Positions 1 to 64,000 of a stretch of DNA of 64,000 nucleotides are shown here, piece after piece. Both the position numbers and the translations under genes were made by a program. This stretch comes from Sabulibacter ruber (GTDB lineage: Bacteria; Bacteroidota; Bacteroidia; Cytophagales; Hymenobacteraceae): contig NZ_JAFFID010000001.1 of the NCBI RefSeq assembly GCF_017355955.1, forward strand, positions 372,001 through 436,000, given 5' to 3'. The notes under the pieces are model-generated. The model ran no database searches and was not told the origin of the DNA. It was given only the letters and a program-made list of their open reading frames with translations. How positions within the stretch are numbered: position 1 is the stretch's first letter; each line of letters starts with the position of its first letter.

Positions 1-352
1 TTCTCTCGGGCAAGGCTGGAAATGCGGCAGCAGAACTCCCAATGAGGCATAACCGGAAAGAATAATCTAGATTTTGTTTATAGTAGACCTCCATAAAGGC
101 TGCTAGTTTCTCTTTGGGGCGCATTTCTTTTATGGAATCCAGGTGGCTCCAGGTGATAAATCTTTGCAGAGCCCGCTCAATGATTGCTTTGCCCAAATCA
201 TCTTTAGAAGGAAAATGGTAGTGGACGGCAGCATTCTTAATGTTCAGTTCAGAAGAAAGGTGGGCATAGCTGAACTCGCCAAATCCTTTCTCTCGCATAA
301 GGGCTTCGGCCAAGTCTAAGATCTTTTCTTTTGTATCGGTACGTGTTGCCAT
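1..352 (-). CDS. TetR/AcrR-family transcriptional regulator, 3' part outside window
   Basis: The first 117 codons of a TetR-type repressor are present, starting at the ATG complementary to 350-352 (MATRTDTKEKILDLAEALMR). Residues about 6-55 form the usual N-terminal helix-turn-helix domain: an ILDLAE helix, GFGEFSYAHLSSELNIKNAAVHYHFPSK split over the turn, with the family YHF-sK signature near residue 45. The ligand-binding C-terminal domain is cut by the window edge. A perfect 8+8 bp inverted repeat lies 21 bp upstream (373-390) and is a likely autoregulatory operator. Family assignment is firm; the ligand and targets are unknown. Confidence 0.85.
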   Translation of the reverse strand, partial: MATRTDTKEKILDLAEALMREKGFGEFSYAHLSSELNIKNAAVHYHFPSKDDLGKAIIERALQRFITWSHLDSIKEMRPKEKLAAFMEVYYKQNLDYSFRLCLIGSSAAAFPALPER

Positions 353-372
353 AAATTATATCGCACAAACAT

Positions 373-390
373 ACTTACTAACTAGTAAGT
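373..390. promoter_or_regulatory. Probable TetR operator (inverted repeat)
   Basis: ACTTACTA-AC-TAGTAAGT is a perfect 8 bp inverted repeat with a 2 bp spacer, directly upstream of the TetR start. Its size and symmetry suit a TetR dimer. A second perfect palindrome, AAACAA-GT-TTGTTT, abuts it at 391-404. Binding is inferred from position only. Confidence 0.55.
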
Positions 391-432
391 AAACAAGTTT
401 GTTTCATATTCCTCCATGTAAACAAGTTAGGT

Positions 433-561
433 ATGCTAAATGCTATAGCAATAGTTTTAGATGCACCTGTACTGACAAAATTTCAGGCTCTTTTACCAGA
501 ACACTCCTCATTTGAGAAATGGTCTGCAAAGCTAGGAGATATTACTTACACTAAACACTAG
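433..561 (+). CDS. Small unrecognised ORF (42 codons), possibly a gene remnant
   Basis: An ATG ORF of 42 residues begins 43 bp after the TetR operator, reading away from the repressor, and ends at 559-561. It contains the stretches LPEHSSFEKW and GDITYTKH. I do not recognise it. The position, divergent from a TetR gene and next to its operator, is where a regulated target gene would sit, so it may be the 5' stub of a lost or frameshifted target. There is no RBS-like signal, and it may not be expressed. Confidence 0.25.
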   Translation: MLNAIAIVLDAPVLTKFQALLPEHSSFEKWSAKLGDITYTKH

Positions 562-643
562 GGCTTTGGCTTACGTCTTAGTATAAAGCGCAAAGTCACA
601 GGAAAGGGCGTACCTTGCGCAGCTAGACGTAACCCCCACCGGA

Positions 644-1576
644 ATGCATCTCTTTATTTATTCTGAACTGGAACAACACCAACAAGCTTACCTTACAAAG
701 CAACTTCCTTCAGGTTTGGTCCCTTTTTTCTACAATCCTTCTACTCAGGAAAATGGCCTAGAATCATTCTCCAAAGCCAAACTGCTTTTTGGGAATCCAC
801 CAGCCGACTGGTTCAATAGTGCGCCTGCCGGGCTTAAGTTCTGGCAATTAGAATCGGCGGGATTTGAACAATACCAGCAACTGCAATTATCGGCAAAAGT
901 GGCCAACATGGGCGATTTCTTTGCCATGGCGTGTGCCGAGACCATGGTAGCGGGAATTCTGGCGCTTTACCGGGGGCTTCCCACCCTGCTCAGGTTGCAG
1001 GATGCAAAATCTTGGCAAGGCAAAAAAGTGCGGTTCACCCTGGATCTGCTCAGCGAGAAAACCGCTCTGGTATTAGGCGCTGGTACTATTGGAAAAGCGA
1101 CCAAAAAGATACTGGAAGGTTTTGGAACACAGGTAAAGATGACGGCCCGGCAAAATCCAGAAGCAGACATTCATTCCAAAGAAGAGCTCTTCCAGCGTCT
1201 GCCCCAGGCTGATATTGTAGTGAACACGTTGCCTGGCAATGCCGGGAAATACGTGTCAGCAGAATTCATCCGGCAGATGAAGAAAGGAAGCATTTATGCC
1301 AATGTGGGCCGGGGCACCACCACCGACGAACAAGCCCTGATCAGCGCCCTGCAGGAAGGGCATTTAGCCGGAGCGGTATTAGACGTGACAGAAACAGAAC
1401 CTTTGCCCCAGGACAGCCCTTTGTGGCAAATGGAGAACGTTCTGCTCACGCAACATACCGGCGGCGGGCAAGCCAATGAAGTGGAGCGCAAAATTGACCG
1501 GTTTCTGGCAAACCTGAAACGCTTTCTGGCCGGGGAGGAAATCCTTGGGCAGGTGAATCTGTCTCAAGGGTATTGA
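644..1576 (+). CDS. D-isomer-specific 2-hydroxyacid dehydrogenase family protein
   Basis: 310 residues, the normal length for NAD(P)-dependent D-2-hydroxyacid dehydrogenases, which interconvert 2-oxoacids and D-2-hydroxyacids in the cytoplasm. The Rossmann motif GAGTIG is at 145-150. The catalytic triad can be placed as Arg223 (NVGRGT), Glu252 (TETEPLP) and His271 (TQHTGGG). The substrate-binding N-terminal part (1-100) is divergent, as is usual. The closest type appears to be the glyoxylate/hydroxypyruvate reductase or phosphoglycerate dehydrogenase-like group, but the substrate cannot be read from sequence. It stands alone and is convergent with the AraC gene. The ATG at 644 is the first start in the frame. 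Confidence 0.85.
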   Translation: MHLFIYSELEQHQQAYLTKQLPSGLVPFFYNPSTQENGLESFSKAKLLFGNPPADWFNSAPAGLKFWQLESAGFEQYQQLQLSAKVANMGDFFAMACAETMVAGILALYRGLPTLLRLQDAKSWQGKKVRFTLDLLSEKTALVLGAGTIGKATKKILEGFGTQVKMTARQNPEADIHSKEELFQRLPQADIVVNTLPGNAGKYVSAEFIRQMKKGSIYANVGRGTTTDEQALISALQEGHLAGAVLDVTETEPLPQDSPLWQMENVLLTQHTGGGQANEVERKIDRFLANLKRFLAGEEILGQVNLSQGY

Positions 1577-1619
1577 GAAGAATCTGTTTTACGCTCGCTT
1601 ATAAAGCGTATGCTCCTTT

Positions 1620-1655
1620 GTTTTAGGCCTACTTTCACAAAAAGAAGGTTAAAAC
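1620..1655. repeat. 36 bp palindromic repeat, copy 1
   Basis: Starts GTTTTAGGCCTACTTTCA and ends GGTTAAAAC. It lies between the convergent dehydrogenase and AraC genes. It nearly matches the reverse complement of the copy at 44744-44779, sharing GTTTTAGGCCTACTTTCA, AAAAGAA and AAAAC. A short hairpin (TACGCT/AGCGTA, about 1590-1610) precedes it, so the pair may also end transcription. Confidence 0.65.
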
Positions 1656-1656
1656 G

Positions 1657-2589
1657 CTAGGCAAAAACAAGGCTCTGCTGGTATGCTTTAGGGGTGAGCC
1701 CTACCTCTTTCTTAAAGGCCCTTATAAAGTAATGGAGGTTCTGGAAACCCGCCATGTAGCACACCTGGGTCACGGAATTGCTGGGTTGCCGGAGGTATTC
1801 CTTGGCTAACTTCAGGCGCTCTTTCAATATGAAATCTGCGGGAGCAAACCCGAATTCCTCCTTGAACTTACGGAAGAAATTGGCTCGGCTCATGCAGGCT
1901 TTTTCGCTCAGTTTCTCCACGTCCAGCTTTTCCCTTATGTTTTCTTTAATGTAGCGGATTACATGCGCGAACCGGTTACTGCTGGAGAGTTTCAGGTAAT
2001 TAATCTGAAAGAACTGGCGGGCCTGGGTCTGCATGAGCCGGATGAGAAGTTCCTTCAGCGCAAGTTCTGCCAGCAGGTCCTTCTCACGGGAGGTTTCGTT
2101 CAGACTGATTTTGATGAATCTGTTGATGATGTCATTGAGCTCCTGCGTGTGCAGCAAATGAAACATCTGTTGATCCAGGTTCCACTGCTGATCGGTTTCG
2201 GCTTTAGGGAAATGCTCGTTCAGGAGATTCAGCGTGGCTTGGATTTGGTCTTTGGAGATAGCCAGCGCAATACATTGCGTGGGGTTCTGCCAATCGGCAT
2301 CCGGGAAATCTATGGTCATGACCTCGTTGGGCGGCACTATCACAGATTCGCCGGGCAAATACTCAAATCCGGGTTGGTCAAAAAGGTGCATCACCTTTTT
2401 ACCGCGCAACATGCTGGTCAGCACCAGATCGTCAAAAACCAGCGGCACCCGCGCGGCGCGTTGGTGGGTTTCAAACACGTTCAGTTCGCAGTTCTCCAGG
2501 GTAAAGGCCGATCGGTTTTCAACCAACGTAGAGAGGCTGTTTTCATGGTGCAAAGGAACCGGTTGAAGCAGGTGCGTGGGTGTTGCCAT
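1657..2589 (-). CDS. AraC-family transcriptional regulator
   Basis: 310 residues from the chosen ATG at 2589 (MATPTHLLQ); an upstream in-frame ATG at 2628 would add 13 residues. The N-terminal half resembles the AraC_N sensory domain (LVENRSAFTLENCELNVFET), and the last 100 residues carry two helix-turn-helix motifs (EKLSEKACMSRANFFRKFKE and VTQVCYMAGFQNLHYFIRAF). It is transcribed divergently from the aldehyde dehydrogenase with about 130 bp between starts. By analogy with regulators of acetaldehyde and alcohol catabolism, it probably activates the dehydrogenase/DUF779 pair in response to a small carbonyl or alcohol. The family is firm, the target inferred. Confidence 0.85.
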   Translation of the reverse strand: MATPTHLLQPVPLHHENSLSTLVENRSAFTLENCELNVFETHQRAARVPLVFDDLVLTSMLRGKKVMHLFDQPGFEYLPGESVIVPPNEVMTIDFPDADWQNPTQCIALAISKDQIQATLNLLNEHFPKAETDQQWNLDQQMFHLLHTQELNDIINRFIKISLNETSREKDLLAELALKELLIRLMQTQARQFFQINYLKLSSSNRFAHVIRYIKENIREKLDVEKLSEKACMSRANFFRKFKEEFGFAPADFILKERLKLAKEYLRQPSNSVTQVCYMAGFQNLHYFIRAFKKEVGLTPKAYQQSLVFA

Positions 2590-2721
2590 AGGGTTTGCTT
2601 TCTCTGGTTTTTGTACGATTGATACCATAGGTACATATTTTTAGACGATATGTCAAGCGTGCCGGTGTTTAAAGAAGAAACTTTGATAAAATGTCAAACC
2701 AATAAACCGCTAACAAACACC

Positions 2722-4254
2722 ATGGAAACCTTAGATCTTGTGCAGGAAGCCTCTTCTGCTAACAAACGACCAAACTTCAAAGAAAGATATGAGCACTTCA
2801 TTGGTGGCGAATGGGTGAAACCCGCCAACGGGGAGTACTTTGACAACATCTCGCCCATAGATGGCAAACCTTTCACCAAAGCCGCCCGGGGCACCAAAGA
2901 AGACATAGACAAAGCCCTGGACGCCGCGCACAAAGCCTTTAAGACCTGGTCCAAGACCTCGGTGGCTACCCGCAGTAAACTGCTGCTGGACATCGCGCAG
3001 ATCATAGAAGAGAATGCCGAACTGCTGGCCCGGGTAGAAACCATTGACAACGGTAAAGCCATCCGGGAGACCCGCGCCGCCGATATTCCCCTGTGCATTG
3101 ACCATTTCCGCTATTTCGCCGGGGTAATCCGGGCCGATGAAAGCACCATGTCTGAGCACGATGAGTTCACCGTGAGCATCAACCTGCAGGAACCCATTGG
3201 CGTGGTAGGCCAGATTATTCCCTGGAACTTCCCGCTGCTGATGGCCACCTGGAAAATGGCCCCGGCTCTGGCGGCGGGTTGTACCGTGGTAATGAAACCC
3301 GCCGAGCAGACGCCTACCAGCATTATGGTACTGATGGAGTTGATCCAGGGCATTCTGCCCGCCGGCGTGTTGAACGTGGTTACGGGTTTTGGGCCAGAAG
3401 CAGGCAAGCCGTTGGCCTCCTCGCCGCGCGTAGCTAAAGTGGCCTTTACCGGTGAGACCACCACAGGCCGCCTGATCATGCAGTATGCTTCTGAGAACCT
3501 GGTGCCGGTAACCATGGAACTAGGCGGAAAATCCCCGAACATCTTCATGCCCAGCATTGCCGACGCCGATGATGAGTTCTTTGACAAGTGCGTGGAAGGT
3601 GCCGTGATGTTTGCCTTGAACCAGGGCGAAGTCTGTACGTGCCCGTCGCGTTTGCTGGTGCACGAAAGCGTGTACGACCGGTTTATAGAGCGCGTGGTAG
3701 AGCGTACCAAAGCCATCAAAATGGGTGACCCTCTGGCCGATGACACTATGATGGGAGCTCAGGCCTCTAACGACCAGTTCCAGAAAATCCTTTCCTACAT
3801 GGCCATCGGGAAAGACGAAGGAGCCGAAGTGCTGTGCGGCGGCGGATCGGCTAAACTGGGCGGCGACCTGGACAACGGCTACTACATCCAACCTACCATT
3901 TTCAGGGGCACTAACAGCATGCGTATCTTCCAGGAAGAGATCTTCGGGCCGGTAGTATCGGTGACTACCTTTAAAGACACCGCCGAGGCAATTGCCATCG
4001 CCAATGATTCGCTGTACGGGTTAGGTGCCGGTCTGTGGACCAGAGATGCCCATGAAATCTATCAGGTTCCCAGAGCCATTGAAGCCGGTCGGGTTTGGGT
4101 GAACTGCTACCACGCCTACCCTGCCCACGCCCCGTTTGGCGGCTACAAGAAATCGGGCTTCGGGCGGGAGACCCACAAGATGATGCTCAATCACTATCGT
4201 CAAACCAAGAACATGCTCATTTCTTACGACAAGAAAAAGCTGGGCTTCTTTTAA
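2722..4254 (+). CDS. Aldehyde dehydrogenase (AcoD/ExaC-like)
   Basis: NAD(P)-dependent oxidation of an aldehyde to the acid. 510 residues from the ATG at 2722 (METLDLVQE), which fits family length; the open frame extends to an ATG at 2650. Visible motifs are the cofactor loop GQIIPWNFP (about 163), the TGETTTGR turn (about 243), the general base Glu266 in MELGGK and the nucleophile Cys305 in GEVCTC. The C-terminal [13 protein letters not shown] loop is typical of group I acetaldehyde dehydrogenases. A DUF779 gene follows, a partnership commonly seen with ethanol- or acetoin-derived acetaldehyde dehydrogenases, and the divergent AraC gene is the likely regulator. Acetaldehyde is the best guess at substrate. 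Confidence 0.9.
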
Positions 4255-4261
4255 TACGTAA

Positions 4262-4381
4262 CACGTAGCGCGTATCAGGTAGCACGAGGGAGAGAGTGTA
4301 CACTTATCTTACTAGCTCATAGTTCATTAAGCTAAGCTGATTAATCTAACCACCGTCTTGATACATTATACGCGCTACGTG
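4262..4381. repeat. Long inverted repeat between aldehyde dehydrogenase and DUF779 gene
   Basis: CACGTAGCGCGTA at 4262-4274 is matched by its exact reverse complement at 4369-4381. A second arm pair follows: GGTAGCAC near 4278-4285 and GTGCTACC at 4380-4387. The element fills the 141 bp gap and would place a hairpin, or a small non-coding mobile remnant, inside the presumed operon. Confidence 0.5.
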
Positions 4382-4395
4382 CTACCACCAATTAT

Positions 4396-4764
4396 ATGGC
4401 AGTACAGAAAGTAGAGGCAACCCAGGCAGCCAAAGAACTGATCCACCGGCTTCAGCAGAAGCATGGCCCGCTCATGTTCCACCAGAGCGGCGGGTGTTGT
4501 GATGGTTCTCAGCCCATGTGTTTTGAAGATGGGGAATTCAGGATTGGAGACAGTGATGTACTGCTGGGCCAGGTAGAGGGCTGCAACTTCTACATGCACC
4601 GGGACCAGTACGAATACTGGAAACATACCCACTTAACTTTAGATGTGACTCCTGGCCGGGGTTCCAGTTTCTCACTGGAGATTCCGTTGGGGCTTCGGTT
4701 CATGATCCATTCCCGGCTTTTTACCCCAGAAGAACAGGAACTATTGAATCAAGGAGCCACGTAG
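4396..4764 (+). CDS. DUF779 domain-containing protein
   Basis: 122 residues covering a full DUF779 domain: HQSGGCCDGSQPMC (about 34-47) with a Cys pair plus Cys47, YMHRDQYEYWKHTH (about 72-85), and the C-terminal GLRFMIHSR. The function is not established. The conserved Cys and His residues suggest metal binding. The family is repeatedly found beside aldehyde or alcohol dehydrogenases, as here, so a role in acetaldehyde oxidation is likely but inferred. The gap to the upstream gene (141 bp) holds an inverted repeat, so co-transcription is not certain. Confidence 0.85.
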   Translation: MAVQKVEATQAAKELIHRLQQKHGPLMFHQSGGCCDGSQPMCFEDGEFRIGDSDVLLGQVEGCNFYMHRDQYEYWKHTHLTLDVTPGRGSSFSLEIPLGLRFMIHSRLFTPEEQELLNQGAT

Positions 4765-4799
4765 CATTTGATTGTAGGCTGCTTTTTCAATTCTAAACT

Positions 4800-4836
4800 A
4801 AAAACGGGAGCCTCCTTTAGAGAAGCTCCCGTTTTT
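4800..4836. terminator. Bidirectional hairpin terminator
   Basis: AAAAACGGGAGC (4800-4811) pairs with GCTCCCGTTTTT (4825-4836), a perfect 12 bp stem with a 13 nt loop. It lies between the convergent DUF779 and holin-like genes and has A/T runs on both sides. Confidence 0.85.
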
Positions 4837-4856
4837 GTATTCAGAAATTTAGAGGC

Positions 4857-5252
4857 TTAAACAGTCAATAGCTGCATAGCCGGCTGCGAAACTCTTGACA
4901 TTTGCTGTTGTTCATCGTCGTTAGAGCGGTCCAGGAAATAGCTGGCAACTGCAAGGGCTACCGCAATAACCAAGGCGGGCCAGAACCCTTTCACCTCAAA
5001 GTTGCGCACCAGTTTGTCCGCAATTTTGATGACGATGGCGGTTACAATCAACCTCACCACTGATTTGAGGAGGAACAGGGTAACCAGGTTCAGGATCACG
5101 GTGAAGATCCATCCAATCAACACATTCAGGATTGCAATCAAAACGGCCACCCAAAGGGCGGTGCCAAAGCTTTTGATAGTTACCTGAGGCAGAATGTAGG
5201 CCATTAGCAGAATCACTCCCGCACTTACAAGAAGCTCAATAATCCAAGTCAT
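4857..5252 (-). CDS. Phage holin family IV-type (YvlD-like) membrane protein
   Basis: 131 residues with four hydrophobic segments: about 3-21, 30-47, 50-75 and 88-107, followed by a polar tail (SNDDEQQQMSRVS). The pattern and the motifs LPQVTIKSFGTALWVAVLIAILN and GFWPALVIA (broken by polar turns) match the 4-TMS superfamily IV holin/YvlD proteins. In most bacteria these are chromosomal membrane proteins of unknown role, not phage lysis factors, and there are no phage genes nearby. It is probably transcribed alone, ending at the shared terminator 4800-4836. Confidence 0.75.
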   Translation of the reverse strand: MTWIIELLVSAGVILLMAYILPQVTIKSFGTALWVAVLIAILNVLIGWIFTVILNLVTLFLLKSVVRLIVTAIVIKIADKLVRNFEVKGFWPALVIAVALAVASYFLDRSNDDEQQQMSRVSQPAMQLLTV

Positions 5253-5336
5253 TTTTTCATAGTTTAGGTGGTGTAAAAGAACAGGTACCCGGTTTATATG
5301 GGTGTTGCTACATATACTGCGTTTTGTAAATTTTGG

Positions 5337-6038
5337 TTAAAGGGCTTTTACAAAAGATTGTATCAAAACCTTTTGCAGTTCCTGCCATTGCACTTGCTCT
5401 GCTACCGGAAACCGCTGGTTCACCTCCAGTTCTAGCCCGGCATACTGCTCATTGGTGAAGTGCCGACGGAGGTAAGTGACAAATCCATCGGCGGTACCTT
5501 TGTAAGGATAATTGTACCTGATTTTGTACCTGGGGTTCAATACCTGAATCTGCTGCCGCCAACGGGCCGCAAAAAGCTGCTCGCGTTCCCGTTTGGGATC
5601 ATACAACAGCCCGATGTCGGCTTTGCGCACCTTCCCATTCAGCTCAGGCGTAAAACTGTGCACCGATACATGCATTACAAAGAAACCCTGCTGCACCCAC
5701 TCTGCCACCTGGTTTTCTACCTTTTCCCGGAAAGGAAAGTAAAAATGGTTAAGTACCTCCTCTGCCTGGGCAGTAGAAAGTGGGTGCATGAATTCAGAGA
5801 AAAGATTGGGATGGTGCAAAGACCGGTTCAACTCAACCACCAACCTGCTGGTGGTACTGTAGAGCGAGAAATCAGCGGATTCGGCAAACTGGTGGAACAA
5901 CTCCAAGGCGCCAATGTCATACCCGCGGTGCGTGGAAAGTACCTGCTCCGCTTGCTCATAAGCGGAGGCGTACGCCGGGGGAATCTCGTTTCCTCCGTGT
6001 TCACAGGTAACCAGCACTTTCACGCGGGGATCTTTCAT
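5337..6038 (-). CDS. N-formylglutamate amidohydrolase family protein
   Basis: 233 residues from the ATG at 6038, chosen because that ATG overlaps the upstream stop by 4 bp (ATGA); a longer frame reaches 6068. Family motifs are CEHGGNEIP (about 9-17), HRGYDIGA, ELNRS and VHSFTP. These enzymes are zinc-dependent amidohydrolases that remove formyl or acyl groups from glutamate-like substrates. There is no histidine-utilisation (hut) gene near, so catabolic formylglutamate cleavage is unlikely. Linkage to two amide ligases and a protease suggests it deprotects or hydrolyses a peptide-like product. This is the last gene of the four-gene operon. Confidence 0.85.
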   Translation of the reverse strand: MKDPRVKVLVTCEHGGNEIPPAYASAYEQAEQVLSTHRGYDIGALELFHQFAESADFSLYSTTSRLVVELNRSLHHPNLFSEFMHPLSTAQAEEVLNHFYFPFREKVENQVAEWVQQGFFVMHVSVHSFTPELNGKVRKADIGLLYDPKREREQLFAARWRQQIQVLNPRYKIRYNYPYKGTADGFVTYLRRHFTNEQYAGLELEVNQRFPVAEQVQWQELQKVLIQSFVKAL

Positions 6039-7276
6039 GGCACAAACAATTGGTTCTGAGCCAGACAATCGGCTAGCTTTCTGTACACGTCTTTGATTCT
6101 CTCCAAAGAGGGCTCCCGCCCCAGGGCCTGCAAAATCCGCTCCGCCAGACTGCCCTGCTGAACAATAGTTTCAATGGCTTGGGAAATGGTGGGAGTAAAC
6201 ACAGCCTCTCCCTGAACCTGCCGCCAGAGATGCTGCCATATTTCTTTCAAATTTGCTTTCTCCTGACTGATGCCCAGCAACCGCAAATAGTCAGCATTTT
6301 CTACTTCTGTTTTGGGGCCGTTTTTCAGAGAAGACAGGAAAACCGAGGCCAGGTAATCGGTGTCCATTTTCTGCTGATCTTCAAAAGTGCTCCACTCTCT
6401 GGCCGCTAGTTTCTTCAGTACTTCTGACACCAACGCCACAATAGCAATATCTGCCAAGGGACATTCCTGGTTATCAATAATCCTGATCTCAATGGCTCCC
6501 CGGCTGAACCGCGCAATGGCGCCTCTGGAGTTCAGGAACTCTTCCTGCAAATCTCCTTCGGGGTCATAGGGGGCTATGGACCGGAACATGGGCTGGAAAA
6601 TCTGCGCCTCATACTCAGCTTGGGAAAACACCGCCTCTGGTACTACTTTCCCCGCAATAAAAGGCAGTTTCTGCTGATTGGTGCGGTACACCTCCAGGCG
6701 GGTGTCCAGCAAACCCGATACTTTCCCGTCTAACACCGGCGATGCGGCACTTAAGGCTGGAATGAGCGGCAGCACCAACCTGATAACCGAGTGCAACCTG
6801 CCAAACTCCTCGTCTGAGCTGAAAGGCAGGTTCAAATGCGTGCTCTGCAGGTTAGACCAGCCGTGGCCTTGGCAATTGAAAATGCGGTTGTAGGCTTCGT
6901 AGATCTCGCTGGCTTCGTGGGGCCAAAGTTTGGTTTCGGTGTAAGGGTTCATGAACGGATGGGCACCAGTGGGCAGCAGCATGGCGTTGAAAGGCGCCAG
7001 CAATGCATTCACCCGCTTCACCTCTCCGTAAAATTTAAGGGCTAAGGAAGAAAGCTCAGGGGCCGGTCCGTTGGTTTTCAGTTCCAGCACGTGCAGCACC
7101 AGTTCATTAGACCAGGCCATAGAACCACGCTCCACGTCAGAGGTAAGTTCACCGGCCTCCGCTTTCAGGACTTCATCTGAGATGGGCTTTACTTCCAGCG
7201 TATCCCGGTCCACAATCATGTATTCCATTTCCACGCCGTAACCTTCAAACAAACCTAATCTTTTGGGCCCGCTCAT
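6035..7276 (-). CDS. GCS2-type glutamate-cysteine ligase-like carboxylate-amine ligase
   Basis: 413 residues, complete. It begins MSGPKRLGLFEGYGVEMEYM, where GVEMEYM is the family's early ATP/Mg-binding Glu motif, and continues with ELVLHVLELKT, HLNLPF and FSRGAIEIRIIDNQECP. This is the YbdK/GCS2 superfamily, which joins a carboxylate to an amine with ATP hydrolysis; only some members make gamma-glutamylcysteine. Its start overlaps the ATP-grasp gene stop by 4 bp and its stop overlaps the amidohydrolase start by 4 bp, so it is translationally coupled in both directions. With bshB1 elsewhere in the window pointing to bacillithiol, glutathione synthesis is a less likely role than tailoring of a special peptide or metabolite. 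Confidence 0.85.
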   Translation of the reverse strand: MSGPKRLGLFEGYGVEMEYMIVDRDTLEVKPISDEVLKAEAGELTSDVERGSMAWSNELVLHVLELKTNGPAPELSSLALKFYGEVKRVNALLAPFNAMLLPTGAHPFMNPYTETKLWPHEASEIYEAYNRIFNCQGHGWSNLQSTHLNLPFSSDEEFGRLHSVIRLVLPLIPALSAASPVLDGKVSGLLDTRLEVYRTNQQKLPFIAGKVVPEAVFSQAEYEAQIFQPMFRSIAPYDPEGDLQEEFLNSRGAIARFSRGAIEIRIIDNQECPLADIAIVALVSEVLKKLAAREWSTFEDQQKMDTDYLASVFLSSLKNGPKTEVENADYLRLLGISQEKANLKEIWQHLWRQVQGEAVFTPTISQAIETIVQQGSLAERILQALGREPSLERIKDVYRKLADCLAQNQLFVP

Positions 7277-8739
7277 GTGTTCTCAAATTTCTTCTGGTTG
7301 TCAATGCGCCGCTTGATGGACTTCAGGATGGTGTGGTACAAGTCCTTTTTCAGGATTTTATCTTCCACACCGTGGTCAATGTTAGGGTTATCGTTTACCT
7401 CAATGACGTAGGCCTTACCGTCAATTTCCTTTAGGTCTACCCCGTATAAGCCATCGCCAATGAGGTTGGCGGCTTTCAGGGCGGTGTGTAGCACAAAGAA
7501 GGGCACCTGCTCAAACGGTACGGTTTCAAAATCGCCGGTGATGTCTTTCTTCTTGCCGTCCCAGTTGTAAATCTGCCAGTGGTCTTTGGCCATGAAATAC
7601 TTACAGGCATAGAGCGGCTGTTTGTCCAGCACGCCAATGCGCCAGTCAAAGTCTGTGGGTTTAAACTCCTGCCCGATGATGAGGTCAGACTCAGAAAGCA
7701 TTTCCTTGAGGTTCTCCTCCAGCTCTTCCTGGGTTTTGACCTTCACCACGCCCTGCGAGAAAGACGAATCCGGTTTCTTCAGCACGCAGGGCAGGCCCAG
7801 TTCTTCCACCACTTTGCAGCAGTTGTCCCGGTGGATGATCATGCTCTTGGGGATGTTCACCTTGGCTTTGGTAAGCAGTTCGGCCAGGTAGACTTTGTTA
7901 GTGCACCGCAGAATGGAGATGGGGTCATCAATCACCACCAGCCCATCGGCATGGGCCCTCCTGGCAAACCGATAGGTGTGGTGGTTCACCGAGGTAGTTT
8001 CCCGGATAAACAAGGCATCAAACTCGGACAGCCGCCGGTAATCTTCCTTGGTGATGAGTTCGGTGTAGAAACCAAGCCCTTCTGCCGCCTCAATGAAGTT
8101 CTGGATGGCCTTGTCGTTGGAGGGCGGATCACTGTCGGCGGGGTTCACCAGAATAGCCAGGTCATAGATCTTCTTATTGGTTCTGATGTTGGAGAAGCGG
8201 TTACGGGCAAAGTAGGCCTTCGCGAACTTATACAGGTCTTTCAGGTGATGCTCGGGTACTTCGTTCACCGGAATGGGGTTGATGCTTTCCAGCACCCATT
8301 CTTTGTTGTAGACAAACTGCGCCCGCAACAGAGGCGCCTGGAACAGGTCATGCAGCTGCTTGCTCAGTTTCTCGTATTGTTTGGCTACGTTCTGCCCAAA
8401 GTAAATGCTGAGGGTGAAGTTCTTGGACTTGAGCTTGTGCAGGCTTTTCTGGATGGTCTCGTTGATCTCATCGGTGATGGCCCGCACAATGGTCTGCGAC
8501 TTCAGGTCCTGGATAGTCGTTACGTTGGGGATAGCCCGGTGGCCTCTGGCTTCGGCCAGGAGCGAGACGTAATAGCCGCTGCTCTGGTATTTGTAAGACC
8601 TGCACAGGTTAAAGATGCGGGCACTTTTTAATTCTGTGTAGGCAGGATCGGTGAGATACCGCTGCGCGTCTACTACTTCCACATCTTCTACATCAAGGTC
8701 CCAATCCTTGGGATTATTGACCACTACTAGTTTGCGCAT
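7273..8739 (-). CDS. RimK-family ATP-grasp ligase with N-terminal RLAN-like domain
   Basis: 488 residues from MRKLVVVNNPKDWD (ATG at 8739); the frame stays open to 8808. The N-terminal 190 residues resemble the RimK-like ATP-grasp N-terminal (RLAN) domain (SARIFNLCRSYKYQSSGYYVS split by variable residues). The C-terminal part is an ATP-grasp fold: FIRETTSVNHHTYRFAR, LPCVLKKPDSSFSQGVVKVK, the DWRIGVLD strand, and Mg-binding YVIEVNDNPN near the end. Such enzymes add amino acids, often glutamate, to peptide or protein ends through an acyl-phosphate. It overlaps the protease-like gene upstream by 26 bp and the GCS2 gene by 4 bp. Substrate unknown. Confidence 0.85.
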   Translation of the reverse strand: MRKLVVVNNPKDWDLDVEDVEVVDAQRYLTDPAYTELKSARIFNLCRSYKYQSSGYYVSLLAEARGHRAIPNVTTIQDLKSQTIVRAITDEINETIQKSLHKLKSKNFTLSIYFGQNVAKQYEKLSKQLHDLFQAPLLRAQFVYNKEWVLESINPIPVNEVPEHHLKDLYKFAKAYFARNRFSNIRTNKKIYDLAILVNPADSDPPSNDKAIQNFIEAAEGLGFYTELITKEDYRRLSEFDALFIRETTSVNHHTYRFARRAHADGLVVIDDPISILRCTNKVYLAELLTKAKVNIPKSMIIHRDNCCKVVEELGLPCVLKKPDSSFSQGVVKVKTQEELEENLKEMLSESDLIIGQEFKPTDFDWRIGVLDKQPLYACKYFMAKDHWQIYNWDGKKKDITGDFETVPFEQVPFFVLHTALKAANLIGDGLYGVDLKEIDGKAYVIEVNDNPNIDHGVEDKILKKDLYHTILKSIKRRIDNQKKFENT

Positions 8740-9499
8740 GAAGGTTGGTCTGTTCTGTTGTATTTGTTTTAATACCCTGAGGTTGTATGGCCAGCAGGTT
8801 GGCGTCATAGGTAACTATGCCCAGCATGATGGCATTGATGAGCCTTGAAACCGGTACGTTGTAATAGTTGTTTCCAAACAATGGGTTCTCCTGGTAAGGA
8901 TCTGCCACAATCACGTGTTCTTTTTCCTGTTCGTTGTCAAAGCCGGCCAGCACCACAAAATGGCCCAAAGGTTCGCCCCGCACATCGTCATAGATGGACT
9001 CGCCCCGGTCATTGATGCGTTCACGGGCGCAATTGTAGAGGTAGGTAGCGCTGAGGCCGGTCAGCAGCGGAATCCCTTTGGAGAAGTACTGATCCAGCAA
9101 GCTTAAAGTCAGGTCTTTGTGCAGGATTTCCCCGCCCAGCTCCAGAAACTCAATGTAGGCATTGGTAGCTACGTGCAGCTTGGCATCTGATTTATAGATC
9201 ATCTGCTCACGCAGGTTCTGGATCATCTTTTCCCGTCCCATCTTGAACCAGGTAGGATCAAACACGTGCAGGTTATAAGTGTAGATGCGGGCTTTGTACC
9301 CCCTGCGTAAGGCGTGGCAACCCAGCAACACCGCCAGGGTACCTCCTTCCTCTAAAAACGACACCTCTGAGATCACCTGCTCCAGCGGCACTATGTCCTG
9401 GAAATACTGGTAGACGGCGTGCAAACTGGTGGGTCCGCAGGTGGAATCATCTGGCTGGGTAAGGATCCTGAGTGAATTTAACAGCGTAACTGGAAGCAC
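8714..9499 (-). CDS. C39-like (papain-fold) peptidase family protein
   Basis: 261 residues from a GTG at 9499. A stop lies upstream in frame and no ATG occurs before the active-site motif, and the preceding bases are A-rich, as is usual for Bacteroidota starts. The probable catalytic residues are Cys21 (DDSTCGPTSL), His180 (PLGHFVVLAGF) and Asp200 (VADPYQENP), the C39/peptidase_C39_2 arrangement. There is no signal peptide and no ABC-transporter domain, so it is probably a cytoplasmic stand-alone enzyme. It may cleave a precursor peptide or act as a transglutaminase-like amidase. First gene of the ligase operon; in this context a processing role is likely. Confidence 0.75.
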   Translation of the reverse strand: MLPVTLLNSLRILTQPDDSTCGPTSLHAVYQYFQDIVPLEQVISEVSFLEEGGTLAVLLGCHALRRGYKARIYTYNLHVFDPTWFKMGREKMIQNLREQMIYKSDAKLHVATNAYIEFLELGGEILHKDLTLSLLDQYFSKGIPLLTGLSATYLYNCARERINDRGESIYDDVRGEPLGHFVVLAGFDNEQEKEHVIVADPYQENPLFGNNYYNVPVSRLINAIMLGIVTYDANLLAIQPQGIKTNTTEQTNLHAQTSSGQ

Positions 9500-9590
9500 T
9501 TTTCTTTTCTCTGGTTGTGCCTTTTATACGTGTTTTTACGAGGGAGTTACTTGCCCGCGTGCTTTTCTGGCGGAAGTATCTTGCCGACCG

Positions 9591-9625
9591 GTTTATGGTC
9601 TTTTTCTAAAAAGGGGGCTAAAAAC
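9591..9625. repeat. 35 bp palindromic repeat, copy 2
   Basis: Starts GTTTATGGTCTTTTTCT and ends GGGCTAAAAAC. Flanking bases extend the symmetry (ACCGGTTT at 9587-9594 and AAACCGGT at 9622-9629). It lies in the 250 bp gap between the protease-led operon and the LytTR regulator. Confidence 0.55.
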
Positions 9626-9722
9626 CGGTAAAGTACTGTTACTTAAATATTTCTATTTTGATGAGGAGCGTATCTTTTATAAATTTAGGCGGTATCAATA
9701 CAGAAAAAGAAGTTTAGATTAA

Positions 9723-9730
9723 TATCTTTG
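9723..9730 (+). promoter_or_regulatory. Bacteroidota -7 promoter element before the LytTR regulator
   Basis: TATCTTTG matches TAnnTTTG exactly and lies 20 bp before the proposed TTG start. No clear -33 TTG is seen. It implies a very short 5' leader of roughly 13 nt. Confidence 0.5.
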
Positions 9731-9750
9731 GGGCTAGAGAGCCTAGTGGA

Positions 9751-10506
9751 TTGTTAAATTCAAATGTGAAGCCTTTGAAAAAGGAAACCCCCTTTCGCGC
9801 AATAATTATAGACGATGATGAACTGAGCCGGATGATTCTGGAGCGTCATATCAAATCTACTCCTTCGTTAGAGTTGGTTCAGACGTTCAGCTCCAGTGTG
9901 GAAGGGCTGGCCTGGCTATTGAAGAACGATGGCGTAGACCTCCTGTTTCTGGATGTGGAAATGCCTGAGATGACGGGTCTGGAGCTGCTGCGCACTCTGC
10001 CTCATAAGCCGTTGACCATTCTCATCACTTCCCATAAGGATTTCGCCATCCAGGCCTTTGAATTGCAGGTAGCCGATTACCTGCTCAAACCGGTTGATTT
10101 TACCCGTTTCACGCAAGCCGTGCTCAATGCTACCAAGAAACTGGAAGGCGTGAATGGCCACCAGGTTCCGGTTGCCGCCCAAGCCGCCGCGCAGCCAGAT
10201 GAATTGTTTGTGAAGGTAGACAACAAGATCATCAAGCTGAACCTGAACAGCATCTCCTTTATTGAGGCCCGAGGTGATTATGTGGTGATCAACACTGATA
10301 ACAAAAAGCACATTGTGTACACCACCATGAGCGCCATTGACCAGAAACTGCCTTCTGACCAGTTCCTGCGCATCCACCGTTCGTTCATCATCAACCTGAA
10401 AAAGATTGAATTGATTGAAGACGACTCCGTGCTGATGCAGGACAAGTACATTCCCATTGGCGGTTCTTACCAGTCTAAATTCTATAGCCGCATCAACAAG
10501 CTATAA
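9751..10506 (+). CDS. LytTR-type response regulator
   Basis: 251 residues. The receiver domain (about 14-130) shows acidic residues DDDE, the phosphoacceptor Asp in LLFLDVEMPEMTG, a Ser/Thr in ILITSHKDF and Lys in DYLLKPVDF. The LytTR DNA-binding domain (about 150-250) contains FIEARGDYVVINT and FLRIHRSFIINL. The frame has no ATG before the receiver: TTG at 9751 or GTG at 9766 is the start, and a stop lies upstream. No histidine kinase is adjacent, so the partner sensor is elsewhere. A palindromic hairpin follows the gene. Its targets are not evident. Confidence 0.9.
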   Translation: MLNSNVKPLKKETPFRAIIIDDDELSRMILERHIKSTPSLELVQTFSSSVEGLAWLLKNDGVDLLFLDVEMPEMTGLELLRTLPHKPLTILITSHKDFAIQAFELQVADYLLKPVDFTRFTQAVLNATKKLEGVNGHQVPVAAQAAAQPDELFVKVDNKIIKLNLNSISFIEARGDYVVINTDNKKHIVYTTMSAIDQKLPSDQFLRIHRSFIINLKKIELIEDDSVLMQDKYIPIGGSYQSKFYSRINKL

Positions 10507-10533
10507 CTTTCAATTATTCCAGAATATTCTTCG

Positions 10534-10578
10534 CTCCCGTTTTAAGCTTCTTTTTGTAAAAGAGACTTAAAACGGGAG
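10534..10578. terminator. Hairpin terminator containing palindromic repeat copy 3
   Basis: CTCCCGTTTTAAG (10534-10546) pairs perfectly with CTTAAAACGGGAG (10566-10578). The inner GTTTT...AAAAC segment at 10539-10573 is a 35 bp member of the window's palindrome family. It lies just after the response regulator stop. Confidence 0.75.
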
Positions 10579-10580
10579 TT

Positions 10581-10588
10581 TAATTTTG
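10581..10588 (+). promoter_or_regulatory. Possible -7 promoter element for the TetR/hydrolase pair
   Basis: TAATTTTG fits TAnnTTTG and lies about 25 bp before the first operator palindrome. No clear -33 element is seen, so this is tentative. Confidence 0.35.
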
Positions 10589-10612
10589 CTTTTATCTTTC
10601 TAATTTATACAT

Positions 10613-10653
10613 TGAACAAGTGTTCATTCATTTAGAAATTGAACAAACGTTCA
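10613..10653. promoter_or_regulatory. Two TetR operator palindromes
   Basis: TGAACA-AG-TGTTCA at 10613-10626 and TGAAC-AAAC-GTTCA at 10640-10653 share the half-site TGAAC and are spaced 27 bp centre to centre. The second ends 5 bp before the TetR ATG. They probably bind the encoded repressor and so autoregulate the operon. Confidence 0.7.
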
Positions 10654-10658
10654 CTCAT

Positions 10659-11228
10659 ATGTCAAAGAGAGTATTACAGCGTGAAGCGAGTGCGCAAAAC
10701 ATCATTGATACGGCCATGGCTTTGTTCGCCGAACAAGGGTACGACCGGACCTCCATCCGGCAGATTGCGGAGAGCGCAGGCATTTCCCTGGGGCTTCTTT
10801 ATAATTATTATAAAAGCAAAGACGAACTGCTCAAAGCAATTCTGGTGAAAGGCAGGGAAGATATTCTGAAATCATTTGAAAAACCGGAGGGCCTCACTCC
10901 TTTCGGGTACCTGGAGCACCACATCAGGACTACCTTCCAGGTGCTGGAGCAAAACAAGAATTTCTGGCGGCTCTACCACAGCCTCCGTTTACAGTCTGAA
11001 ATTTTGAAAGAACTGGAAAAGGAAGTAGAACAGGAAAACCAACTGGTGTTGCAGTTGCTCACCCAGAACCTGGCAGCGGCTGGCTCCACCTCTCCTTCTG
11101 CCGAAGCCGTATTGATGTTTGCCACCATTGACGGCATTGCCCAGCATTACCTCATGCTCCCCAACTATCCATTACAGGATGTGATGATCCGCTACATTGT
11201 GCAACTTAAAAATCACCTGGCCTCTTAA
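10659..11228 (+). CDS. TetR/AcrR-family transcriptional regulator
   Basis: 189 residues from the ATG at 10659 (MSKRVLQREASAQ). The longer frame from a GTG at 10620 is rejected because it would place the operators inside the coding sequence. The N-terminal helix-turn-helix is canonical: IIDTAMALFAEQGYDRTSIR, then IAESAGISLGLLYNYYKSKDELL with the YNYYKSK signature. Residues 60-189 form the helical ligand domain. It is followed after 12 bp by the alpha/beta hydrolase, making a two-gene operon probably repressed by this protein and induced by the hydrolase substrate or a related hydrophobic compound. The ligand is unknown. Confidence 0.9.
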   Translation: MSKRVLQREASAQNIIDTAMALFAEQGYDRTSIRQIAESAGISLGLLYNYYKSKDELLKAILVKGREDILKSFEKPEGLTPFGYLEHHIRTTFQVLEQNKNFWRLYHSLRLQSEILKELEKEVEQENQLVLQLLTQNLAAAGSTSPSAEAVLMFATIDGIAQHYLMLPNYPLQDVMIRYIVQLKNHLAS

Positions 11229-11240
11229 ATTTTTCATCTT

Positions 11241-12110
11241 ATGGAAACACCAGCATGGCTTAACCGAGATGAGTACCCTTTTAAACATAATTATTTGCCC
11301 ATACCCAACGGACATTTACATTACATAGACGAGGGCCAGGGCGAGCCTCTCCTGTTTGTGCATGGTACACCCACCTGGTCTTTTCTCTGGCGAAATCAGG
11401 TAAAGGAACTCTCCAGAAATTACCGGTGCATCGCTCTGGATCATCTCGGCTTTGGCCTTTCCTCCAAACCAAGAGACTTCTCTTATTCCTTGGAAGATCA
11501 TAGCTCCAACTTGCAATTTCTGGTAAATCATTTGGGGCTGGATAAGGTCACGTTGGTGGTGCATGACTTTGGTGGGCCCATTGGACTGGGCTGGGTCATG
11601 AAGAACCCCGAAAAAGTAGCCCGGTTAGTAGTGCTGAATTCCTGGATGTGGCCGCTCACGGAGGTGAAGCCTATGATGCAAGGCAGCAGGTTGTTTGGCA
11701 GTGGCTTTGGCAAGTTCCTGTACGTGAACCTGAACTTCTCTCCCCGGTTTCTCCTCCCGAAAGCCTTTTATAAAAAGGAGACCCTCACCAAACCGATTCA
11801 CCAGCAGTACCTGGGTCCTTTCCAAAAAAGAAAAGAAAGAATAGGCACCTGGCACTTTGCGAAGGCCCTGGCTGGCGAAACAGCCTTCTTCCAAGGTCTT
11901 TACCATCAAAGAGACTTGCTTCTGGATGACCCTACTCTCATTATCTGGGGCAAACAGGACAAACTGATTCCCGCCTCCTTTTTGGAGAAGTGGCAGGAAA
12001 CGCTTCCGTTATCTAAGGTTGTAAACCTAGAGACAGGGCACTTTGTACAGGAGGAAGCACCTGATACAGTGACTAATGCCATCCAAGAATTTGTGAAAGC
12101 ATCCCGATAG
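11241..12110 (+). CDS. Alpha/beta hydrolase, haloalkane dehalogenase/epoxide hydrolase-like
   Basis: 289 residues. The oxyanion motif HGTPTWSFLW (41-50), nucleophile Asp109 in VVHDFGGP, acid Asp240 in WGKQDK and base His267 in ETGHFVQ place it among Asp-nucleophile hydrolases. Characterised haloalkane dehalogenases have a halide-binding Trp directly after the nucleophile and often Asn in HGNPT; here these are Phe110 and Thr43. A true dehalogenase is therefore doubtful, and an epoxide hydrolase or other activity is equally possible. It is co-transcribed with the TetR gene 12 bp upstream, whose operators suggest substrate-inducible expression. Confidence 0.8.
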   Translation: METPAWLNRDEYPFKHNYLPIPNGHLHYIDEGQGEPLLFVHGTPTWSFLWRNQVKELSRNYRCIALDHLGFGLSSKPRDFSYSLEDHSSNLQFLVNHLGLDKVTLVVHDFGGPIGLGWVMKNPEKVARLVVLNSWMWPLTEVKPMMQGSRLFGSGFGKFLYVNLNFSPRFLLPKAFYKKETLTKPIHQQYLGPFQKRKERIGTWHFAKALAGETAFFQGLYHQRDLLLDDPTLIIWGKQDKLIPASFLEKWQETLPLSKVVNLETGHFVQEEAPDTVTNAIQEFVKASR

Positions 12111-12167
12111 CAGGAACGGATATTTGTCTGGTTTAATCAGAATTAAAGGTGAATCAGAGGGAAAACA

Positions 12168-12782
12168 TTATGCTTCAGAGGCTTCCTTTTTCAATATCCC
12201 TTTCTCAACGGAGGTATCAATCAAGGTTTTGGCGAAATCAAATAAGGCGGTAGAACCCTGCTTTATTATTAGGGTTTTCTCAAGGACCTTGTTATAAGGA
12301 ACGTTAAATTCCATCCAGGTGCCACCCTGGTTAGAGACGTTTTGCAGGATTGGCTCTAAACGGTCAATGGATTTGGCGAATCTGGCCTCGGGGGTTTCTC
12401 CGGCTTCAAACTCTTCCCACACGGTGATGAGTTCTTTTGCCTGCTGCTCGGGCAGTAACCCGAACAGCCTTTCGGCGGCTTTCCGCTCTGCCTCAGTATT
12501 GGTGTGGTTGAGTACGGTATCAAACAAAAAGGTATCACCGGCGTCTATTTCCACCAGGTCGTGCACCAGCAGCATCTTCAGGACTTTGAGTACATCCACC
12601 GGTTCATTGGCATGCTCTGCCAGCACCATCGCCATCATGGCCAGGTGCCAACTGTGCTCCGCGTCGTTTTCGTGCCGGTCGCTGTTGAAGAGGCGAGTTT
12701 TGCGGATGATGTATTTGAGTTTGTCTATCTCGTGAATGAAAGCAATTTGCTGGAGGAGGGTATCAAAGGGTGTCATAATCAA
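12168..12782 (-). CDS. HD-domain hydrolase (YfbR/HDDC2-like nucleotidase)
   Basis: 204 residues. The metal-binding HD pattern is visible as HENDAEHSWHLAMMA (His pair) followed by LLVHDLVEIDAGD (HD doublet plus Asp). This matches the HD_3 family, which includes 5'-deoxynucleotidases such as YfbR and HDDC2 that dephosphorylate dNMPs. A second Met lies two codons in. It is on the same strand as, and 41 bp after, the RBBP9-like gene, and may be a distal member of the transcript running from the his operon, though nothing links its function to histidine synthesis. Confidence 0.8.
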   Translation of the reverse strand: MIMTPFDTLLQQIAFIHEIDKLKYIIRKTRLFNSDRHENDAEHSWHLAMMAMVLAEHANEPVDVLKVLKMLLVHDLVEIDAGDTFLFDTVLNHTNTEAERKAAERLFGLLPEQQAKELITVWEEFEAGETPEARFAKSIDRLEPILQNVSNQGGTWMEFNVPYNKVLEKTLIIKQGSTALFDFAKTLIDTSVEKGILKKEASEA

Positions 12783-12823
12783 CCTGGTAATTTGAGTAAT
12801 TTCTATTAACCTAAAGAACTAAA

Positions 12824-13375
12824 TCATTTGAATTCTACTCCTGAGTCAAGTTGCTGGAGAGGCTCCAAGCCTTGGGGCCACTCTCCGAATCCTGCGGCTA
12901 CGTTGATATGGCCCCCCGCTCCGATATTCAGGAAGCTGCTGCCCCACTGGCTTGCCAGGTATTCTGCCCGACCTAGTTCCATGTAAGGATCGTTGTCGCT
13001 GGCCACCACCACAGAAGGAAATGGCAGTTTTAGCAAAGGAATGGGCGTGAATCCGGTGGTTCCCTCCGGAAAAGAAGCAGCTTCTGTGTCACTAGGCGCT
13101 ACCAAAAGGGCTCCTTTGATCCTCTTTTGGTATTTTGCGGCCCAAAACGCAATGGTGATACAGGCTAGGCTATGTGCCACCAGGATGAGGTTTTCTGGAT
13201 TATGCTGGTTTACAGCGGTCTCCAAGGTCTCTACCCAATCAGCACAATCTGGAGTTTCCCAATCCAGCTGCTGCACCCTGGAAAATTCAAACTGCTTTTC
13301 CCAAAGCGATTGCCAGTGCTGGTCACCTGAATTCCCCAAACCCGGGACGATGAGAATGGTAGCGTTAAAAGTCAT
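12824..13375 (-). CDS. RBBP9/YdeN-family serine hydrolase
   Basis: 183 residues, the usual size for this small alpha/beta hydrolase family. Motifs are VPGLGNSGDQHWQSLWEK near the start, the nucleophile Ser in VAHSLACI, Asp in ASDNDPYM and His in GAGGHINVAAGFGEWP. The physiological substrate is not known for bacterial members. It begins 22 bp downstream of hisIE and may be co-transcribed with the his operon, but no metabolic link is evident. Confidence 0.85.
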   Translation of the reverse strand: MTFNATILIVPGLGNSGDQHWQSLWEKQFEFSRVQQLDWETPDCADWVETLETAVNQHNPENLILVAHSLACITIAFWAAKYQKRIKGALLVAPSDTEAASFPEGTTGFTPIPLLKLPFPSVVVASDNDPYMELGRAEYLASQWGSSFLNIGAGGHINVAAGFGEWPQGLEPLQQLDSGVEFK

Positions 13376-13397
13376 TTCACTTCAATTAATATTAACC

Positions 13398-14048
13398 TTA
13401 CTCCCTAGGCTTATGACGGCTTTCCAGAACCTGCACTACTTCTGCCAGAGAGAGCCCACTTGCTTCTAACAGCACCAGTAAGTGGAAGATCAAGTCAGCT
13501 GCTTCGCCTTTCATCGGTTCTGTGTTTCCGGCTACTGCATCAATGACCACTTCTACAGCTTCTTCCCCTACTTTCTGGGCCATTTTGTTCAGGCCTTTGT
13601 TGAACAGGTGATTGGTATAGGAGCCTTCAATAGGGTTCTTTCTACGGTCCTTAATGGTTTGCTCCAGTTGAGCGATGAACTGCAACGCTTGTTCGGTTGG
13701 CGTGAAGTTCTGGAAGCTTCTCAGATGATAAGAGTCTCTGTCGCCTTCCACATCAAAGCAGGTCTCAGTGTTGCGATGACAGGCTGGTCCGGTTGGGTCC
13801 ACCAATATCAGAAGGGTGTCCTGGTCGCAGTCCAGTTCTATCTTCACCACCTTGAGCGTATTGCCCGATGTTTCGCCTTTGGTCCAGAGGCGGTTCTTGG
13901 AGCGGGAGAAGAAGGTTACCAAGCTTGTAGATTGAGTTTGCTGAAAGGCTTCTTCATTCATGTAGCCCAGCATCAATACTTTACCGGTAGCGGCATTCTG
14001 GATGATGGCGGGTACCAGCCCCTCTCCTTTGTTGAAATCTATGGTCAT
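13398..14048 (-). CDS. hisI: HisIE: phosphoribosyl-AMP cyclohydrolase / phosphoribosyl-ATP pyrophosphatase
   Basis: Bifunctional enzyme of histidine steps 2 and 3. 216 residues from MTIDFNKGEGLVPAIIQ (ATG at 14048). Further starts at 14093 and 14114 lie within or at the edge of a palindromic repeat and are less likely. The N-terminal cyclohydrolase domain (about 1-115) has LMLGYMNEEA, the SRSKNRLWTKGETSG loop and metal-site Cys residues in DQDTLL...GPACHRN. The C-terminal pyrophosphatase domain has ERKNPI-like DRRKNPIEGSY, KVGEEAVEVVIDA and GEAADLIFHLLVLL. It is the last his gene, separated from hisF by a 125 bp gap with two hairpins. Confidence 0.95.
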   Translation of the reverse strand: MTIDFNKGEGLVPAIIQNAATGKVLMLGYMNEEAFQQTQSTSLVTFFSRSKNRLWTKGETSGNTLKVVKIELDCDQDTLLILVDPTGPACHRNTETCFDVEGDRDSYHLRSFQNFTPTEQALQFIAQLEQTIKDRRKNPIEGSYTNHLFNKGLNKMAQKVGEEAVEVVIDAVAGNTEPMKGEAADLIFHLLVLLEASGLSLAEVVQVLESRHKPRE

Positions 14049-14082
14049 GTTTTTAACCTTTGTCTGCTTTTGAGATGTTTCT

Positions 14083-14118
14083 GTTTTTGACATGGTTTTA
14101 GAGAAACAAGTCAAAAAC
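14083..14118. repeat. 36 bp palindromic repeat, copy 4
   Basis: GTTTTTGACATGG... to ...CAAGTCAAAAAC. GTTTTTGAC and GTCAAAAAC are exact reverse complements at the two ends. It lies directly upstream of the chosen hisIE start. Confidence 0.6.
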
Positions 14119-14137
14119 AGATTGTGTCAGTAAAGGA

Positions 14138-14169
14138 AAACCTCACAGTTTTTTTAACCTGTGAGGTTT
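14138..14169. terminator. Hairpin in the hisF-hisIE gap
   Basis: AAACCTCACAG (14138-14148) pairs perfectly with CTGTGAGGTTT (14159-14169) around a 10 nt T-rich loop. No long U run follows on the minus strand, so it could attenuate or be an mRNA processing/stability hairpin instead of a full terminator. Confidence 0.5.
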
Positions 14170-14173
14170 GGCT

Positions 14174-14926
14174 CTAACATCTTATATCAATCTTATTCTC
14201 CGCCAAGAACTTCTTCAAGCCGAGTAACGGTACCTCCTGGAAGTGGAATATACTGGCGGCCAATGCGGCATCAGCACCGGCTTCAAATACATCTAAGAAG
14301 TGTTGCTCATTCCCGGCTCCGCCTGAGGCAATGACCGGAACTATCACGTTGCGGGAAATCTCGCCCGTAATATCCAGCGCGAAGCCGTTCTTGGTGCCGT
14401 CGTTGCTCATGGAGGTAAGCAGGATCTCTCCGGCGCCACGATCTACCACTTCCTTGGCCCAGTCCAGCGCCCAAAGTCCGGTATCTACCGTACCTGCTTT
14501 ACTGAAGACTTTCCAGCCTTCTGGGGTGCTTTTGGTGTCAATGGCCACGGTCACGCATTGGCTCCCGAAACGGCTCGCCAGTTCAGTAATCAGTTCCGGT
14601 CGGTGGATGGCCGAGGAGTTCACTGATACTTTATCGGCGCCGTTCTGCAACAGTACTTCCACGTCTTCCACAGCACTTATACCACCACCAACAGTAAATG
14701 GAATATCTATATAACGGGCTATCTCGCGCACCAATTCACGCAGGGTTTTGCGTTTCTCGTTGGTAGCAGTAATGTCCAGAAACACCAGTTCATCAGCGCC
14801 CTGTTTCGCGTACAAAGCTGCCAGTTCCACCGGGTCACCGGCATCGCGGATATTTTCAAACCGTACGCCCTTTACAGTTCGTCCGTTCTTGATATCCAGG
14901 CAAGGGATAATTCTTTTTGTGAGCAT
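14174..14926 (-). CDS. hisF: HisF: imidazole glycerol phosphate synthase cyclase subunit
   Basis: 250 residues, a complete (beta-alpha)8 barrel. With HisH it makes imidazole glycerol phosphate and AICAR from PRFAR and ammonia. It opens [19 protein letters not shown] with the catalytic Asp in CLDIKNG; the second catalytic Asp lies in [24 protein letters not shown], and phosphate loops TVGGGI and IASGGAG are present. The 205 bp gap to hisA upstream holds a REP-like element, yet gene order and strand keep it in the his operon. Confidence 0.97.
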
Positions 14927-15008
14927 TTGTAGATGCTAGTATTTAGATGTTAGATGCTGGACTTCAGAGTCAAGTCTGAACATCTTACTTGTTTAAATCA
15001 TTTTTTCC

Positions 15009-15119
15009 GCTGGCGCGAGCCTCCGGCTCGTGTCCGTATGCAGACCTGATGCTCTTTTGCGTCTCAGTGAATCACTAGTCAGTAATGCGTGGGGACACGA
15101 GCGGGACGCTCGCGCCAGC
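15009..15119. repeat. REP-like paired repeat (BIME-type element) between hisF and hisA
   Basis: Two 27 bp arms, 15009-15035 and 15093-15119, are inverted copies that match at 24 of 27 positions. Each arm holds its own hairpin: CGAGCC-TCC-GGCTCG on the left and CGAGCG-GGA-CGCTCG on the right. The arrangement of two inverted GC-rich REP units about 57 bp apart resembles BIMEs mobilised by REP-associated tyrosine transposases (RAYTs). No RAYT gene is in the window. Confidence 0.75.
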
Positions 15120-15131
15120 AAACCTTGTTAA

Positions 15132-15851
15132 CTAGATAACTTCTTTCGCCAGATCTTCCAGGGAAATGGTGCCTTCATAGATGGCTTTGCCGATGATAGC
15201 ACCATGCAGACCAGCTTCGCGGAGTTGACGTACTTCTTCAATAGTAGTTACGCCGCCGCTAGCGATGAACTGTAGCGTAGGAAACTGCTCCAGTAAACGC
15301 TGGTAAACCTCAATAGAAGAACCTTGCAGTTTGCCGTCTTTGCTTACATCGGTGCAGATGAACGTTTTTCCGCCCTTTTCGGCAAAAGAGGCTAAAAACG
15401 ATTCCAGTGTTAATTCACTTTGCTCCGCCCAAGCATTGATGGCAATGCGGTTGTCTTTGAAGTCAGCGCCTACAATGATACGGTCAGCACCATACTCCTG
15501 CAGCCAGGCTTCTACGGTTTGTGGCTCGCGTACCGCAATGCTACCAGCGGTGATTTGCTTTGCACCGGCATCAAACGCCTGACGGATGGCTTCAGAGCTT
15601 TGCAGACCTCCGCCGTAATCTATATGCAGTTTGGTTTGGCTGGCGATGCGCTCCAACACCGGAAGGTTCACTGGTTGTTTGGCACGAGCGCCATCTAAGT
15701 CTACCAGGTGCAGTCGGCGCAGGCCAAGGCCTTCAAATTGTTTTGCTACTTCAACCGGGTCTGTGTGGTACGTAGTCTGCTGCGAAAAATCACCTTCGGT
15801 GAGGCGAACGCATTGTCCGCCAATAAGGTCAATAGCCGGAATAATGTCCAT
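15132..15851 (-). CDS. hisA: HisA: ProFAR isomerase
   Basis: 239 residues. It isomerises ProFAR to PRFAR, step 4 of histidine synthesis. It starts MDIIPAIDLIGGQCVRLTEG with the catalytic base Asp in IPAIDL; the acid Asp lies in FICTDVSKDGKLQG, and phosphate loops DYGGG and ASGGV are present. Start and length are normal, with a 3 bp gap to hisH. The segment encoding ESFLASFAEKGGKTF coincides with a 36 bp GTTTTT...AAAAAC palindrome at 15364-15399. Confidence 0.97.
   Translation of the reverse strand: MDIIPAIDLIGGQCVRLTEGDFSQQTTYHTDPVEVAKQFEGLGLRRLHLVDLDGARAKQPVNLPVLERIASQTKLHIDYGGGLQSSEAIRQAFDAGAKQITAGSIAVREPQTVEAWLQEYGADRIIVGADFKDNRIAINAWAEQSELTLESFLASFAEKGGKTFICTDVSKDGKLQGSSIEVYQRLLEQFPTLQFIASGGVTTIEEVRQLREAGLHGAIIGKAIYEGTISLEDLAKEVI
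15364..15399. repeat. 36 bp palindromic repeat-like sequence inside hisA
   Basis: Starts GTTTTTCCGCCCTTTTC and ends GAGGCTAAAAAC, with the length and layout of the intergenic palindromes. The half-sites match at 12 of 18 positions. Being inside a gene, chance plus codon use cannot be excluded. Confidence 0.35.
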
Positions 15852-15854
15852 GGC

Positions 15855-16436
15855 TTAGAGATTTAAGAAGTTCTGAAGAATGTGTGCTCCCGCAGGACCA
15901 CTTTTCTCAGTATGAAACTGAACCGCGTAGAAGTTTTTGTACTGCAGGGCGGCACTGAAAGGCTCTGGGTACGAGCTCTGCGCAATGGTATGCTCTGTTA
16001 CCGGAGCATAAAAGCTATGCACGAAGTAAGCGTACTCATCTTCCTTAATTCCAGTGAATAAATTGCTCTTTAGGTGATGCAAATTGTTCCAACCCATGTG
16101 CGGCACTTTCACCGCTGCCTCAAATTTTTTCACCGGCACCGGAATGATTCCGAGCATCTCGGTATCACCTTCTTCAGAGTGCTGGCACAACAACTGCATT
16201 CCCAGGCAAACACCCAGGAATGGTTGCGTAAGCGTAGGCAACAGCAGATCCAGGTTATTTTCTTTCAACGCACGCATCGCTGAAGAAGCTTCGCCCACAC
16301 CCGGGAAAATTACCTTATCCGCAGATTGGATCTCTTCGGCATTAGAGGTAACGGTTGCTTGTGCGCCTAGTCGCTCCAAGGCGAAGAGCACGCTCTGCAC
16401 GTTACCTGCTTTATAATCTACTATGACGATTTTCAT
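15855..16436 (-). CDS. hisH: HisH: imidazole glycerol phosphate synthase glutaminase subunit
   Basis: 193 residues. A class I glutamine amidotransferase that supplies ammonia to HisF. The nucleophile Cys is in FLGVCLGMQLLCQ, with the His/Glu pair in YAVQFHTEKSG near the C-terminus; the N-terminal IVDYKAGNVQSV is typical. Its start shares one base with the hisB stop (TAATG), showing translational coupling. Confidence 0.97.
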   Translation of the reverse strand: MKIVIVDYKAGNVQSVLFALERLGAQATVTSNAEEIQSADKVIFPGVGEASSAMRALKENNLDLLLPTLTQPFLGVCLGMQLLCQHSEEGDTEMLGIIPVPVKKFEAAVKVPHMGWNNLHHLKSNLFTGIKEDEYAYFVHSFYAPVTEHTIAQSSYPEPFSAALQYKNFYAVQFHTEKSGPAGAHILQNFLNL

Positions 16437-17530
16437 TATAGAACGCCTTTGGTGCTTGGAATCTCCATCTTATTCACGTCACGCACTAACGCCATCTTAA
16501 TAGCTTTGGCCACGGCTTTGAAGATAGCCTCAATTTTGTGGTGCTCATTCTCGCCTTCAGCCTTTATATTCAGGTTAGACTTTGACGTGTCTGAGAAGGA
16601 TTTGAAGAAGTGCATGAACATCTCGGTTGGCATGTCTCCTACTTTCTCACGAGAAAACTTAGCATCCCACACCAACCATGGGCGACCAGAGAAGTCAATA
16701 GCAGCGTGTACCAGGGCATCATCCATTGGTAACAGGAAGCCGTAACGGTTAATGCCGCGTTTGTCGCCAATGGCTTGTGCGAAGGCTTCCCCTAAAGCTA
16801 AAGCAGTATCTTCAATAGTATGGTGCTCATCAATGTGCAAATCGCCTTTCACATGAATGCGCATGTCAACGCCTGAATGGCGAGCCAATTGGTCCAGCAT
16901 ATGGTCAAAGAAGCCAACACCCGTCTGCATATCTGATTTACCTTCGCCGTCCAGGTTTATCTCCACGCTGATTTGCGTTTCATTAGTGTTCCGCTGAATA
17001 GTAGCGGTACGGGCTGGCAAACGCAAGAAGTTGTATATCTCGTCCCAATCTGTGCTGATGAAGGAAGCATCTTCATTGGCTACGTCTTGTAACAAGATGC
17101 TTTTAGAACCGAGGTTTTTTGCCATCTGCACATCAGTAAGGCGGTCACCAATTACGTAAGAGTTGGCAAGGTCATATTCACCAGTTAAGTACTGGCCCAT
17201 CATGCCTAGGCGTGGCTTGCGGTTAGGACTGTTCTCGTGTTCAAAGCTGCGGTCAATGTGGATGTGAGAGAACTTAATGCCCTCGCCTTCCAGAATTTCC
17301 AGCATCTTGTTCTGGTAAGGCCAGAACGTATCTTCAGGGTAAGAATCTGTGCCTAGTCCGTCCTGGTTGGTGACCATCACGAATTCGTAATCCAGCTCTG
17401 TAAATATCTTGTAAAGGTTACGGATGACCTTCGGGTAGAAAGAGAACTTCTCAAATGAGTCTACCTGATAATCGGTAGGTGGTTCAAGAAGAATGGTACC
17501 GTCGCGGTCTATGAATAAAACTTTTTTCAT
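16436..17530 (-). CDS. hisB: HisB: bifunctional histidinol-phosphatase / imidazoleglycerol-phosphate dehydratase
   Basis: 364 residues fusing two enzymes, histidine steps 6 and 8. The N-terminal HAD phosphatase (about 1-165) has the DRDGT motif ([10 protein letters not shown]) and a zinc-loop region ending in VIGDRLTD. The C-terminal dehydratase (about 170-364) has [19 protein letters not shown], the metal-binding [14 protein letters not shown] and [14 protein letters not shown], and a second [11 protein letters not shown]. The fused form is typical of Bacteroidota and gamma-proteobacteria. It overlaps hisH by one base and follows hisC by 3 bp. Confidence 0.97.
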
Positions 17531-17533
17531 GGT

Positions 17534-18601
17534 TTACAGAGTGGCTTCTTGAGCAGAATAAGCGTTCAGTGATTCTAAAAGATTATCGTTTTCGGCAGGT
17601 GTGCCAATGGTAATGCGCAGGCAATTCGCACAACCCGGTTGAGTAGAACGGTTACGAACTACTACGCCACGCTCTAGCAAGTAGGCATACAGTTCATTCG
17701 CGTTCGGTACCTGTACCAGCACAAAATTGGCATCTGACGGGTACACCTTTTCAATAAGCGGAAGTGCTGCAAAAGCATCCATCAATCGAATACGCTCCTT
17801 GATAATAACTTGCAGCATATCCTCTAGTTGTGCAGTTTTATCTAAAGCAGCACTTACCAGTTCCTGCGTGACCACGTTGATGTTGTAAGGAGGCTTAATC
17901 TTGTTCAGGTAGCCAATAATTTCCGGCGAAGCGAAAGCCATTCCTAAACGAAGGCCGGCCATTCCCCAGGCTTTAGAAAGCGTCTGCATCACCATCAGGT
18001 TCGGGAACTCGTCTAAACGGGTAATCCAGCTAGGTGAATCGGTGAAGTCAATGTATGCTTCATCTACTACTACCAAACCACTAAAAGAACGGATGAGCTT
18101 CTCTACCGTGGCAGGCTCCAGAATATTTCCGGTTGGGTTATTAGGTGAGCACAGGAAAAGAATTTTGGTACGCTCGGTTTGTTTTTCGGCTATTTTCTCA
18201 AAAACAGGCTGAAAACGCTCATCTAGCGGTACCCGCTGAATGCCTATGTTGTGGATGTTAGCGCTTACCTCGTACATGCCGTAGGTTGGAGGCAACAGCA
18301 ACACCTCGTCACGGCCTGGCTCGCATACCAAGCGCATCAGCAGGTCAATGGCTTCGTCTGAACCGTTGCCAATGAAAATTTGCTCAGGTCTTACCCCTTT
18401 CAGCTTCGACAGCTTTTCTTTGATGGTTTTCTGGTAAGGGTCTGGGTAGCGGTTATAATCTACGCCTCCTGCCAGACTTCCCAGGTTATTTTCGTTTGCG
18501 TCCAGATAGACGCTGGCTTCGCCTTCAAACTCATCACGTGCCGATGAATAAGGCTTCAGTGACTTCAGGTGCGGACGAATGAAATTATCTATTGAAAACA
18601 T
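17534..18601 (-). CDS. hisC: HisC: histidinol-phosphate aminotransferase
   Basis: 355 residues, a class II PLP aminotransferase for step 7. Motifs are LDANENNLG at the start, the CSPNNPTGN loop, VVDEAYIDF, and the PLP-Lys region MQTLSKAWGMAGLRLG. The segment RFQPVFEKIAEKQTERT, a variable region before LFLCSPNN, is encoded by a 36 bp GTTTTT...GAAAAC palindrome (18181-18216) that resembles the intergenic repeat family. It lies 27 bp after hisD. Confidence 0.96.
   Translation of the reverse strand: MFSIDNFIRPHLKSLKPYSSARDEFEGEASVYLDANENNLGSLAGGVDYNRYPDPYQKTIKEKLSKLKGVRPEQIFIGNGSDEAIDLLMRLVCEPGRDEVLLLPPTYGMYEVSANIHNIGIQRVPLDERFQPVFEKIAEKQTERTKILFLCSPNNPTGNILEPATVEKLIRSFSGLVVVDEAYIDFTDSPSWITRLDEFPNLMVMQTLSKAWGMAGLRLGMAFASPEIIGYLNKIKPPYNINVVTQELVSAALDKTAQLEDMLQVIIKERIRLMDAFAALPLIEKVYPSDANFVLVQVPNANELYAYLLERGVVVRNRSTQPGCANCLRITIGTPAENDNLLESLNAYSAQEATL
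18181..18216. repeat. 36 bp palindromic repeat-like sequence inside hisC
   Basis: Starts GTTTTTCGGCTATTTTC and ends CAGGCTGAAAAC, with 12 of 18 half-site positions symmetric. On the coding strand it reads PVFEKIAEK; the similar segment in folC reads AVFEKKAQE, hinting at a shared origin. Confidence 0.4.
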
Positions 18602-18628
18602 GTTTGTTAGTTCAGGTAATCAGTATTG

Positions 18629-19909
18629 TTATTTCTTGGCTAGTCTAATGGTCACTGCATTTTTATGGGCATGTAACCCTTCTGCTTCTGCCATTATTTC
18701 TACGGCAGGGCCAATGCGCTCTAATCCCTCACGAGTCAGTTGCTGAAACGTAATCTTCTTCACGAAGCTATCCAGAGAAACACCGCTATAGTTGCGGGCA
18801 TACCCGTTGGTAGGTAACGTATGGTTAGTTCCTGAAGCATAGTCTCCTACCGATTCCGGGCTAAAGTGGCCCATGAAGACAGAACCAGCTTGGGTTACTT
18901 CTTCAGCCAGTACTTCAGGTGCATCCACAGAAAGGATTAGGTGCTCAGGAGCATACAGGTTAGAGAAAGCTAACGCTTCTTCCAGCGTGCTTACTACCAC
19001 ACCAATACTGTTATTCAGCGCTTGTTCAGCAACTGTCTGCCGTGGTAGTTTTGCTACCTGGTCTGCTACGGCAGCCTGTACGTTTTTGAGCTGATTTTCG
19101 GAATTCGTAACAAAAACAACCTGTGAGTCGGGGCCGTGTTCTGCCTGTGAAAGTAAGTCGGCAGCTACGAAGTCTGCATCCGCAGAATCATCTGCAATGA
19201 CCAATACTTCTGATGGACCTGCCGGCATATCAATGGCTACTCCTATTTGCGTCACCATTTGCTTGGCTGCGGTTACGTACTGGTTACCCGGACCGAAAAT
19301 CTTATCTACAGCCGGAACAGTCTCCGTCCCGAAAGCCATAGCAGCAATTGCCTGCGCCCCACCTGCTTTCAGGATGCGTTTAATGCCAAGTCTGTTAGCG
19401 GTATAGAGAATGGTAGCGTTAATAGAACCGTCTGCACTAGGCGGAGTAGAAAGAATGATTTCGCGGCAACCGGCAATCTGGGCGGGAACACCCAGCATAA
19501 GCAGCGTAGAGAACAAAGGTGCTGAACCTCCTGGGATGTACAAACCTACCTTCTGAATTCCCACAGATTTCCTCCAGCAGGTAACTCCTGCCATGGTCTC
19601 CACCTGTTGTACTGGTTCACGCTGCGCTTCATGGAAACGCTTTATGTTATTGTAAGCTAACTCAATAGCTTCTTTCAGTTCTTCTGAAACTTGCGGAATG
19701 GCAGCGGCAACTTCCTCTTCGGTTACCCATACACTTTGCAGCGTAGCTTTGTCGAATTTGGCTGCTAATTCTATCAGAGCCGCATCGCCACGTTGCTGAA
19801 CCAGATCAAAGGTCTGTTGCACGCCGGCCCTTAATTCATCCAGCTTTTGAACTGGTCGCTGGGTTAAGGCTGCCCATTCCTCTTGTTTAGGATATAGATA
19901 GGTTTTCAT
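18629..19909 (-). CDS. hisD: HisD: histidinol dehydrogenase
   Basis: 426 residues. A zinc enzyme oxidising histidinol to histidine in two NAD-dependent steps. Motifs are VGLYIPGGSAPLFSTLLM, KIFGPGNQYVTAAK, DMPAGPSEVLVIAD, LLSQAEHGPDSQ and GSVFMGHFSPESVGDYASG, with catalytic His residues in AEHG and NHTLPT. Start and length are ordinary. It lies 2 bp after hisG, so the two are tightly coupled. Confidence 0.97.
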   Translation of the reverse strand: MKTYLYPKQEEWAALTQRPVQKLDELRAGVQQTFDLVQQRGDAALIELAAKFDKATLQSVWVTEEEVAAAIPQVSEELKEAIELAYNNIKRFHEAQREPVQQVETMAGVTCWRKSVGIQKVGLYIPGGSAPLFSTLLMLGVPAQIAGCREIILSTPPSADGSINATILYTANRLGIKRILKAGGAQAIAAMAFGTETVPAVDKIFGPGNQYVTAAKQMVTQIGVAIDMPAGPSEVLVIADDSADADFVAADLLSQAEHGPDSQVVFVTNSENQLKNVQAAVADQVAKLPRQTVAEQALNNSIGVVVSTLEEALAFSNLYAPEHLILSVDAPEVLAEEVTQAGSVFMGHFSPESVGDYASGTNHTLPTNGYARNYSGVSLDSFVKKITFQQLTREGLERIGPAVEIMAEAEGLHAHKNAVTIRLAKK

Positions 19910-19911
19910 AC

Positions 19912-20763
19912 TTACCCAATCATCTTTTCGATAGGAACCACCAAAATACCCTCGGCACCGGCTTCTTTCAGTTTCTGGATGATGTCCCAGAAATCATCTT
20001 CGTTCACAACCGAGTGCAGCGAGCTCCAGCCTTCTTCCGCTAACGGAATGATGGTAGGCGATTTGATGCCTGGCAACAATGGCTTGATCTGCGGAATAGC
20101 TGAGTTAGGTGCGTTCAAAACCACGTACTTAGATTTCTGCGCTTTCTGAACCGCTTCCATTCTGAACAACAACTGCTGCAACAGCCGGTTCTTATCAGCA
20201 TCCAGGTTCTTGTTGGCAATTAAAACTGCTTCTGATTTGAAAACGGTTTCCACTTCGCGAAGACCGTTGCTGATAAGCGTGGAGCCGGAACTTACAATGT
20301 CACACACCGCATCCGCCAGGCCAATGCTGGGAGCAATTTCCACGGAGCCGCTGATAGTATGGATGTCGGCTTGCACCCCTTTCGAGGTTAAAAATTCCTG
20401 TAGCAGGTTGGGGTAAGAAGTCGCAATGTTCTTGCCCTGTAAAGAAGTAACATCGGTGTACGTGTCTCCTTTGGATACCGCCAAAGAAAGACGGCACTTG
20501 CTGAAGCCCAGGTTCTTCACAGATAAATCCTGCAGACCTTCCTCTACCAGCACGTTCTGACCCACAATGCCAATGTCGGCCACGCCGTCGGCTACGTAGC
20601 CGGGAATGTCGTCGTCGCGCAAGAACAGGATTTCTAGGGGGAAATTGGTGGCTTCGGTTTTGAGTTTGGAAGAAGCACTGATGAAAGAGATGCCGCACTC
20701 CCGGATGAGTTTTAAGGAATCATCTGAAAGGCGCCCGGATTTTTGAATGGCTAACCGGATCAT
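19912..20763 (-). CDS. hisG: HisG: ATP phosphoribosyltransferase (long form)
   Basis: 283 residues from the ATG at 20763 (MIRLAIQKSGRLSDDSLKLI). An upstream ATG at 20820 would add an unusual tail and overlap a hairpin, so I prefer 20763. This is the first and feedback-controlled step of histidine synthesis. The catalytic domains carry FLRDDDIPGYVADGVADIGI and the PRPP loop SGSVEIAPSIGLADAVCDIVSSGSTL. The last 75 residues (PTIIPLAEEGWSSLHSVV) are the HisG_C allosteric histidine-binding domain, so no HisZ is needed. First enzyme gene of the operon, preceded by a His-rich leader peptide. Confidence 0.97.
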   Translation of the reverse strand: MIRLAIQKSGRLSDDSLKLIRECGISFISASSKLKTEATNFPLEILFLRDDDIPGYVADGVADIGIVGQNVLVEEGLQDLSVKNLGFSKCRLSLAVSKGDTYTDVTSLQGKNIATSYPNLLQEFLTSKGVQADIHTISGSVEIAPSIGLADAVCDIVSSGSTLISNGLREVETVFKSEAVLIANKNLDADKNRLLQQLLFRMEAVQKAQKSKYVVLNAPNSAIPQIKPLLPGIKSPTIIPLAEEGWSSLHSVVNEDDFWDIIQKLKEAGAEGILVVPIEKMIG

Positions 20764-20819
20764 ATTTTTAAATAATTGCTTTGCGAAGCGTGAAATCGGG
20801 AACAAAGATAGTGGCTGCA

Positions 20820-20905
20820 TCGCTTATCTCTGAGTAAAGCGACGGCTAAATGGGGCCCAGCCCCAGTACGGGCGATATGATGATTTTATTCCTCCTAAGA
20901 GGAAT
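20820..20905 (-). promoter_or_regulatory. Putative his attenuator hairpins
   Basis: Three hairpins follow the leader His codons. ATTCCTC/GAGGAAT (20888-20894/20899-20905) has the leader stop codon in its loop. TGGGGC/GCCCCA lies at 20851-20856/20860-20865. TCGCTT/AAGCGA, with an inner CTC/GAG, spans 20820-20842. The GC-rich middle stem is the best terminator candidate, but the following U run is weak (ATTTAG), so the control could also act on translation of hisG. Confidence 0.5.
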
Positions 20906-20984
20906 GATGGAAGTGATGGCAATGCACCCCATGTACCGCAGAAGCGGCGTTAGAAAGGGAGATATTTTTGTAGGTGCTGCTCAT
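20895..20984 (-). CDS. his operon leader peptide (29 residues, six His)
   Basis: An ATG ORF of 29 codons starts at 20984 and ends in TAG at 20895-20897, ahead of hisG on the same strand. It begins MSSTYKNISL. Residues 18-27 read HGVHCHHFHH, six His in ten positions, followed by two Ser and the stop. Such His density in a short ORF before hisG is the signature of ribosome-mediated attenuation, as in enterobacterial HisL. It shows no sequence likeness to HisL beyond the His run. A matching promoter lies directly upstream and hairpins lie downstream. The translation is directly readable; the regulatory role is inferred. Confidence 0.85.
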   Translation of the reverse strand: MSSTYKNISLSNAASAVHGVHCHHFHHSS

Positions 20985-20993
20985 AATGTAAAC

Positions 20994-21022
20994 CAAAGGT
21001 AGTGCGTTCCCTTGAAAAACAA
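20994..21022 (-). promoter_or_regulatory. Promoter of the his operon
   Basis: On the minus strand, TACCTTTG (21001-20994) matches the TAnnTTTG -7 element exactly, with a TTG at 21022-21020 and an 18 bp spacer. The leader ATG at 20984 is only about 10 bp past the -7 box, so the transcript has almost no untranslated region before the leader peptide. Confidence 0.7.
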
Positions 21023-21185
21023 TCAACATCCCTGCTGTTTTTTTGACTTGATTAATTCTAAAAAAAGCACGATATTTGTTTTTTACAATATATTAGCAAA
21101 ATAAGCCAAAATCATTGGCATGTTTTTTTCTGCTTGGGGCTGTTTTAGTTTATACTGTACTTCCTAAAAACACATTGTTTTAAAA
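21023..21185. other. Divergent intergenic region between his leader and DUF2911 gene
   Basis: AT-rich non-coding DNA carrying the upstream flank of the his promoter and, presumably, the promoter for the DUF2911 gene. I could not find an exact TAnnTTTG on the plus strand. Confidence 0.5.
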
Positions 21186-22073
21186 ATGACTAAATACATA
21201 GTTGCTGTTTTTCTTCTCCTCTGTTCCGCTTCTGCTTTTGCCCAAACCATGCTGAAATTGCCTCAGCCTAGTCCCAGGGCTAACTTAACGTACACCATTG
21301 GAGTAACGGAAGTCAACATAAACTATGGCGCTCCAGGAGTTAAGAACCGGGAGGTTTGGGGAAAGCTGGTTCCTTACGGGCAGGTGTGGCGCGCCGGAGC
21401 CAATGAAGCGACAACCATTAAATTCAGTACAGAAGTTCGTATCTCCCAGGAGACCATTCCGGCCGGAACCTATACCTTGTATGTCTTACCAGTAGACTCT
21501 ACAAACTGGACCCTCATTTTAAGCAAGCAGAAAGGCCTTTGGGGCACCGATGGCTATGACCCGAAACAAGACCAGGTGCGCATCCCTTTCAGTCCGCAAC
21601 CCGCTCCCTTCCATGAAACCCTGGAGTACTCAGTAAAAGACATTTCCACCAATATAGGCCGATTGACTTTAACCTGGGCCAACAAGCAACTGGTGGTGCC
21701 TATCAGAGTTGAGACGCATAAGGAAACCTTGAACCTCATCAAAGACTCGCTTTCCATGGCCAAACCCACCGATTGGACAGTTTACGCCCAAGCCGTGAAT
21801 TACCTCCTAATGCAAAACTCAGACCATGAACTGGCTTTACAGTGGGTAGATAAGTCCATTGGTATTGGGGAGAACTTTTACAATACCTGGCTCAAAGCCC
21901 GTTTATTGGCGCAGAAAAACGAGTATTCAGAAGCGTTGGAGCTCAACAAGAAAGCCCAAAGACTAGGTAAAAAAGCCAAAGAAAGCAAGGCTAAAGAAAG
22001 CTACGAGGCGTACGCCGATGAAATAGAAGATGACGCGGTGCTCTGGAAAGAAAAACGCTTTGCGGTGAATTGA
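21186..22073 (+). CDS. DUF2911 domain-containing secreted protein
   Basis: 295 residues with a clear signal peptide (MTKYIVAVFLLLCSASAFAQ) giving export to the periplasm or outer surface. The DUF2911 domain spans about 25-170, with INYGAPGVKNREVWGKLVPY, VWRAGANEATTI, IPAGTYTLYVLP and LSKQKGLWG. The C-terminal 100 residues are helical and TPR-like (ALQWVDKSIGIGENFYNTWLK). DUF2911 proteins are common in Bacteroidota; their function is not known. It is monocistronic, ending at a very strong terminator. Confidence 0.85.
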   Translation: MTKYIVAVFLLLCSASAFAQTMLKLPQPSPRANLTYTIGVTEVNINYGAPGVKNREVWGKLVPYGQVWRAGANEATTIKFSTEVRISQETIPAGTYTLYVLPVDSTNWTLILSKQKGLWGTDGYDPKQDQVRIPFSPQPAPFHETLEYSVKDISTNIGRLTLTWANKQLVVPIRVETHKETLNLIKDSLSMAKPTDWTVYAQAVNYLLMQNSDHELALQWVDKSIGIGENFYNTWLKARLLAQKNEYSEALELNKKAQRLGKKAKESKAKESYEAYADEIEDDAVLWKEKRFAVN

Positions 22074-22101
22074 TTTTCGTCTGTTTTCTATAAATAGGCA
22101 C

Positions 22102-22148
22102 AAAAACAGAGAAGCCGGTCAATGAACTTGACCGGCTTCTCTGTTTTT
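22102..22148. terminator. Strong bidirectional terminator
   Basis: A perfect 21 bp stem with a 5 nt loop: the left arm 22102-22122 begins AAAAACAGAGAAGCCGG and the right arm is 22128-22148. It separates the convergent DUF2911 and TonB-dependent receptor genes and has A/T ends suited to both directions. Confidence 0.93.
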
Positions 22149-22179
22149 ATATTGATTCAAAAAAAGGCTGTTCTGCATG

Positions 22180-24639
22180 TCAGAACTTCGCTATAAACCG
22201 AAGGTTCACTAGCCTTCCGGTCAGATAATTAGGAACGGCATAAGTGATTCCGTTGAAATCCCGCACATAGTTATAGGAAATCACGTTGTTGGCAGCAATC
22301 AGGTTCAGGACCTCCAGGCTTAACCAGAGGCTGTTTAAACCCGGACCATTTAATTCTGTGCCTCTGATGGTAATGAGCTTGGAGAACCCAATGTCTACCC
22401 GCTTGTAAGATGGTCCGGGAAAACTGCTTCTCAAGTTAATGTCACCCGAAGGGCCAAACGGCAACCCAGTACTGAACACCGTGTTCAGGTACATGCGCAA
22501 GGTGGGGTTGTTGGGTAAATGATCCTGAAAGAAGATCCCGAAGTTCAGGAACTGATCGGTGGGTCTTCTGATGTAACCTTTCTCGGTTCTGCTCACTACC
22601 TGCCCGGTTTGGGGATCTCGGATGATGGTGGAATCTCCTACCAGGTTCTCCCTGGTGCGTAGGAAGCCTATGCTAAACCAGGACTCTTCTCCTTTAATGA
22701 ATTCGCCGTTTACCCGCAGATCTAACCCCACGGCATAGGCTTTAGCCTCTACCCCCGGCAGGTACCGGATGCGCATGTTGTCCTGCTCATAAGGAATCAC
22801 CGACGGCAAGTACTTGTAATAAGCCTCAGCAGTGAGTTTAAAAGGTCTTCCCCATTTCTGAAACCGGTACTCAGTACCCGTGATAAAGTGCCAGGATTGT
22901 TGGTTGTAGACATCTTTGTGCAGGTTTCCCTGGGCATCCCGTAGCTCACGGTACAATGGGGCTTGCACGTACAAACCAGTTGCCATTTTGAATGACCATT
23001 GCGGCAGATTTGCAAACTGTACAGCATACTGCACCCTGGGACTGATAGACAACTGCCGATTGACACTCCAGTAGTGGAAGCGTACGCCGTAGGTCAAAGT
23101 CTTCAGGCTGTCAATGGCTAACTGGTGCTGGGCAAATCCCTGATACCGCCAGGAAGCCAATTCTTGCTGCGTTTGAAGCGTAGTCAGGTTGTACACGTAA
23201 TCCGAAGAGTCCTGAAAAGAATACTCCTGCAGAACATCCTGGATATTCTCCCGGCCGCCCTTGATACCGGCACTGAATTGGCTCCTGGCCGAAGCTGTCC
23301 AGGTGGTTCTTATCTCCAGTGTCTGCATGGCCGCTCTAAGCTTATTACGCGAGTAGTCATACCGGGTACCTACGCCTCGTTCTCCCACGCACCGGTTATA
23401 AGGCGATACCCCCGGCGAGGGCATCACATCACAGAACCGGTAACCAGATTCCAGATCCCTGATTTCACGTTCCTGGCTGTATAGGCCAGAAAGGATCAGC
23501 TCTGTCCTGAAATCTGGACTTACTTCATGCTGTAACCTCAGCCCTCCCTGGTAAGTGGTGTACCGCATCTGCTCCTGCCCGTCATACCCCACCAAGAGGC
23601 GCATAATCTGCGATTGGGTTCCAAAAGTGGTTTCCCTTGTATCTGGCCGTACCTGGTAGTTGTTTTGCGCTACATTGCCCAAAAAGCTCAGCATTGTTCT
23701 GGGCTCACGCCCTGAGGCACGATGCTCTTTGGAGGAAAGGTCATAGGTGAGATACGTTTGTACATCTGAGAACTTAGGCCGATAATCACCCTGCACCTCC
23801 AGGCTGTTGAGCACGTAAGCCGCATTTTTATGCCGGGCACCCAGCAGAAAGCCAAACCGGCCTTGGGCAGCGGTTCCCTCCGCGTGCACAGATCCTCCGG
23901 TTAAACTCCCTGAAATGGAAGCAGCAAACTTGGTAGGCTTCCGGTATTGGATATCTAGTACCGAGGAAAGCTTATCGCCATACTTGGGCTGCCAACCACC
24001 AGAGGAAAAGGTCACATCTTCCACCAGATCTGGGTTGACAAAGCTCAAGCCTTCCTGCTGACCGCTTACGTTCAGGAACGGCCGGTACACCTCTATTCCG
24101 TTTACGTACACCAAGTTCTCGTCATAGCTTCCGCCCCGTACTGAATAGCTGGAGGAAAGCTCATTGTTACTGGTAACGCCCGGCAAGGTGAGCAGTATTT
24201 TGTTAAACTCCTGGAATGGAGCCGGCAGGGTTTGGGTAAGACGGGGATCTAATCGGGTAATGCTGGCCTCGTTTCGGGTATCGGTTTGGCTCCGGCCCCT
24301 GATACTGATGGCTTTGAGTTGGGTATTGTCTTCCTGCAGTTCAATGGTGACAAAACGTTTCTCCTGGGGCAAAAGCTCTATCTCTTGCCGGTGCACCTGG
24401 TACCCTATATAACTAACAACTAAGGTGTAAGGAGTATTGGCATCAAGCGTTAGTGCAAATCTTCCTTGGCCATCTGAAACAAGAGAATGGGATTTGTCTT
24501 GCAGGGTGATGGTAGCCCCAACTAAGGGTTTCTGTTGCGCATCCTGAACAATTCCCTGTAAAAAGGCTTGCTGCGCCATGGCCGGAAAGCCAATCAAAAG
24601 CAACAGGATTCCTGCCCACCAACCCGTTCGAAAGCCCAT
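22180..24639 (-). CDS. TonB-dependent receptor with carboxypeptidase-like regulatory domain
   Basis: 819 residues: signal peptide (about 1-22), a carboxypeptidase regulatory-like beta-sandwich (about 25-110, LQGIVQDAQQKPLVGATITL), a plug (about 115-240, LPAPFQEFNKILLTLPGV and SSYSVRGGSYDENLVYVNG), and an outer-membrane barrel ending in Phe (LVNLRFIAKF). This is a CarboxypepD_reg-like receptor and not SusC-size (about 1000); no SusD follows, so polysaccharide uptake is not indicated. It lies 5 bp downstream of rpe and may share its transcript. The substrate is unknown. Confidence 0.9.
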   Translation of the reverse strand: MGFRTGWWAGILLLLIGFPAMAQQAFLQGIVQDAQQKPLVGATITLQDKSHSLVSDGQGRFALTLDANTPYTLVVSYIGYQVHRQEIELLPQEKRFVTIELQEDNTQLKAISIRGRSQTDTRNEASITRLDPRLTQTLPAPFQEFNKILLTLPGVTSNNELSSSYSVRGGSYDENLVYVNGIEVYRPFLNVSGQQEGLSFVNPDLVEDVTFSSGGWQPKYGDKLSSVLDIQYRKPTKFAASISGSLTGGSVHAEGTAAQGRFGFLLGARHKNAAYVLNSLEVQGDYRPKFSDVQTYLTYDLSSKEHRASGREPRTMLSFLGNVAQNNYQVRPDTRETTFGTQSQIMRLLVGYDGQEQMRYTTYQGGLRLQHEVSPDFRTELILSGLYSQEREIRDLESGYRFCDVMPSPGVSPYNRCVGERGVGTRYDYSRNKLRAAMQTLEIRTTWTASARSQFSAGIKGGRENIQDVLQEYSFQDSSDYVYNLTTLQTQQELASWRYQGFAQHQLAIDSLKTLTYGVRFHYWSVNRQLSISPRVQYAVQFANLPQWSFKMATGLYVQAPLYRELRDAQGNLHKDVYNQQSWHFITGTEYRFQKWGRPFKLTAEAYYKYLPSVIPYEQDNMRIRYLPGVEAKAYAVGLDLRVNGEFIKGEESWFSIGFLRTRENLVGDSTIIRDPQTGQVVSRTEKGYIRRPTDQFLNFGIFFQDHLPNNPTLRMYLNTVFSTGLPFGPSGDINLRSSFPGPSYKRVDIGFSKLITIRGTELNGPGLNSLWLSLEVLNLIAANNVISYNYVRDFNGITYAVPNYLTGRLVNLRFIAKF

Positions 24640-24644
24640 ATAGA

Positions 24645-25301
24645 TTAGATAGAGATATCTTTTAGATTTTGAATGGTCTGCTTTGGATCAGTGGAGTTAA
24701 ATACAAAGGACCCAGCCACTAATACATCGGCCCCCGCCTGTAACAACAAAGGAGCATTTTCCAGGTTTACGCCACCGTCTATCTCAATGAGGCAGGAAGA
24801 CCCTTTCTCCTGAATCATCGTTTTCAGGGCTTTGATCTTCTCATAGGTATGCGGAATAAACTTCTGGCCACCAAATCCGGGGTTCACTGACATGATACAA
24901 ACTACATCAATGTCCTGAATTACCTCAGAAAGGAACGTGACCGGCGTGTGCGGATTAAGGGCAACCCCTGCTTTAGCCCCGGTGGCTTTTATCTGCTGCA
25001 GGGTGCGGTGCAGGTGCGGGCAAGCCTCATAATGTACTGAAATGATATCAGCGCCGCCTTCTCTGAACTGTTCAATGTAAAGCTCAGGGTGTTCAATCAT
25101 CAGGTGCACATCCAAAGGCTTTTGGGCGCGCTTCTGGATGGCTTGCAGTACCGGGAAACCAAAGGAAATATTGGGCACGAAGCGGCCATCCATCACGTCA
25201 ACGTGAATCCAGTCGGTGGCGCTTTGGTTGAGCATTTCTACATCTTGGTCTAATTGGCCAAAGTTGGCAGCCAATACGGAAGGAGCAATTAAATGAGGCA
25301 T
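24645..25301 (-). CDS. rpe: Ribulose-phosphate 3-epimerase
   Basis: 218 residues from MPHLIAPSVLAANFGQL (ATG at 25301); a longer frame to 25373 adds an untypical extension and is rejected. It interconverts ribulose-5-phosphate and xylulose-5-phosphate in the pentose phosphate pathway. Motifs are IHVDVMDGRFVPNISFG (metal His and Asp), DVHLMIEHPE, SVNPGFGGQKF and EIDGGVN with the final metal/catalytic Asp. It is followed after 5 bp by the receptor gene. Confidence 0.96.
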   Translation of the reverse strand: MPHLIAPSVLAANFGQLDQDVEMLNQSATDWIHVDVMDGRFVPNISFGFPVLQAIQKRAQKPLDVHLMIEHPELYIEQFREGGADIISVHYEACPHLHRTLQQIKATGAKAGVALNPHTPVTFLSEVIQDIDVVCIMSVNPGFGGQKFIPHTYEKIKALKTMIQEKGSSCLIEIDGGVNLENAPLLLQAGADVLVAGSFVFNSTDPKQTIQNLKDISI

Positions 25302-25462
25302 TTTGATAATTTTTATTCTAATACAAAGCAACGGTTTCTGACCGCAAAAAGCAATGAACCTTGTATTTAGCAAGTCCTAAATGCCTTATCAAATCTATTA
25401 TAGCGTTAGTTTTCTGAGATTAAGCTAAAACCAGGTTAAAACTTACTGCCAACCCAAATGAA

Positions 25463-25498
25463 AAAGCCCCGCCGGAAACATTTTCCAGGCGAGGCTTT
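25463..25498 (-). terminator. Terminator after the lipoprotein gene
   Basis: AAAGCCCCGCC (25463-25473) pairs with GGCGAGGCTTT (25488-25498) with one mismatch, and the stem continues with CCGGAAA/TTTTCC. It lies just past the stop of the minus-strand lipoprotein gene. Confidence 0.75.
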
Positions 25499-25516
25499 CT
25501 TGCAATTCAAGCGAAG

Positions 25517-26227
25517 TTATTCTTCAATACCGGTACTTTCCAGGATCTCGGTTTTATCTGAACCAGAGACAATGTAATCGGTGCCTACTTCACAGTTAGT
25601 ACCCTGTCCGCTGTTACAATACTCATAGAAGATTACGCTTCGTTTCACGGGACCCACTTCTGTAGCGAGTATTGTATAAGCTTCATCCAGGTCCAGTAAC
25701 TTGTCAAAATCTGCCCTAATGACGGTTAACGTGTTGTCATAGGACAAGCCATCTTCTGAAAGCGCCTGACCCAAGTTTTCATACGTGTAGTACACCGGGT
25801 CTTCGCTGTTTTGGAATCCATTGGAGATGAAAGAATACCCGTTCTTTACCGGAAACACCATTTGCACGGTAGTCTGGTTGTTTTCCTGAACCCGCAGATC
25901 AGAGGAACTCAGAGAAATCAGTTTCACACCATTGATTACCCAACTGGAGCTGGCATCGGCCCGGCGGCTAAGCTCTACCCGGTACCATTCTTTCCCGGTC
26001 TGGTCTTTCAGAACAGTGTCTATCCGTTCCATAGTCTGGTAAGCGGTGGTTTCTACCTTTATATTATTAGTGTACTTGTTCTCTGTGACATTGAAGATCC
26101 AGTACCGGCCTACTTCCAACGGGTAGTATTGATACCCAACACTGTCCGGGTCTCTGGTTATTTCCTCATCACCGCAGGAAGTCAGAAGGCTGGTCAACGC
26201 GACCACAAAGAGCAAGATTCTTTTCAT
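25517..26227 (-). CDS. Hypothetical lipoprotein
   Basis: 236 residues with a lipoprotein signal peptide: MKRILLFVVALTSLLTSCGD, lipobox LTSC, Cys18 being the lipidated residue, followed by acidic residues. The mature part is beta-rich (YYPLEVGRYWIFNVTENKYT, WYRVELSRRADASSSWVING) with two Cys near the C-terminus (EYCNSGQGTNCE) that could form a disulfide. I recognise no functional domain. It starts 18 bp downstream of mnmA and may be read through from it, but no shared function is apparent. Confidence 0.75.
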   Translation of the reverse strand: MKRILLFVVALTSLLTSCGDEEITRDPDSVGYQYYPLEVGRYWIFNVTENKYTNNIKVETTAYQTMERIDTVLKDQTGKEWYRVELSRRADASSSWVINGVKLISLSSSDLRVQENNQTTVQMVFPVKNGYSFISNGFQNSEDPVYYTYENLGQALSEDGLSYDNTLTVIRADFDKLLDLDEAYTILATEVGPVKRSVIFYEYCNSGQGTNCEVGTDYIVSGSDKTEILESTGIEE

Positions 26228-26245
26228 ATGAATTAAAAGACCAAA

Positions 26246-27352
26246 TTAGTCCACTATAAAGCTGGTTTCAATCCAGCCGCCCCCAATGACGTCGTCGCCT
26301 TCGTAGAAGACGGCGGCCTGGCCTGGAGCAATGGCGTTTACACCGGCATGGAATTTCACCAACATTTTGTCGCCCACTTGTTCAATGGTGGCAGCAGTAC
26401 CCGGATCATTGTAACGCACCTTGGTCACGGTCTCGGTTGGCAGCCCGTGCAGGTTCTCGTACTTCACCATACTCAGTTTGCCTACGTTCATGCCGTTCTT
26501 GGCCAGCTGCTCGTAGTTGCCCAGCACTACCCTATTCGTTTCTTTTTCGATTCTGGTTACAAAGGCCGGATATCCTAATGCCACTCCCAAACCTTTACGC
26601 TGCCCGATGGTGTAGAACGGATAGCCTTCGTGCTTGCCCACTACGGTACCGTCTTCCAGCACAAACTCACCGCCGGCCACTTGCTCCTGCAAGGTTGGGA
26701 CCCTTCTTTTCAGGAATCCGCGGTAGTCATTGTCCGGAATAAAGCAGATCTCGTAAGACTCAGATTTCTTCACCAGAGCATCAAATCCGCGGTCCATGGC
26801 CATTTGCCGGATTTCGGTTTTGTGCAGGTGGCCCAGCGGGAAAATAGTGCGGCTCAGGCTCTCCTGCGAGATTCCCCAAAGCGCGTAAGATTGGTCTTTG
26901 TTGTGGTCTTTTCCTTTAGAGATCACGTAACGGCCATTTTCCAGGCGTACGTTGGCGTAGTGCCCGGTGGCAATAAAGTCACAGCCTAATTTATCGGCGC
27001 GGCGCAGCAAGGCATCCCATTTGATGTGGGTGTTGCAGAGCACGCACGGGTTGGGCGTACGGCCGGCAATGTATTCATCGGTGAAATGATTGATGACGTA
27101 ATCCCCGAACTCTTCGCGGATGTCAATGATGTAGTGCGGAAAGCCTAACTGTACGGCAATGTCACGTGCATCATTAATGGAATCAAGGCTGCAGCAGCCG
27201 GTTTCCTTCTTGCTCCCCCCGGAACTGGAGTAGTCCCAGGTTTTCATGGTCATGCCCACTACTTCGTACCCCTGCTCGTGCAGCAGAACCGCCGCCACAG
27301 AGGAATCAATGCCGCCACTCATGGCAACAAGTACTCTTCCTTTTGAACTCAT
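26246..27352 (-). CDS. mnmA: MnmA: tRNA-specific 2-thiouridylase
   Basis: 368 residues. It thiolates uridine 34 of Glu, Gln and Lys tRNAs. The PP-loop is MSGGIDSSVAAVLL (11-24). The two catalytic Cys are in NPCVLCNTHIKWDALL and SYEICFIPDNDYRGFL, and the GKDHNKDQSYALWGI and FYTIGQRKGLG motifs are conserved. Start and length are normal. A -7 element TATATTTG lies about 55 bp upstream on the minus strand (27409-27402). Confidence 0.96.
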   Translation of the reverse strand: MSSKGRVLVAMSGGIDSSVAAVLLHEQGYEVVGMTMKTWDYSSSGGSKKETGCCSLDSINDARDIAVQLGFPHYIIDIREEFGDYVINHFTDEYIAGRTPNPCVLCNTHIKWDALLRRADKLGCDFIATGHYANVRLENGRYVISKGKDHNKDQSYALWGISQESLSRTIFPLGHLHKTEIRQMAMDRGFDALVKKSESYEICFIPDNDYRGFLKRRVPTLQEQVAGGEFVLEDGTVVGKHEGYPFYTIGQRKGLGVALGYPAFVTRIEKETNRVVLGNYEQLAKNGMNVGKLSMVKYENLHGLPTETVTKVRYNDPGTAATIEQVGDKMLVKFHAGVNAIAPGQAAVFYEGDDVIGGGWIETSFIVD

Positions 27353-27401
27353 TTTTTCTAAGATGAAACGGGATTCACAGTCCCGCCGAAAAACAATGTT
27401 A

Positions 27402-27409
27402 CAAATATA
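27402..27409 (-). promoter_or_regulatory. -7 promoter element for mnmA
   Basis: On the minus strand 27409-27402 reads TATATTTG, an exact TAnnTTTG, 50 bp before the mnmA ATG. No well-spaced -33 TTG is visible. A small hairpin (CGGGA/TCCCG) lies in the leader. Confidence 0.4.
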
Positions 27410-27573
27410 GTAAAATTCAAGCGGATTGCCCCTTTATTGAGCCTCAGGCACTTATCCCCTTGTCTTTTTCTAACCCTTTGAGAATGAAATAAGTTTAATG
27501 GAGAACAAAAGGAGTTTGGCGAACAAATAAGCCCTTTTACCGAAAGTTTATAGGCAGAAAAAGTGAAACGCAT

Positions 27574-27581
27574 TACTTTTG
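27574..27581 (+). promoter_or_regulatory. -7 promoter element for the TrpF-like gene
   Basis: TACTTTTG fits TAnnTTTG and lies 55 bp before the ATG at 27637. No clear -33 element is seen. Confidence 0.35.
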
Positions 27582-27636
27582 AGCCGACATTGGTTCTTTT
27601 CAGGGCCGATTTCCTTAAAACAAGCAAAAAACTGAA

Positions 27637-28257
27637 ATGGCACTTAATACAATTGTTTTAGTAAACCAGATTACCAACCTTAGCGATGCCCGCTACTGCG
27701 CCGGAATGGGCGTGGAGATGCTGGGGTTTGCTTTACAGGAAGGGCTTCCGCAGCACATTTCCTCCACCACTTTCAAGGAAATCTCCGGTTGGGTTTCCGG
27801 GGTGAAGCTGGTAGGTGAGGTGAACGATCTTTCTGTTCCGGAAATAGAAGAACTGCTGTTGGAGTACAAAGTTGACATGCTCCAATTAAACAGCCTCTAC
27901 TTTATAGAAGAATTAGACGATCTGCCCCTGCCTATCATTCTGCGGCTGCTCATAGACAAAGACACCGTGGAGGAAAATATTATCAGTACGCTGGAGATGT
28001 ACCAACAGCACGTGGAGTACTTCCTGATTGACTCAGAAGACTTCACTTTCATTGATGAAACCAACCTGCGTTTCCTGCGGGATATTTCCAAAAAGTACCC
28101 CATCTTACTAGGGTTTGGCCTCACCAAGGAAAATACCCGCGAAGCCCTGGAGATCATTCACCCGGCAGGTATTTCCCTGAAAGGTGGCCAGGAGATTCGT
28201 CCCGGGTTCAAGAACTTTGATGAATTGGAAGAGATCTTTGAGCAACTGGAAGACTAA
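27637..28257 (+). CDS. TrpF-like TIM-barrel protein lacking the catalytic cysteine
   Basis: 206 residues. The opening NQITNLSDARYCAGMGVEMLGFAL aligns by eye with the phosphoribosylanthranilate isomerase start (KICGIT-D...GAD-LGF). The end, ISLKGGQEIRPGFKNFDELE, resembles the TrpF phosphate loop. The catalytic Cys of KICGIT is replaced (LVNQIT); the region of the second catalytic residue keeps an Asp (FLIDSEDF), but the GGTG-FDW loop is missing. No trp gene is adjacent. It is therefore probably not a PRA isomerase, but a paralogue with another or lost activity. A strong hairpin terminator follows. Confidence 0.65.
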   Translation: MALNTIVLVNQITNLSDARYCAGMGVEMLGFALQEGLPQHISSTTFKEISGWVSGVKLVGEVNDLSVPEIEELLLEYKVDMLQLNSLYFIEELDDLPLPIILRLLIDKDTVEENIISTLEMYQQHVEYFLIDSEDFTFIDETNLRFLRDISKKYPILLGFGLTKENTREALEIIHPAGISLKGGQEIRPGFKNFDELEEIFEQLED

Positions 28258-28304
28258 CCCGTAGCACAAGGGTTCTATCAAAAAAGAAGATCACTCAAAA
28301 AAGC

Positions 28305-28352
28305 AGACCTGTTTCTGGCGCACTTTCAGGAAAACGCGCCGGAAACAGGTCT
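28305..28352. terminator. Terminator hairpin containing palindromic repeat copy (28311-28346)
   Basis: Two 23 bp arms (28305-28327 and 28330-28352), beginning AGACCTGTTTC and ending GAAACAGGTCT, match at 20 of 23 positions. The central GTTTC...GAAAC is exactly 36 bp, as in the dispersed family. It separates the convergent TrpF-like and trmB genes, and a T-rich run follows. Confidence 0.8.
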
Positions 28353-28367
28353 CTTCTTTTAAAAGCA

Positions 28368-29090
28368 TCAGGAAGTAAACCGAACGTGGTTGAAGGCCTC
28401 GGTATTCTCAGGTACCTCCTTGCTGGGTTTGTCTTGCTGAATAGTGTATTGAAGATACTTGATGGGCACCTCCTGCTCCAGGTAAGTCTTCTCAAAGGTT
28501 GTGTAGATGCCCATGGTGTGCTCCTGCAGATCAGACTGGTATAAATCCCAGGTATAAAGCAGGTTATAGACGCCACGCTCTTCCAGTACTTCCACAGAAT
28601 ACTCAAACAACGAGGCGCTGTCTGTTTTCAGGTGCAGTTTTCCGCCGGGTTTCAGAATGCGCTCGTACATCTCCAGGAACCTTGGCGAGGTAAGCCGGCG
28701 TTTGATGTCGCGCTTGCGGGGCCTAGGGTCCGGGAAGGTGATCCAGATTTCGTCTACCTCGCTCTCCCCGAAGTGCTGCTCCAAGGTTTCAATGAAGATC
28801 CGCAGGAAAGCTACATTGGTTAAACCGGCTTCCTCGGCCAGGGTGCTGCCCTTCCAGATCCGGTTTCCTTTGATGTCAATGCCAATAAAGTTCTTTTCCG
28901 GGTAGCGTTGGGCCATACCAATAGTGTACTCGCCCTTACCGCAGCCTACTTCCAGAATGATTGGATTTTCGTTTTGGAAAAACTCGCTGTTCCAGCGGCC
29001 TTTCAGTTGTTCAAACAGTTCTTTGCCTGGCTCCACCACATTGCGGCGAGTAGCGTTTACGGCAAACTTTTCTAATTTCCCTCTGCCCAT
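28368..29090 (-). CDS. trmB: TrmB: tRNA (guanine-N7)-methyltransferase
   Basis: 240 residues. It makes m7G46 in tRNA using SAM. The SAM-binding motif is ILEVGCGKGEYTIGMAQ, followed by NFIGIDIKGNRIWKG; the catalytic/substrate motif is WITFPDPRPRKRDIKRRLTS. Length is normal. It lies 3 bp after folC on the minus strand and is the last gene of the envelope-folC transcript. Confidence 0.96.
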   Translation of the reverse strand: MGRGKLEKFAVNATRRNVVEPGKELFEQLKGRWNSEFFQNENPIILEVGCGKGEYTIGMAQRYPEKNFIGIDIKGNRIWKGSTLAEEAGLTNVAFLRIFIETLEQHFGESEVDEIWITFPDPRPRKRDIKRRLTSPRFLEMYERILKPGGKLHLKTDSASLFEYSVEVLEERGVYNLLYTWDLYQSDLQEHTMGIYTTFEKTYLEQEVPIKYLQYTIQQDKPSKEVPENTEAFNHVRFTS

Positions 29091-29093
29091 GAA

Positions 29094-30386
29094 TTATAAC
29101 TCGGCGATTTCCGCCACCACAAAGGTACTACCGCCAATGAAAATAACCTCATCTTCCCGGGCAAAGGCTTTCGCAGCTAAAACCGCGTCTTCTACAGTTG
29201 GGTAGGCATGCCCTTTTAAACCGGCAAACTGCGCCTCTTCCCACAGTTGCTGCACCGGCAGGGCCCGGGGAATTTGCGCCTGGCAGAAATAGTATCTGTA
29301 GCTGACCGGCAATAGCCGGAGCACACTTTGGATGTCTTTGTCATTCACCGCCCCAAAAACAATGTGAACCTGCCTGGCCTTCAGGGCAATAAGCTGTTTA
29401 ATCACTTCGCGCAGTCCATCTACGTTGTGCCCGGTATCGCAGATCATCAAGGGATTCTGCCCCAGTACCTGCCAGCGCCCTTTAAGCCCCGTCAGTTCCT
29501 GCACTTTCCGCAAGCCTTCCCGAAGGTGTTCCTCTGATATCTGGAAGCCTTGCCGGTTCAGTTCTTCTACCGTTGCCAATACACCCGGCAAATTGAAGCG
29601 CTGGTAATTGCCTAGCAATGAGAGTTCCAGTTTTTCCAGGTACTCTTGGTCTCCACTGTAAACAGTATATAAAGAGTTCAGTCCGGTGCTCTCCAGGTAC
29701 TCTATTTTAAAGGTTTGGTCAGCAAACGTGAGCGGGCTTTGGGTTTCCTGGGCCTTTTTCTCAAAAACCGCTGAAACCTCAGACTGCGTAGTGCTGATGA
29801 CTGCCGGAACACCTGCTTTGATGATTCCGGCTTTTTCCCCGGCTATTTCGGGCAGGGTGTTGCCCAACAATGCCTGGTGATCATAGCTGATGTTGGTGAT
29901 AAGCGAGACCAGCGGCGTGATGATGTTGGTGGAATCCAGGCGGCCGCCCAGCCCTACTTCAATAACGGCAATGTCTACCTGTTGCTCTACAAAGTAGTCA
30001 AAGGCCAGGGCCACCGTCATCTCAAAAAACGATGGTTTCACCTGTTCAAACAACTCCTGGTGCTGCTGCGTGAACTGGGCCACCTTCTCCCGGCTAATCA
30101 TCTCCCCGTTTACCCTGATGCGCTCGGTGAACTCTTTCAGGTGCGGAGAGGTGTACAGTCCGGTTTTATAACCGGCGGCTTGTAATATGGCCGCCAACAT
30201 GGAAGAGGAACTTCCCTTGCCATTGGTACCCGCCACATGTATCGACTTGAACTTGTGCTGAGGGTTATCTAAGGCAGCGGTTAAGGCCAGAATATTGTCA
30301 AGGCTCTTCTTAAAAGCAGCGTTGCCGATGCGGTGAAACATCGGCAACTGCTGGTATAGGTAATCTAAGGCTTGTTCGTACGTCAC
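29094..30386 (-). CDS. folC: FolC: folylpolyglutamate synthase / dihydrofolate synthase
   Basis: 430 residues, Mur-ligase fold. It adds glutamate to dihydropteroate and folates. The P-loop is HVAGTNGKGSSSSML; further motifs are GLYTSPHLKEFTERIRVNG, VGLGGRLDSTN, and the C-terminal ligase domain ICDTGHNVDGL. It lies 11 bp after the tonB-like gene, so a housekeeping enzyme is embedded in the envelope operon. A GTTTC...GAAAC palindrome at 29743-29777 lies inside the coding region (AVFEKKAQE). Confidence 0.95.
   Translation of the reverse strand: MTYEQALDYLYQQLPMFHRIGNAAFKKSLDNILALTAALDNPQHKFKSIHVAGTNGKGSSSSMLAAILQAAGYKTGLYTSPHLKEFTERIRVNGEMISREKVAQFTQQHQELFEQVKPSFFEMTVALAFDYFVEQQVDIAVIEVGLGGRLDSTNIITPLVSLITNISYDHQALLGNTLPEIAGEKAGIIKAGVPAVISTTQSEVSAVFEKKAQETQSPLTFADQTFKIEYLESTGLNSLYTVYSGDQEYLEKLELSLLGNYQRFNLPGVLATVEELNRQGFQISEEHLREGLRKVQELTGLKGRWQVLGQNPLMICDTGHNVDGLREVIKQLIALKARQVHIVFGAVNDKDIQSVLRLLPVSYRYYFCQAQIPRALPVQQLWEEAQFAGLKGHAYPTVEDAVLAAKAFAREDEVIFIGGSTFVVAEIAEL
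29743..29777. repeat. 35 bp palindromic repeat-like sequence inside folC
   Basis: Starts GTTTCCTGGGCCTTTTTC and ends CCGCTGAAAC; 10 of 17 half-site positions are symmetric. It is the weakest of the three intragenic candidates, but its coding product (VFEKKA) mirrors the hisC copy (VFEKIA). Confidence 0.3.
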
Positions 30387-30397
30387 GAAGGTTGTCT

Positions 30398-31294
30398 TTA
30401 GTTTGCTCTGAGAATAAAGGTGATGGTTCCGGTAGCACCTGCCCCTCCAGATCCATTACTGGTTCTACTGAAAGATGTTTTTTGTACTTGTTCTTTGTAC
30501 CAGTTCACTACTTTGGGGCTCACGTTACTTTCCAGCACCCGCACACTCACCAGGTCACCGTTCCCGTCAATCTTGATTTCGAATTTGACTATCCCGGTTT
30601 CATTGTCAAAGGGATCTGGCTTAGGAGCAACATCATACCGCCATCCCGGAAGGTTCAACCCAGAACCTCCGCCTCCGCCCCCGGTTCCCTTGCCAGGAGT
30701 GCCGTACAGGGCTTTGGAGTCAATGGACCCATTCGGATCGCCTTGGTCACCCACCTTACCGGGACGGTCACCGTTATTGTTACCAGTAGGATTGTTGCTG
30801 GTGCCGTTTCTGCCGTTTGCCCCATTGGTGGTACTTTTACCCGGGTACAATGCTCTGGGTTTCTCTACTACGGGCGCGGGTTTGGCCGGTTCTGGTTTGG
30901 CTACTTCCCTTGGCGTAGTAACGGGCTTGGCTACTTCTTTAGGAGGAATGGCCACCGGACCTTCATCATCGGTGGTAATTACTTTCTCTTCCTGCGCTTC
31001 AGCTGTTGGCTGCTGCTGGGGCTGGGGTTGTGGGGTTTGTACCTGCTCCTCTATCTGGCGGGCAGGTTTGCTGTCCTCGGTATTGGTAGAGGCATTGGCA
31101 CTTGCCAAAGTCTGGATATCGCCAAAACCTTCGGCATCCAAACCATAATTCAGGACAATACCTTCACCCCCGCCTAAGGGAGGATTTGGTGTTTTGAACA
31201 CGATAAAGTAAAAAACCGCAAAAAGCACGATGTAGAAGAGCGTAGCTCCTACTAATGCTTTTATGCGGTCTTTAGATTCTATGGTTGTCTGCAT
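30398..31294 (-). CDS. TonB-like energy transducer
   Basis: 298 residues from MQTTIESKDRIKALVG (ATG at 31294); an earlier GTG at 31315 overlaps exbD. One N-terminal membrane helix (about 13-35) is followed by a long Pro/Lys/Glu-rich and Gly/Asn-rich periplasmic linker (about 60-215) that can span the periplasm. A C-terminal TonB domain (about 225-298) has FEIKIDGNGDLVSVRVLESN and ends ITFILRAN. With ExbB and ExbD immediately upstream it forms a proton-driven motor. The envelope genes further upstream suggest a dedicated partner instead of general nutrient uptake. Confidence 0.85.
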   Translation of the reverse strand: MQTTIESKDRIKALVGATLFYIVLFAVFYFIVFKTPNPPLGGGEGIVLNYGLDAEGFGDIQTLASANASTNTEDSKPARQIEEQVQTPQPQPQQQPTAEAQEEKVITTDDEGPVAIPPKEVAKPVTTPREVAKPEPAKPAPVVEKPRALYPGKSTTNGANGRNGTSNNPTGNNNGDRPGKVGDQGDPNGSIDSKALYGTPGKGTGGGGGGSGLNLPGWRYDVAPKPDPFDNETGIVKFEIKIDGNGDLVSVRVLESNVSPKVVNWYKEQVQKTSFSRTSNGSGGAGATGTITFILRAN

Positions 31295-31301
31295 AAGCGT
31301 A

Positions 31302-31715
31302 TTATGAAGCGCCACTTGGACTTTGGGTTGCCATGATCATTTTCACCTTAAGCCTTGACCCAACCTCCAAAACATCTACTAGTTTCTGAACATTAAGAGA
31401 AGAGTCAACCCTGAGTACCACCGTAGCCTTCTCAATGTTAGAACCGGCCAACTCTTTGGCAAGTTCCGTCTCCAGGTTCTCAGGAGCTACCAGGCGCTTG
31501 TTGATGAAGTACTCTCCATTGGCGGTCACCGAAACATTGATTGGCTCCTGGGCTACTTCTTTGGATGACTTGGCACTTGGCAACAAAAGCTTGATGGCAT
31601 TTGGGTTAGCCATGGTAGAAGCAATCAAAAAGAATAGTAACAGGAAGAACATGATATCATTCATAGCTCCTGTTTCTACGTGTGAGGTAGACCCTCTTCT
31701 TCTGCGTAGTTGCAT
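31302..31715 (-). CDS. ExbD/TolR-family biopolymer transport protein
   Basis: 137 residues. One membrane helix (about 15-37, MNDIMFFLLLFFLIAS) carries the conserved Asp of the proton channel (NDIMFF); the rest is the periplasmic domain (ITVTANGEYFINKRLVAPE-type strand here as NVSVTANGEYFINKR). Charged RRRRGSTS precedes the helix. It lies 4 bp after exbB and 7 bp before the TonB-like start. Confidence 0.92.
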   Translation of the reverse strand: MQLRRRRGSTSHVETGAMNDIMFFLLLFFLIASTMANPNAIKLLLPSAKSSKEVAQEPINVSVTANGEYFINKRLVAPENLETELAKELAGSNIEKATVVLRVDSSLNVQKLVDVLEVGSRLKVKMIMATQSPSGAS

Positions 31716-31719
31716 AAGC

Positions 31720-32421
31720 TTAGTTCTCCTGTAATAAGTCTGTGAACTCTAAGGCGTTGTTTTCAATCTTGTAAACCACGCGCTCCACCATAAGGCTCAG
31801 GTAATGATATCCAACGTGGGCGATGATACCCACGATAAGACCCGCCGCAGAGGTCACCAGTTTCTCGTAAAGACCACCGGAGATCTGGTTAATCCCGAAG
31901 TCATTGGAAACGGAGATCTGGTAAAAGATTTTAATTACCCCGGAGATTGTTCCCACGAAGCCGAGCATTGGGGCAATACCGGCAATAATCCCCAGAACAC
32001 TGATGTTCTTCTCCAGTCTGGAAATCTCTAAACGGCCTACCGCTTCAATGGAGGTCTCAATATCTTTCAGAGGAGAACCAATTCTTCTGATCCCTTTTTC
32101 AATCATGCGGCTCAAAGGAGTGCCGGTCTGGATACAAAGCATTTTGGCTCCCTGCAAATCTCCTCTCAGTACCATCGTTTTCACAGTATCCATGAAGTTG
32201 CTTGGCTCTCTGCTGGCACGCTTGATAGCAAGGTACCGTTCAATCATGATGTAAACGGCGGCAAAGGCAAGAATGAAGATGGGGACCATTACCCAACCCC
32301 CTCGCCAGACCATATCTAACAATGAAATTTCAGGAGCTGCTTCTGTTGCAGCGGTAGCAGTTGCTGCTGCATTAAGTGCGGTATCTGTGGTAGTGGTAAT
32401 CTGAAGAAGAAAAGCGTTCAT
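31720..32421 (-). CDS. ExbB/TolQ-family proton channel protein
   Basis: 233 residues from MNAFLLQITTTTDTAL (ATG at 32421); the frame remains open to 32505 but overlaps the SPOR gene. Three membrane segments are visible (about 40-62, 135-160 and 185-205), with the core GIAPMLGFVGTISGVIKIF and GLYEKLVTSAAGLIVGIIAH typical of the MotA/TolQ/ExbB proton channel. It starts one base past the SPOR gene stop, so the two are coupled. Confidence 0.93.
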   Translation of the reverse strand: MNAFLLQITTTTDTALNAAATATAATEAAPEISLLDMVWRGGWVMVPIFILAFAAVYIMIERYLAIKRASREPSNFMDTVKTMVLRGDLQGAKMLCIQTGTPLSRMIEKGIRRIGSPLKDIETSIEAVGRLEISRLEKNISVLGIIAGIAPMLGFVGTISGVIKIFYQISVSNDFGINQISGGLYEKLVTSAAGLIVGIIAHVGYHYLSLMVERVVYKIENNALEFTDLLQEN

Positions 32422-32422
32422 G

Positions 32423-33649
32423 TTAATAGTTATATACCCAAAGTTCATTGCTGATTTTAGAGCGCAACGCCGGTAGAGCTGCAAAGGCTTCGGCCTCGGT
32501 AGCAAAATCCGCTACAGAAACACGCTGCCGTTTCTTATCATATTTAGAATTGATGATCTTCGCTTTGAATCCCTTCTTAAGTAGCTGCTTCTGGTTGATG
32601 CTGGCATAGCCGTTAGTGACATCAAACACACCCATGATGACGTAAAAACGCCCTGTCTTGTAATTAATTGTTTTGCTGGAGGCCTTTGTAGCAGGTTTTG
32701 TGGCAAGCTCTTTTTCGGCTACTTTTTCAGATTTAGCTTCAAACGCTGGGGCCGATGCTTCTTTCTCAGCAGCAGGTGTTGCACTTACATGGGATTCTTC
32801 AACCTTTACTTTAGCCGGTGTTTCAGCTACTGTGGGCTGAGGAGTTGTAGCTGTTTCCGGGGTACTTTTCGGGAAAGCAGCCAAAAGCGAATCCTCGGTG
32901 GCCAGTTCTTCTTCAATGGAAGGTTCAGCCGGCAAGGTTGACTTATATTGTTCCGCTAACTGAGCCTGCTCAAATGGGTCTACTTCAGCGGTTTGTGGCT
33001 TGTTCTCAGCAATCGTAGAAGCGTTTTCTGAGGTAGAAAGCAGCGTTACCGGGTTCAGGGAACTAAGGGCCACATCGCTCTTCAGGGAAAGCAGGTAAAT
33101 GCCGGCAATGGAAAGTCCGCCAAGCACCAGGCTGGCGCCTACGCGGTATAGTTTGCGGAAGCGGCCGGTTTTCTTTTCTTGCGGTTGCGTTGGCTGGTCC
33201 TGGTAGTTGCCCCGCAACACCAGGGTTTCTTTCCCGGCAATGGGCTTGGCCACCAACTCGGGCAAGCCAAAGGAATTCTCCAGGAAGTTGTCGCTTTCCA
33301 GGTTCTCAAACACCACCTTGCGCTCAGCGTTGTAGCGGAAAACGCCCACGTCTTGCAGCTCAAAACGGTGCTGGGTTAATAACTGGTGTTTCAGTTCCTG
33401 CACAAAATCTGCTACGGCAACCTGCGCCTGCTGCATAGGCCACTTCTGCTTCTGGGCCAACGTGGAGATCAGCAACCCATCATTCACTTTGAGCTGCTCA
33501 TTGAAAGCAACCCTTTTGGAAGGCGGCGTAAACGTATGTTTCACCGGATGGATTTTTGCAGGCGCATAATGCGTGATCAACCCCCCAAAGTCTGGGATGA
33601 TCACGCAGTCATACGCGTATAGCAGAGATTTAATGTGGCTTTGAACCAT
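32423..33649 (-). CDS. HU-CCDC81 and SPOR domain protein
   Basis: 408 residues. The N-terminal HU-like domain (about 1-135: LLYAYDCVIIPDFGGLITHY, LLISTLAQKQKW, DVGVFRYNAERKVVFEN) is the bacterial HU-CCDC81 type. One membrane helix follows (about 178-195, LVLGGLSIAGIYLLSL), then an acidic, Ala/Glu/Thr-rich linker, then a C-terminal SPOR domain (about 330-408, FYVIMGVFDVTNGYASINQK) that binds denuded peptidoglycan. The topology places the HU-like part inside and SPOR in the periplasm, typical of Bacteroidota division/envelope proteins. It is translationally coupled to exbB. Confidence 0.88.
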   Translation of the reverse strand: MVQSHIKSLLYAYDCVIIPDFGGLITHYAPAKIHPVKHTFTPPSKRVAFNEQLKVNDGLLISTLAQKQKWPMQQAQVAVADFVQELKHQLLTQHRFELQDVGVFRYNAERKVVFENLESDNFLENSFGLPELVAKPIAGKETLVLRGNYQDQPTQPQEKKTGRFRKLYRVGASLVLGGLSIAGIYLLSLKSDVALSSLNPVTLLSTSENASTIAENKPQTAEVDPFEQAQLAEQYKSTLPAEPSIEEELATEDSLLAAFPKSTPETATTPQPTVAETPAKVKVEESHVSATPAAEKEASAPAFEAKSEKVAEKELATKPATKASSKTINYKTGRFYVIMGVFDVTNGYASINQKQLLKKGFKAKIINSKYDKKRQRVSVADFATEAEAFAALPALRSKISNELWVYNY

Positions 33650-33656
33650 GTTGTTT

Positions 33657-35327
33657 TTAGAATGAATACGTTAGCCCGCCAATGAAGGAAATTCCCTGGC
33701 TAGGATAATTCACAAAACGCTGGTACTTGCTGCCCAGGAGATTGTTCCCCATCAGGAACGCCGAGAAACGTGGGGTAAAGCGGTAATCGCCTTTCAGATT
33801 CAGGTCCACAATACTATCGGTCTCCTGCAACACCTTTGTACCATCCGCGCGGGTTATCTCCCCGAACGAACTGCTAATATAGTAAAGTTCACTGTTCAAG
33901 AGAATCTTGTCTGAAAGATTAAATGTCCCGAAGGCGGTCACCACCATGTCTGGCCGGTGAAACGGCTCACGCAATGAGGCAGTTGTGTATTTATTGTTCT
34001 CCACTTTGAGGCCCAGCCGCAGGTTTTCAGACTGGTTATAGGTCAGCTGCCCGAAGAACTGGAACACCTTGGTCACCCCATCATCATACAGTACGTCAAA
34101 CTTAGAGGAGTCTGCCACGGCATTGTTGTAGAAGTACAGGTTACGGTAATTCTGCACCGCTACCCGCCCGGTAAACTGCAGGTACTTGCTGATGCTACCA
34201 GTTACACCGCCGTACACCTCCAGGCCTTTGTTTACATCGGCAATCCGCACATTCTGGTTCAGCCATGGGTTTTCCTTGCTTAGGGAGTACAGAGTAGTCC
34301 TTTGCAAGTCTCCGGTGGCTCCCCCAAAAATGCTCAGTTTGTCTTTGATGATCTGGTAATTGGCTTCTATGGCTGGGTACAGGTTGAACTTACGGGCATC
34401 ATTGATGGTGTCTCCGGTGTAGGCAATGGTAGCTCCTAAGATTACTCCAAGGTTCTCGGTTTTGAGGGCATATGCCGGGCGTACCTTGAAGAAGCCTCTG
34501 CTGTAAGTATCATTCCCTTTAAGGCTGGTATACGCCAGGTCCAGGTCAACCAGCACCTGGGAGGTTTCGCTCAGGTCGTAGGCCGTTTTCATGTTCCCGA
34601 ACACGTGGGTTTCCCGGGCGTTGAAGTCATCGCCGGTGTAGTTCAGGCCCACTCTCCCTTCGTAATTAAAGGGATTCTTGACATCGGAGAGGTTGTTCAA
34701 GGTACCCTCTACCACGAAGCGGTTATATACCTGTTTAATAGCGTTTTCGTCCAGCTCGGCTACGTTTTTGGTTCCGTAGAAATTGTTCTGGTCACGCTCG
34801 TACTTCAACCTTCCGCCTACGGTCACGTGACCGGAATACATCTCGCCGTTCGCCTGCACGTAACTGCTGGAAGAACCAGAATGCTCTACTGGGCCGTGGG
34901 CGGAGGAAAGGTGGCCTACCTGTGCCCCAAAGGAATACTTATCACTGCGCGTGTTGTGGAAGTAGCCTTTGCCGTAGAAGGTGCCGTAATTGCCAATGCC
35001 ACCTTTCACGTAGTTGCCCTGCTGTTTAGGCAGCGCTTCCTGTTCAACGGTTAACACCTTCATGGGCAGATTGATGTAGTGCTCCGGTAAACGGTATTCA
35101 TTAAACCGGTAGGTCACCTTGCGGTCTCCCAATTTGGGGGGCTGGATCAAGAACTTTTCAAAGTTCCGGTGTGCTTCCGGGAGCTCCAGCACCCGGTTCT
35201 TCTCCACTACAATCTCGGTGCTTTCTAATTTTGTGCCTTCGCCCCAACCCGTTTGAGCATGAGCGGCCGGAAGTAAGCCCAGCAAAAAGAGAGCAGATAT
35301 GCCTGCCCATTTTGTTGTGTTTCTCAT
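33657..35327 (-). CDS. Outer-membrane beta-barrel protein (TonB-dependent receptor-like)
   Basis: 556 residues. The signal peptide (1-24) ends in PAAHAQ. A short N-terminal region (EIVVEKNRVLELPEAHRNFEK) lacks a complete plug domain, and the rest alternates like a barrel (FSFGAQVGHLSS-type strands) and ends in Phe (FIGGLTYSF). It is smaller than normal TonB receptors (about 650-1000). It sits 3 bp after the TPR gene and 7 bp before the HU/SPOR gene, in an operon with ExbB-ExbD-TonB, so it probably partners that motor at the outer membrane. Confidence 0.8.
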   Translation of the reverse strand: MRNTTKWAGISALFLLGLLPAAHAQTGWGEGTKLESTEIVVEKNRVLELPEAHRNFEKFLIQPPKLGDRKVTYRFNEYRLPEHYINLPMKVLTVEQEALPKQQGNYVKGGIGNYGTFYGKGYFHNTRSDKYSFGAQVGHLSSAHGPVEHSGSSSSYVQANGEMYSGHVTVGGRLKYERDQNNFYGTKNVAELDENAIKQVYNRFVVEGTLNNLSDVKNPFNYEGRVGLNYTGDDFNARETHVFGNMKTAYDLSETSQVLVDLDLAYTSLKGNDTYSRGFFKVRPAYALKTENLGVILGATIAYTGDTINDARKFNLYPAIEANYQIIKDKLSIFGGATGDLQRTTLYSLSKENPWLNQNVRIADVNKGLEVYGGVTGSISKYLQFTGRVAVQNYRNLYFYNNAVADSSKFDVLYDDGVTKVFQFFGQLTYNQSENLRLGLKVENNKYTTASLREPFHRPDMVVTAFGTFNLSDKILLNSELYYISSSFGEITRADGTKVLQETDSIVDLNLKGDYRFTPRFSAFLMGNNLLGSKYQRFVNYPSQGISFIGGLTYSF

Positions 35328-35330
35328 TTC

Positions 35331-38300
35331 TTAGTTGTTGTTAGGGGTGTTAGACGGAGCCACACTATTTTCCAGTTCCGCCAACTTGGCTCGGGCTTCT
35401 GTTTTGATTTCTTCCAGCGGAGAGTTTTCAATGATAGAGTTCAACGTTGCTTTTGCCTGGAATGCCTCGTTCTGTGCAACGTAGACATCGGCTATCAGCA
35501 GGAAGGTTTTACCCAACCAAAGTTCATAATCCCCGAAGGTATTGCTGAATTCAAAGGCATGATCCAGGGCCTCTTTGTACTTCTTCTGTTTGAAGTAAAT
35601 CTCAGAAAGCAGGTAATGGGCCTCGGCTCCGTTAATGTCTGTGGCAGAAGTAGCCGCCGTCTGGAATTCCTTGGCCGCCTGGTCTAACCTACCCAGTGCG
35701 TAGCTGGCCTTGCCTCTGAACAGCAAGGCTGAATTGTAGGCGTTCAACGTTGCGTTACCCCGGGCAATCAACTCATCGGCAATCAGGATGGTGTTGTTGA
35801 AGTCATTGGTGAAGTAGAAGCTCTTCATCAGGCCCATCAAGGCATTGGCCTGTTCCTTCTTGTTCACGGCAAGGTCACGCAGGCGGGAGTAGAAGTTGGC
35901 GGCCTCAGTATAGTTGCCGTTTTCAAACTCCATGTCGGCGACCCGCTGAACGGCCTTGCTCAGGTACTCAGATTTTCCTTCAATGGCTACCTCTTTCAGG
36001 CTGCGCAAGGCATTGTCCTTGTCATTGCTGCGGAAGTAAGAATCACCCAGGAAATAACGGGCATTTGGCACGGAAGCACTAGCCGGATAGTTCTTCAGGA
36101 AACCTTCAAACTTAGGGATAGCCTGCTTGTATTTCTCGTTGAAATATAAAGATTTGGCGGCTTCAAATTCAACGCTTTCTGTAGCATTGCTTTCGGGGTT
36201 GGCCGCTTTGTATTTCTCCAGATAGGTATCCAACTGCTCGGTCTGATTAGATGCTCCCAACGCCTCCTGCAAGCTGTACAGGGCATTGTTGGAGATTGGG
36301 TTGGTAGGGTACTGATCAATCACCCGCTTGAAGTCGGCAATGGCCTCGTTCTGCCGGCGAAGGTTCATGTACGCCACCCCACGCTTTTGCAGGGCATTCG
36401 GCACCAGAGTGCTGGTTGAATAGTTATCTATCAGATCACTGAACGAAGCGATGGCCGGAGCATAGTTGGAGTTTTCGAAATCAATGATCCCTTTCTGGTA
36501 TACCGCGTCATCGGCGTAGCGTGACTTAGGATAAGATTTCAAGAGTGTCTGCAAGCTTTGTATAGCCTGGTCGCGGCGATTGGTGAGGTTATAGACCGCT
36601 CCTTTCTGGAAATGCACGTAATCGGCATCCGGGGTGCGGGCGGCCAATGCCTGGTCATAGTAACTCAGGGCTTGGGTATAATCCTTAGACACGTAGTAGC
36701 AATCAGCCAGGCGGATCATGGCATCGGTATAGTTCGGATTGCCCGCCTTGATGGTATTATCGCTCAGGTACGCTTTGAAGTGAACCAACGCCTTCTCGTA
36801 TTGCTTCTCGTTATAGTACCCGTACCCAATGCCGTACCGTGATTTCACGTAGAACTCGGTGCGTCCGGAATTAGGTGTCTGGAAAACGGCCGCGTAGCTG
36901 TTAATGGCCTGCGACCAGCGCTGCCCAATAGAATAGGCCTCGCCTTTCAGGAAGTGACTGCCGGCCTCAATCTCTTTATCATACGGGAAGCCCAATGATT
37001 TATCCAGCATGGCCACGGCCTGCTGGAACAATTGGTCATTGTAAAGTTTAACCCCCTGGTAGTAAGTTACCCGTTGGTAGGTCTCGTTGATGCGGTGGCT
37101 GCGTTTAGGCAGTTTCTCAATGTGCTGGATGGCCTCCAGGTAGTTGCTGGAATTGAGGTAAGCCTCGCTCAGGATGTCATCGGCCTCGTCACTAAACCTT
37201 GAATCAGGAAAGTCTTTGTTGAACGAAGCCAGGGAGTTAATCACTTCAGAGAAGTTGCCCAGTTCATAATTAACCTGCGCATACTTAACTGTGGCACCTT
37301 CCTTAACGCTCTTGTCTATGTTCAGCTTACGGGCCTGGTCAAAAGCGCCCAGGGCAAACTGCTTGTTGTTCTCTTTGAGGTAACTCAACCCCAGATGGTA
37401 GGAAGCATTCTGCCCCAGTGAGTCTGAGTTGAACGCAACGGCTTTCAGATTCTGGATGGCACTCTTGAAATCATTGTTCTTGTAGTCGGCAATACCCATT
37501 TTGTATTGCACGGTCTTGTCCAGTGATTTCTTGCCTTTGGCGTATCCCTTGAAATACTTTGAAGCCGTTTTGAAATCATTACGCTGAAAATAGGCATCGC
37601 CCACCAGCAGCTCAATCTCCTCGGGGTTCTGCACGGGCGGAGTTAAGCCCAGGGATTTTTCCCCGTAGCTGATTACCTCGGCAAAGTTTTTCTCTTTGTA
37701 CAGAACCTCGGTGAGCATGTACGGTACCGCAGCACGGTACGTCTCACTTTGCTCGGCCACTTTCAGGTCCAGCTTGGCACCAATGTAATCACCCTCGCGG
37801 TACGCCAGGTAACCGGCGTAGTAACTGGAGGCGTGTGCATACTGGTGGTTGCCGCGTTTGTTCCGGTCAAACAGTTCTTTGGCTTTGGCGTAGTTCTTCT
37901 TGGAGAAATAAGAATAGCCTAATTTGAAATCAGCCTCTTTGAGTTGGTTTTCATCCAGCCGGTCAGCGGGAGCTTTCTCCAGGTACTCAATGGCCTTGTC
38001 ATAGTTGCGGCTGTCAAAGAAAGTGGTACCTAATTCAAAGAAAGCGGTGGCTGCCTTGGGGTGCGTGGGGAACCGGGATGCGAACTGAAGAACCAACTGC
38101 TCTGCATCTGGATGGAACAGGTTCAGCCCGCTGATGGCGTAGTAGTACTGGGCATCGGCGGTTTTCTGCGGATCATTGATGAGCCGGATGTACTCAGCAA
38201 ACGCCTGTTGGGCGGCACCGTACTTTTCGCGGTCATACAATTCTAATCCTTCATGAAAGAAGCGCTCCTCTGAACGGAAGTTAAGCGGCTGCTGCGCGTG

Positions 38301-38360
38301 CGCAACCTGAGCCCCTCCCATTAAGGCGGTAGCCAAGGCTAACTTGTGAGGTAGTTTCAT
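35331..38360 (-). CDS. Large tetratricopeptide-repeat protein
   Basis: 1009 residues from the ATG at 38360 (MKLPHKLALATALMGG) with a signal peptide ending VAHAQ. The rest is made of TPR units of about 34 residues, for example ADAQYYYAISGLNLF, YDKAIEYLEKAP, YAKAKELFDRNKRG and YEKALVHFKAYL, some 20 or more in all. The protein is exported and probably a periplasmic or surface scaffold. First gene of the envelope operon; it is followed by the barrel protein after 3 bp. Large TPR proteins of this kind occur with gliding and secretion machineries in the phylum, but I see no specific match. Confidence 0.85.
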   Translation of the reverse strand: MKLPHKLALATALMGGAQVAHAQQPLNFRSEERFFHEGLELYDREKYGAAQQAFAEYIRLINDPQKTADAQYYYAISGLNLFHPDAEQLVLQFASRFPTHPKAATAFFELGTTFFDSRNYDKAIEYLEKAPADRLDENQLKEADFKLGYSYFSKKNYAKAKELFDRNKRGNHQYAHASSYYAGYLAYREGDYIGAKLDLKVAEQSETYRAAVPYMLTEVLYKEKNFAEVISYGEKSLGLTPPVQNPEEIELLVGDAYFQRNDFKTASKYFKGYAKGKKSLDKTVQYKMGIADYKNNDFKSAIQNLKAVAFNSDSLGQNASYHLGLSYLKENNKQFALGAFDQARKLNIDKSVKEGATVKYAQVNYELGNFSEVINSLASFNKDFPDSRFSDEADDILSEAYLNSSNYLEAIQHIEKLPKRSHRINETYQRVTYYQGVKLYNDQLFQQAVAMLDKSLGFPYDKEIEAGSHFLKGEAYSIGQRWSQAINSYAAVFQTPNSGRTEFYVKSRYGIGYGYYNEKQYEKALVHFKAYLSDNTIKAGNPNYTDAMIRLADCYYVSKDYTQALSYYDQALAARTPDADYVHFQKGAVYNLTNRRDQAIQSLQTLLKSYPKSRYADDAVYQKGIIDFENSNYAPAIASFSDLIDNYSTSTLVPNALQKRGVAYMNLRRQNEAIADFKRVIDQYPTNPISNNALYSLQEALGASNQTEQLDTYLEKYKAANPESNATESVEFEAAKSLYFNEKYKQAIPKFEGFLKNYPASASVPNARYFLGDSYFRSNDKDNALRSLKEVAIEGKSEYLSKAVQRVADMEFENGNYTEAANFYSRLRDLAVNKKEQANALMGLMKSFYFTNDFNNTILIADELIARGNATLNAYNSALLFRGKASYALGRLDQAAKEFQTAATSATDINGAEAHYLLSEIYFKQKKYKEALDHAFEFSNTFGDYELWLGKTFLLIADVYVAQNEAFQAKATLNSIIENSPLEEIKTEARAKLAELENSVAPSNTPNNN

Positions 38361-38541
38361 AGGCAATTTAGGCTTAAGGCAATCATTCTCCGGAAAGCAA
38401 AGTCTGCTCCTGATAGACTGGCCCGTCCTTCAAAATTAGAAAAATTTGCGGGTTGGCAGAGCTTAATTTTTTAAGCGGGACCTCCTAGAACCCAACGAAT
38501 ATATAGTGATTTTAGCATTTAAGGCTGCTACAAAAATTCCT

Positions 38542-38577
38542 GTTTTGCGGCTGGTTTCAGTAAAGCAGCCCCAAAAC
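38542..38577. repeat. 36 bp palindromic repeat upstream of the TPR operon
   Basis: Starts GTTTTGCGGCTGGTTTCA and ends GCAGCCCCAAAAC; with the flanking T and A the 17 bp arms match at 15 positions. It is nearly identical to the copy at 48982-49017. It lies just past the holA stop and may end holA transcription. Confidence 0.75.
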
Positions 38578-38582
38578 AACTA

Positions 38583-39635
38583 TTAGTTGAGCACCGGAAT
38601 TGGATGCAAGATCTTAAACACCAATTCCTTCAGAATGGCCGAATCGCTCAGGGCCCCGCCTTCAATACCTTTGCTTTGTAAATCGGCTTTGTGAAGGAAG
38701 GTGATGATCTGCAGCACCCGCCGGTACGGATACACCCGCAGGGCCTGCATGTACTCTTTAGCCAGAAATCCGCGGTTGCCTAGCTCCTTTGCCACTGTCT
38801 GCTCGGTAATCTGGGGCAGCAGGTGTAAGGTCATCAGCTTAGAGAAAAAAGAGAACAGCAACACCAGGTTAGGGATGAGCGGATTGTCTTTGGGGTTGGA
38901 CTCAAAGTAATTCAGGATGCGGTTGGCCTTCAGCACATCTTGCCGCACTAGGGCGTTCTGCAGTTCAAAAATGTTATATTCTTTGCTGATGCCGATGTTC
39001 TCCTGCACCAGTCCTTCATCTATGGTCTGGCCCGGCTTCAGGTTGATGGACAGCTTCTCAATCTCATTGGCCAACCGGGACAGATCTGACCCGATGAACT
39101 CCGCCAGCATCATGACGGCCTGTGGAGTGGCCAGCAGGTTCTTGCTCTTAATAAATTGGGTGATCCAGGCGGGCACCTGGTTGTCATAGAGCTTCTTGGT
39201 AGTCAGGAATACCGCCTGCTTGCTCAACAGTTTCCCAAGGCGCTTACGGCCATCTACGGTTTTATGCTTGTGGCAGAACACCAGAATGGTAGAAGGCAGC
39301 GGGTTAGTCAGGTACGCTTCCAACTGCTTGGCGGCGGGGTCTTTCTCCGGATCGGCTTCCAGGTTGGGGAGGTTCTGCGCTTCCTTCACAATCACCACCT
39401 GTTTGTCAGACATCATGGGGAACCGCTTGGCCTGCAGCAGCACGGTAGGCACATCGGTGTCTTTGCCGTACATCACTACCTGGTTGAAGCCTTTCTCCAT
39501 GTCATTGAGGGCGTGCGCTTCAATGTAATCTGAGATGAGATCTATGTAGTACGGTTCATCGCCCTGCAGGAAATACACCGGGGCGAATTCACGGTTCTTG
39601 AGTTGCTTCAGGATGTCTTCTGCGGTAAGCGCCAT
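38583..39635 (-). CDS. holA: HolA: DNA polymerase III delta subunit
   Basis: 350 residues, the usual length for the clamp-loader delta subunit. It begins MALTAEDILKQLKNREFAPV and continues YFLQGDEPYYIDLISDYIEA, followed by AKRFPMMSDKQVVIVKEAQN and LAEFIGSDLSRLANEIEKLS. It opens the sliding clamp with the tau/gamma complex. It is monocistronic, between the tyrS promoter region and the TPR operon. Confidence 0.93.
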   Translation of the reverse strand: MALTAEDILKQLKNREFAPVYFLQGDEPYYIDLISDYIEAHALNDMEKGFNQVVMYGKDTDVPTVLLQAKRFPMMSDKQVVIVKEAQNLPNLEADPEKDPAAKQLEAYLTNPLPSTILVFCHKHKTVDGRKRLGKLLSKQAVFLTTKKLYDNQVPAWITQFIKSKNLLATPQAVMMLAEFIGSDLSRLANEIEKLSINLKPGQTIDEGLVQENIGISKEYNIFELQNALVRQDVLKANRILNYFESNPKDNPLIPNLVLLFSFFSKLMTLHLLPQITEQTVAKELGNRGFLAKEYMQALRVYPYRRVLQIITFLHKADLQSKGIEGGALSDSAILKELVFKILHPIPVLN

Positions 39636-39733
39636 GGGAAGATCTGGGATGGGAGGTTACTTCTATTGTTTCCCAAAGTTACCACACACGGGAAAGGAAT
39701 GCACCATTCCCTTCCACAAAATCTGACCTTTCT

Positions 39734-39769
39734 GTTTTAGGGCAGTTTTGACATAAACAGGGTGAAAAC
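39734..39769. repeat. 36 bp palindromic repeat in the holA-tyrS gap
   Basis: Starts GTTTTAGGGCAGTTTTG and ends AGGGTGAAAAC, flanked by TCT and AGA. The outer ends pair (TCTGTTTT/AAAACAGA) while the middle is mismatched. It lies between divergent genes, so it is not a terminator here. Confidence 0.55.
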
Positions 39770-39862
39770 AGATTCAGCAGATTGGTTGATTAAAGTTGCT
39801 TAATCCTCTTTTCTGCTATCATCTCAGTGAAGACACCCCTGCCATCATTTTAAAAAGTGGTG

Positions 39863-39870
39863 TATCTTTG
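39863..39870 (+). promoter_or_regulatory. -7 promoter element for tyrS
   Basis: TATCTTTG, exact TAnnTTTG, 22 bp before the tyrS ATG. No clear -33 element. A short leader of about 15 nt is implied. Confidence 0.5.
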
Positions 39871-39892
39871 GCACACGTAAACTTGAAGCCAC

Positions 39893-41197
39893 ATGAATTT
39901 AATTGAAGAACTGCGTTGGCGCGGCATGTTGCAAGACACCATGCCCGGAACCGAAGAACTACTGAACGCAGGCATGACCACCGCCTATATTGGGTTTGAC
40001 CCTACCGCCTCTTCCCTTCATATAGGCAACCTGGCCACCATTATGCTGTTGGTGCAGTTACAGCGGGCCGGCCACAAACCCATTGCTCTGGTAGGCGGTG
40101 CCACTGGTATGATCGGGGACCCCTCAGGGAAATCAGCGGAGCGTAACCTTTTGTCTGAAGAGGTGCTGCGCGCCAACCAGGAAGGCATCCGGAAACAACT
40201 GGAGAAGTTCCTGCAGTTTGACGGCGTAGAAAATGCCGCCGAGATCGTGAACAACTATGATTGGTTCAAGGAGTTCTCTTTCCTGGATTTCCTGCGCAAC
40301 GTGGGGAAGCACCTTACGGTGAATTACATGATGAAGAAAGAATCGGTGCAGAAGCGCATTACCGCCCAGGAAGGCGAGAACGGTGCCGAAGGTCTTTCTT
40401 TCACTGAGTTCTCTTACCAACTCCTGCAAGGCTACGATTACTATCACTTATACAAGCACAAGAACGTACGGCTGCAGATGGGCGGTTCTGACCAGTGGGG
40501 CAACATCACCTCCGGAACCGAGCTGATCCGCCGGATAGAAGGCGGCAAAGCCTACGCCCTTACCACTCCGCTGGTGACCAAAGCCGATGGCAGCAAGTTC
40601 GGTAAATCAGAGAGCGGGAACGTGTGGCTGGACCCTAACATGACCAGTCCGTACAAATTCTACCAGTTCTGGCTCAACGTTGCCGATGAAGAAGCCGAAA
40701 ACCTGGTGAAACGCTTTACGCTGCTGTCTCAGGAAGAGATTGCCGCTCTGGTAGCAGAGCACCAGCAAGCTCCTCACCTGCGCGTGTTGCAGAAAGCCCT
40801 GGCTAGAGAGGTAACCACCACCGTACATTCCAAGGAAGAATACGAAAGCGCCGTGGAGGCTTCGCAGATCCTCTTCGGGAAAGGCGATCTGGAAACGCTC
40901 CGCAACCTACCAGAGCAAACCTTGCTGGCGGTGTTTGAAGGCGTGCCGCAGATTGACGTTTCTAGAGACCAGTTGGCAGACGGAACCCAAGCCGTGGATT
41001 TCCTTTCTGAGCTTACCCAAAATCAGATCTTTGATTCTAAAGGAGAAGCAAAAAAAATGATTCAGAACGGTGGCGTGAGCATCAACCGTCAGAAGATTGG
41101 CCGCCCCGACGAAGCGCTCACCCAAGACCTTCTGCAGGGCAAATACCTGGTGGTGCAAAAAGGAAAGAAAAACTACTACCTGGTGAAAGCGGTGTAA
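39893..41197 (+). CDS. tyrS: TyrS: tyrosyl-tRNA synthetase
   Basis: 434 residues, class I synthetase of the TyrRS1 type. The HIGH-like motif is HIGN (43-46), the tyrosine site [17 protein letters not shown] and [10 protein letters not shown], the KMSKS-like motif KFGKSESGN, and the C-terminal S4 RNA-binding domain (about 365-434, [20 protein letters not shown]). The start is 22 bp after an exact -7 element. It ends at a strong terminator. Confidence 0.97.
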
Positions 41198-41226
41198 CTC
41201 CTGCCCTTCCTAAGTCCTAAAATTAT

Positions 41227-41286
41227 AAACCCTCTGTTTCAAGCCTGATTTTAGAAAATCAAGCTTGAAACAGAGGGTTTTTTCTT
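41227..41286 (+). terminator. tyrS terminator containing palindromic repeat copy (41236-41271)
   Basis: AAACCCTCTGTTTCAAGC pairs with GCTTGAAACAGAGGGTTT, and an inner TGATTTT/AAAATCA continues the stem; a T run follows. The GTTTC...GAAAC core is exactly 36 bp. Confidence 0.88.
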
Positions 41287-41301
41287 TGTATAAAGACGTA
41301 A

Positions 41302-41331
41302 AAAAAGGTGGGGTTTTGGCCCCACCTTTTT
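41302..41331 (-). terminator. Terminator after the Hc1-like gene
   Basis: AAAAAGGTGGGG (41302-41313) pairs perfectly with CCCCACCTTTTT (41320-41331) around a 6 nt loop. It lies just beyond the minus-strand Hc1-like stop. Confidence 0.85.
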
Positions 41332-41361
41332 CTATAATATCTTATTTCACAGCAACTTATT

Positions 41362-41550
41362 TTATTTAGCAGCGCTCTCGCTGTTTTTCATGTCCTGAAC
41401 TTCCTTACGGATATCCTGGGCCATGTTCTTCAGATCCTGCATGCCTTTTCTTACACGAGTACCGGCAGCTGAATTCTTCTTCTCGTAGAATTTCTCGAAG
41501 TCACTCTCCAGAGAAAGAACCAGATCCTTAAGTTTGGAAAAATTGTTCAT
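41362..41550 (-). CDS. Histone H1-like Hc1-family protein
   Basis: 62 residues, Lys/Arg-rich with some acidic runs: LVLSLESDFEKFYEKKNSA then GTRVRKGMQDLKNMAQDIRK. This matches the small Bacteroidota members of the Hc1 family (PF07432), which resemble the chlamydial histone-like protein without its long basic tail. A role in DNA compaction or chromatin is presumed from the family, not shown. The gene has its own terminator. Confidence 0.8.
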   Translation of the reverse strand: MNNFSKLKDLVLSLESDFEKFYEKKNSAAGTRVRKGMQDLKNMAQDIRKEVQDMKNSESAAK

Positions 41551-41661
41551 TAGAGCTTGTTTTAATGGTTTAACATTTCGTTTAATGGCTCTAATATAGG
41601 AATTATAAAATAAGGTGCAAAAAAATTAGCGTTTGTATTATTTTATTAAGGATGCCTTTTT

Positions 41662-42900
41662 TTAGACCGCAACCGATGATTTAGTATAAAGTCCTTTATC
41701 TAACTTAGAGGAGATAGCCTCAAAAGCAGCGATGGTTTCGGCAACGTCTTCCATGGTGTGAACGGCCGTTGGAATCAGGCGCAGCATAATCACATCTTTA
41801 GGTACTACCGGGTACACCACAATAGAGCAGAAGATGCTGTAATTCTCGCGTAAATCCAGGGTAAGTGCCGTAGCATCAGGGATTTGACCGTTCAGCAACA
41901 CAGGCGTTACCGGCGACTGGGTAGTACCAATGTTGAAGCCTTTCTCGCGCAGACCAGACTGCAGCGCGTTCACCACTTTCCAGAGGTTATCCTTCAGTTC
42001 TGGCTTGGTGCGCAGCAATTCAAGGCGTTTCAGGGCACCTACCACCAACGGCATTGGCAGAGATTTGGCATACGTCTGGGAACGCATGTTGTAACGCAGG
42101 TATTCAATTACTTGCTCGTTGCTGGCCACAAACGCGCCAATGCTGGCCATAGACTTGGCAAACGTAGAGAAGTAAATGTCAATACCATCCTGCACGCCCA
42201 GGTGCTCACCGGTACCGGCACCCGTTGCTCCCATAGTCCCAAAGCCGTGGGCATCGTCAATAAACAACCGGAAGTTGTATTTCTCTTTCAGGGCCACCAC
42301 TTCTTTCAGCTTGCCCAGGTTACCGCTCATCCCAAATACACCCTCCGTGATCACCAGAATGGCACCACCGGTTTCGTTGGTCAGGCGGGTAGCGCGCTGC
42401 AGTTGTTTCTCTAGGCTCTCCATGTCGTTGTGCTGGTACACAAAACGCTTGCCCTGATGCAGACGAACCCCGTCAATGATACAGGCGTGCGACTCGGCAT
42501 CGTACACAATCACGTCGTGGCGGTCTACCAATGCATCAATGATAGACACTACGCCCTGGTACCCGAAGTTCAGCAGGAAAGCATCTTCTTTCTGCACAAA
42601 CTCGGCTAACTCTGCTTCCAGGCGCTCGTGGTTATTAGAGTTACCAGACATGATACGCGCACCCATTGGTAAAGCCATCCCGTATTCTGCGGCTGCTTCC
42701 GCGTCTACTTTGCGCACTTCAGGGTGATTGGCTAAGCCTAAGTAGTTGTTAAGGCTCCAGGTAAGCACCTGCTTACCCCTGAAAGTCATGCGGGGAGCAA
42801 TTTCTCCTTCTAATTTAGGGAAAGTAAAATACCCGTGTGCGTAGTGGGAATGGCTGCCAAGCGGTCCGCGGTTGGCTAATAACTTTTCAAATAAATCCAC
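41662..42900 (-). CDS. Alpha-oxoamine synthase family enzyme (serine palmitoyltransferase/cysteate acyltransferase/KBL-like)
   Basis: 412 residues. It is a PLP enzyme that condenses an amino acid with an acyl thioester with loss of CO2. The PLP Lys249 is in STFAKSMASIG, His218 in IDDAHGFG stacks on the cofactor, and His138 is in DAESHACIIDG. The MSGNSNNHERLEAELAEF motif is typical. Length and the N-terminal arm fit serine palmitoyltransferase-type enzymes better than BioF. In this phylum such enzymes start sphingolipid or sulfonolipid (capnine) synthesis, so a membrane lipid role is likely; biotin or threonine metabolism is a less likely alternative. A TTG-N19-TAAATTTG promoter may lie upstream (43013-42984). 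Confidence 0.85.
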   Translation of the reverse strand: MDLFEKLLANRGPLGSHSHYAHGYFTFPKLEGEIAPRMTFRGKQVLTWSLNNYLGLANHPEVRKVDAEAAAEYGMALPMGARIMSGNSNNHERLEAELAEFVQKEDAFLLNFGYQGVVSIIDALVDRHDVIVYDAESHACIIDGVRLHQGKRFVYQHNDMESLEKQLQRATRLTNETGGAILVITEGVFGMSGNLGKLKEVVALKEKYNFRLFIDDAHGFGTMGATGAGTGEHLGVQDGIDIYFSTFAKSMASIGAFVASNEQVIEYLRYNMRSQTYAKSLPMPLVVGALKRLELLRTKPELKDNLWKVVNALQSGLREKGFNIGTTQSPVTPVLLNGQIPDATALTLDLRENYSIFCSIVVYPVVPKDVIMLRLIPTAVHTMEDVAETIAAFEAISSKLDKGLYTKSSVAV

Positions 42901-42983
42901 TTTATATTTGGTTAAGGCGGTTAATGAATCGATGGATGTTTACACCTCCAACTTGAATCAATAAATAAGACCTAAAAGGTTGG

Positions 42984-43013
42984 CAAATTTACATTGATTG
43001 TCTTCAAATACAA
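42984..43013 (-). promoter_or_regulatory. Candidate promoter of the alpha-oxoamine synthase gene
   Basis: On the minus strand, TTG (43013-43011), a 19 bp spacer and TAAATTTG (42991-42984). It is 83 bp before the ATG. A second -7 match, TACCTTTG (43018-43011), overlaps the -33 site. Confidence 0.45.
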
Positions 43014-43047
43014 AGGTAGTGCCAGTTAGATCAAAAAAATGACCTTT

Positions 43048-43055
43048 TATGTTTG
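43048..43055 (+). promoter_or_regulatory. -7 promoter element for accC
   Basis: TATGTTTG, exact TAnnTTTG, 48 bp before the accC ATG. No well-spaced -33 TTG was seen. Confidence 0.4.
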
Positions 43056-43103
43056 GCCGGAATGCACGTTCTTTGAAAAACGAACCGAACCGTATTCACT
43101 TCT

Positions 43104-44615
43104 ATGAAGAAGATTGCCAAGCTACTGGTTGCCAACCGCGGAGAAATTGCCTTACGTGTCATGCGCTCTGCCCGGGAGATGGGCATAAAAACCGTAGCCA
43201 TTTACTCTGAGGCCGACAGACAGGCCTTGCACGTGCGTTACGCAGATGAGGCCGTTTGTGTTGGCCCTCCGGCTTCCAGTGCCTCTTATTTACGCGCCGA
43301 TGTCATTTTGGAGGTTTGCCAGCGCCTGGGCGTAGACGCTATTCACCCGGGCTACGGTTTCTTGTCTGAAAACGCCGAATTTGCCCAAAAAGTAAAAGAA
43401 GCCGGTATCACCTTTATTGGCCCCTCCCCAGAAGCCATTGAACTGATGGGTAGCAAGCTGGCCGCCAAGGCTGCTGTAGCCCAATATAACATCCCGATGG
43501 TTCCCGGCACCGAGTACGCCATCACCGATGTAGAAGCCGCCAAAGAGATAGCCTCTACCGTAGGTTTCCCCATCCTTATCAAAGCCAGTGCCGGCGGGGG
43601 CGGAAAAGGAATGCGGGTGGTGCAGCACGTTTCTGAGTTTGAGGAACAGATGCAGCTGGCCGTGAGCGAAGCAACCTCAGCCTTCGGGAACGGGTCTGTT
43701 TTTATAGAGAAGTACATCGGCTCGCCCCGTCACATTGAGATACAGGTTTTGGGCGATACCCACGGCAATATCGTGCACTTGTTTGAGCGCGAATGCTCTA
43801 TTCAGCGCCGACACCAGAAGGTGATAGAAGAAGCACCGTCCTCTGTGCTTACGCCGGAATTACGCGAGGCCATGGGGCGCTGCGCGGTAGATGTGGCCCG
43901 GGCCTGCAACTACGTATGCGCCGGAACGGTAGAATTCCTGCTGGACGAGAACCTTAACTTCTACTTCCTGGAAATGAACACCCGTCTGCAGGTGGAGCAT
44001 CCCGTTACGGAGCAGATCACCGGATTGGACTTGGTGAAAGAGCAAATCAAGATTGCCCAGGGAGCGCCTCTCTCCTTCTCGCAGGAAGACCTCACCATTT
44101 CAGGACATGCCTTAGAGCTACGCGTGTACGCAGAAGACCCGGCTAACAACTTCCTCCCGGATATTGGAACTTTGACCACCTACAAGCGTCCGCAAGGTTT
44201 GGGGGTGCGGGTAGATGATGGCTTTGAAGAAGGCATGGAGATTCCTATCTACTATGACCCCATGATCGCCAAGCTGGTAACGTTTGGGAAAGACCGGCAG
44301 GAAGCCATTGAGAAGATGATCAGGGCGATTGAAGAGTACCAGATTACCGGTATTGAAACCACCCTGCCCTTCGGCAAGTTTGTGATGGAACACGAAGCGT
44401 TCCGTTCAGGTAATTTTGACACCAAGTTCATTGAACGCTACTTCCAGGATCCATCGGTTCTGCAGCCAACTCCAACCCAGGACGAAGAAGAAATTGCCGC
44501 GGTGTTAGCCGCCATCTTCGCTGGCCAGACTAAGAAAGCCATTGCTCCCACATCAGCAGGCACCAACACTTCCACCTCAGGAATGTCTGACTGGCGTAAA
44601 AACAGACTGAAATAG
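43104..44615 (+). CDS. accC: AccC: biotin carboxylase subunit
   Basis: 503 residues. It carboxylates biotin on the carrier protein with ATP and bicarbonate, the first half of acetyl- or propionyl-CoA carboxylation. It starts KIAKLLVANRGEIALRVMRS; the ATP-grasp motifs are IKASAGGGGKGMRVVQ and HIEIQVLGDTHGN, with active-site RECSIQRRHQKVIEE and EMNTRLQVEHPVTE. The C-terminal extension beyond 450 (Thr/Ser-rich) is longer than E. coli AccC. No accB or carboxyltransferase gene is adjacent, so it may serve either acetyl-CoA or an acyl-CoA carboxylase. Confidence 0.93.
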   Translation: MKKIAKLLVANRGEIALRVMRSAREMGIKTVAIYSEADRQALHVRYADEAVCVGPPASSASYLRADVILEVCQRLGVDAIHPGYGFLSENAEFAQKVKEAGITFIGPSPEAIELMGSKLAAKAAVAQYNIPMVPGTEYAITDVEAAKEIASTVGFPILIKASAGGGGKGMRVVQHVSEFEEQMQLAVSEATSAFGNGSVFIEKYIGSPRHIEIQVLGDTHGNIVHLFERECSIQRRHQKVIEEAPSSVLTPELREAMGRCAVDVARACNYVCAGTVEFLLDENLNFYFLEMNTRLQVEHPVTEQITGLDLVKEQIKIAQGAPLSFSQEDLTISGHALELRVYAEDPANNFLPDIGTLTTYKRPQGLGVRVDDGFEEGMEIPIYYDPMIAKLVTFGKDRQEAIEKMIRAIEEYQITGIETTLPFGKFVMEHEAFRSGNFDTKFIERYFQDPSVLQPTPTQDEEEIAAVLAAIFAGQTKKAIAPTSAGTNTSTSGMSDWRKNRLK

Positions 44616-44623
44616 CAGGAACA

Positions 44624-44658
44624 GTTTGCCCCTGAAATCTTGCAAACAGGCTATAAAC
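44624..44658. repeat. 35 bp palindromic repeat after accC
   Basis: Starts GTTTGCCCCTGAAATC and ends ACAGGCTATAAAC. It is a degenerate member, with GTTTG/ATAAAC ends and an inner CCTG/CAGG pair. A further weak hairpin (ACGTAAAA/TTTTACGT, 44657-44708) follows. Confidence 0.45.
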
Positions 44659-44732
44659 GTAAAAATAAAAGCGGGGTCCCTCTGATGAAATAGCCCTGCT
44701 TTTTACGTCAGGAAGAATTCATTGCCAAAAAA

Positions 44733-44790
44733 AGCTGTCCCCCGTTTTATGATTCTTTTGATGAAAGTAGGCCTAAAACGGGGAACAGCT
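44733..44790. terminator. Convergent terminator with palindromic repeat copy (44744-44779)
   Basis: AGCTGTCCCCCGTTTTA (44733-44749) pairs with TAAAACGGGGAACAGCT (44774-44790) at 16 of 17 positions. The GTTTTA...TAAAAC core is 36 bp and nearly identical in reverse complement to the copy at 1620-1655. It lies between accC and bshB1. Confidence 0.82.
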
Positions 44791-44812
44791 CTTTTATGTA
44801 GATCTCTCTACT

Positions 44813-45541
44813 CTAGATCAAATCAAAAAGATTTTTCACGCCTAGGAACCGCTCTCTGGTAAATCCCTCTCCGTAGGTAACGCCTATGGCGTGGCCTAAT
44901 TCCAAAGCCCGGGCTTCAATGAAGCGCATGAACTCAGGCGAAGAGATATAAGTAGACGGCTCAGTACTATCGGCACTTGCCGGGGTAAAGAACTGGGTTT
45001 TGAAGGCGCTGATTGCTTCTACCTTTTTCTCCCAGTAAGGAGTGATATCTACCACCAGGTCTGGCGTGATCATGCGGTCCTGGATGTAGTGGTACACGGC
45101 TTTCGGTCTCCAGGCTTCCTGCTCCTCTCCTTCTGAAGTATAGGTATTAATTCGCCGCAGGCCTGAATAAAAGCAGGACTCTGACACCAGGGCGCTTCCC
45201 CTGCCATGGTCTGGGTGACGATCATGGATGGCGTTCATCAGGACAATTTCCGGTTGGTACTTCCGGATAGCCTGGATCACGATGCGCTGGTGTTCCTCGT
45301 CGTTTTTGAAGAAACCATCGGCTAAACCCAGATTTTCGCGGGCGTCCAGCCCTAGTATTTTGGCAGAATCTGCTGCTTCCTGAGCGCGGGTTTCTATTGT
45401 TCCTCTGGTGCCTAGTTCGCCTCGGGTAAGGTCTACCACGCCAATCTTTTTGCCCAGGGCTTTGTGCGCCATGAGCGTGCCTACGCAGCCTAACTCAGCA
45501 TCATCTGGATGAGAGGCGAAGGCCAATATATCTAACTTCAT
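44813..45541 (-). CDS. bshB1: BshB1: bacillithiol biosynthesis deacetylase
   Basis: 242 residues of the PIG-L/LmbE family. The zinc-binding motif is FASHPDDAELGC (8-19) with a second His pair in HDRHPDHGRGSAL. Further motifs, VDLTRGELGTRGT and ETRAQEAADSAKILG, are typical of the BshB1 type, which deacetylates GlcNAc-malate to GlcN-malate, the second step of bacillithiol synthesis. The other genes (bshA, bshC) are not in the window. Bacillithiol as the main low-molecular thiol would argue against a glutathione role for the GCS2-like gene near 6-7 kb. It starts 9 bp after the M23 peptidase gene. Confidence 0.93.
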   Translation of the reverse strand: MKLDILAFASHPDDAELGCVGTLMAHKALGKKIGVVDLTRGELGTRGTIETRAQEAADSAKILGLDARENLGLADGFFKNDEEHQRIVIQAIRKYQPEIVLMNAIHDRHPDHGRGSALVSESCFYSGLRRINTYTSEGEEQEAWRPKAVYHYIQDRMITPDLVVDITPYWEKKVEAISAFKTQFFTPASADSTEPSTYISSPEFMRFIEARALELGHAIGVTYGEGFTRERFLGVKNLFDLI

Positions 45542-45550
45542 TGAAATGTC

Positions 45551-46600
45551 TTATTTTATACGGAGGCTTCTGCCCACCCTCAGCGTAGTTCTAGGGGTGA
45601 TCCGGTTCAAGCGGGTGATCTGAGATACTGGAACCCCATACTTTCTGGCAATGGAACCCAACACCTCTCCGCTTCTAACTTTGTGGTACACAACCCTTCT
45701 GGCTGCGGAAGCTCCACTAGAACTTTTCCTTTTCGCTCGGTTATAGTAGTTGAAGAGCGCCGAGGTGATTTTGAAGTTTTCTCCCTTCAGCAGATACTCC
45801 GGAAAGTCATAAAGCTCCTCCGGGTCAATGGGATTTCCCTCATACCGTACCTCGTAATGCAGGTGTGGTCCTGAGCTGCGGCCGGTGCTGCCGCCCCATC
45901 CAATCAACTCTCCGGCTTTCACAAATTGTCCTACTTTGGCAATGGGTTTGCTCAAGTGACCATATAGCGTTTCCAGGCCGTTTACGTGCCGAACAACCAG
46001 GTAATTGCCGTAACCGCCACCGTCCCACTTGGAAATACGCACCACTCCGTCAAAGGCGGTTTTCACTGAATCACCAGTATCCAGGTCAAGATCGGTACCA
46101 TAATGCCACCGATAACCTCTGAACCCGAAATCAGAGGTAACCGGAGTTTTCACCAGAGGCATTTTATACGCATGCTTGTCGTCATATAGCCTCAGGGCAA
46201 TGGTATCCTGGATCTGCCGACCGTCTTTGCGGTATGGATTGATGTTGCGGGTATCCCAGATGGCATAATAGGCGGCGATTTTCACCCACACACTATCATC
46301 CATCTGAATCTGCTCAGACATCTCTACAATGCTCTGTTCGCCCAAATCCAGGGAGCTGGTATCTTCGCTAACAATGGAAAGCTTCTTGACCGGGCTAAAC
46401 TCAGCGCGGCTGGGCTTGTCGCTGTCTTGGGAGGTCACCTGTTTTACTACAACAGATGTATCAGGCTTCACATGTTTTATCTTTGGAGCCCTCCGCTTGA
46501 ACAAGTCTCTGTTGGTTCTTCTTTTCTGTGCTTCGGCCAGGTGCCCTGTTAGGGAGAAACTGGCGAGCAAAAGAAAGAAAAGCAGTTTTCTCAAAAACAT
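45551..46600 (-). CDS. M23 peptidase with C-terminal LysM domain
   Basis: 349 residues: signal peptide (1-24, FLRKLLFFLLLASFSLTGHL), a basic linker, a peptidase_M23 domain (about 150-260) with zinc ligands in WHYGTDLDLDTGD and GPHLHYEVRYEG, and a C-terminal LysM (about 302-349, YHKVRSGEVLGSIARKYGVP) for peptidoglycan binding. It is exported and either hydrolyses cross-link peptides or activates an amidase; both zinc HxH and the upstream H are present, so catalysis is plausible. It is followed after 9 bp by bshB1. Confidence 0.93.
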   Translation of the reverse strand: MFLRKLLFFLLLASFSLTGHLAEAQKRRTNRDLFKRRAPKIKHVKPDTSVVVKQVTSQDSDKPSRAEFSPVKKLSIVSEDTSSLDLGEQSIVEMSEQIQMDDSVWVKIAAYYAIWDTRNINPYRKDGRQIQDTIALRLYDDKHAYKMPLVKTPVTSDFGFRGYRWHYGTDLDLDTGDSVKTAFDGVVRISKWDGGGYGNYLVVRHVNGLETLYGHLSKPIAKVGQFVKAGELIGWGGSTGRSSGPHLHYEVRYEGNPIDPEELYDFPEYLLKGENFKITSALFNYYNRAKRKSSSGASAARRVVYHKVRSGEVLGSIARKYGVPVSQITRLNRITPRTTLRVGRSLRIK

Positions 46601-46705
46601 TTAATCCAATTAATCACCGGAGCCAAAATAGCTTGGGTACGGCTTTAAAACTGAACAAGCCCCTATTTTATTGCTTCAGCAAGTGGATAGTGGCTTGTTC
46701 TTCCT

Positions 46706-47653
46706 TTATTGATAGTCCTCTAGCGAGGCCAGGTATCGTTCAGCGTCCAAAGCTGCCATACACCCGGTTCCCGCTGCTGTCACCGCCTGGCGGTACACGT
46801 TGTCCTGCACGTCGCCACAGGCAAACACGCCGTCAACATTGGTTTTGGTAGTGCCCGGAATGGTCTTCAGGTACCCGCTCTCATCGTGCTCCAGGTAAGG
46901 CTGGAAAATTTTAGAGTTCGGTTCGTGCCCAATGGCCACAAAGAAACCATTTACCGGTATGTCTTTCACCTCACCTGTCTTAGTGTCTTTGATGCGCACG
47001 CCTTGTACCGCGTGGTCTCCCAAGATTTCCTCGGTTACGCTGTTCCAAAGAATCTCAATGTTTGGCGTGTGCTTCACACGGTTCTGCATGATAGTGGAAG
47101 CCCGCATCTCATCACGGCGCACAATCATATACACCTTGGAGCAAAGATGGGAAAGGTAATGCGCCTCTTCACAGGCAGTATCACCCGCTCCTACAATGGC
47201 TACCTCCTGCCCCCGGTAAAAGAAACCGTCACACACGGCGCAGGCAGAAACCCCGCTTCCGTTCAAACGGGCCTCAGACTCCAGACCTAACCACTTAGCC
47301 GAAGCCCCGGTGGCAATAATCACGGTGTCTGCCTCAATCTCTTTCTGCTCATCAATTGTCACGCGGTGCGGCTTGCCCGAGAAATCAACGGAAGTTGCAA
47401 TTCCGTACCGAATGTCTGCCCCAAAACGCTCGGCCTGCTGACGGAAATCTTCCATCATTTGCGGGCCATTGATGCCTTGAGGATATCCTGGGTAATTTTC
47501 AACGTCATTGGTAATGGTCAACTGACCACCTGGCTGTAAGCCCTGGTACATCACCGGTTTAAGACCGGCACGTGAGGCGTAGATAGCGGCGGTATACCCG
47601 GCAGGACCGGAACCGATGATCAAACACTTTACGCGCTCCTTTTGATTCTCCAT
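46706..47653 (-). CDS. trxB: TrxB: thioredoxin-disulfide reductase
   Basis: 315 residues from MENQKERVKCLIIGSG (ATG at 47653); the frame to 47677 adds eight residues. It reduces thioredoxin with NADPH through FAD. The FAD GSGPAGYTAA motif is at 14-23, the redox CAVC motif at 138-141 (SACAVCDG), the NADPH motif VGAGDTACEEA follows, and the C-terminal FAD motif is VFACGDVQDNVYRQA. Complete and ordinary. Confidence 0.96.
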   Translation of the reverse strand: MENQKERVKCLIIGSGPAGYTAAIYASRAGLKPVMYQGLQPGGQLTITNDVENYPGYPQGINGPQMMEDFRQQAERFGADIRYGIATSVDFSGKPHRVTIDEQKEIEADTVIIATGASAKWLGLESEARLNGSGVSACAVCDGFFYRGQEVAIVGAGDTACEEAHYLSHLCSKVYMIVRRDEMRASTIMQNRVKHTPNIEILWNSVTEEILGDHAVQGVRIKDTKTGEVKDIPVNGFFVAIGHEPNSKIFQPYLEHDESGYLKTIPGTTKTNVDGVFACGDVQDNVYRQAVTAAGTGCMAALDAERYLASLEDYQ

Positions 47654-48010
47654 ATATGGTATAATTTGGGAGTGCAATATTACGAATAAATTTAAAGACG
47701 CTACCAGTTTAGCCTTGCCCCTGCAGTTACATACCCGTTCCCTCAGGGAAACTACTTAGTATGAACCTGGTGGTACAAAGAACTTTAGCACAGGAAGCCT
47801 CTTTCTTTGATGGCCTGCGGTAGGCCTTCTAAGTATAACTATCTTTAGACCAGCGGGAGTTCCTTTGGTTTAATTCAAGGAGCACGTTTTTGCCGTATTT
47901 TCTAATTTTCTGCTTTAAAACACCATCTAAGCTCTTAGCAGAGAACCTATTAAACAGCAAAAAGCCTTGGCTCCGTAAGAAACCAAGGCTTCTGAAATAC
48001 TATTTTATCT
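47654..48010. other. Intergenic region between rpoD and trxB
   Basis: Non-coding as far as I can see. It holds the rpoD terminator near 47962-47991 and, weakly, a 36 bp GTTTTTGCC...TTTAAAAC sequence (47886-47921) that has the length but little of the symmetry of the repeat family. Confidence 0.5.
47962..47991 (-). terminator. rpoD terminator
   Basis: AAGCCTTGG (47962-47970) pairs with CCAAGGCTT (47983-47991), and on the minus strand a T run follows. It lies 20 bp past the rpoD stop. Confidence 0.85.
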
Positions 48011-48874
48011 TTATCCTAAGTACGGCTTCAGGGCCTTGCTGCGGGATGTATGACGTAAACGACGAATCGCTTTTTCTTTGATCTGGCGTACACGCTCGCG
48101 AGTCAGGTTGAATTTCTCACCGATCTCTTCCAAGGTCAACGAGTGCTCACCGTTCAAACCGAAGTAAAGGGTGATCACATCGGCCTCACGCTTGGTCAGG
48201 GTAGAAAGGGCACGCTGTACTTCTTTACGCAGAGAGTCGTTCATCAGGCCCGTATCCGGAGACTCTTCGTCTTCGTTTTCCAGAACGTCCAATAAACGGT
48301 TTTCCTCGCCTTGCACGAACGGAGCATCCACAGACACGTGACGACCAGAGATCTTCAGGGTGTCTACCACCTCGGCAGTAGTCAGTTCAAGTACTTCCGC
48401 GATTTCTTCTGGAGAAGGCTCCCGCTCAAACTTCTGCTCCAGTTCAGAGAAAGATTTGGAGATTTTGTTCAAAGAACCTACGCGGTTCAACGGAAGACGC
48501 ACAATCCTGGACTGCTCGGCCAAAGCCTGCAGAATAGACTGACGGATCCACCATACGGCGTAAGAGATAAATTTGAAACCACGAGTCTCATCAAAACGCT
48601 TGGCGGCTTTGATCAAGCCCAGGTTTCCTTCATTAATCAAGTCTCCCAAGGAAAGACCTTGGTTCTGGTATTGCTTTGCAACCGACACCACGAAGCGCAG
48701 GTTGGCTTTGGTTAATTTCTCGAGGGCGAACTGGTCGCCTTCTCTGATGCGCTGGGCAAGCGTTACCTCCTCGTCTGGGGTGAGCAAGTCCACCTTCCCA
48801 ATCTCCTGCAAATACTTGTCAAGGGATTGGCTCTCACGGTTGGTAATCTGCTTGCTTATTTTCAGCTGTCTCAT
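48011..48874 (-). CDS. rpoD: RpoD: primary sigma-70 factor
   Basis: 287 residues, the short form normal for Bacteroidota, lacking region 1.1 and the non-conserved region. Region 1.2 ([20 protein letters not shown]), region 2 ([57 protein letters not shown]), region 3 and region 4.2 ([30 protein letters not shown]) are all complete. This factor would recognise the TAnnTTTG/TTG promoters found in the window. Gene expression is probably monocistronic. Confidence 0.96.
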
Positions 48875-48981
48875 TGGAGTGTATTTCTATCTGTGTAAAT
48901 CTCTGTATTGGTTGGCTGTAGGGATAACCCCTCGCTGGCTCCAAAAGTTCTCTTAACGCGAAAACACCTGCTAACTCCTTT

Positions 48982-49017
48982 GTTTTGAGGCTGGTTTTAG
49001 GAAATCAGCCCCAAAAC
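48982..49017. repeat. 36 bp palindromic repeat upstream of rpoD
   Basis: Starts GTTTTGAGGCTGGTTTTA and ends TCAGCCCCAAAAC, with 14 of 16 arm positions paired. It is nearly the same as the copy at 38542-38577. It lies between the pnp stop and the rpoD leader. Confidence 0.75.
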
Positions 49018-49073
49018 CCGGCCAAACACACCTGTATGGCAGGGGTTAGACCGGGTTCAGGAAGGTAATCTGA

Positions 49074-51224
49074 TTAGGCTTTTTTAGGAGCAGATTCTGA
49101 ACGTTCTGGTTTTGGCAACAGAGCCTTGCGGGAAAGCTTGAATTTGCCGGTTTTAGGATCAATGTCCACCAGCTTCACTTTGATTTCCTCGCCTAGCTCC
49201 AATACGCCTTCCATGCTCTCCAGACGCTCCCACTTCACTTCAGAGATGTGCAGCAGACCGTCTTTGCCGGGCATGAATTCCACAAACGCGCCGTATGGCT
49301 GGATAGATTTCACTTTACCAACGTAGGTCTCGCCCACTTCTGGTACGGCCACAATGGCTTTGATTTTAGATACGGCCAGTTGCATGGCTTCCTGGTTCGT
49401 GGCGAACACGTTCACGTATCCTTTGTCGTTTTTCTCTTCAATTTGGATAACCGCACCAGAATCGCGCTGGATCTGCTGGATCACCTTACCGCCTGGTCCA
49501 ATGATAGCACCAATGAATTCTTTGTCAATGATGATGTTCTGAGAACGTGGGGTATGCGGTTTGAAGTCTGGGTTAGGCTGCGCGATGGTTTTGTTCATCT
49601 CGCCCAGAATGTGCAGACGACCGTTTCTAGCCTGAGCCAAAGCCTGACCCAGGATCTCAAAGGAAAGACCTTTCACTTTGATGTCCATCTGGCAAGCCGT
49701 GATTCCTTTGGCCGTACCGGTTACTTTGAAGTCCATATCACCTAGGTGATCTTCGTCACCCAGGATATCAGAAAGAACGGCAAAGTTGCCAGACTCCTCA
49801 TCCATGATCAGACCCATGGCAATACCAGATACCGGGGCTTTGATCTGGATACCAGCATCCATCAGCGCCAATGTACCGGCACAAACGGTAGCCATAGAGG
49901 AAGAACCGTTTGACTCCAGAATGTCAGAAACGACACGGATGGTGTATGGATTCTCGTCTTCCGGGGGCAATACTTTCTTCAGAGAACGCATGGCAAGGTT
50001 TCCGTGTCCTACTTCTCTACGACCAGTACCGCGCATTGGCTTGGCCTCACCGGTTGAGAATGGAGGGAAGTTATAGTGCAGCATAAACTTATTGAAGCCA
50101 GAGAACATGGCTCCGTCAATCATCTGCTCATCTAATTTTGTACCTAAGGTTACAGTGGTCAAAGACTGGGTCTCACCACGGGTGAAGATAGCCGAACCGT
50201 GGGCAGAAGGCAGATAGTTCACTTCTGACCAGATAGGGCGGATTTCATCCAGCGCACGACCGTCCAGACGACGACGCTCTTTCAGAACCGCATCACGTAC
50301 GGCTTCTTTCTCGGCATCATGGAAGTATTTTCCAATCAGGGTAGCGTCATAGGTATGATCTTCTGGCAATGAAGCCACAAACTCCTCTTTGATGGCTTTA
50401 AAGGCTTCTTTGCGCTGCGCTTTCACGTTGTTACCGGCGGCAGCAACCTGATAGGCCTTGTCATACACAGCTTTGAAGATCATTTCCTTCAGTTCAGGAT
50501 CATTGGTCTCGTGGCTGTAGGTGCGTTTTTCTGTAGCTCCTACTTCCTGGGCTAACTCAATCTGGGCTTGCACCTGGTCTTTGATCGCTACGTGCGCCAA
50601 ACGGATGGCCTCTAACATGTCTTCTTCAGACACTTCGCTCATCTCGCCTTCCACCATGGCTACGCTATCGGCAGAACCACCTACAATCAGGTCAATGTCA
50701 GCGCGGCTCAGGTCAGACAGCAATGGGTTGATCTGGAACTGGCCGTCAATACGAGCTACCCGCACTTCAGAGATCGGGCCGTTGAACGGAATATCGGAAA
50801 CAGAGATAGCGGCAGAGGCAGCCAAAGCTGCCAGGGCATCAGGAAGAATCTCAGAGTCGGCAGAGATCAGGTTGATGATCACTTGGGTCTCTGCGTGGTA
50901 ATCGTCTGGGAACATTGGGCGCAGTACGCGGTCAACCAGACGGCTGATCAGGATCTCATAATCTGAAAGGCGGGCTTCTCTTTTCAGGAAACCGCCGGGG
51001 ATTTTACCGGAAGAAGCGAACTTTTCCTGGTAGTCTACGGAAAGGGGAAGGAAATCTACTCCTTCGCGGGCCTCTTTGTTAGACACCACCGTAGCTAGCA
51101 GCATCGCGTTTCCGCACTTCACCACTACTGAACCGTCGGCCTGTTTGGCCAGCTTGCCGGTTTCAATAGTAATATCACGGCCATTGGCCATGCGGATAGT
51201 TTTATTTATAGCGTTGTATGACAT
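49074..51224 (-). CDS. pnp: Pnp: polyribonucleotide nucleotidyltransferase
   Basis: 716 residues from [18 protein letters not shown] (ATG at 51224). It is a phosphorolytic 3'-5' exoribonuclease. Two RNase PH domains are visible: the first with [20 protein letters not shown] and [18 protein letters not shown], the second with [28 protein letters not shown] and [16 protein letters not shown] (active-site Asp residues). They are followed by KH ([19 protein letters not shown]) and S1 ([20 protein letters not shown]) domains. It lies downstream of rpsO, the arrangement seen across bacteria. Confidence 0.97.
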
Positions 51225-51316
51225 CGTTCTTGATATAAGATGCAATCAAAGTAAAATGCACCCAAAGGAATAACCCAAGGGCGCTAAGAGAAAGACGGGA
51301 AAGCAGCGGCAATAAA

Positions 51317-51357
51317 AAAGATAGGGAATCCCGTTTATGAATTCCCTAATCTTTTTA
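51317..51357 (-). terminator. Hairpin after rpsO
   Basis: AAAAGATAGGGAAT pairs with ATTCCCTAATCTTTT with one bulged base; on the minus strand a T run follows. It separates rpsO from pnp and may allow partial read-through. Confidence 0.8.
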
Positions 51358-51363
51358 TGATGA

Positions 51364-51639
51364 TTATTTACGAATGCCTAACTCAGCGATAATAGCACGG
51401 TAGCGCTCAATGTCGGTTTTAGTAAGGTAATTCAGCAATCTTCTTCTCTTACCTACCAGTTTCAAAAGACCTAAACGAGTAGAAAAGTCTTTTTTGTGAG
51501 TTTTCAAGTGGTCTGTCAGGTGGTTGATCCGGGCAGTAAACAAGGCGATTTGTGATTCAGCTGATCCGGTATCGGTGGCTGATTTAGAAAAACCGCTAGT
51601 TTGGAAGATTTCTTTTTTCGCTTCGGTAGTTAATTTCAT
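51364..51639 (-). CDS. rpsO: RpsO: ribosomal protein S15
   Basis: 91 residues, full length. It starts [20 protein letters not shown], with the conserved [19 protein letters not shown] and [16 protein letters not shown] motifs for 16S rRNA helix 22 binding. rpsO and pnp adjacency is widely conserved. Confidence 0.98.
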
Positions 51640-51752
51640 TGCGTGTAACTGTACTTGTCTTTTTTATCGCAGTTCTGAATACAAGGCGCAAAGTTAGAAA
51701 ACTAAGGCGAGTATTCAAACTTTTATTTGAATATTCAGCAACAATTTCTTTA

Positions 51753-53165
51753 CTATACTGCTTTGTTCCGGCGTAAACGGGCGGTAAATTTCCGCCAGAA
51801 GTCAAACTCCAGCAGGCTTGAGTCATTGCGGGCCTGCACCAGGAAGAACAAGCCCACCGGCAGCAGAATCATGTTGGCGGCCCACATGCCAATTGGCACC
51901 GGAGCCACTCCTTCCCTGCCCCATTTCTCGCCCAAAATGCTGAGCACGTAGTAGACAATGAAGAAGGCGATGGAAATGATCACCGGCATCCCTAACCCGC
52001 CCTTCCGGATGATAGCCCCCAACGGAGCTCCAATCAGGAACATGATAAAACAGGCCGTAGCCGCCGTGAACTTGCGGTAGATCTCAATCTCATAGTTGTT
52101 GCGCTCCCGCTGGATGGTAGTTAGCCTGGAGGCGTAAGAACTGGTGAAGCTTTTTACGTTGCGGGCAGCGTTGGCCGCCGTCTGTACGTCCTGCAACGTG
52201 ATTTCTGGCTGCAACATGCTCTTGTCTACCTTGATTTTGAGCGTGTCACTGGCTTTCAGAGAAGAGAAATGCGAGTAGAACGGCCGCACATTGGGTTCCA
52301 GCAAGCTGGTTTCCTTTCCAATCTGCTTCTGCAACGAGTCGGTTACCTGAGTCAGCTGGTTGATGTTCTTCATCATCTTGTTGTCAGCAAACCACTGGGC
52401 GTTGGAGCGCGTCATCTGAAAGGAGGAAAGGTTCACCACAATTTTGTTTTTGGAGAACGCCTGCCGCAGGTAACCTGAGTTTTGCCCGTAGCTGTTAGCG
52501 CTGCTAGGACGCTCTTCCGCAAAGGTTTTCCCGTTGAACATCTCCAGAACCAGGTACTGGTCGTTGAACTGGGTGTACATTTTCCCGGAGTCGGCCAGCA
52601 TCACCGTGGCATTGCCTTGCCCGTTGGAGTGGTCATAGATCATGATGTCCTTCAGGGTCTGGCCATCCTCAAACTTCTTCCCTACCCTGATGCTTCGGTT
52701 TGGCAGACCGTTGTAGAAAGATCCCTCGCGCAAGTCAAGAGCAGGTTTCTTCTGCCGGATGTCCCACATGAGGCTGTACGCTTTCAGGTTCGCCTTCGGA
52801 ACGATGGTATTGTGAAAGAAGAACGCGGCGATGGTTAGGATAACCGAAAAGATGAACACCGGGCGCAGGGTACGCACCAGCGAAATGCCTGAGGTCTTGA
52901 TGGCCGTCAGCTCATGGTGTTCCCCCAGGTTCCCGAAGGTCATGAGCGAAGAAAGCAGAATAGCCAACGGAAAGGCCATTGGAGCCAGGTTCAGACTGAA
53001 GTAGAAAAGCAATTCAGCAATAATCCCGGCTCCCAGGTCTTTGCCTACTAAGTCATCCAGATACTTCAAGATGACCTGGAGCAGCAGAATGAACTCTACT
53101 ACGGCAAAGGTTAAAACAAACGGTCCTATGAAGGACTTAAGAATAAGTTTATCTAATTTTTTCAT
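51753..53165 (-). CDS. LptF/LptG-family permease
   Basis: 470 residues. The N-terminal MKKLDKLILKSFIGPFVLTF and helices about 13-35, 55-80, 98-120 belong to the permease half. A long periplasmic jellyroll domain (about 130-370) is followed by C-terminal helices (about 370-450, FIMFLIGAPLGAIIRKGGLG). Proteins of this kind form the membrane part of the Lpt complex that moves lipopolysaccharide to the outer membrane. Only one such gene is here; its partner is elsewhere. It is not certain whether it is LptF or LptG. Confidence 0.9.
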   Translation of the reverse strand: MKKLDKLILKSFIGPFVLTFAVVEFILLLQVILKYLDDLVGKDLGAGIIAELLFYFSLNLAPMAFPLAILLSSLMTFGNLGEHHELTAIKTSGISLVRTLRPVFIFSVILTIAAFFFHNTIVPKANLKAYSLMWDIRQKKPALDLREGSFYNGLPNRSIRVGKKFEDGQTLKDIMIYDHSNGQGNATVMLADSGKMYTQFNDQYLVLEMFNGKTFAEERPSSANSYGQNSGYLRQAFSKNKIVVNLSSFQMTRSNAQWFADNKMMKNINQLTQVTDSLQKQIGKETSLLEPNVRPFYSHFSSLKASDTLKIKVDKSMLQPEITLQDVQTAANAARNVKSFTSSYASRLTTIQRERNNYEIEIYRKFTAATACFIMFLIGAPLGAIIRKGGLGMPVIISIAFFIVYYVLSILGEKWGREGVAPVPIGMWAANMILLPVGLFFLVQARNDSSLLEFDFWRKFTARLRRNKAV

Positions 53166-53260
53166 GCACAGAAGCCGCTCCTGCAGGGCCGGACATTGGT
53201 AAGAACCGGAGCATCTTCAGGAAAAGTGGCCCAATTTACGAAAAGAGGCGAAAAGGAAAC

Positions 53261-53656
53261 CTATCCTCCTAACAACTCCCGCAAGGTTAGAACCTGATTG
53301 TCCCAAAGCTCCGTTAGTTGTTCAACGTCTCCTACGTCTGTATAATCTACAACGCGCAAAAATTGTTCCTGCGTGAGCTCACTTGTCTCAATAGAGAAGT
53401 CAATGTAGCTGTAATCATGCGGAGTGCCCTTGTTTGTACCTGGAAAAGTGAACCGAACCGATTTGTTCATGCGGTGGCTGGTCATCTCAGCAATGTGTTC
53501 CTGGTTATCCCAAATGAGATTATACCGGCGCTCCCCCACTTGCAGGGCCGCATCACATAACCACTGTTGTAAGCCAGAAGCGGTGCTCAGGTAGGGGTAC
53601 AGCATTTTGGCCGAAGCATTGAGAGGATACTCTCTAATGAACTTTATTTTACTCAT
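53261..53656 (-). CDS. START/AHSA1-like domain protein
   Basis: 131 residues from MSKIKFIREYPLNASAKMLY (ATG at 53656). It matches the START-like/AHSA1 superfamily found in Bacteroidota: FIREYPLNASAKMLYPYLST, then SGLQQWLCDAALQVGE, and a helix at the C-terminus (VEQLTELWDNQVLTLRELL). The family folds as a small helix-grip barrel that binds hydrophobic ligands or clients; the actual ligand is unknown. It lies 95 bp upstream of the Lpt permease on the same strand. Confidence 0.8.
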   Translation of the reverse strand: MSKIKFIREYPLNASAKMLYPYLSTASGLQQWLCDAALQVGERRYNLIWDNQEHIAEMTSHRMNKSVRFTFPGTNKGTPHDYSYIDFSIETSELTQEQFLRVVDYTDVGDVEQLTELWDNQVLTLRELLGG

Positions 53657-53750
53657 AGACAACAAAGCGTAAAGGTAAAGGGCGTTAGTGATTTAGGTCG
53701 GGGGTGCTATATGCTTCTCAAGTAAATGAAAATATTTTATACAAAAAAAC

Positions 53751-53782
53751 TTGTGTGATGTTAAATCTTTCCCCTACATTTG
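53751..53782 (+). promoter_or_regulatory. Consensus promoter of the tRNA gene
   Basis: TTG at 53751-53753, a 21 bp spacer and TACATTTG at 53775-53782 give a full Bacteroidota-type promoter (TTG-N-TAnnTTTG) 11 bp before the tRNA. It is the clearest promoter in the window. Confidence 0.85.
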
Positions 53783-53793
53783 CACCACAATTC

Positions 53794-53867
53794 GGCGGGG
53801 TAGCTCAGATGGTTAGAGCGTAGGATTCATAACCCTAAGGTCGGCAGTTCGATTCTGCTCCCCGCTA
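53794..53867 (+). tRNA. tRNA with CAU anticodon (elongator Met most likely)
   Basis: 74 nt cloverleaf. The acceptor is GGCGGGG/CCCCGCT (G1-U72 wobble) with discriminator A; the D stem is GCTC/GAGC; the anticodon stem TAGGA/CCCTA has one A-C mismatch at 31-39; the anticodon CAT is at 53828-53830; the T stem is GGCAG/CTGCT with TTCGATT loop. CCA is not encoded. The lack of the C1-A72 mismatch and GGG/CCC pairs argues against initiator Met. An Ile2 (lysidine) tRNA cannot be excluded by eye. Confidence 0.93.
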
Positions 53868-53870
53868 CAA

Positions 53871-53891
53871 AGCTCCACTCCTGGTGGAGCT
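53871..53891 (+). terminator. tRNA gene terminator
   Basis: AGCTCCAC (53871-53878) pairs with GTGGAGCT (53884-53891), followed by a run of seven T. It is a strong intrinsic terminator 3 bp after the tRNA. Confidence 0.92.
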
Positions 53892-54153
53892 TTTTTTATT
53901 TTACCCCCTTTCCTGCCCTCAGCAGCTTACCTCTTGAGGCACATCAACCACAGCCGGAACGGAATTTAACCTAATTTCCACAAAGGAGGCTCATAACGAA
54001 TCCGTCGTCCGGAAGACTTACTGCTAGTATTTGGCTTAGGTAAAGAATGGCAAGTTCATCAACACTCACTTAAGGGTTCTGGAATTTTTGTAAATTGAGG
54101 TAACCTACTTTTAAGCCTGTGTTTCCTGATTGCCAAAAGACTAGTTTGCCGGT

Positions 54154-55035
54154 ATGAATACCCTTGAAAAGAAGTTGGCTCCTTCAAGTGCATTACCCGT
54201 TTACCAGGACAAGTGGGTTCAGGTCATCGGCATCCCGGTCATCACGCTTTTTGCCCAATACCTTACTTACAATAACATTCAATTGAACTGGATGTTAGCG
54301 TATGAGCTTTGCAGTGACGCTTTCAAGATCTTTCTGATCTGGCAGGTGTTTCTTTTCCTTCTCCGGTACCTGGATAAGAGACTAAGCTGGCAGGAGCATT
54401 TCGTGCTTAGATTGGTTATCCAGGTGGGGCTTTCCTGCTTTGTCTGCAGTCTGGCTCTGACTTTTTTGGTTTGGCTGGAGTATGCGTTGTTTAGGCCCTA
54501 TCCTAATGAGAACTTCTTCCAATTTGACCTGGTCATCGCCAATATTTTCATTCTCTTCATCAACGCCGTTTATGTAGGCCTGTACTTTTATGGCGCTTTC
54601 CAGTCAAAAAGAGAAAAGGAGCAGGAAAACCCGATAAGCGCTTCGCCCTTAGAAGCATCAGAGGTTCGGCCTCAAGCAGAAAGCTATCTGGTTAAGTCTG
54701 GCAAGAAAGAATTCCTGATTCCGTTCGAAGAAATCCTGGGAATCTATTCTGAGGAAAAAGAAACCTACCTGGTCTCCTCTGAGGGCAAGTTGTTCGTTCT
54801 GGAGAGTTCACTGGACAAGGTGATGCAGCAGTTACCCCACCCTTATTTTTTTAGGGCTAACCGGAAATTTATTTTGTCAAGGCAAGCGGTGGCCATGTTC
54901 CAGGCAGAGACAAACGGGAAAGTCTTAGCCTCTCTGAAGCCTTCGCCAAAGCTCCCGGATCAAATCATGGTCAGCAAAGACCGGGCTCCAGCGTTCCGGC
55001 AATGGCTGAAAGAGAACCATTCATCCCTGAAATAA
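54154..55035 (+). CDS. Membrane-bound LytTR-domain regulator
   Basis: 293 residues. Four hydrophobic segments (about 22-42, 50-72, 84-108 and 128-150) anchor the N-terminal half; the C-terminal 110 residues form a LytTR DNA-binding domain (SYLVKSGKKEFLIPFEEIL, VLESSLDKVMQQLPHPYFFRANRKF). There is no receiver domain, so it is not a response regulator; signal may be sensed directly in the membrane. It is 87 bp upstream of, and on the same strand as, the beta-lactamase-like hydrolase, which it may control. Confidence 0.83.
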   Translation: MNTLEKKLAPSSALPVYQDKWVQVIGIPVITLFAQYLTYNNIQLNWMLAYELCSDAFKIFLIWQVFLFLLRYLDKRLSWQEHFVLRLVIQVGLSCFVCSLALTFLVWLEYALFRPYPNENFFQFDLVIANIFILFINAVYVGLYFYGAFQSKREKEQENPISASPLEASEVRPQAESYLVKSGKKEFLIPFEEILGIYSEEKETYLVSSEGKLFVLESSLDKVMQQLPHPYFFRANRKFILSRQAVAMFQAETNGKVLASLKPSPKLPDQIMVSKDRAPAFRQWLKENHSSLK

Positions 55036-55122
55036 GGACGGTTCAGTAACATACCACGCCCAAAAATCCCTTCTGAAACTTTGGTTTGCTTGATTTGAGC
55101 CGAAAATCAATGACTTACCACT

Positions 55123-56805
55123 ATGCGTATCGCCACCTTTTTAACCGTCCTGCTGTTTAGCCTTACCACCCTCGCCTCGGCCCAATCCCTTTCACCGGAC
55201 CTGCAAACCAAGATCGATTCAGTGTTCAGAAACTGGAACCATCCCAATACACCCGGAGCGGTCTTGGGCATTATACATAAAGGACAACTGGTTTACCAGA
55301 AAACTTACGGAATGGCCAATATTCAGAAAAAGGAGCCCTTAAACGGCTCGCATCAGTTCTGGATCGCTTCCATGGCAAAACAGTTTACGGCTGCCAGCGT
55401 GGCCCTGCTGGAGGAGCAAGGTAAGCTGCGATTAGAGGATGATATAAGGAAATACATGCCTGAACTGCCAGTGTTTAAAGACACCATTCGGATCAAACAC
55501 TTGATATACCACACCAGCGGATTGCGCGACGGTTTCACGCTGATAGGCTTATCGTTCAAAGGCGAAAAGCACTACACCAACGCTGAGGTAATGGCGAAGC
55601 TTATGAAGCAAACGGATCTGAACTTCACTCCCGGCACCCGGCACGAATACAACAATGGTGGCTACGTAGTGTTGGCTGAACTCGTGAAAGGGGTATCAGG
55701 CAAGTCGCTGGCAGAATTTGCCCGGGAAAACATCTTTGATCCCTTGGGTATGTCCAACACCCATTTCTATGGAACCATTTCTGCTGACATTCCCAGGCTG
55801 GCCCAGGGCTATGCGGTAACCTATAAGAAAGGTAAAACCATTTACAAACCAACTCACTTTAAAGCCAATACCGTGGGTTCCTCGGGGCTGGTGAGCACTT
55901 TGGAAGACTTAGCCAAGTGGGATCAGAATTTCTATAATAACCAGCTAGGCAAGAAGAACCAGGCGCTCATTGAACAGATCACTGCAAGAGGCACTCTCAC
56001 TAATGGCACCAGGATTCCTTACGGCTTTGGGCTTGAGATTGAAAACTATAGAGGCACCAAAGTAATCACCCATTCAGGAAGTGACCCGGGTTTTATAGCC
56101 GAAATGGTCCGGTTCCCCGAGTATCAGCTCACCCTCATCTGTTTGGCCAACACTACCAATCTGTATCAACTCACCCCACAGCTGGTCCGGATGGGAAGCT
56201 GGCTGTTGCCTCTGCAAGAGCAGGAACAAACTCCTGAAATAGCCAATCACCCAGGTGAACAAATCTCATTGAAGCAACTAACCGGCATTTACCTGAATAA
56301 GGAAAACCTGGCGGAGGCCCGCTTTGTAACCCTACAAGAGAACAAACTTTTTGCGGCCAGTTCTATCAATGGGTATCGGGTTCCGCTGAAGCAGGTTCAA
56401 CCCAACAGGTTTGTGAACGAAGGTTTGCAAAGCCAGGCCTACTCTTTTCAGGCGAACTCTTCCCCAAACAGCATGAAACTGGAATACCAGGCCTGGACCT
56501 CAGGAGCTACGATGAAAAAGGTGGATTCTGCCGTCTACGCGCCAGATGATCTGAAAACGTTTGAAGGCACCTTCTACAGTCCAGAGCTTGGTAAAACCTA
56601 CCGCATAACCGTGAAGAAAGGGAAACTCGGTTTGAGCTTGTTCAGGATAATACATGTGCCATTTCTTCCGGTAAGCGGAAATAAGTTTCTGGCAGACTTC
56701 CAGGGGAACAACTGCCTGGAGTTTCAAAAAAATTCCAGCGGAGCTGTTACCGGATTCACGTTCAGCCGGGAATCCGTTACCAAACTCCGATTTGTTAAGA
56801 GGTAA
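55123..56805 (+). CDS. Class C beta-lactamase-like serine hydrolase
   Basis: 560 residues with a signal peptide (1-20, TTLASAQ). The beta-lactamase/D-alanyl-D-alanine-carboxypeptidase-like domain (about 25-360) has the nucleophile in SMAK (Ser83, Lys86) and YNN (Tyr176, Asn178); the third KTG-like motif appears as HSGSDPG (about 318). Residues 380-560 are an extra beta-rich domain (lipocalin-like). Such proteins are often esterases or peptidases and not antibiotic resistance enzymes. It ends at a terminator shared with the convergent glycosidase gene. Confidence 0.88.
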   Translation: MRIATFLTVLLFSLTTLASAQSLSPDLQTKIDSVFRNWNHPNTPGAVLGIIHKGQLVYQKTYGMANIQKKEPLNGSHQFWIASMAKQFTAASVALLEEQGKLRLEDDIRKYMPELPVFKDTIRIKHLIYHTSGLRDGFTLIGLSFKGEKHYTNAEVMAKLMKQTDLNFTPGTRHEYNNGGYVVLAELVKGVSGKSLAEFARENIFDPLGMSNTHFYGTISADIPRLAQGYAVTYKKGKTIYKPTHFKANTVGSSGLVSTLEDLAKWDQNFYNNQLGKKNQALIEQITARGTLTNGTRIPYGFGLEIENYRGTKVITHSGSDPGFIAEMVRFPEYQLTLICLANTTNLYQLTPQLVRMGSWLLPLQEQEQTPEIANHPGEQISLKQLTGIYLNKENLAEARFVTLQENKLFAASSINGYRVPLKQVQPNRFVNEGLQSQAYSFQANSSPNSMKLEYQAWTSGATMKKVDSAVYAPDDLKTFEGTFYSPELGKTYRITVKKGKLGLSLFRIIHVPFLPVSGNKFLADFQGNNCLEFQKNSSGAVTGFTFSRESVTKLRFVKR

Positions 56806-56825
56806 CCAAATTTGTAAAAGATGAG

Positions 56826-56860
56826 GTTTAAGGGCCTTTTCATGAAAATAGCCTAAAAAC
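56826..56860. repeat. 35 bp palindromic repeat after the serine hydrolase
   Basis: Starts GTTTAAGGGCCTTTTCATG and ends AATAGCCTAAAAAC. Layout matches the family with a one-base length difference between arms. Confidence 0.5.
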
Positions 56861-56898
56861 AGGTTTAGTATTTCTCCTATTAGGAGCACCATCAAAAA

Positions 56899-56932
56899 AG
56901 AGAAGGCCGGAACAGTAGCTCCGGCCTTCTCT
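56899..56932. terminator. Convergent terminator
   Basis: AGAGAAGGCCGGAAC (56899-56913) pairs with GCTCCGGCCTTCTCT (56918-56932) at 14 of 15 positions. It lies between the serine hydrolase and glycosidase genes. The GAAGCCGG/AAGGCCGG theme recalls the terminator at 22102-22148. Confidence 0.85.
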
Positions 56933-56963
56933 GATATCGTTGATGTAAGGTATTGTCTTTCGC

Positions 56964-59747
56964 TTATTGCTTCAGAACTTTTCTGACTTCCCTTACTCCG
57001 TTTGCTCTCAGTTGGATGAAGTATAAACCGCTGGTTACCTTTTCTAAGGAAATGGTTTGGGTAACTTCCTCGGTTCCTTTTGTAAGGGTAATGCTATCCA
57101 ATGTTCTTCCGGCTGCATCCAGCAGAACCAGGTTTACCTCGCCGGTAATCTGCTGGCCTATCCTCACCTGAACTTTATCAGTCGTCGGGTTTGGATAAAC
57201 GGTCAGGGAAGTGGCGAATGCATCTGATCCTAGTTCCTCTACAACAGAAGCCGCGGTTGAGGACAAAGCAGAAGCTGAAGTTATCTCAAACCAGTTGAAG
57301 TTCCAGCCTGATTTCTTCACGTAGATCTGCAGGGTTTGGCTACCGGCAGCCAATGGCACCAAAGCACTTACCGTCTTCCAGGTTTGCCACCCACCCGTGC
57401 TTGGGATGTCTACCGTCTTAAGAACCGCTCCAGCGCTGTTTCTGACTTCCAGCTGACCAGTTCCGGTACCCGCCACCCTGAAATTCATGTTGTAGGTGCC
57501 CGTGGCGCTCACGTTCACGGTGTACTTCATCCAGTCGTTGGCATCAATGCGCCCTACATCGTACCCGTATCCTGCGTCTTTACATGCTTCTATGTACACG
57601 CCGTACATGCTGGTGTACTTTTCGGCTTCAATTTTAGTGGAAGCAGTGATTGGGGTAGTTGTAGAAGTTGAGGATGTGGTGACAGACTGGGTGCGTACCA
57701 CGTTTGCCGCGGCCAGGTAATTTGTGCTGGCCACCTGCGAGGCAGTGATGTTGGCGGAGCCAGTTGCTACTATGGTCGCCATCCACTTACCTGTTGCATT
57801 GGACACCGACACAACTCCGGGGTTTGAAGAGGTGAAGGTAATGGGGGTAGCGGTATTGGTACTGATGGCTACCAGTTCAAAAGCGGGGCTTGCTATGGTT
57901 TTAGAAGACAAAGCATTGAAAGTGATGACCGGAGTACCCTGTGAAACGGCAAAGCTCTGGCTTACCGCAGGGGCTGCATTGTAAGTAGTGCTTCCGGCCT
58001 GGGTAGCCTCTACCGTCACAGTTCCTACTCCAGTTATTGTCAAGGTGCTTCCGCTTACAGTGGCGGGTCCGGAAACTACCCGGTAGCTAACACCTAAGCC
58101 CGAGGTAGCCGTGGCTTGCAAGGTGAATGGCGCCGTTCCGTACACCTTCGCTCCTATGGCGGTAAAGGAGATGGTCTGGTTCTGTTTTACCGTAGAAGTA
58201 GAAGAAACACCTTTAAAGAAGGATGGAGCGGTGTTCAAGGTAAGACCCGTGGATGCTTGCTGCGTTGACTTACCGGTGATGGAGTAATCCCATTCATAAC
58301 GGGTTACGGATGATAGATTCAGGCCCGCCGGGAAAGAGTAAGGCTGCGTGTACGTTTCTGACTTATCATTCGGGTTTTTGGCCCAAAGTACATACACATA
58401 TTCTCCGTCTTTTCTGAAGGCACCCCCTTCAACGCTAGCCGGAAGGTTCAGTGCAGCGGTACGGTTGGCATCATAGGAATACCCTTGCAGGAGCATGCTG
58501 GTAGTTTTAAAACCTTTCCCCAGCGGAGAAAGCTTCTCGGCGCCAAAAGCGTTGGTTTTAAGGTTCTCATGGATCCCCATCAAAGAGTACTCCACTGAAC
58601 TGGCGATGGTCTCTGAGGAAGGGGCATCGGCGGCTTGTCCTACGCTGAAGAAGTGTACCTGTTTGATGTCGTTCTTCTGCGCCAACACCAAAGTCTTAAT
58701 CCCGAAGTTCCGCTGCATGTCATCTGAGCTATGGCGCCAGTCAACGGTACGGCGACTCACGTTAGTTTCCGTCACAATGAAGTGCTTCTTAGGATAAGTT
58801 ACCCCGTTATAGCCGTGTTTCAGCAAAACGGCTTCTAAACCGTTCTTGTGGCCAATCACCTGTGCGGCGGCATAGTCTGAGTTACGCAAATATCTAAAGC
58901 CACCGATGGAGTTATCCCATTTACGCAGGAAGAAAGTTGGATACACATGGTAGCTTACCATATCAAAGTAAGCGCCTCCTTTATTAGGATATTGGCTTGT
59001 CACTGCCCCGCCATTAGGGTTATCTGTGTAGCGGAGCAAGGCATCCAGGAAATTGGTGTGGCCAATCCCTCCCGGGGTTACATGATCATCGGGGTTGTAT
59101 TTCTTGATCACTTCCCACGTGATACGCAGCATTCTAACGTAGTTAAAGAAAGGGGCTTTCAGGTTGTACAACTCAGAAGGAAGCGGTGCCCGGGTCAGCC
59201 ACTCAGAAGGGTTATTGGCACCTAGGTCTGGTTCGTTTACTACTTCCCAGTTCTTGATGTAAGGACCATAGGTCTGCACCAGTTTGTAGACGTAATTGGC
59301 GTAGTAGTTATTGGGATTCACCGTGCCGTCAGATTTCCAGATGGGCTCATACAGGTTGGCGAATACTTTGGAGGGCGTGGAGCAACCCGGATAGGTGGTT
59401 TGGTCGCGGTGGGCTTCGGAAGGACCTTCAATGAAGCAGGTAACCTCCTTCATGCCTAATGTATTAGTATAGTATTGGAACTCACTTAAGCGGATGTTGT
59501 AGCCCCATCTCTCCACGAAGTGGTCTGGCAGGGTTGGTCTGAGCGAGTTGCCACCGGCTTTATTAACGATGATTGCCAGGTTTTTATCGGTCCAACCGTT
59601 GCCGTATCCTCCCATGTTGCTACCGTAGCCAAAATTGGCGGTATAGGGATTCACATTTTCATTGGCGGTAGTTTGTTGGCCGAATACTTGAAATGTACTA
59701 AAAAGTAAACTAAGGGCTGTAAACGATCGGTAGAGGTCTAATTTCAT
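56964..59747 (-). CDS. Secreted multidomain glycoside hydrolase-like protein with CBM6 and T9SS signal
   Basis: 927 residues. The signal peptide (1-23, SLLFSTFQVFG) is followed by a catalytic-type domain (about 30-450) with WEVVNEPDLG (acid/base Glu within NEP) and HFIVTETNVSRR (nucleophile Glu), the clan GH-A layout. Next are Ig/MBG-like repeats (about 520-700: ITGVGTVTVEATQAGSTTYN), a CBM6-type carbohydrate module (about 705-840: IEAEKYTSMYGVYIEACKDA) and a C-terminal type IX secretion sorting domain (about 850-927, VYPNPTTDKVQV). It is probably an exported surface polysaccharide enzyme. The GH family is not assigned by eye. Confidence 0.85.
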   Translation of the reverse strand: MKLDLYRSFTALSLLFSTFQVFGQQTTANENVNPYTANFGYGSNMGGYGNGWTDKNLAIIVNKAGGNSLRPTLPDHFVERWGYNIRLSEFQYYTNTLGMKEVTCFIEGPSEAHRDQTTYPGCSTPSKVFANLYEPIWKSDGTVNPNNYYANYVYKLVQTYGPYIKNWEVVNEPDLGANNPSEWLTRAPLPSELYNLKAPFFNYVRMLRITWEVIKKYNPDDHVTPGGIGHTNFLDALLRYTDNPNGGAVTSQYPNKGGAYFDMVSYHVYPTFFLRKWDNSIGGFRYLRNSDYAAAQVIGHKNGLEAVLLKHGYNGVTYPKKHFIVTETNVSRRTVDWRHSSDDMQRNFGIKTLVLAQKNDIKQVHFFSVGQAADAPSSETIASSVEYSLMGIHENLKTNAFGAEKLSPLGKGFKTTSMLLQGYSYDANRTAALNLPASVEGGAFRKDGEYVYVLWAKNPNDKSETYTQPYSFPAGLNLSSVTRYEWDYSITGKSTQQASTGLTLNTAPSFFKGVSSTSTVKQNQTISFTAIGAKVYGTAPFTLQATATSGLGVSYRVVSGPATVSGSTLTITGVGTVTVEATQAGSTTYNAAPAVSQSFAVSQGTPVITFNALSSKTIASPAFELVAISTNTATPITFTSSNPGVVSVSNATGKWMATIVATGSANITASQVASTNYLAAANVVRTQSVTTSSTSTTTPITASTKIEAEKYTSMYGVYIEACKDAGYGYDVGRIDANDWMKYTVNVSATGTYNMNFRVAGTGTGQLEVRNSAGAVLKTVDIPSTGGWQTWKTVSALVPLAAGSQTLQIYVKKSGWNFNWFEITSASALSSTAASVVEELGSDAFATSLTVYPNPTTDKVQVRIGQQITGEVNLVLLDAAGRTLDSITLTKGTEEVTQTISLEKVTSGLYFIQLRANGVREVRKVLKQ

Positions 59748-60301
59748 TTTTTAAAGCAGATCAAGCGGAGAAACAGGAGGTTCAGGAAAGATTCAGGGAC
59801 TAGTCTTAACCAAAGCTACTGTTAATGTTCAAAATAAAAAAACACCACCTACAGCAATAATTACATATATTTTTCAATATATAATGTTTTTTGTTTTGAA
59901 TAATTATATTTAAAGACTACTTTATACTAGAAAATAGACCCATTCTGAACAATAGAAAAGGTTTAGTACATTTTAAACTTTCTTATTGCATTTGAAAAAA
60001 TCCAGTTTGTTCAACTATAAACAGGAATTGAATATTCTATTAAACTTTAACATGAATTATAACTTTTCTTCTACCCATACATATTGGTTCATTGAGGATG
60101 GTTAAAAAGATTACATAATACAGATTATTGGTTCTCAGGCGGTTATGTTTAAATAGTCTGTTTTACACCAGAAGGAGACAGTAGAAGCCGCTTAAACCAA
60201 TAGTATAAATATCATGAGCCTGTAAAAGCGATGAGTGCTTAGAGAAGAAATGACCAGAAAAAGAGAGGATATTATGAGAAAGTAACCTAAACTCACCTAT
60301 C

Positions 60302-60445
60302 ATGAATAAGAACCAGCATCATCAGTCGCAAAATCACAGGATAGAAGTAACTATTAACGAGCCTTCCAAGGTCATTGGCAAACCCAACCGGTGTTTGAAG
60401 ATGGTTCTTATACTTTGCTGCTTGCCTATCACCACTACATCATAG
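60302..60445 (+). CDS. Small unrecognised ORF (47 codons)
   Basis: ATG ORF of 47 residues starting MNKNQHHQSQ and ending in a hydrophobic stretch, KMVLILCCLPITTTS, which looks like the beginning of a signal peptide. It may be the stub of a lost exported protein or not expressed at all. It has no family match I can make. Confidence 0.2.
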   Translation: MNKNQHHQSQNHRIEVTINEPSKVIGKPNRCLKMVLILCCLPITTTS

Positions 60446-60561
60446 ATTAGAGCTAATTCCAGCAGGGATGTCAATAGCCAGATTCCCGCTTGTCTCAGAC
60501 AACACCTTAGCGCGTTAGCTCCACATATGGTTTGAGGCTGTAGCTCTAGAAAGGGCATAAA

Positions 60562-60587
60562 AAAAGCCCAGCATAGGCTGGGCTTTT
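60562..60587 (-). terminator. rplT terminator
   Basis: AAAAGCCCAGC (60562-60572) pairs perfectly with GCTGGGCTTTT (60577-60587) around a 4 nt loop; on the minus strand a run of T follows. Confidence 0.92.
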
Positions 60588-60608
60588 AAGAGGTATGAGC
60601 AGGAAAGC

Positions 60609-60953
60609 TTATCTCACTTTCTCAACAATTCCGGTGAAGGCTTCTGGATGGTTCAGAGCTAAATCAGCCAAAACTTTGCGGTTAAGGTTGATGTTGGCTT
60701 TTTTCAAACCGCCCATTAACTGAGAATAAGAAAGACCGTTAAGACGGGCAGCAGCGTTGATACGCTGAATCCAAAGAGCACGGAAGTCTCTTTTCTTCGC
60801 TTTTCTATCGCGGTAGGCGTAAACTAAACCTTTCTCAACCGCGTTTTTGGCTACTGTCCAAACGTTTTTTCTACGACCAAAGTAACCTTTGGCCAACTTC
60901 ATTATTCTTTTTCTTTTGTGGCGCGCGGCCACGGTGTTTACCGATCTAGGCAT
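60609..60953 (-). CDS. rplT: RplT: ribosomal protein L20
   Basis: 114 residues, normal length. [20 protein letters not shown] then [39 protein letters not shown] and the C-terminal [16 protein letters not shown]. In many bacteria L20 represses the infC-rpmI-rplT operon; here it is the third gene in that order. It lies 83 bp after rpmI. Confidence 0.98.
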
Positions 60954-61036
60954 TTCTGTGAATTTTTGGGGCTGGTGATCTCGGTTTAATTCTTAGTTAC
61001 CAGTTCCCGATGAAACAATTAGTAAAATTGATTGGG

Positions 61037-61231
61037 TTAAGACGCAAGCATGTTCATCACGTTGGCGTGGTCAGCGGCGCTAACTAAACCTGTGTGAGTC
61101 AGATTTCTCTTCTGCTTGGTGGTCTTCTTAGTCAGGATGTGGCTTTTGAAAGCGTGCTTACGCTTAATTTTGCCAGTACCTGTCAGGGTGAATCTCTTCT
61201 TAGCCCCTGATTTGCTTTTAACTTTAGGCAT
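61037..61231 (-). CDS. rpmI: RpmI: ribosomal protein L35
   Basis: 64 residues, full length: [40 protein letters not shown] and the end [13 protein letters not shown]. Highly basic. It lies between infC (24 bp upstream) and rplT. Confidence 0.98.
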
Positions 61232-61255
61232 TGGGTTTATATAAATGGTGAACTT

Positions 61256-61810
61256 TTATTTCTTTGGTTTAGGTGCCAAAAACAAGAACATCCGTTTTCC
61301 TTCCAGTTTAGGCAGCTGTTCTACCTTGGCCACGTCTTCCAGCGCCTGGGCAAACTTCAGAAGCAATACCTCGCCGCGTTCTTTGAAAACAATGGTACGG
61401 CCCACAAAGTGCACATATGCTTTCACTTTTGCGCCTTCTGCCAAAAACTGGCGGGCATGTTTCAGCTTAAACTCAAAGTCATGGTCATCGGTGTTAGGCC
61501 CAAAGCGAATCTCCTTCATCACCACCTTAGTGGTTTTGGCCTTCATCTCGCGTTGCTTCTTCTTCTGTTCGTACTTGAACTTAGAGTAGTCAATGATGCG
61601 ACATACCGGCGGATCTGCCTTTGGAGAAATCTCCACCAGGTCAAGATTCTGCTCCTGCGCCATCCGGCGAGCCTGCTCTATGCTATAGACGCCAGGTTCT
61701 ACGTTTTCACCAACCACGCGTACTTCCCGTAAACCGGTGATGCGCTGATTGATTCTATGAGCCTCTTCAACTTTGCCGCGAGGCACGTAGCGTTTATTGT
61801 TCGTTGAAAT
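61256..61810 (-). CDS. infC: InfC: translation initiation factor IF-3, probable AUU start
   Basis: 184 residues from an ATT at 61810-61808, which would be read [20 protein letters not shown]. The frame has no ATG ahead of the conserved region, a TAA lies at 61825-61823, and the only other start is GTG at 61786. The ATT is preceded by GGAGGT (61822-61817) with a 6 nt spacer. AUU-started infC is known in other bacteria and allows IF-3 to limit its own synthesis. The protein shows IF3_N ([20 protein letters not shown]) and IF3_C ([20 protein letters not shown]). It is followed by rpmI-rplT and lies 86 bp after thrS. Confidence 0.93.
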
Positions 61811-61824
61811 AGTTGTACCTCCTT
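61808..61824 (-). promoter_or_regulatory. Strong Shine-Dalgarno and AUU start of infC
   Basis: AAGGAGGT (61824-61817) followed by six bases and ATT. It is the only canonical Shine-Dalgarno I found in the window, where other genes have A-rich or no evident sites. It decides the start. Confidence 0.8.
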
Positions 61825-61896
61825 AATTAAGGTTTCACATTCAGGGTGCGAATATCGCGTTTTCCCTTTTATAATAAAAATAATTTTCTCTGTTTT

Positions 61897-63834
61897 TTAT
61901 CCAAGCAGCTCAGAAAGCACCTCTTTGAAGTTGTTCACGAAGGCATCTACCGGCATGGTGCCCATATCGCCTAACCCGTGCTTACGTACCGAGATGATCT
62001 CGTTTTCCTGCTCCTTGTCCCCTACAATCACCATGTAAGGCACCTTGCTAACCTCCGCGTCGCGGATCTTGCGGCCAATTTTTTCATCGCGGGTATCAAT
62101 GTACCCTCTGATGTCTTGATCGGCCAGCATTTCGTTTACGCGGTGCGCGTATTCATGGTATTTCTCAGAGATAGGCAGGATAGCCACCTGGTCTGGGCTC
62201 AGCCACAACGGGAAGTTACCGCCGCAGTGCTCAATGAGTACTGCCACGAAACGCTCCAGAGAGCCAAAAGGTGCCCGGTGGATCATAACCGGACGGTGAC
62301 GCTCGTTGTCTGACCCAATGTATTCCAGGTCAAAGCGCTCCGGCAGGTTATAGTCTACCTGAATGGTTCCTAACTGCCACTTACGTCCTAATGCGTCTTT
62401 CACCATGAAATCCAGCTTAGGTCCGTAAAACGCAGCCTCGCCCAACTCGGTTACAGTTGGCAAACCTTTCTCTGTGGCGGCTTCAATAATGGCACGCTCC
62501 GCTTTCTCCCAAAGGTCATCAGAACCAATGTACTTGGCTCTGTTCTCAGGGTCACGCAAAGAGATCTGGGCAGTGTAGCTTTCAAAACCAAGGGCCTTGA
62601 ACACATAAAGCACCAGGTCAATCACCTTCATGAACTCATCTTTCACCTGGTCTGGGCGGCAGAAGATGTGAGCATCGTCCTGAGTAAAGCCACGTACGCG
62701 GGTTAAGCCGTGCAACTCCCCGCTTTGCTCATAGCGGTATACGGTCCCGAACTCTGCCAAACGCACCGGAAGCTCCTTGTAAGAACGCGGACGCGTCTTA
62801 TAAATCTCGCAGTGGTGCGGGCAGTTCATGGGCTTCAGGAAGAACTCCTCGTTTTCATTAGGAGTCCTGATAGGCTGGAACGAATCTGCTCCGTATTTCT
62901 CATAGTGACCAGAAGTCACGTACAATTCTTTTGAACCGATATGAGGAGTCACCACCGGTTGGTAGCCTGCTCTCTGCTGGGCCCTGCGCATGAACTGCTC
63001 CAAACGCTCGCGCAGCAGGGTGCCTTTGGGCAACCACAATGGCAAGCCCATGCCCACTTTCTCAGAGAAGGCAAACAGTTCCATCTCTTTCCCCAGCTTG
63101 CGGTGGTCGCGGCGTTTGGCTTCTTCCAGGCGCTCCAGGTACTCAGTCAGCTCCTTCTGCTTAGGGAACGTGATGGCGTACACGCGGGTCAACTGCTTGC
63201 TTTTCTCATCACCTCTCCAGTACGCCCCTGCCACGTTCATCAGCTTGGCAGCTTTGATAAAACCGGTGTTAGGGATATGAGGACCACGGCAAAGATCAGT
63301 GAAGTTGCCTTGGGTGTAGAACGTAATGGAACCGTCTTCCAGGCCTTCTAACAGGTCTAGTTTGTACGGGTCATTCTTCTCAGTAAAGTACGCGATGGCA
63401 TCTGCCTTGCTGATGGGCTGACGGATGTACTCACTTTTCTGCCGCGCCAGTTCAAGCATTTTCTGCTCAATAGCCGGGAAATCTTCCTGTGACAAGGTAC
63501 GGTCTTCGCCCAGATCAATGTCATAGTAGAAGCCGTTCTCAATAGCCGGACCAATCCCAAGCTTCACTCCTGGGTACAAAGCTTCCAGCGCCTCGGCCAT
63601 TAAGTGGGCCGAAGAATGCCAGTAAGTGGCTTTGCCTTCGTCATCGTTCCAGGTTAAAAGTTGAATAGAGGCATCCTCGGTGATAGGGCGAGTCAGATCC
63701 CACACCTGGCCGTTCACTTTCACGGCCAATACGTTGCGGGCTAACCCTTCACTGATTGAGGCGGCAATCTCAATGCCGGTTACTCCATTCTGGTACTCAC
63801 GGACCGAACCGTCCGGTAAGGTAATGTTGATCAT
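61897..63834 (-). CDS. thrS: ThrS: threonyl-tRNA synthetase
   Basis: 645 residues: an N-terminal TGS domain (1-60), an editing domain (about 65-230) with the metal site [12 protein letters not shown] and YYDIDL, a class II catalytic core with [36 protein letters not shown] and [10 protein letters not shown], and a C-terminal anticodon-binding domain ([20 protein letters not shown]). It is the first gene of thrS-infC-rpmI-rplT. The leader contains a 36 bp palindrome (63857-63892) and an exact -7 box (TAGCTTTG, minus strand 63957-63950). The E. coli-type operator was not recognised. Confidence 0.97.
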
Positions 63835-63856
63835 ATAGCAAGTTCTAAACTTCGTC

Positions 63857-63892
63857 GTTTTGGGCTTGTTTTCGGCAAAATAGCTAAAAAAC
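63857..63892. repeat. 36 bp palindromic repeat in the thrS leader
   Basis: Starts GTTTTGGGCTTGTTTTCGGC and ends TAGCTAAAAAAC. In the transcribed leader it could form a hairpin before thrS, about 23 bp from the start codon. Confidence 0.6.
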
Positions 63893-63949
63893 AGTTACCG
63901 AACTCAAAGTATCTATTTTTGGCCTTGGAATTGGCCTACTGATTCGCTG

Positions 63950-63957
63950 CAAAGCTA
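63950..63957 (-). promoter_or_regulatory. -7 promoter element for thrS operon
   Basis: On the minus strand 63957-63950 reads TAGCTTTG, exact TAnnTTTG; the ATG is 115 bp downstream. No -33 TTG at proper spacing was seen before the window edge. Confidence 0.4.
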
Positions 63958-64000
63958 CACTATAGCGTCGGTTCTGCGGGTATCTTCTGGTCAAAAAAAC

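Follow-up and report, generated by a model that had tools for sequence, protein, structure and literature searches.

The minus strand of the window (the whole stretch of 64,000 nucleotides that was analysed) carries a full his operon in the order hisG-hisD-hisC-hisNB-hisH-hisA-hisF-hisIE, and the HisG encoded there shares 98% identity with the Rufibacter hautae protein, which assigns the genome to Rufibacter. Homologues place the start of hisG, which was missed in the first-pass annotation, at ATG 20763 (MIRLAIQK), and an ATG is present there in 30 of 30 loci. According to the longest-ORF rule, the gene would begin at the in-frame ATG 20820; the homologues favour 20763 over this start, from which hisG would extend into the putative terminator hairpin. 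A 41-nt imperfect inverted repeat, with arms 29 nt apart, lies between hisA and hisF (14940-15120) in the otherwise tight operon. This stretch has 122 matches in the genome, counting its own site and double hits, and the repeat is a dispersed palindromic (REP-like) element. Within the family, a HisG match is absent from three of 150 genomes (G001, G007 and G071, two of which share one genus); these organisms are possibly histidine auxotrophs.

The locus is made up of the following features, in the order of transcription:

20994 to 21022, minus strand: sigma-A type promoter, TTG-N18-TACCTTTG, with a predicted transcription start at about 20989
20895 to 20984, minus strand: ORF of the his leader peptide, 29 codons plus TAG, with six His
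20973 to 20982, minus strand: region 1, the first leader codons, whose partner is region 2 or, by the model, the 5' arm of H3
20935 to 20948, minus strand: hairpin H0, within the ORF and immediately ahead of the His run (97.5% of cells paired, two-sided changes in 2 of 5 pairs)
20904 to 20933, minus strand: the codons for HGVHCHHFHH
20919 to 20930, minus strand: region 2, GGGGTGCATTGC, where the His run begins (matched versus cross pairing with region 1)
20888 to 20905, minus strand: hairpin H1, whose loop holds the stop codon (99.1% of cells paired)
20870 to 20879, minus strand: conserved CATATCGCCC, the GCCC of which can pair with the GGGC of H2
20851 to 20865, minus strand: hairpin H2, GC-rich, without a U run
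20818 to 20844, minus strand: hairpin H3, candidate intrinsic terminator (fixed-offset folding, covariation)
20801 to 20812, minus strand: U-rich tail of H3, ACTATCTTTGTT (T fraction)
19912 to 20763, minus strand: hisG, ATP phosphoribosyltransferase (TIGR00070)
13398 to 19909, minus strand: hisD, hisC, hisNB, hisH, hisA, hisF and hisIE

The 29-codon His-rich ORF on the minus strand, its promoter, the hairpin at its stop and the GC-rich stem had already been pointed out in the first-pass annotation, and all are found where it had placed them. The ORF translates into MSSTYKNISLSNAASAVHGVHCHHFHHSS, with His at residues 18, 21, 23, 24, 26 and 27. A program-made ORF list begins this frame at the in-frame ATG 21029 (44 aa), but ATG 20984 is the likelier start because ATG 21029 sits upstream of the -7 box. 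Among 16 Rufibacter leaders, CAT and CAC are both used at three of the six His positions. Residue 18 is replaced by Q or N in four of them, residue 23 by A in two and residue 24 by L or Q in five. Despite these replacements at single positions, every Rufibacter leader retains at least four His in 12 residues. The non-His part of the peptide varies widely among families, and a search of Pfam and NCBIfam gave no family match for the leader peptide of the window.

The distribution of such leaders was assessed with a simple criterion: a short ORF beginning with ATG, with at least four His in 12 residues, at most 400 nt upstream of hisG. All 16 Rufibacter and all 70 family loci have an ORF of this kind ahead of hisG, as do 10 of 60 loci sampled from the remaining families of the order and 41 of 60 from the rest of the phylum. 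On the antisense strand, the corresponding counts are 0/16, 0/70, 1/60 and 0/60, and after dinucleotide shuffling they are 2/320, 9/1400, 4/1200 and 5/1200. Among the window's 50 long ATG ORFs, the same criterion returns a single positive, namely the his one. Judged by these counts, chance is excluded as the cause of the His-rich leader ORF. The 70 family loci comprise the 30 best matches and 40 picked from 147 genomes with HisG. The 60 order loci, about one per genus, were picked from 131 non-family genomes with HisG, and the 60 phylum loci among the matches listed for 252 genomes. A further 80 named loci served for names and, after de-duplication, for the Pontibacter sets, and lie outside the short-ORF counts. 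Outside the family, most of the order's loci have no such ORF, and a position of hisG as first gene of the operon was not a selection criterion. It had been proposed that an alignment within the Hymenobacteraceae should preserve both the reading frame and the stems and show synonymous codon exchange within the His run, and this is indeed the picture that emerges.

The promoter consists of TTG at 21020-21022, 18 nt, TACCTTTG at 20994-21001 and then 9 nt up to the leader ATG. The box TANNTTTG lies 9 to 10 nt ahead of the leader ATG in all 16 Rufibacter; in the family at large it is found at most 60 nt upstream in 59 of 70 loci, with varied spacing, against a background of 22 in 423 windows of 60 nt. 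The Flavobacterium study places the promoter box at -12 to -5 (PMC9723704), and with a spacing of 9 to 10 nt the mRNA is therefore predicted to start 5 to 6 nt before the leader ATG. The leader mRNA is thus probably nearly leaderless at its predicted end. The earlier description of the leader as almost leaderless agrees with this spacing in 16 of 16 Rufibacter, as a prediction.

A simpler form of the element occurs in other Bacteroidota. Between the leader and hisG, 40 of the 60 loci from the rest of the phylum have a strong, terminator-like hairpin (below -11.5 kcal/mol, with at least four T in the next 8 nt). These 40 loci, with L122, L128 and L098 added by hand, were used in a matched-pair test (n=43), in which the 3' end of the leader pairs with the 5' arm of the hairpin at -13.11 kcal/mol in matched and -8.58 kcal/mol in mismatched combinations (p=0.0002), a gap of 4.5 kcal/mol in favour of the matched ones. 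With one locus per family (n=15), the values are -12.66 and -8.44 (p=0.0002), and a control with the 5' end of the leader gives no pairing signal (p=0.21 and 0.71). When the window of pairing is slid along the sequence, with L098 left out (n=42), the signal is highest at the last leader codons (z -8.8, offset -24). In a folding model of the 40 loci, the arm is held upstream with a probability of 0.70 when the ribosome is on the His codons and 0.23 when it is at the stop, in the same direction in 40 of 40. Shuffling the letters of the arm lowers this gap from 0.442 to 0.209. Once at the stop, the ribosome would occupy the 3' strand of the leader; during a stall on the His run, this strand would stay free. 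In sequence and in model, the pairing of leader end and hairpin arm in the simpler form is that expected from the logic of leader-peptide transcription attenuation.

This preserved complementarity also bears on the idea that the peptide itself acts, for instance as a small His-rich metal binder, or in trans like peTrpL. The sequence is certainly His-rich, and trans action of the leader peptide peTrpL is on record (PMC7298713). Relatives, however, preserve the RNA complementarity of the last codons while the residues outside the His codons differ widely between families, and the window leader lacks a Pfam or NCBIfam match, so that an action of the peptide is very improbable.

The Rufibacter leader is longer than the simpler phylum form and adds H0, the pairing of regions 1 and 2, H1, a CATAT-GCCC stretch, H2 and H3. 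Two of these elements, H0 ahead of the His run and H3 with its U-rich tail, were missed in the first-pass annotation. H1 has the sequence ATTCCTC-TTAG-GAGGAAT, and in 13 of 16 Rufibacter (control 13/320) and 24 of 24 Pontibacter loci (control 42/480) the stop codon lies in a loop closed by at least six pairs. In three other genera of the family, the counts are 2/7, 0/8 and 6/15. In three of the Rufibacter loci (L005, L012 and L015), the hairpin is kept and the stop is no longer in its loop. Downstream of the stop, CATATCGCCC is present in 13 of 16 Rufibacter, 18 of 24 Pontibacter and 0/7, 0/8 and 10/15 of the three other genera, as compared with 10/190 when the offset is chosen arbitrarily. 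Both forms coexist in one further family of the order, with a strong hairpin and T run in L122 and L128, and a stop-in-loop hairpin with CATATCGCCC in L095 and L100.

In all covariation and pairing tests the statistics ignore shared ancestry. Regions 1 and 2 pair at -12.98 when matched and -11.98 when crossed in the 16 Rufibacter (p=0.001), and at -12.15 versus -10.44 in 40 mainly Pontibacter sequences (p=0.0002); covariation between the two regions is clear. In a MAFFT alignment of the 16 Rufibacter, the structure predicted for the termination state has nine pairs changed on both sides versus 4.5 in shuffles (2/500) and outscores slid versions of itself, and its count of pair types is not above shuffles (163/500). 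An alternative fold, in which region 2 pairs with the 3' side of H2, scores alike, and both folds fit the data equally. Folded in its entirety, the leader does no better than shuffles (z -1.32).

Two hairpins compete for the role of terminator. The GC-rich stem H2 was examined as a candidate and set aside, as it has no U run and another hairpin comes after it. The earlier remark that this stem lacks a strong U run is borne out; the stem is not the terminator. Folding at a fixed offset gives a mean z of -1.95 at H3 in the 16 Rufibacter (controls 0.72 and -0.85, and -0.38 for one further control) and -2.32 in Pontibacter. The T fraction is 0.58 in the 14 nt past H3 and 0.32 across the gap in the same 16 Rufibacter. 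In the MAFFT alignment, H3 shows two-sided changes in six of eight pairs, with 58.9% of cells paired, its borders in the 16 Rufibacter having been placed by eye. The U tract is interrupted; a generic terminator scan makes no call at H3, and the authors' own hairpin scan chooses a different hairpin for the window sequence. Weighing its position, folding and tail against these points, H3, a variable hairpin with a broken U-rich tail, is probably the terminator of the Rufibacter form and is judged to be a weak intrinsic one.

The weakness of the U tract lends some weight to translational attenuation, in which the leader would govern access to the hisG start codon and not termination, and attenuators that act at the start site are indeed described (PMC9413887). 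In the window, however, H3 lies at -81 to -55 relative to hisG and leaves the start codon uncovered, and the 42 nt directly ahead of hisG show folding that is just marginally above that of shuffles (mean z -0.85, n=16). In relatives, moreover, the space between leader and hisG holds strong hairpins with T-rich stretches behind them. Translational control is thus unlikely. The first-pass annotation had proposed attenuation or a translational version of it; attenuation control of the his operon is supported by the comparisons and folding models, which favour the transcriptional option.

The tail of H3 raises a different matter, namely that a second promoter just before hisG might drive the operon and leave the leader with little weight. 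TANNTTTG occurs at this tail in 12 of the 16 Rufibacter (11 TATCTTTG and one TATATTTG, counted by eye), yet in the window no TTG is seen by eye about 19 nt upstream of TATCTTTG, and the four Rufibacter without the box still have a U-rich stretch. As the leader is moreover preserved in 70 of 70 family loci, such a promoter seems an improbable explanation.

How the ribosome could act on H3 was modelled on transcripts that end at the H3 loop, the ribosome footprint being forced to stay single-stranded. The Pontibacter material comprised 40 sequences in the matching test (three of them Adhaeribacter; L164 was omitted because its start was not found), 37 in the scans and the fixed-offset folding, and 36 of these 37 in the ribosome models. 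In Rufibacter, the arm of H3 is held upstream with a probability of 0.48 with the ribosome on the His codons, 0.27 with the ribosome at the stop and 0.31 without a ribosome, the His value being higher than the stop value in 14 of 16 and the reverse in two. The gap between the two positions is 0.245 versus 0.066 (sd 0.028) with the arm shuffled, and none of 30 shuffles gave one as large. In Pontibacter, the values are 0.50 on His and 0.39 at the stop, in this direction in 25 of 36 and opposite in seven. In Rufibacter, the arm pairs mainly with region 1 (0.42-0.43 with the ribosome on His, 0.14 with it at the stop, 0.16 without a ribosome), and this pairing reaches 0.27-0.35, 0.17 and 0.22, respectively, in Pontibacter.

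The comparative evidence for this partner is less uniform. Matching between region 1 and the H3 arm is seen in Rufibacter (p=0.0056) and not in the 40-sequence, mainly Pontibacter set (p=0.26), in which the arm has a stronger partner than region 1 in codons 9-16 (-9.16), without matching (p=0.45). Sliding scans for a partner of the arm reveal none that is strong in either genus. Their minimum falls at the ORF start (z -2.7 in Rufibacter, -2.9 in Pontibacter), with near-ties at +36 in Rufibacter (z -2.6) and at -18 in Pontibacter (z -2.5), and a finer scan of region 1 against the arm gives z -3.5 in Pontibacter and -1.6 in Rufibacter. Covariation between region 1 and the H3 arm is mixed. Folding to the terminator loop displays the switch better than folding with H3 complete. 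In the latter case, the window gives 0.82-0.87 with the ribosome on the His codons and 0.91 at the stop, and there is little shift in about half of the 16 sequences; a clear switch appears in some, such as L009 (0.17-0.64 versus 0.90), and L015 moves in the wrong direction (0.06 at the stop). Since the equilibrium with H3 complete moves little, the Rufibacter switch would need to be largely kinetic. The modelling is suggestive of the first leader codons holding the terminator arm mainly while the ribosome is on the His codons, and also suggestive of the pairing of region 1 with the 5' arm of H3 as the likeliest Rufibacter antiterminator.

Taken together, an ORF with cognate codons lies between promoter and first gene, as in leader-peptide attenuators, and we consider, with a probability of roughly 85%, that it encodes the leader peptide of an attenuator through which the ribosome controls transcription of the his operon. 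ORF, promoter, conservation and structures are supported by comparison of sequences; from these, we infer translation, stalling and termination at the his leader. Transcription would begin 5 to 6 nt upstream of the leader ATG, and a ribosome would load almost immediately. With ample charged His-tRNA, it would reach the stop, region 1 would pair with region 2, H3 would fold and RNA polymerase would halt before hisG. When His-tRNA is short, the ribosome would stall on the His run and mask region 2, leaving region 1 free for the 5' arm of H3; the antiterminator would form and the his operon would be transcribed. The Rufibacter form is a divergent attenuator variant. It could be imagined that the antiterminator of the Hymenobacteraceae in general spans the stalled ribosome, with the start region of the leader paired to the terminator arm, although this extension is tentative and rather doubtful. 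If true, one ribosome on the His run would open the operon and have its own start site closed behind it, unlike attenuators in which the strands that compete are found on the downstream side of the stalled ribosome.

Attenuation by a leader peptide requires the ribosome to trail RNA polymerase closely, and in Bacteroidota Shine-Dalgarno signals are seldom used. The presence of an attenuation signature before hisG in many Bacteroidota, in Rufibacter with a predicted mRNA start 5 to 6 nt before the leader ATG, makes transcription-translation coupling in the phylum testable at a defined site.

The his leader seems not to stand alone. In the same genome, ilvD is preceded by a leader with Ile/Val codons, MRLQSVISIIVIIPLPQGG (G000:C111:1519802-1519861, locus L274), followed by a hairpin of -20.1 kcal/mol that has a T run and whose arm pairs with the end of the leader (-15.0); the 420 nt upstream of ilvD contain no TANNTTTG box. 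Upstream of trpE (G000:C111, upstream of 696514, locus L276), two tandem Trp leaders are found, MNKTQFQHIAWWHTRQI and MNQVQFSAMICWWHPSGER. Such a pair precedes trpE in 15 of 15 Rufibacter loci (L276 and L279-L292), trpE itself having been found in 15 of 16 Rufibacter genomes at the cut used. In all 15, TANNTTTG lies exactly 4 nt before the ATG of the first Trp leader, a spacing from which the trp mRNA is predicted to start at the A of the ATG; by this prediction, the first Trp leader is leaderless. T-run hairpins are seen by eye after both Trp leaders in the window genome, and the tandem arrangement is perhaps a double attenuator. For leuA of the same genome, no short Leu leader is evident in the 420 nt upstream. 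On the basis of the ilvD and trpE leaders, Rufibacter seems to employ leader peptides for several amino acids.

The reference system is the his attenuator of E. coli and Salmonella, in which a short ORF with His codons lies between promoter and hisG, together with hairpins and a terminator. The Rufibacter locus shares with it the short His-codon ORF between promoter and hisG, the hairpins, a predicted terminator and the kind of operon. It differs from that of E. coli in that the leader is nearly leaderless, the stop codon sits in a hairpin loop and the candidate antiterminator strand is at the start of the ORF, not past the His codons. The earlier suggestion that the exact mechanism might not be that of E. 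coli holds so far as tested, as the Rfam His_leader model does not match: RF00514 gives no hit above the cut-off in 60 family genomes and none in the window or its genome, and of the weaker matches in 17 of the 60, none of those listed is at a hisG place. There is likewise no Rfam match to a T-box riboswitch before hisG, the window giving only a tRNA at the gathering thresholds, and none to Bacteroid-trp (RF01692) in the window or its genome. Without an Rfam match for the element and a Pfam or NCBIfam match for the leader, annotation pipelines are likely to miss it. Vitreschak et al. in 2004 reportedly mentioned attenuators in Bacteroidetes/Chlorobi. Bacteroid-trp, listed as a cis-regulatory motif of Bacteroidetes (PMC2864571), resembles the present element in being a cis-regulatory class of that group, but has no match in the window's genome. 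His leader peptides of Firmicutes also have His codons in a short ORF, with terminator and antiterminator, according to portions of two papers (PMC2965389, PMC9413887), and belong to a different phylum. In the available part of the latter, a 2022 survey of his regulation, RNA attenuators are assigned to Proteobacteria and some Firmicutes and the word 'Bacteroid' is absent; in that of a paper on Bacteroidota his genes, attenuation is mentioned once, for enterobacteria (PMC8305728). The nearest papers, as far as their accessible portions go, are one on short ORFs in Bacteroides 5' UTRs (PMC7366714) and the transcriptome of Flavobacterium psychrophilum. In the latter, strong clues point to leader-peptide attenuation upstream of amino acid operons, and a hisG 5' element is listed that is conserved in Flavobacteriaceae and has no Rfam hit (PMC9723704). 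That element, too, is from Bacteroidota, and the portion at hand gives no his peptide or switch for it. Flavobacteriaceae-like loci have the simpler form with strong hairpins, unlike Rufibacter. Clues to leader peptides in Flavobacterium are therefore already published, and the Rufibacter form adds a new variant to them.
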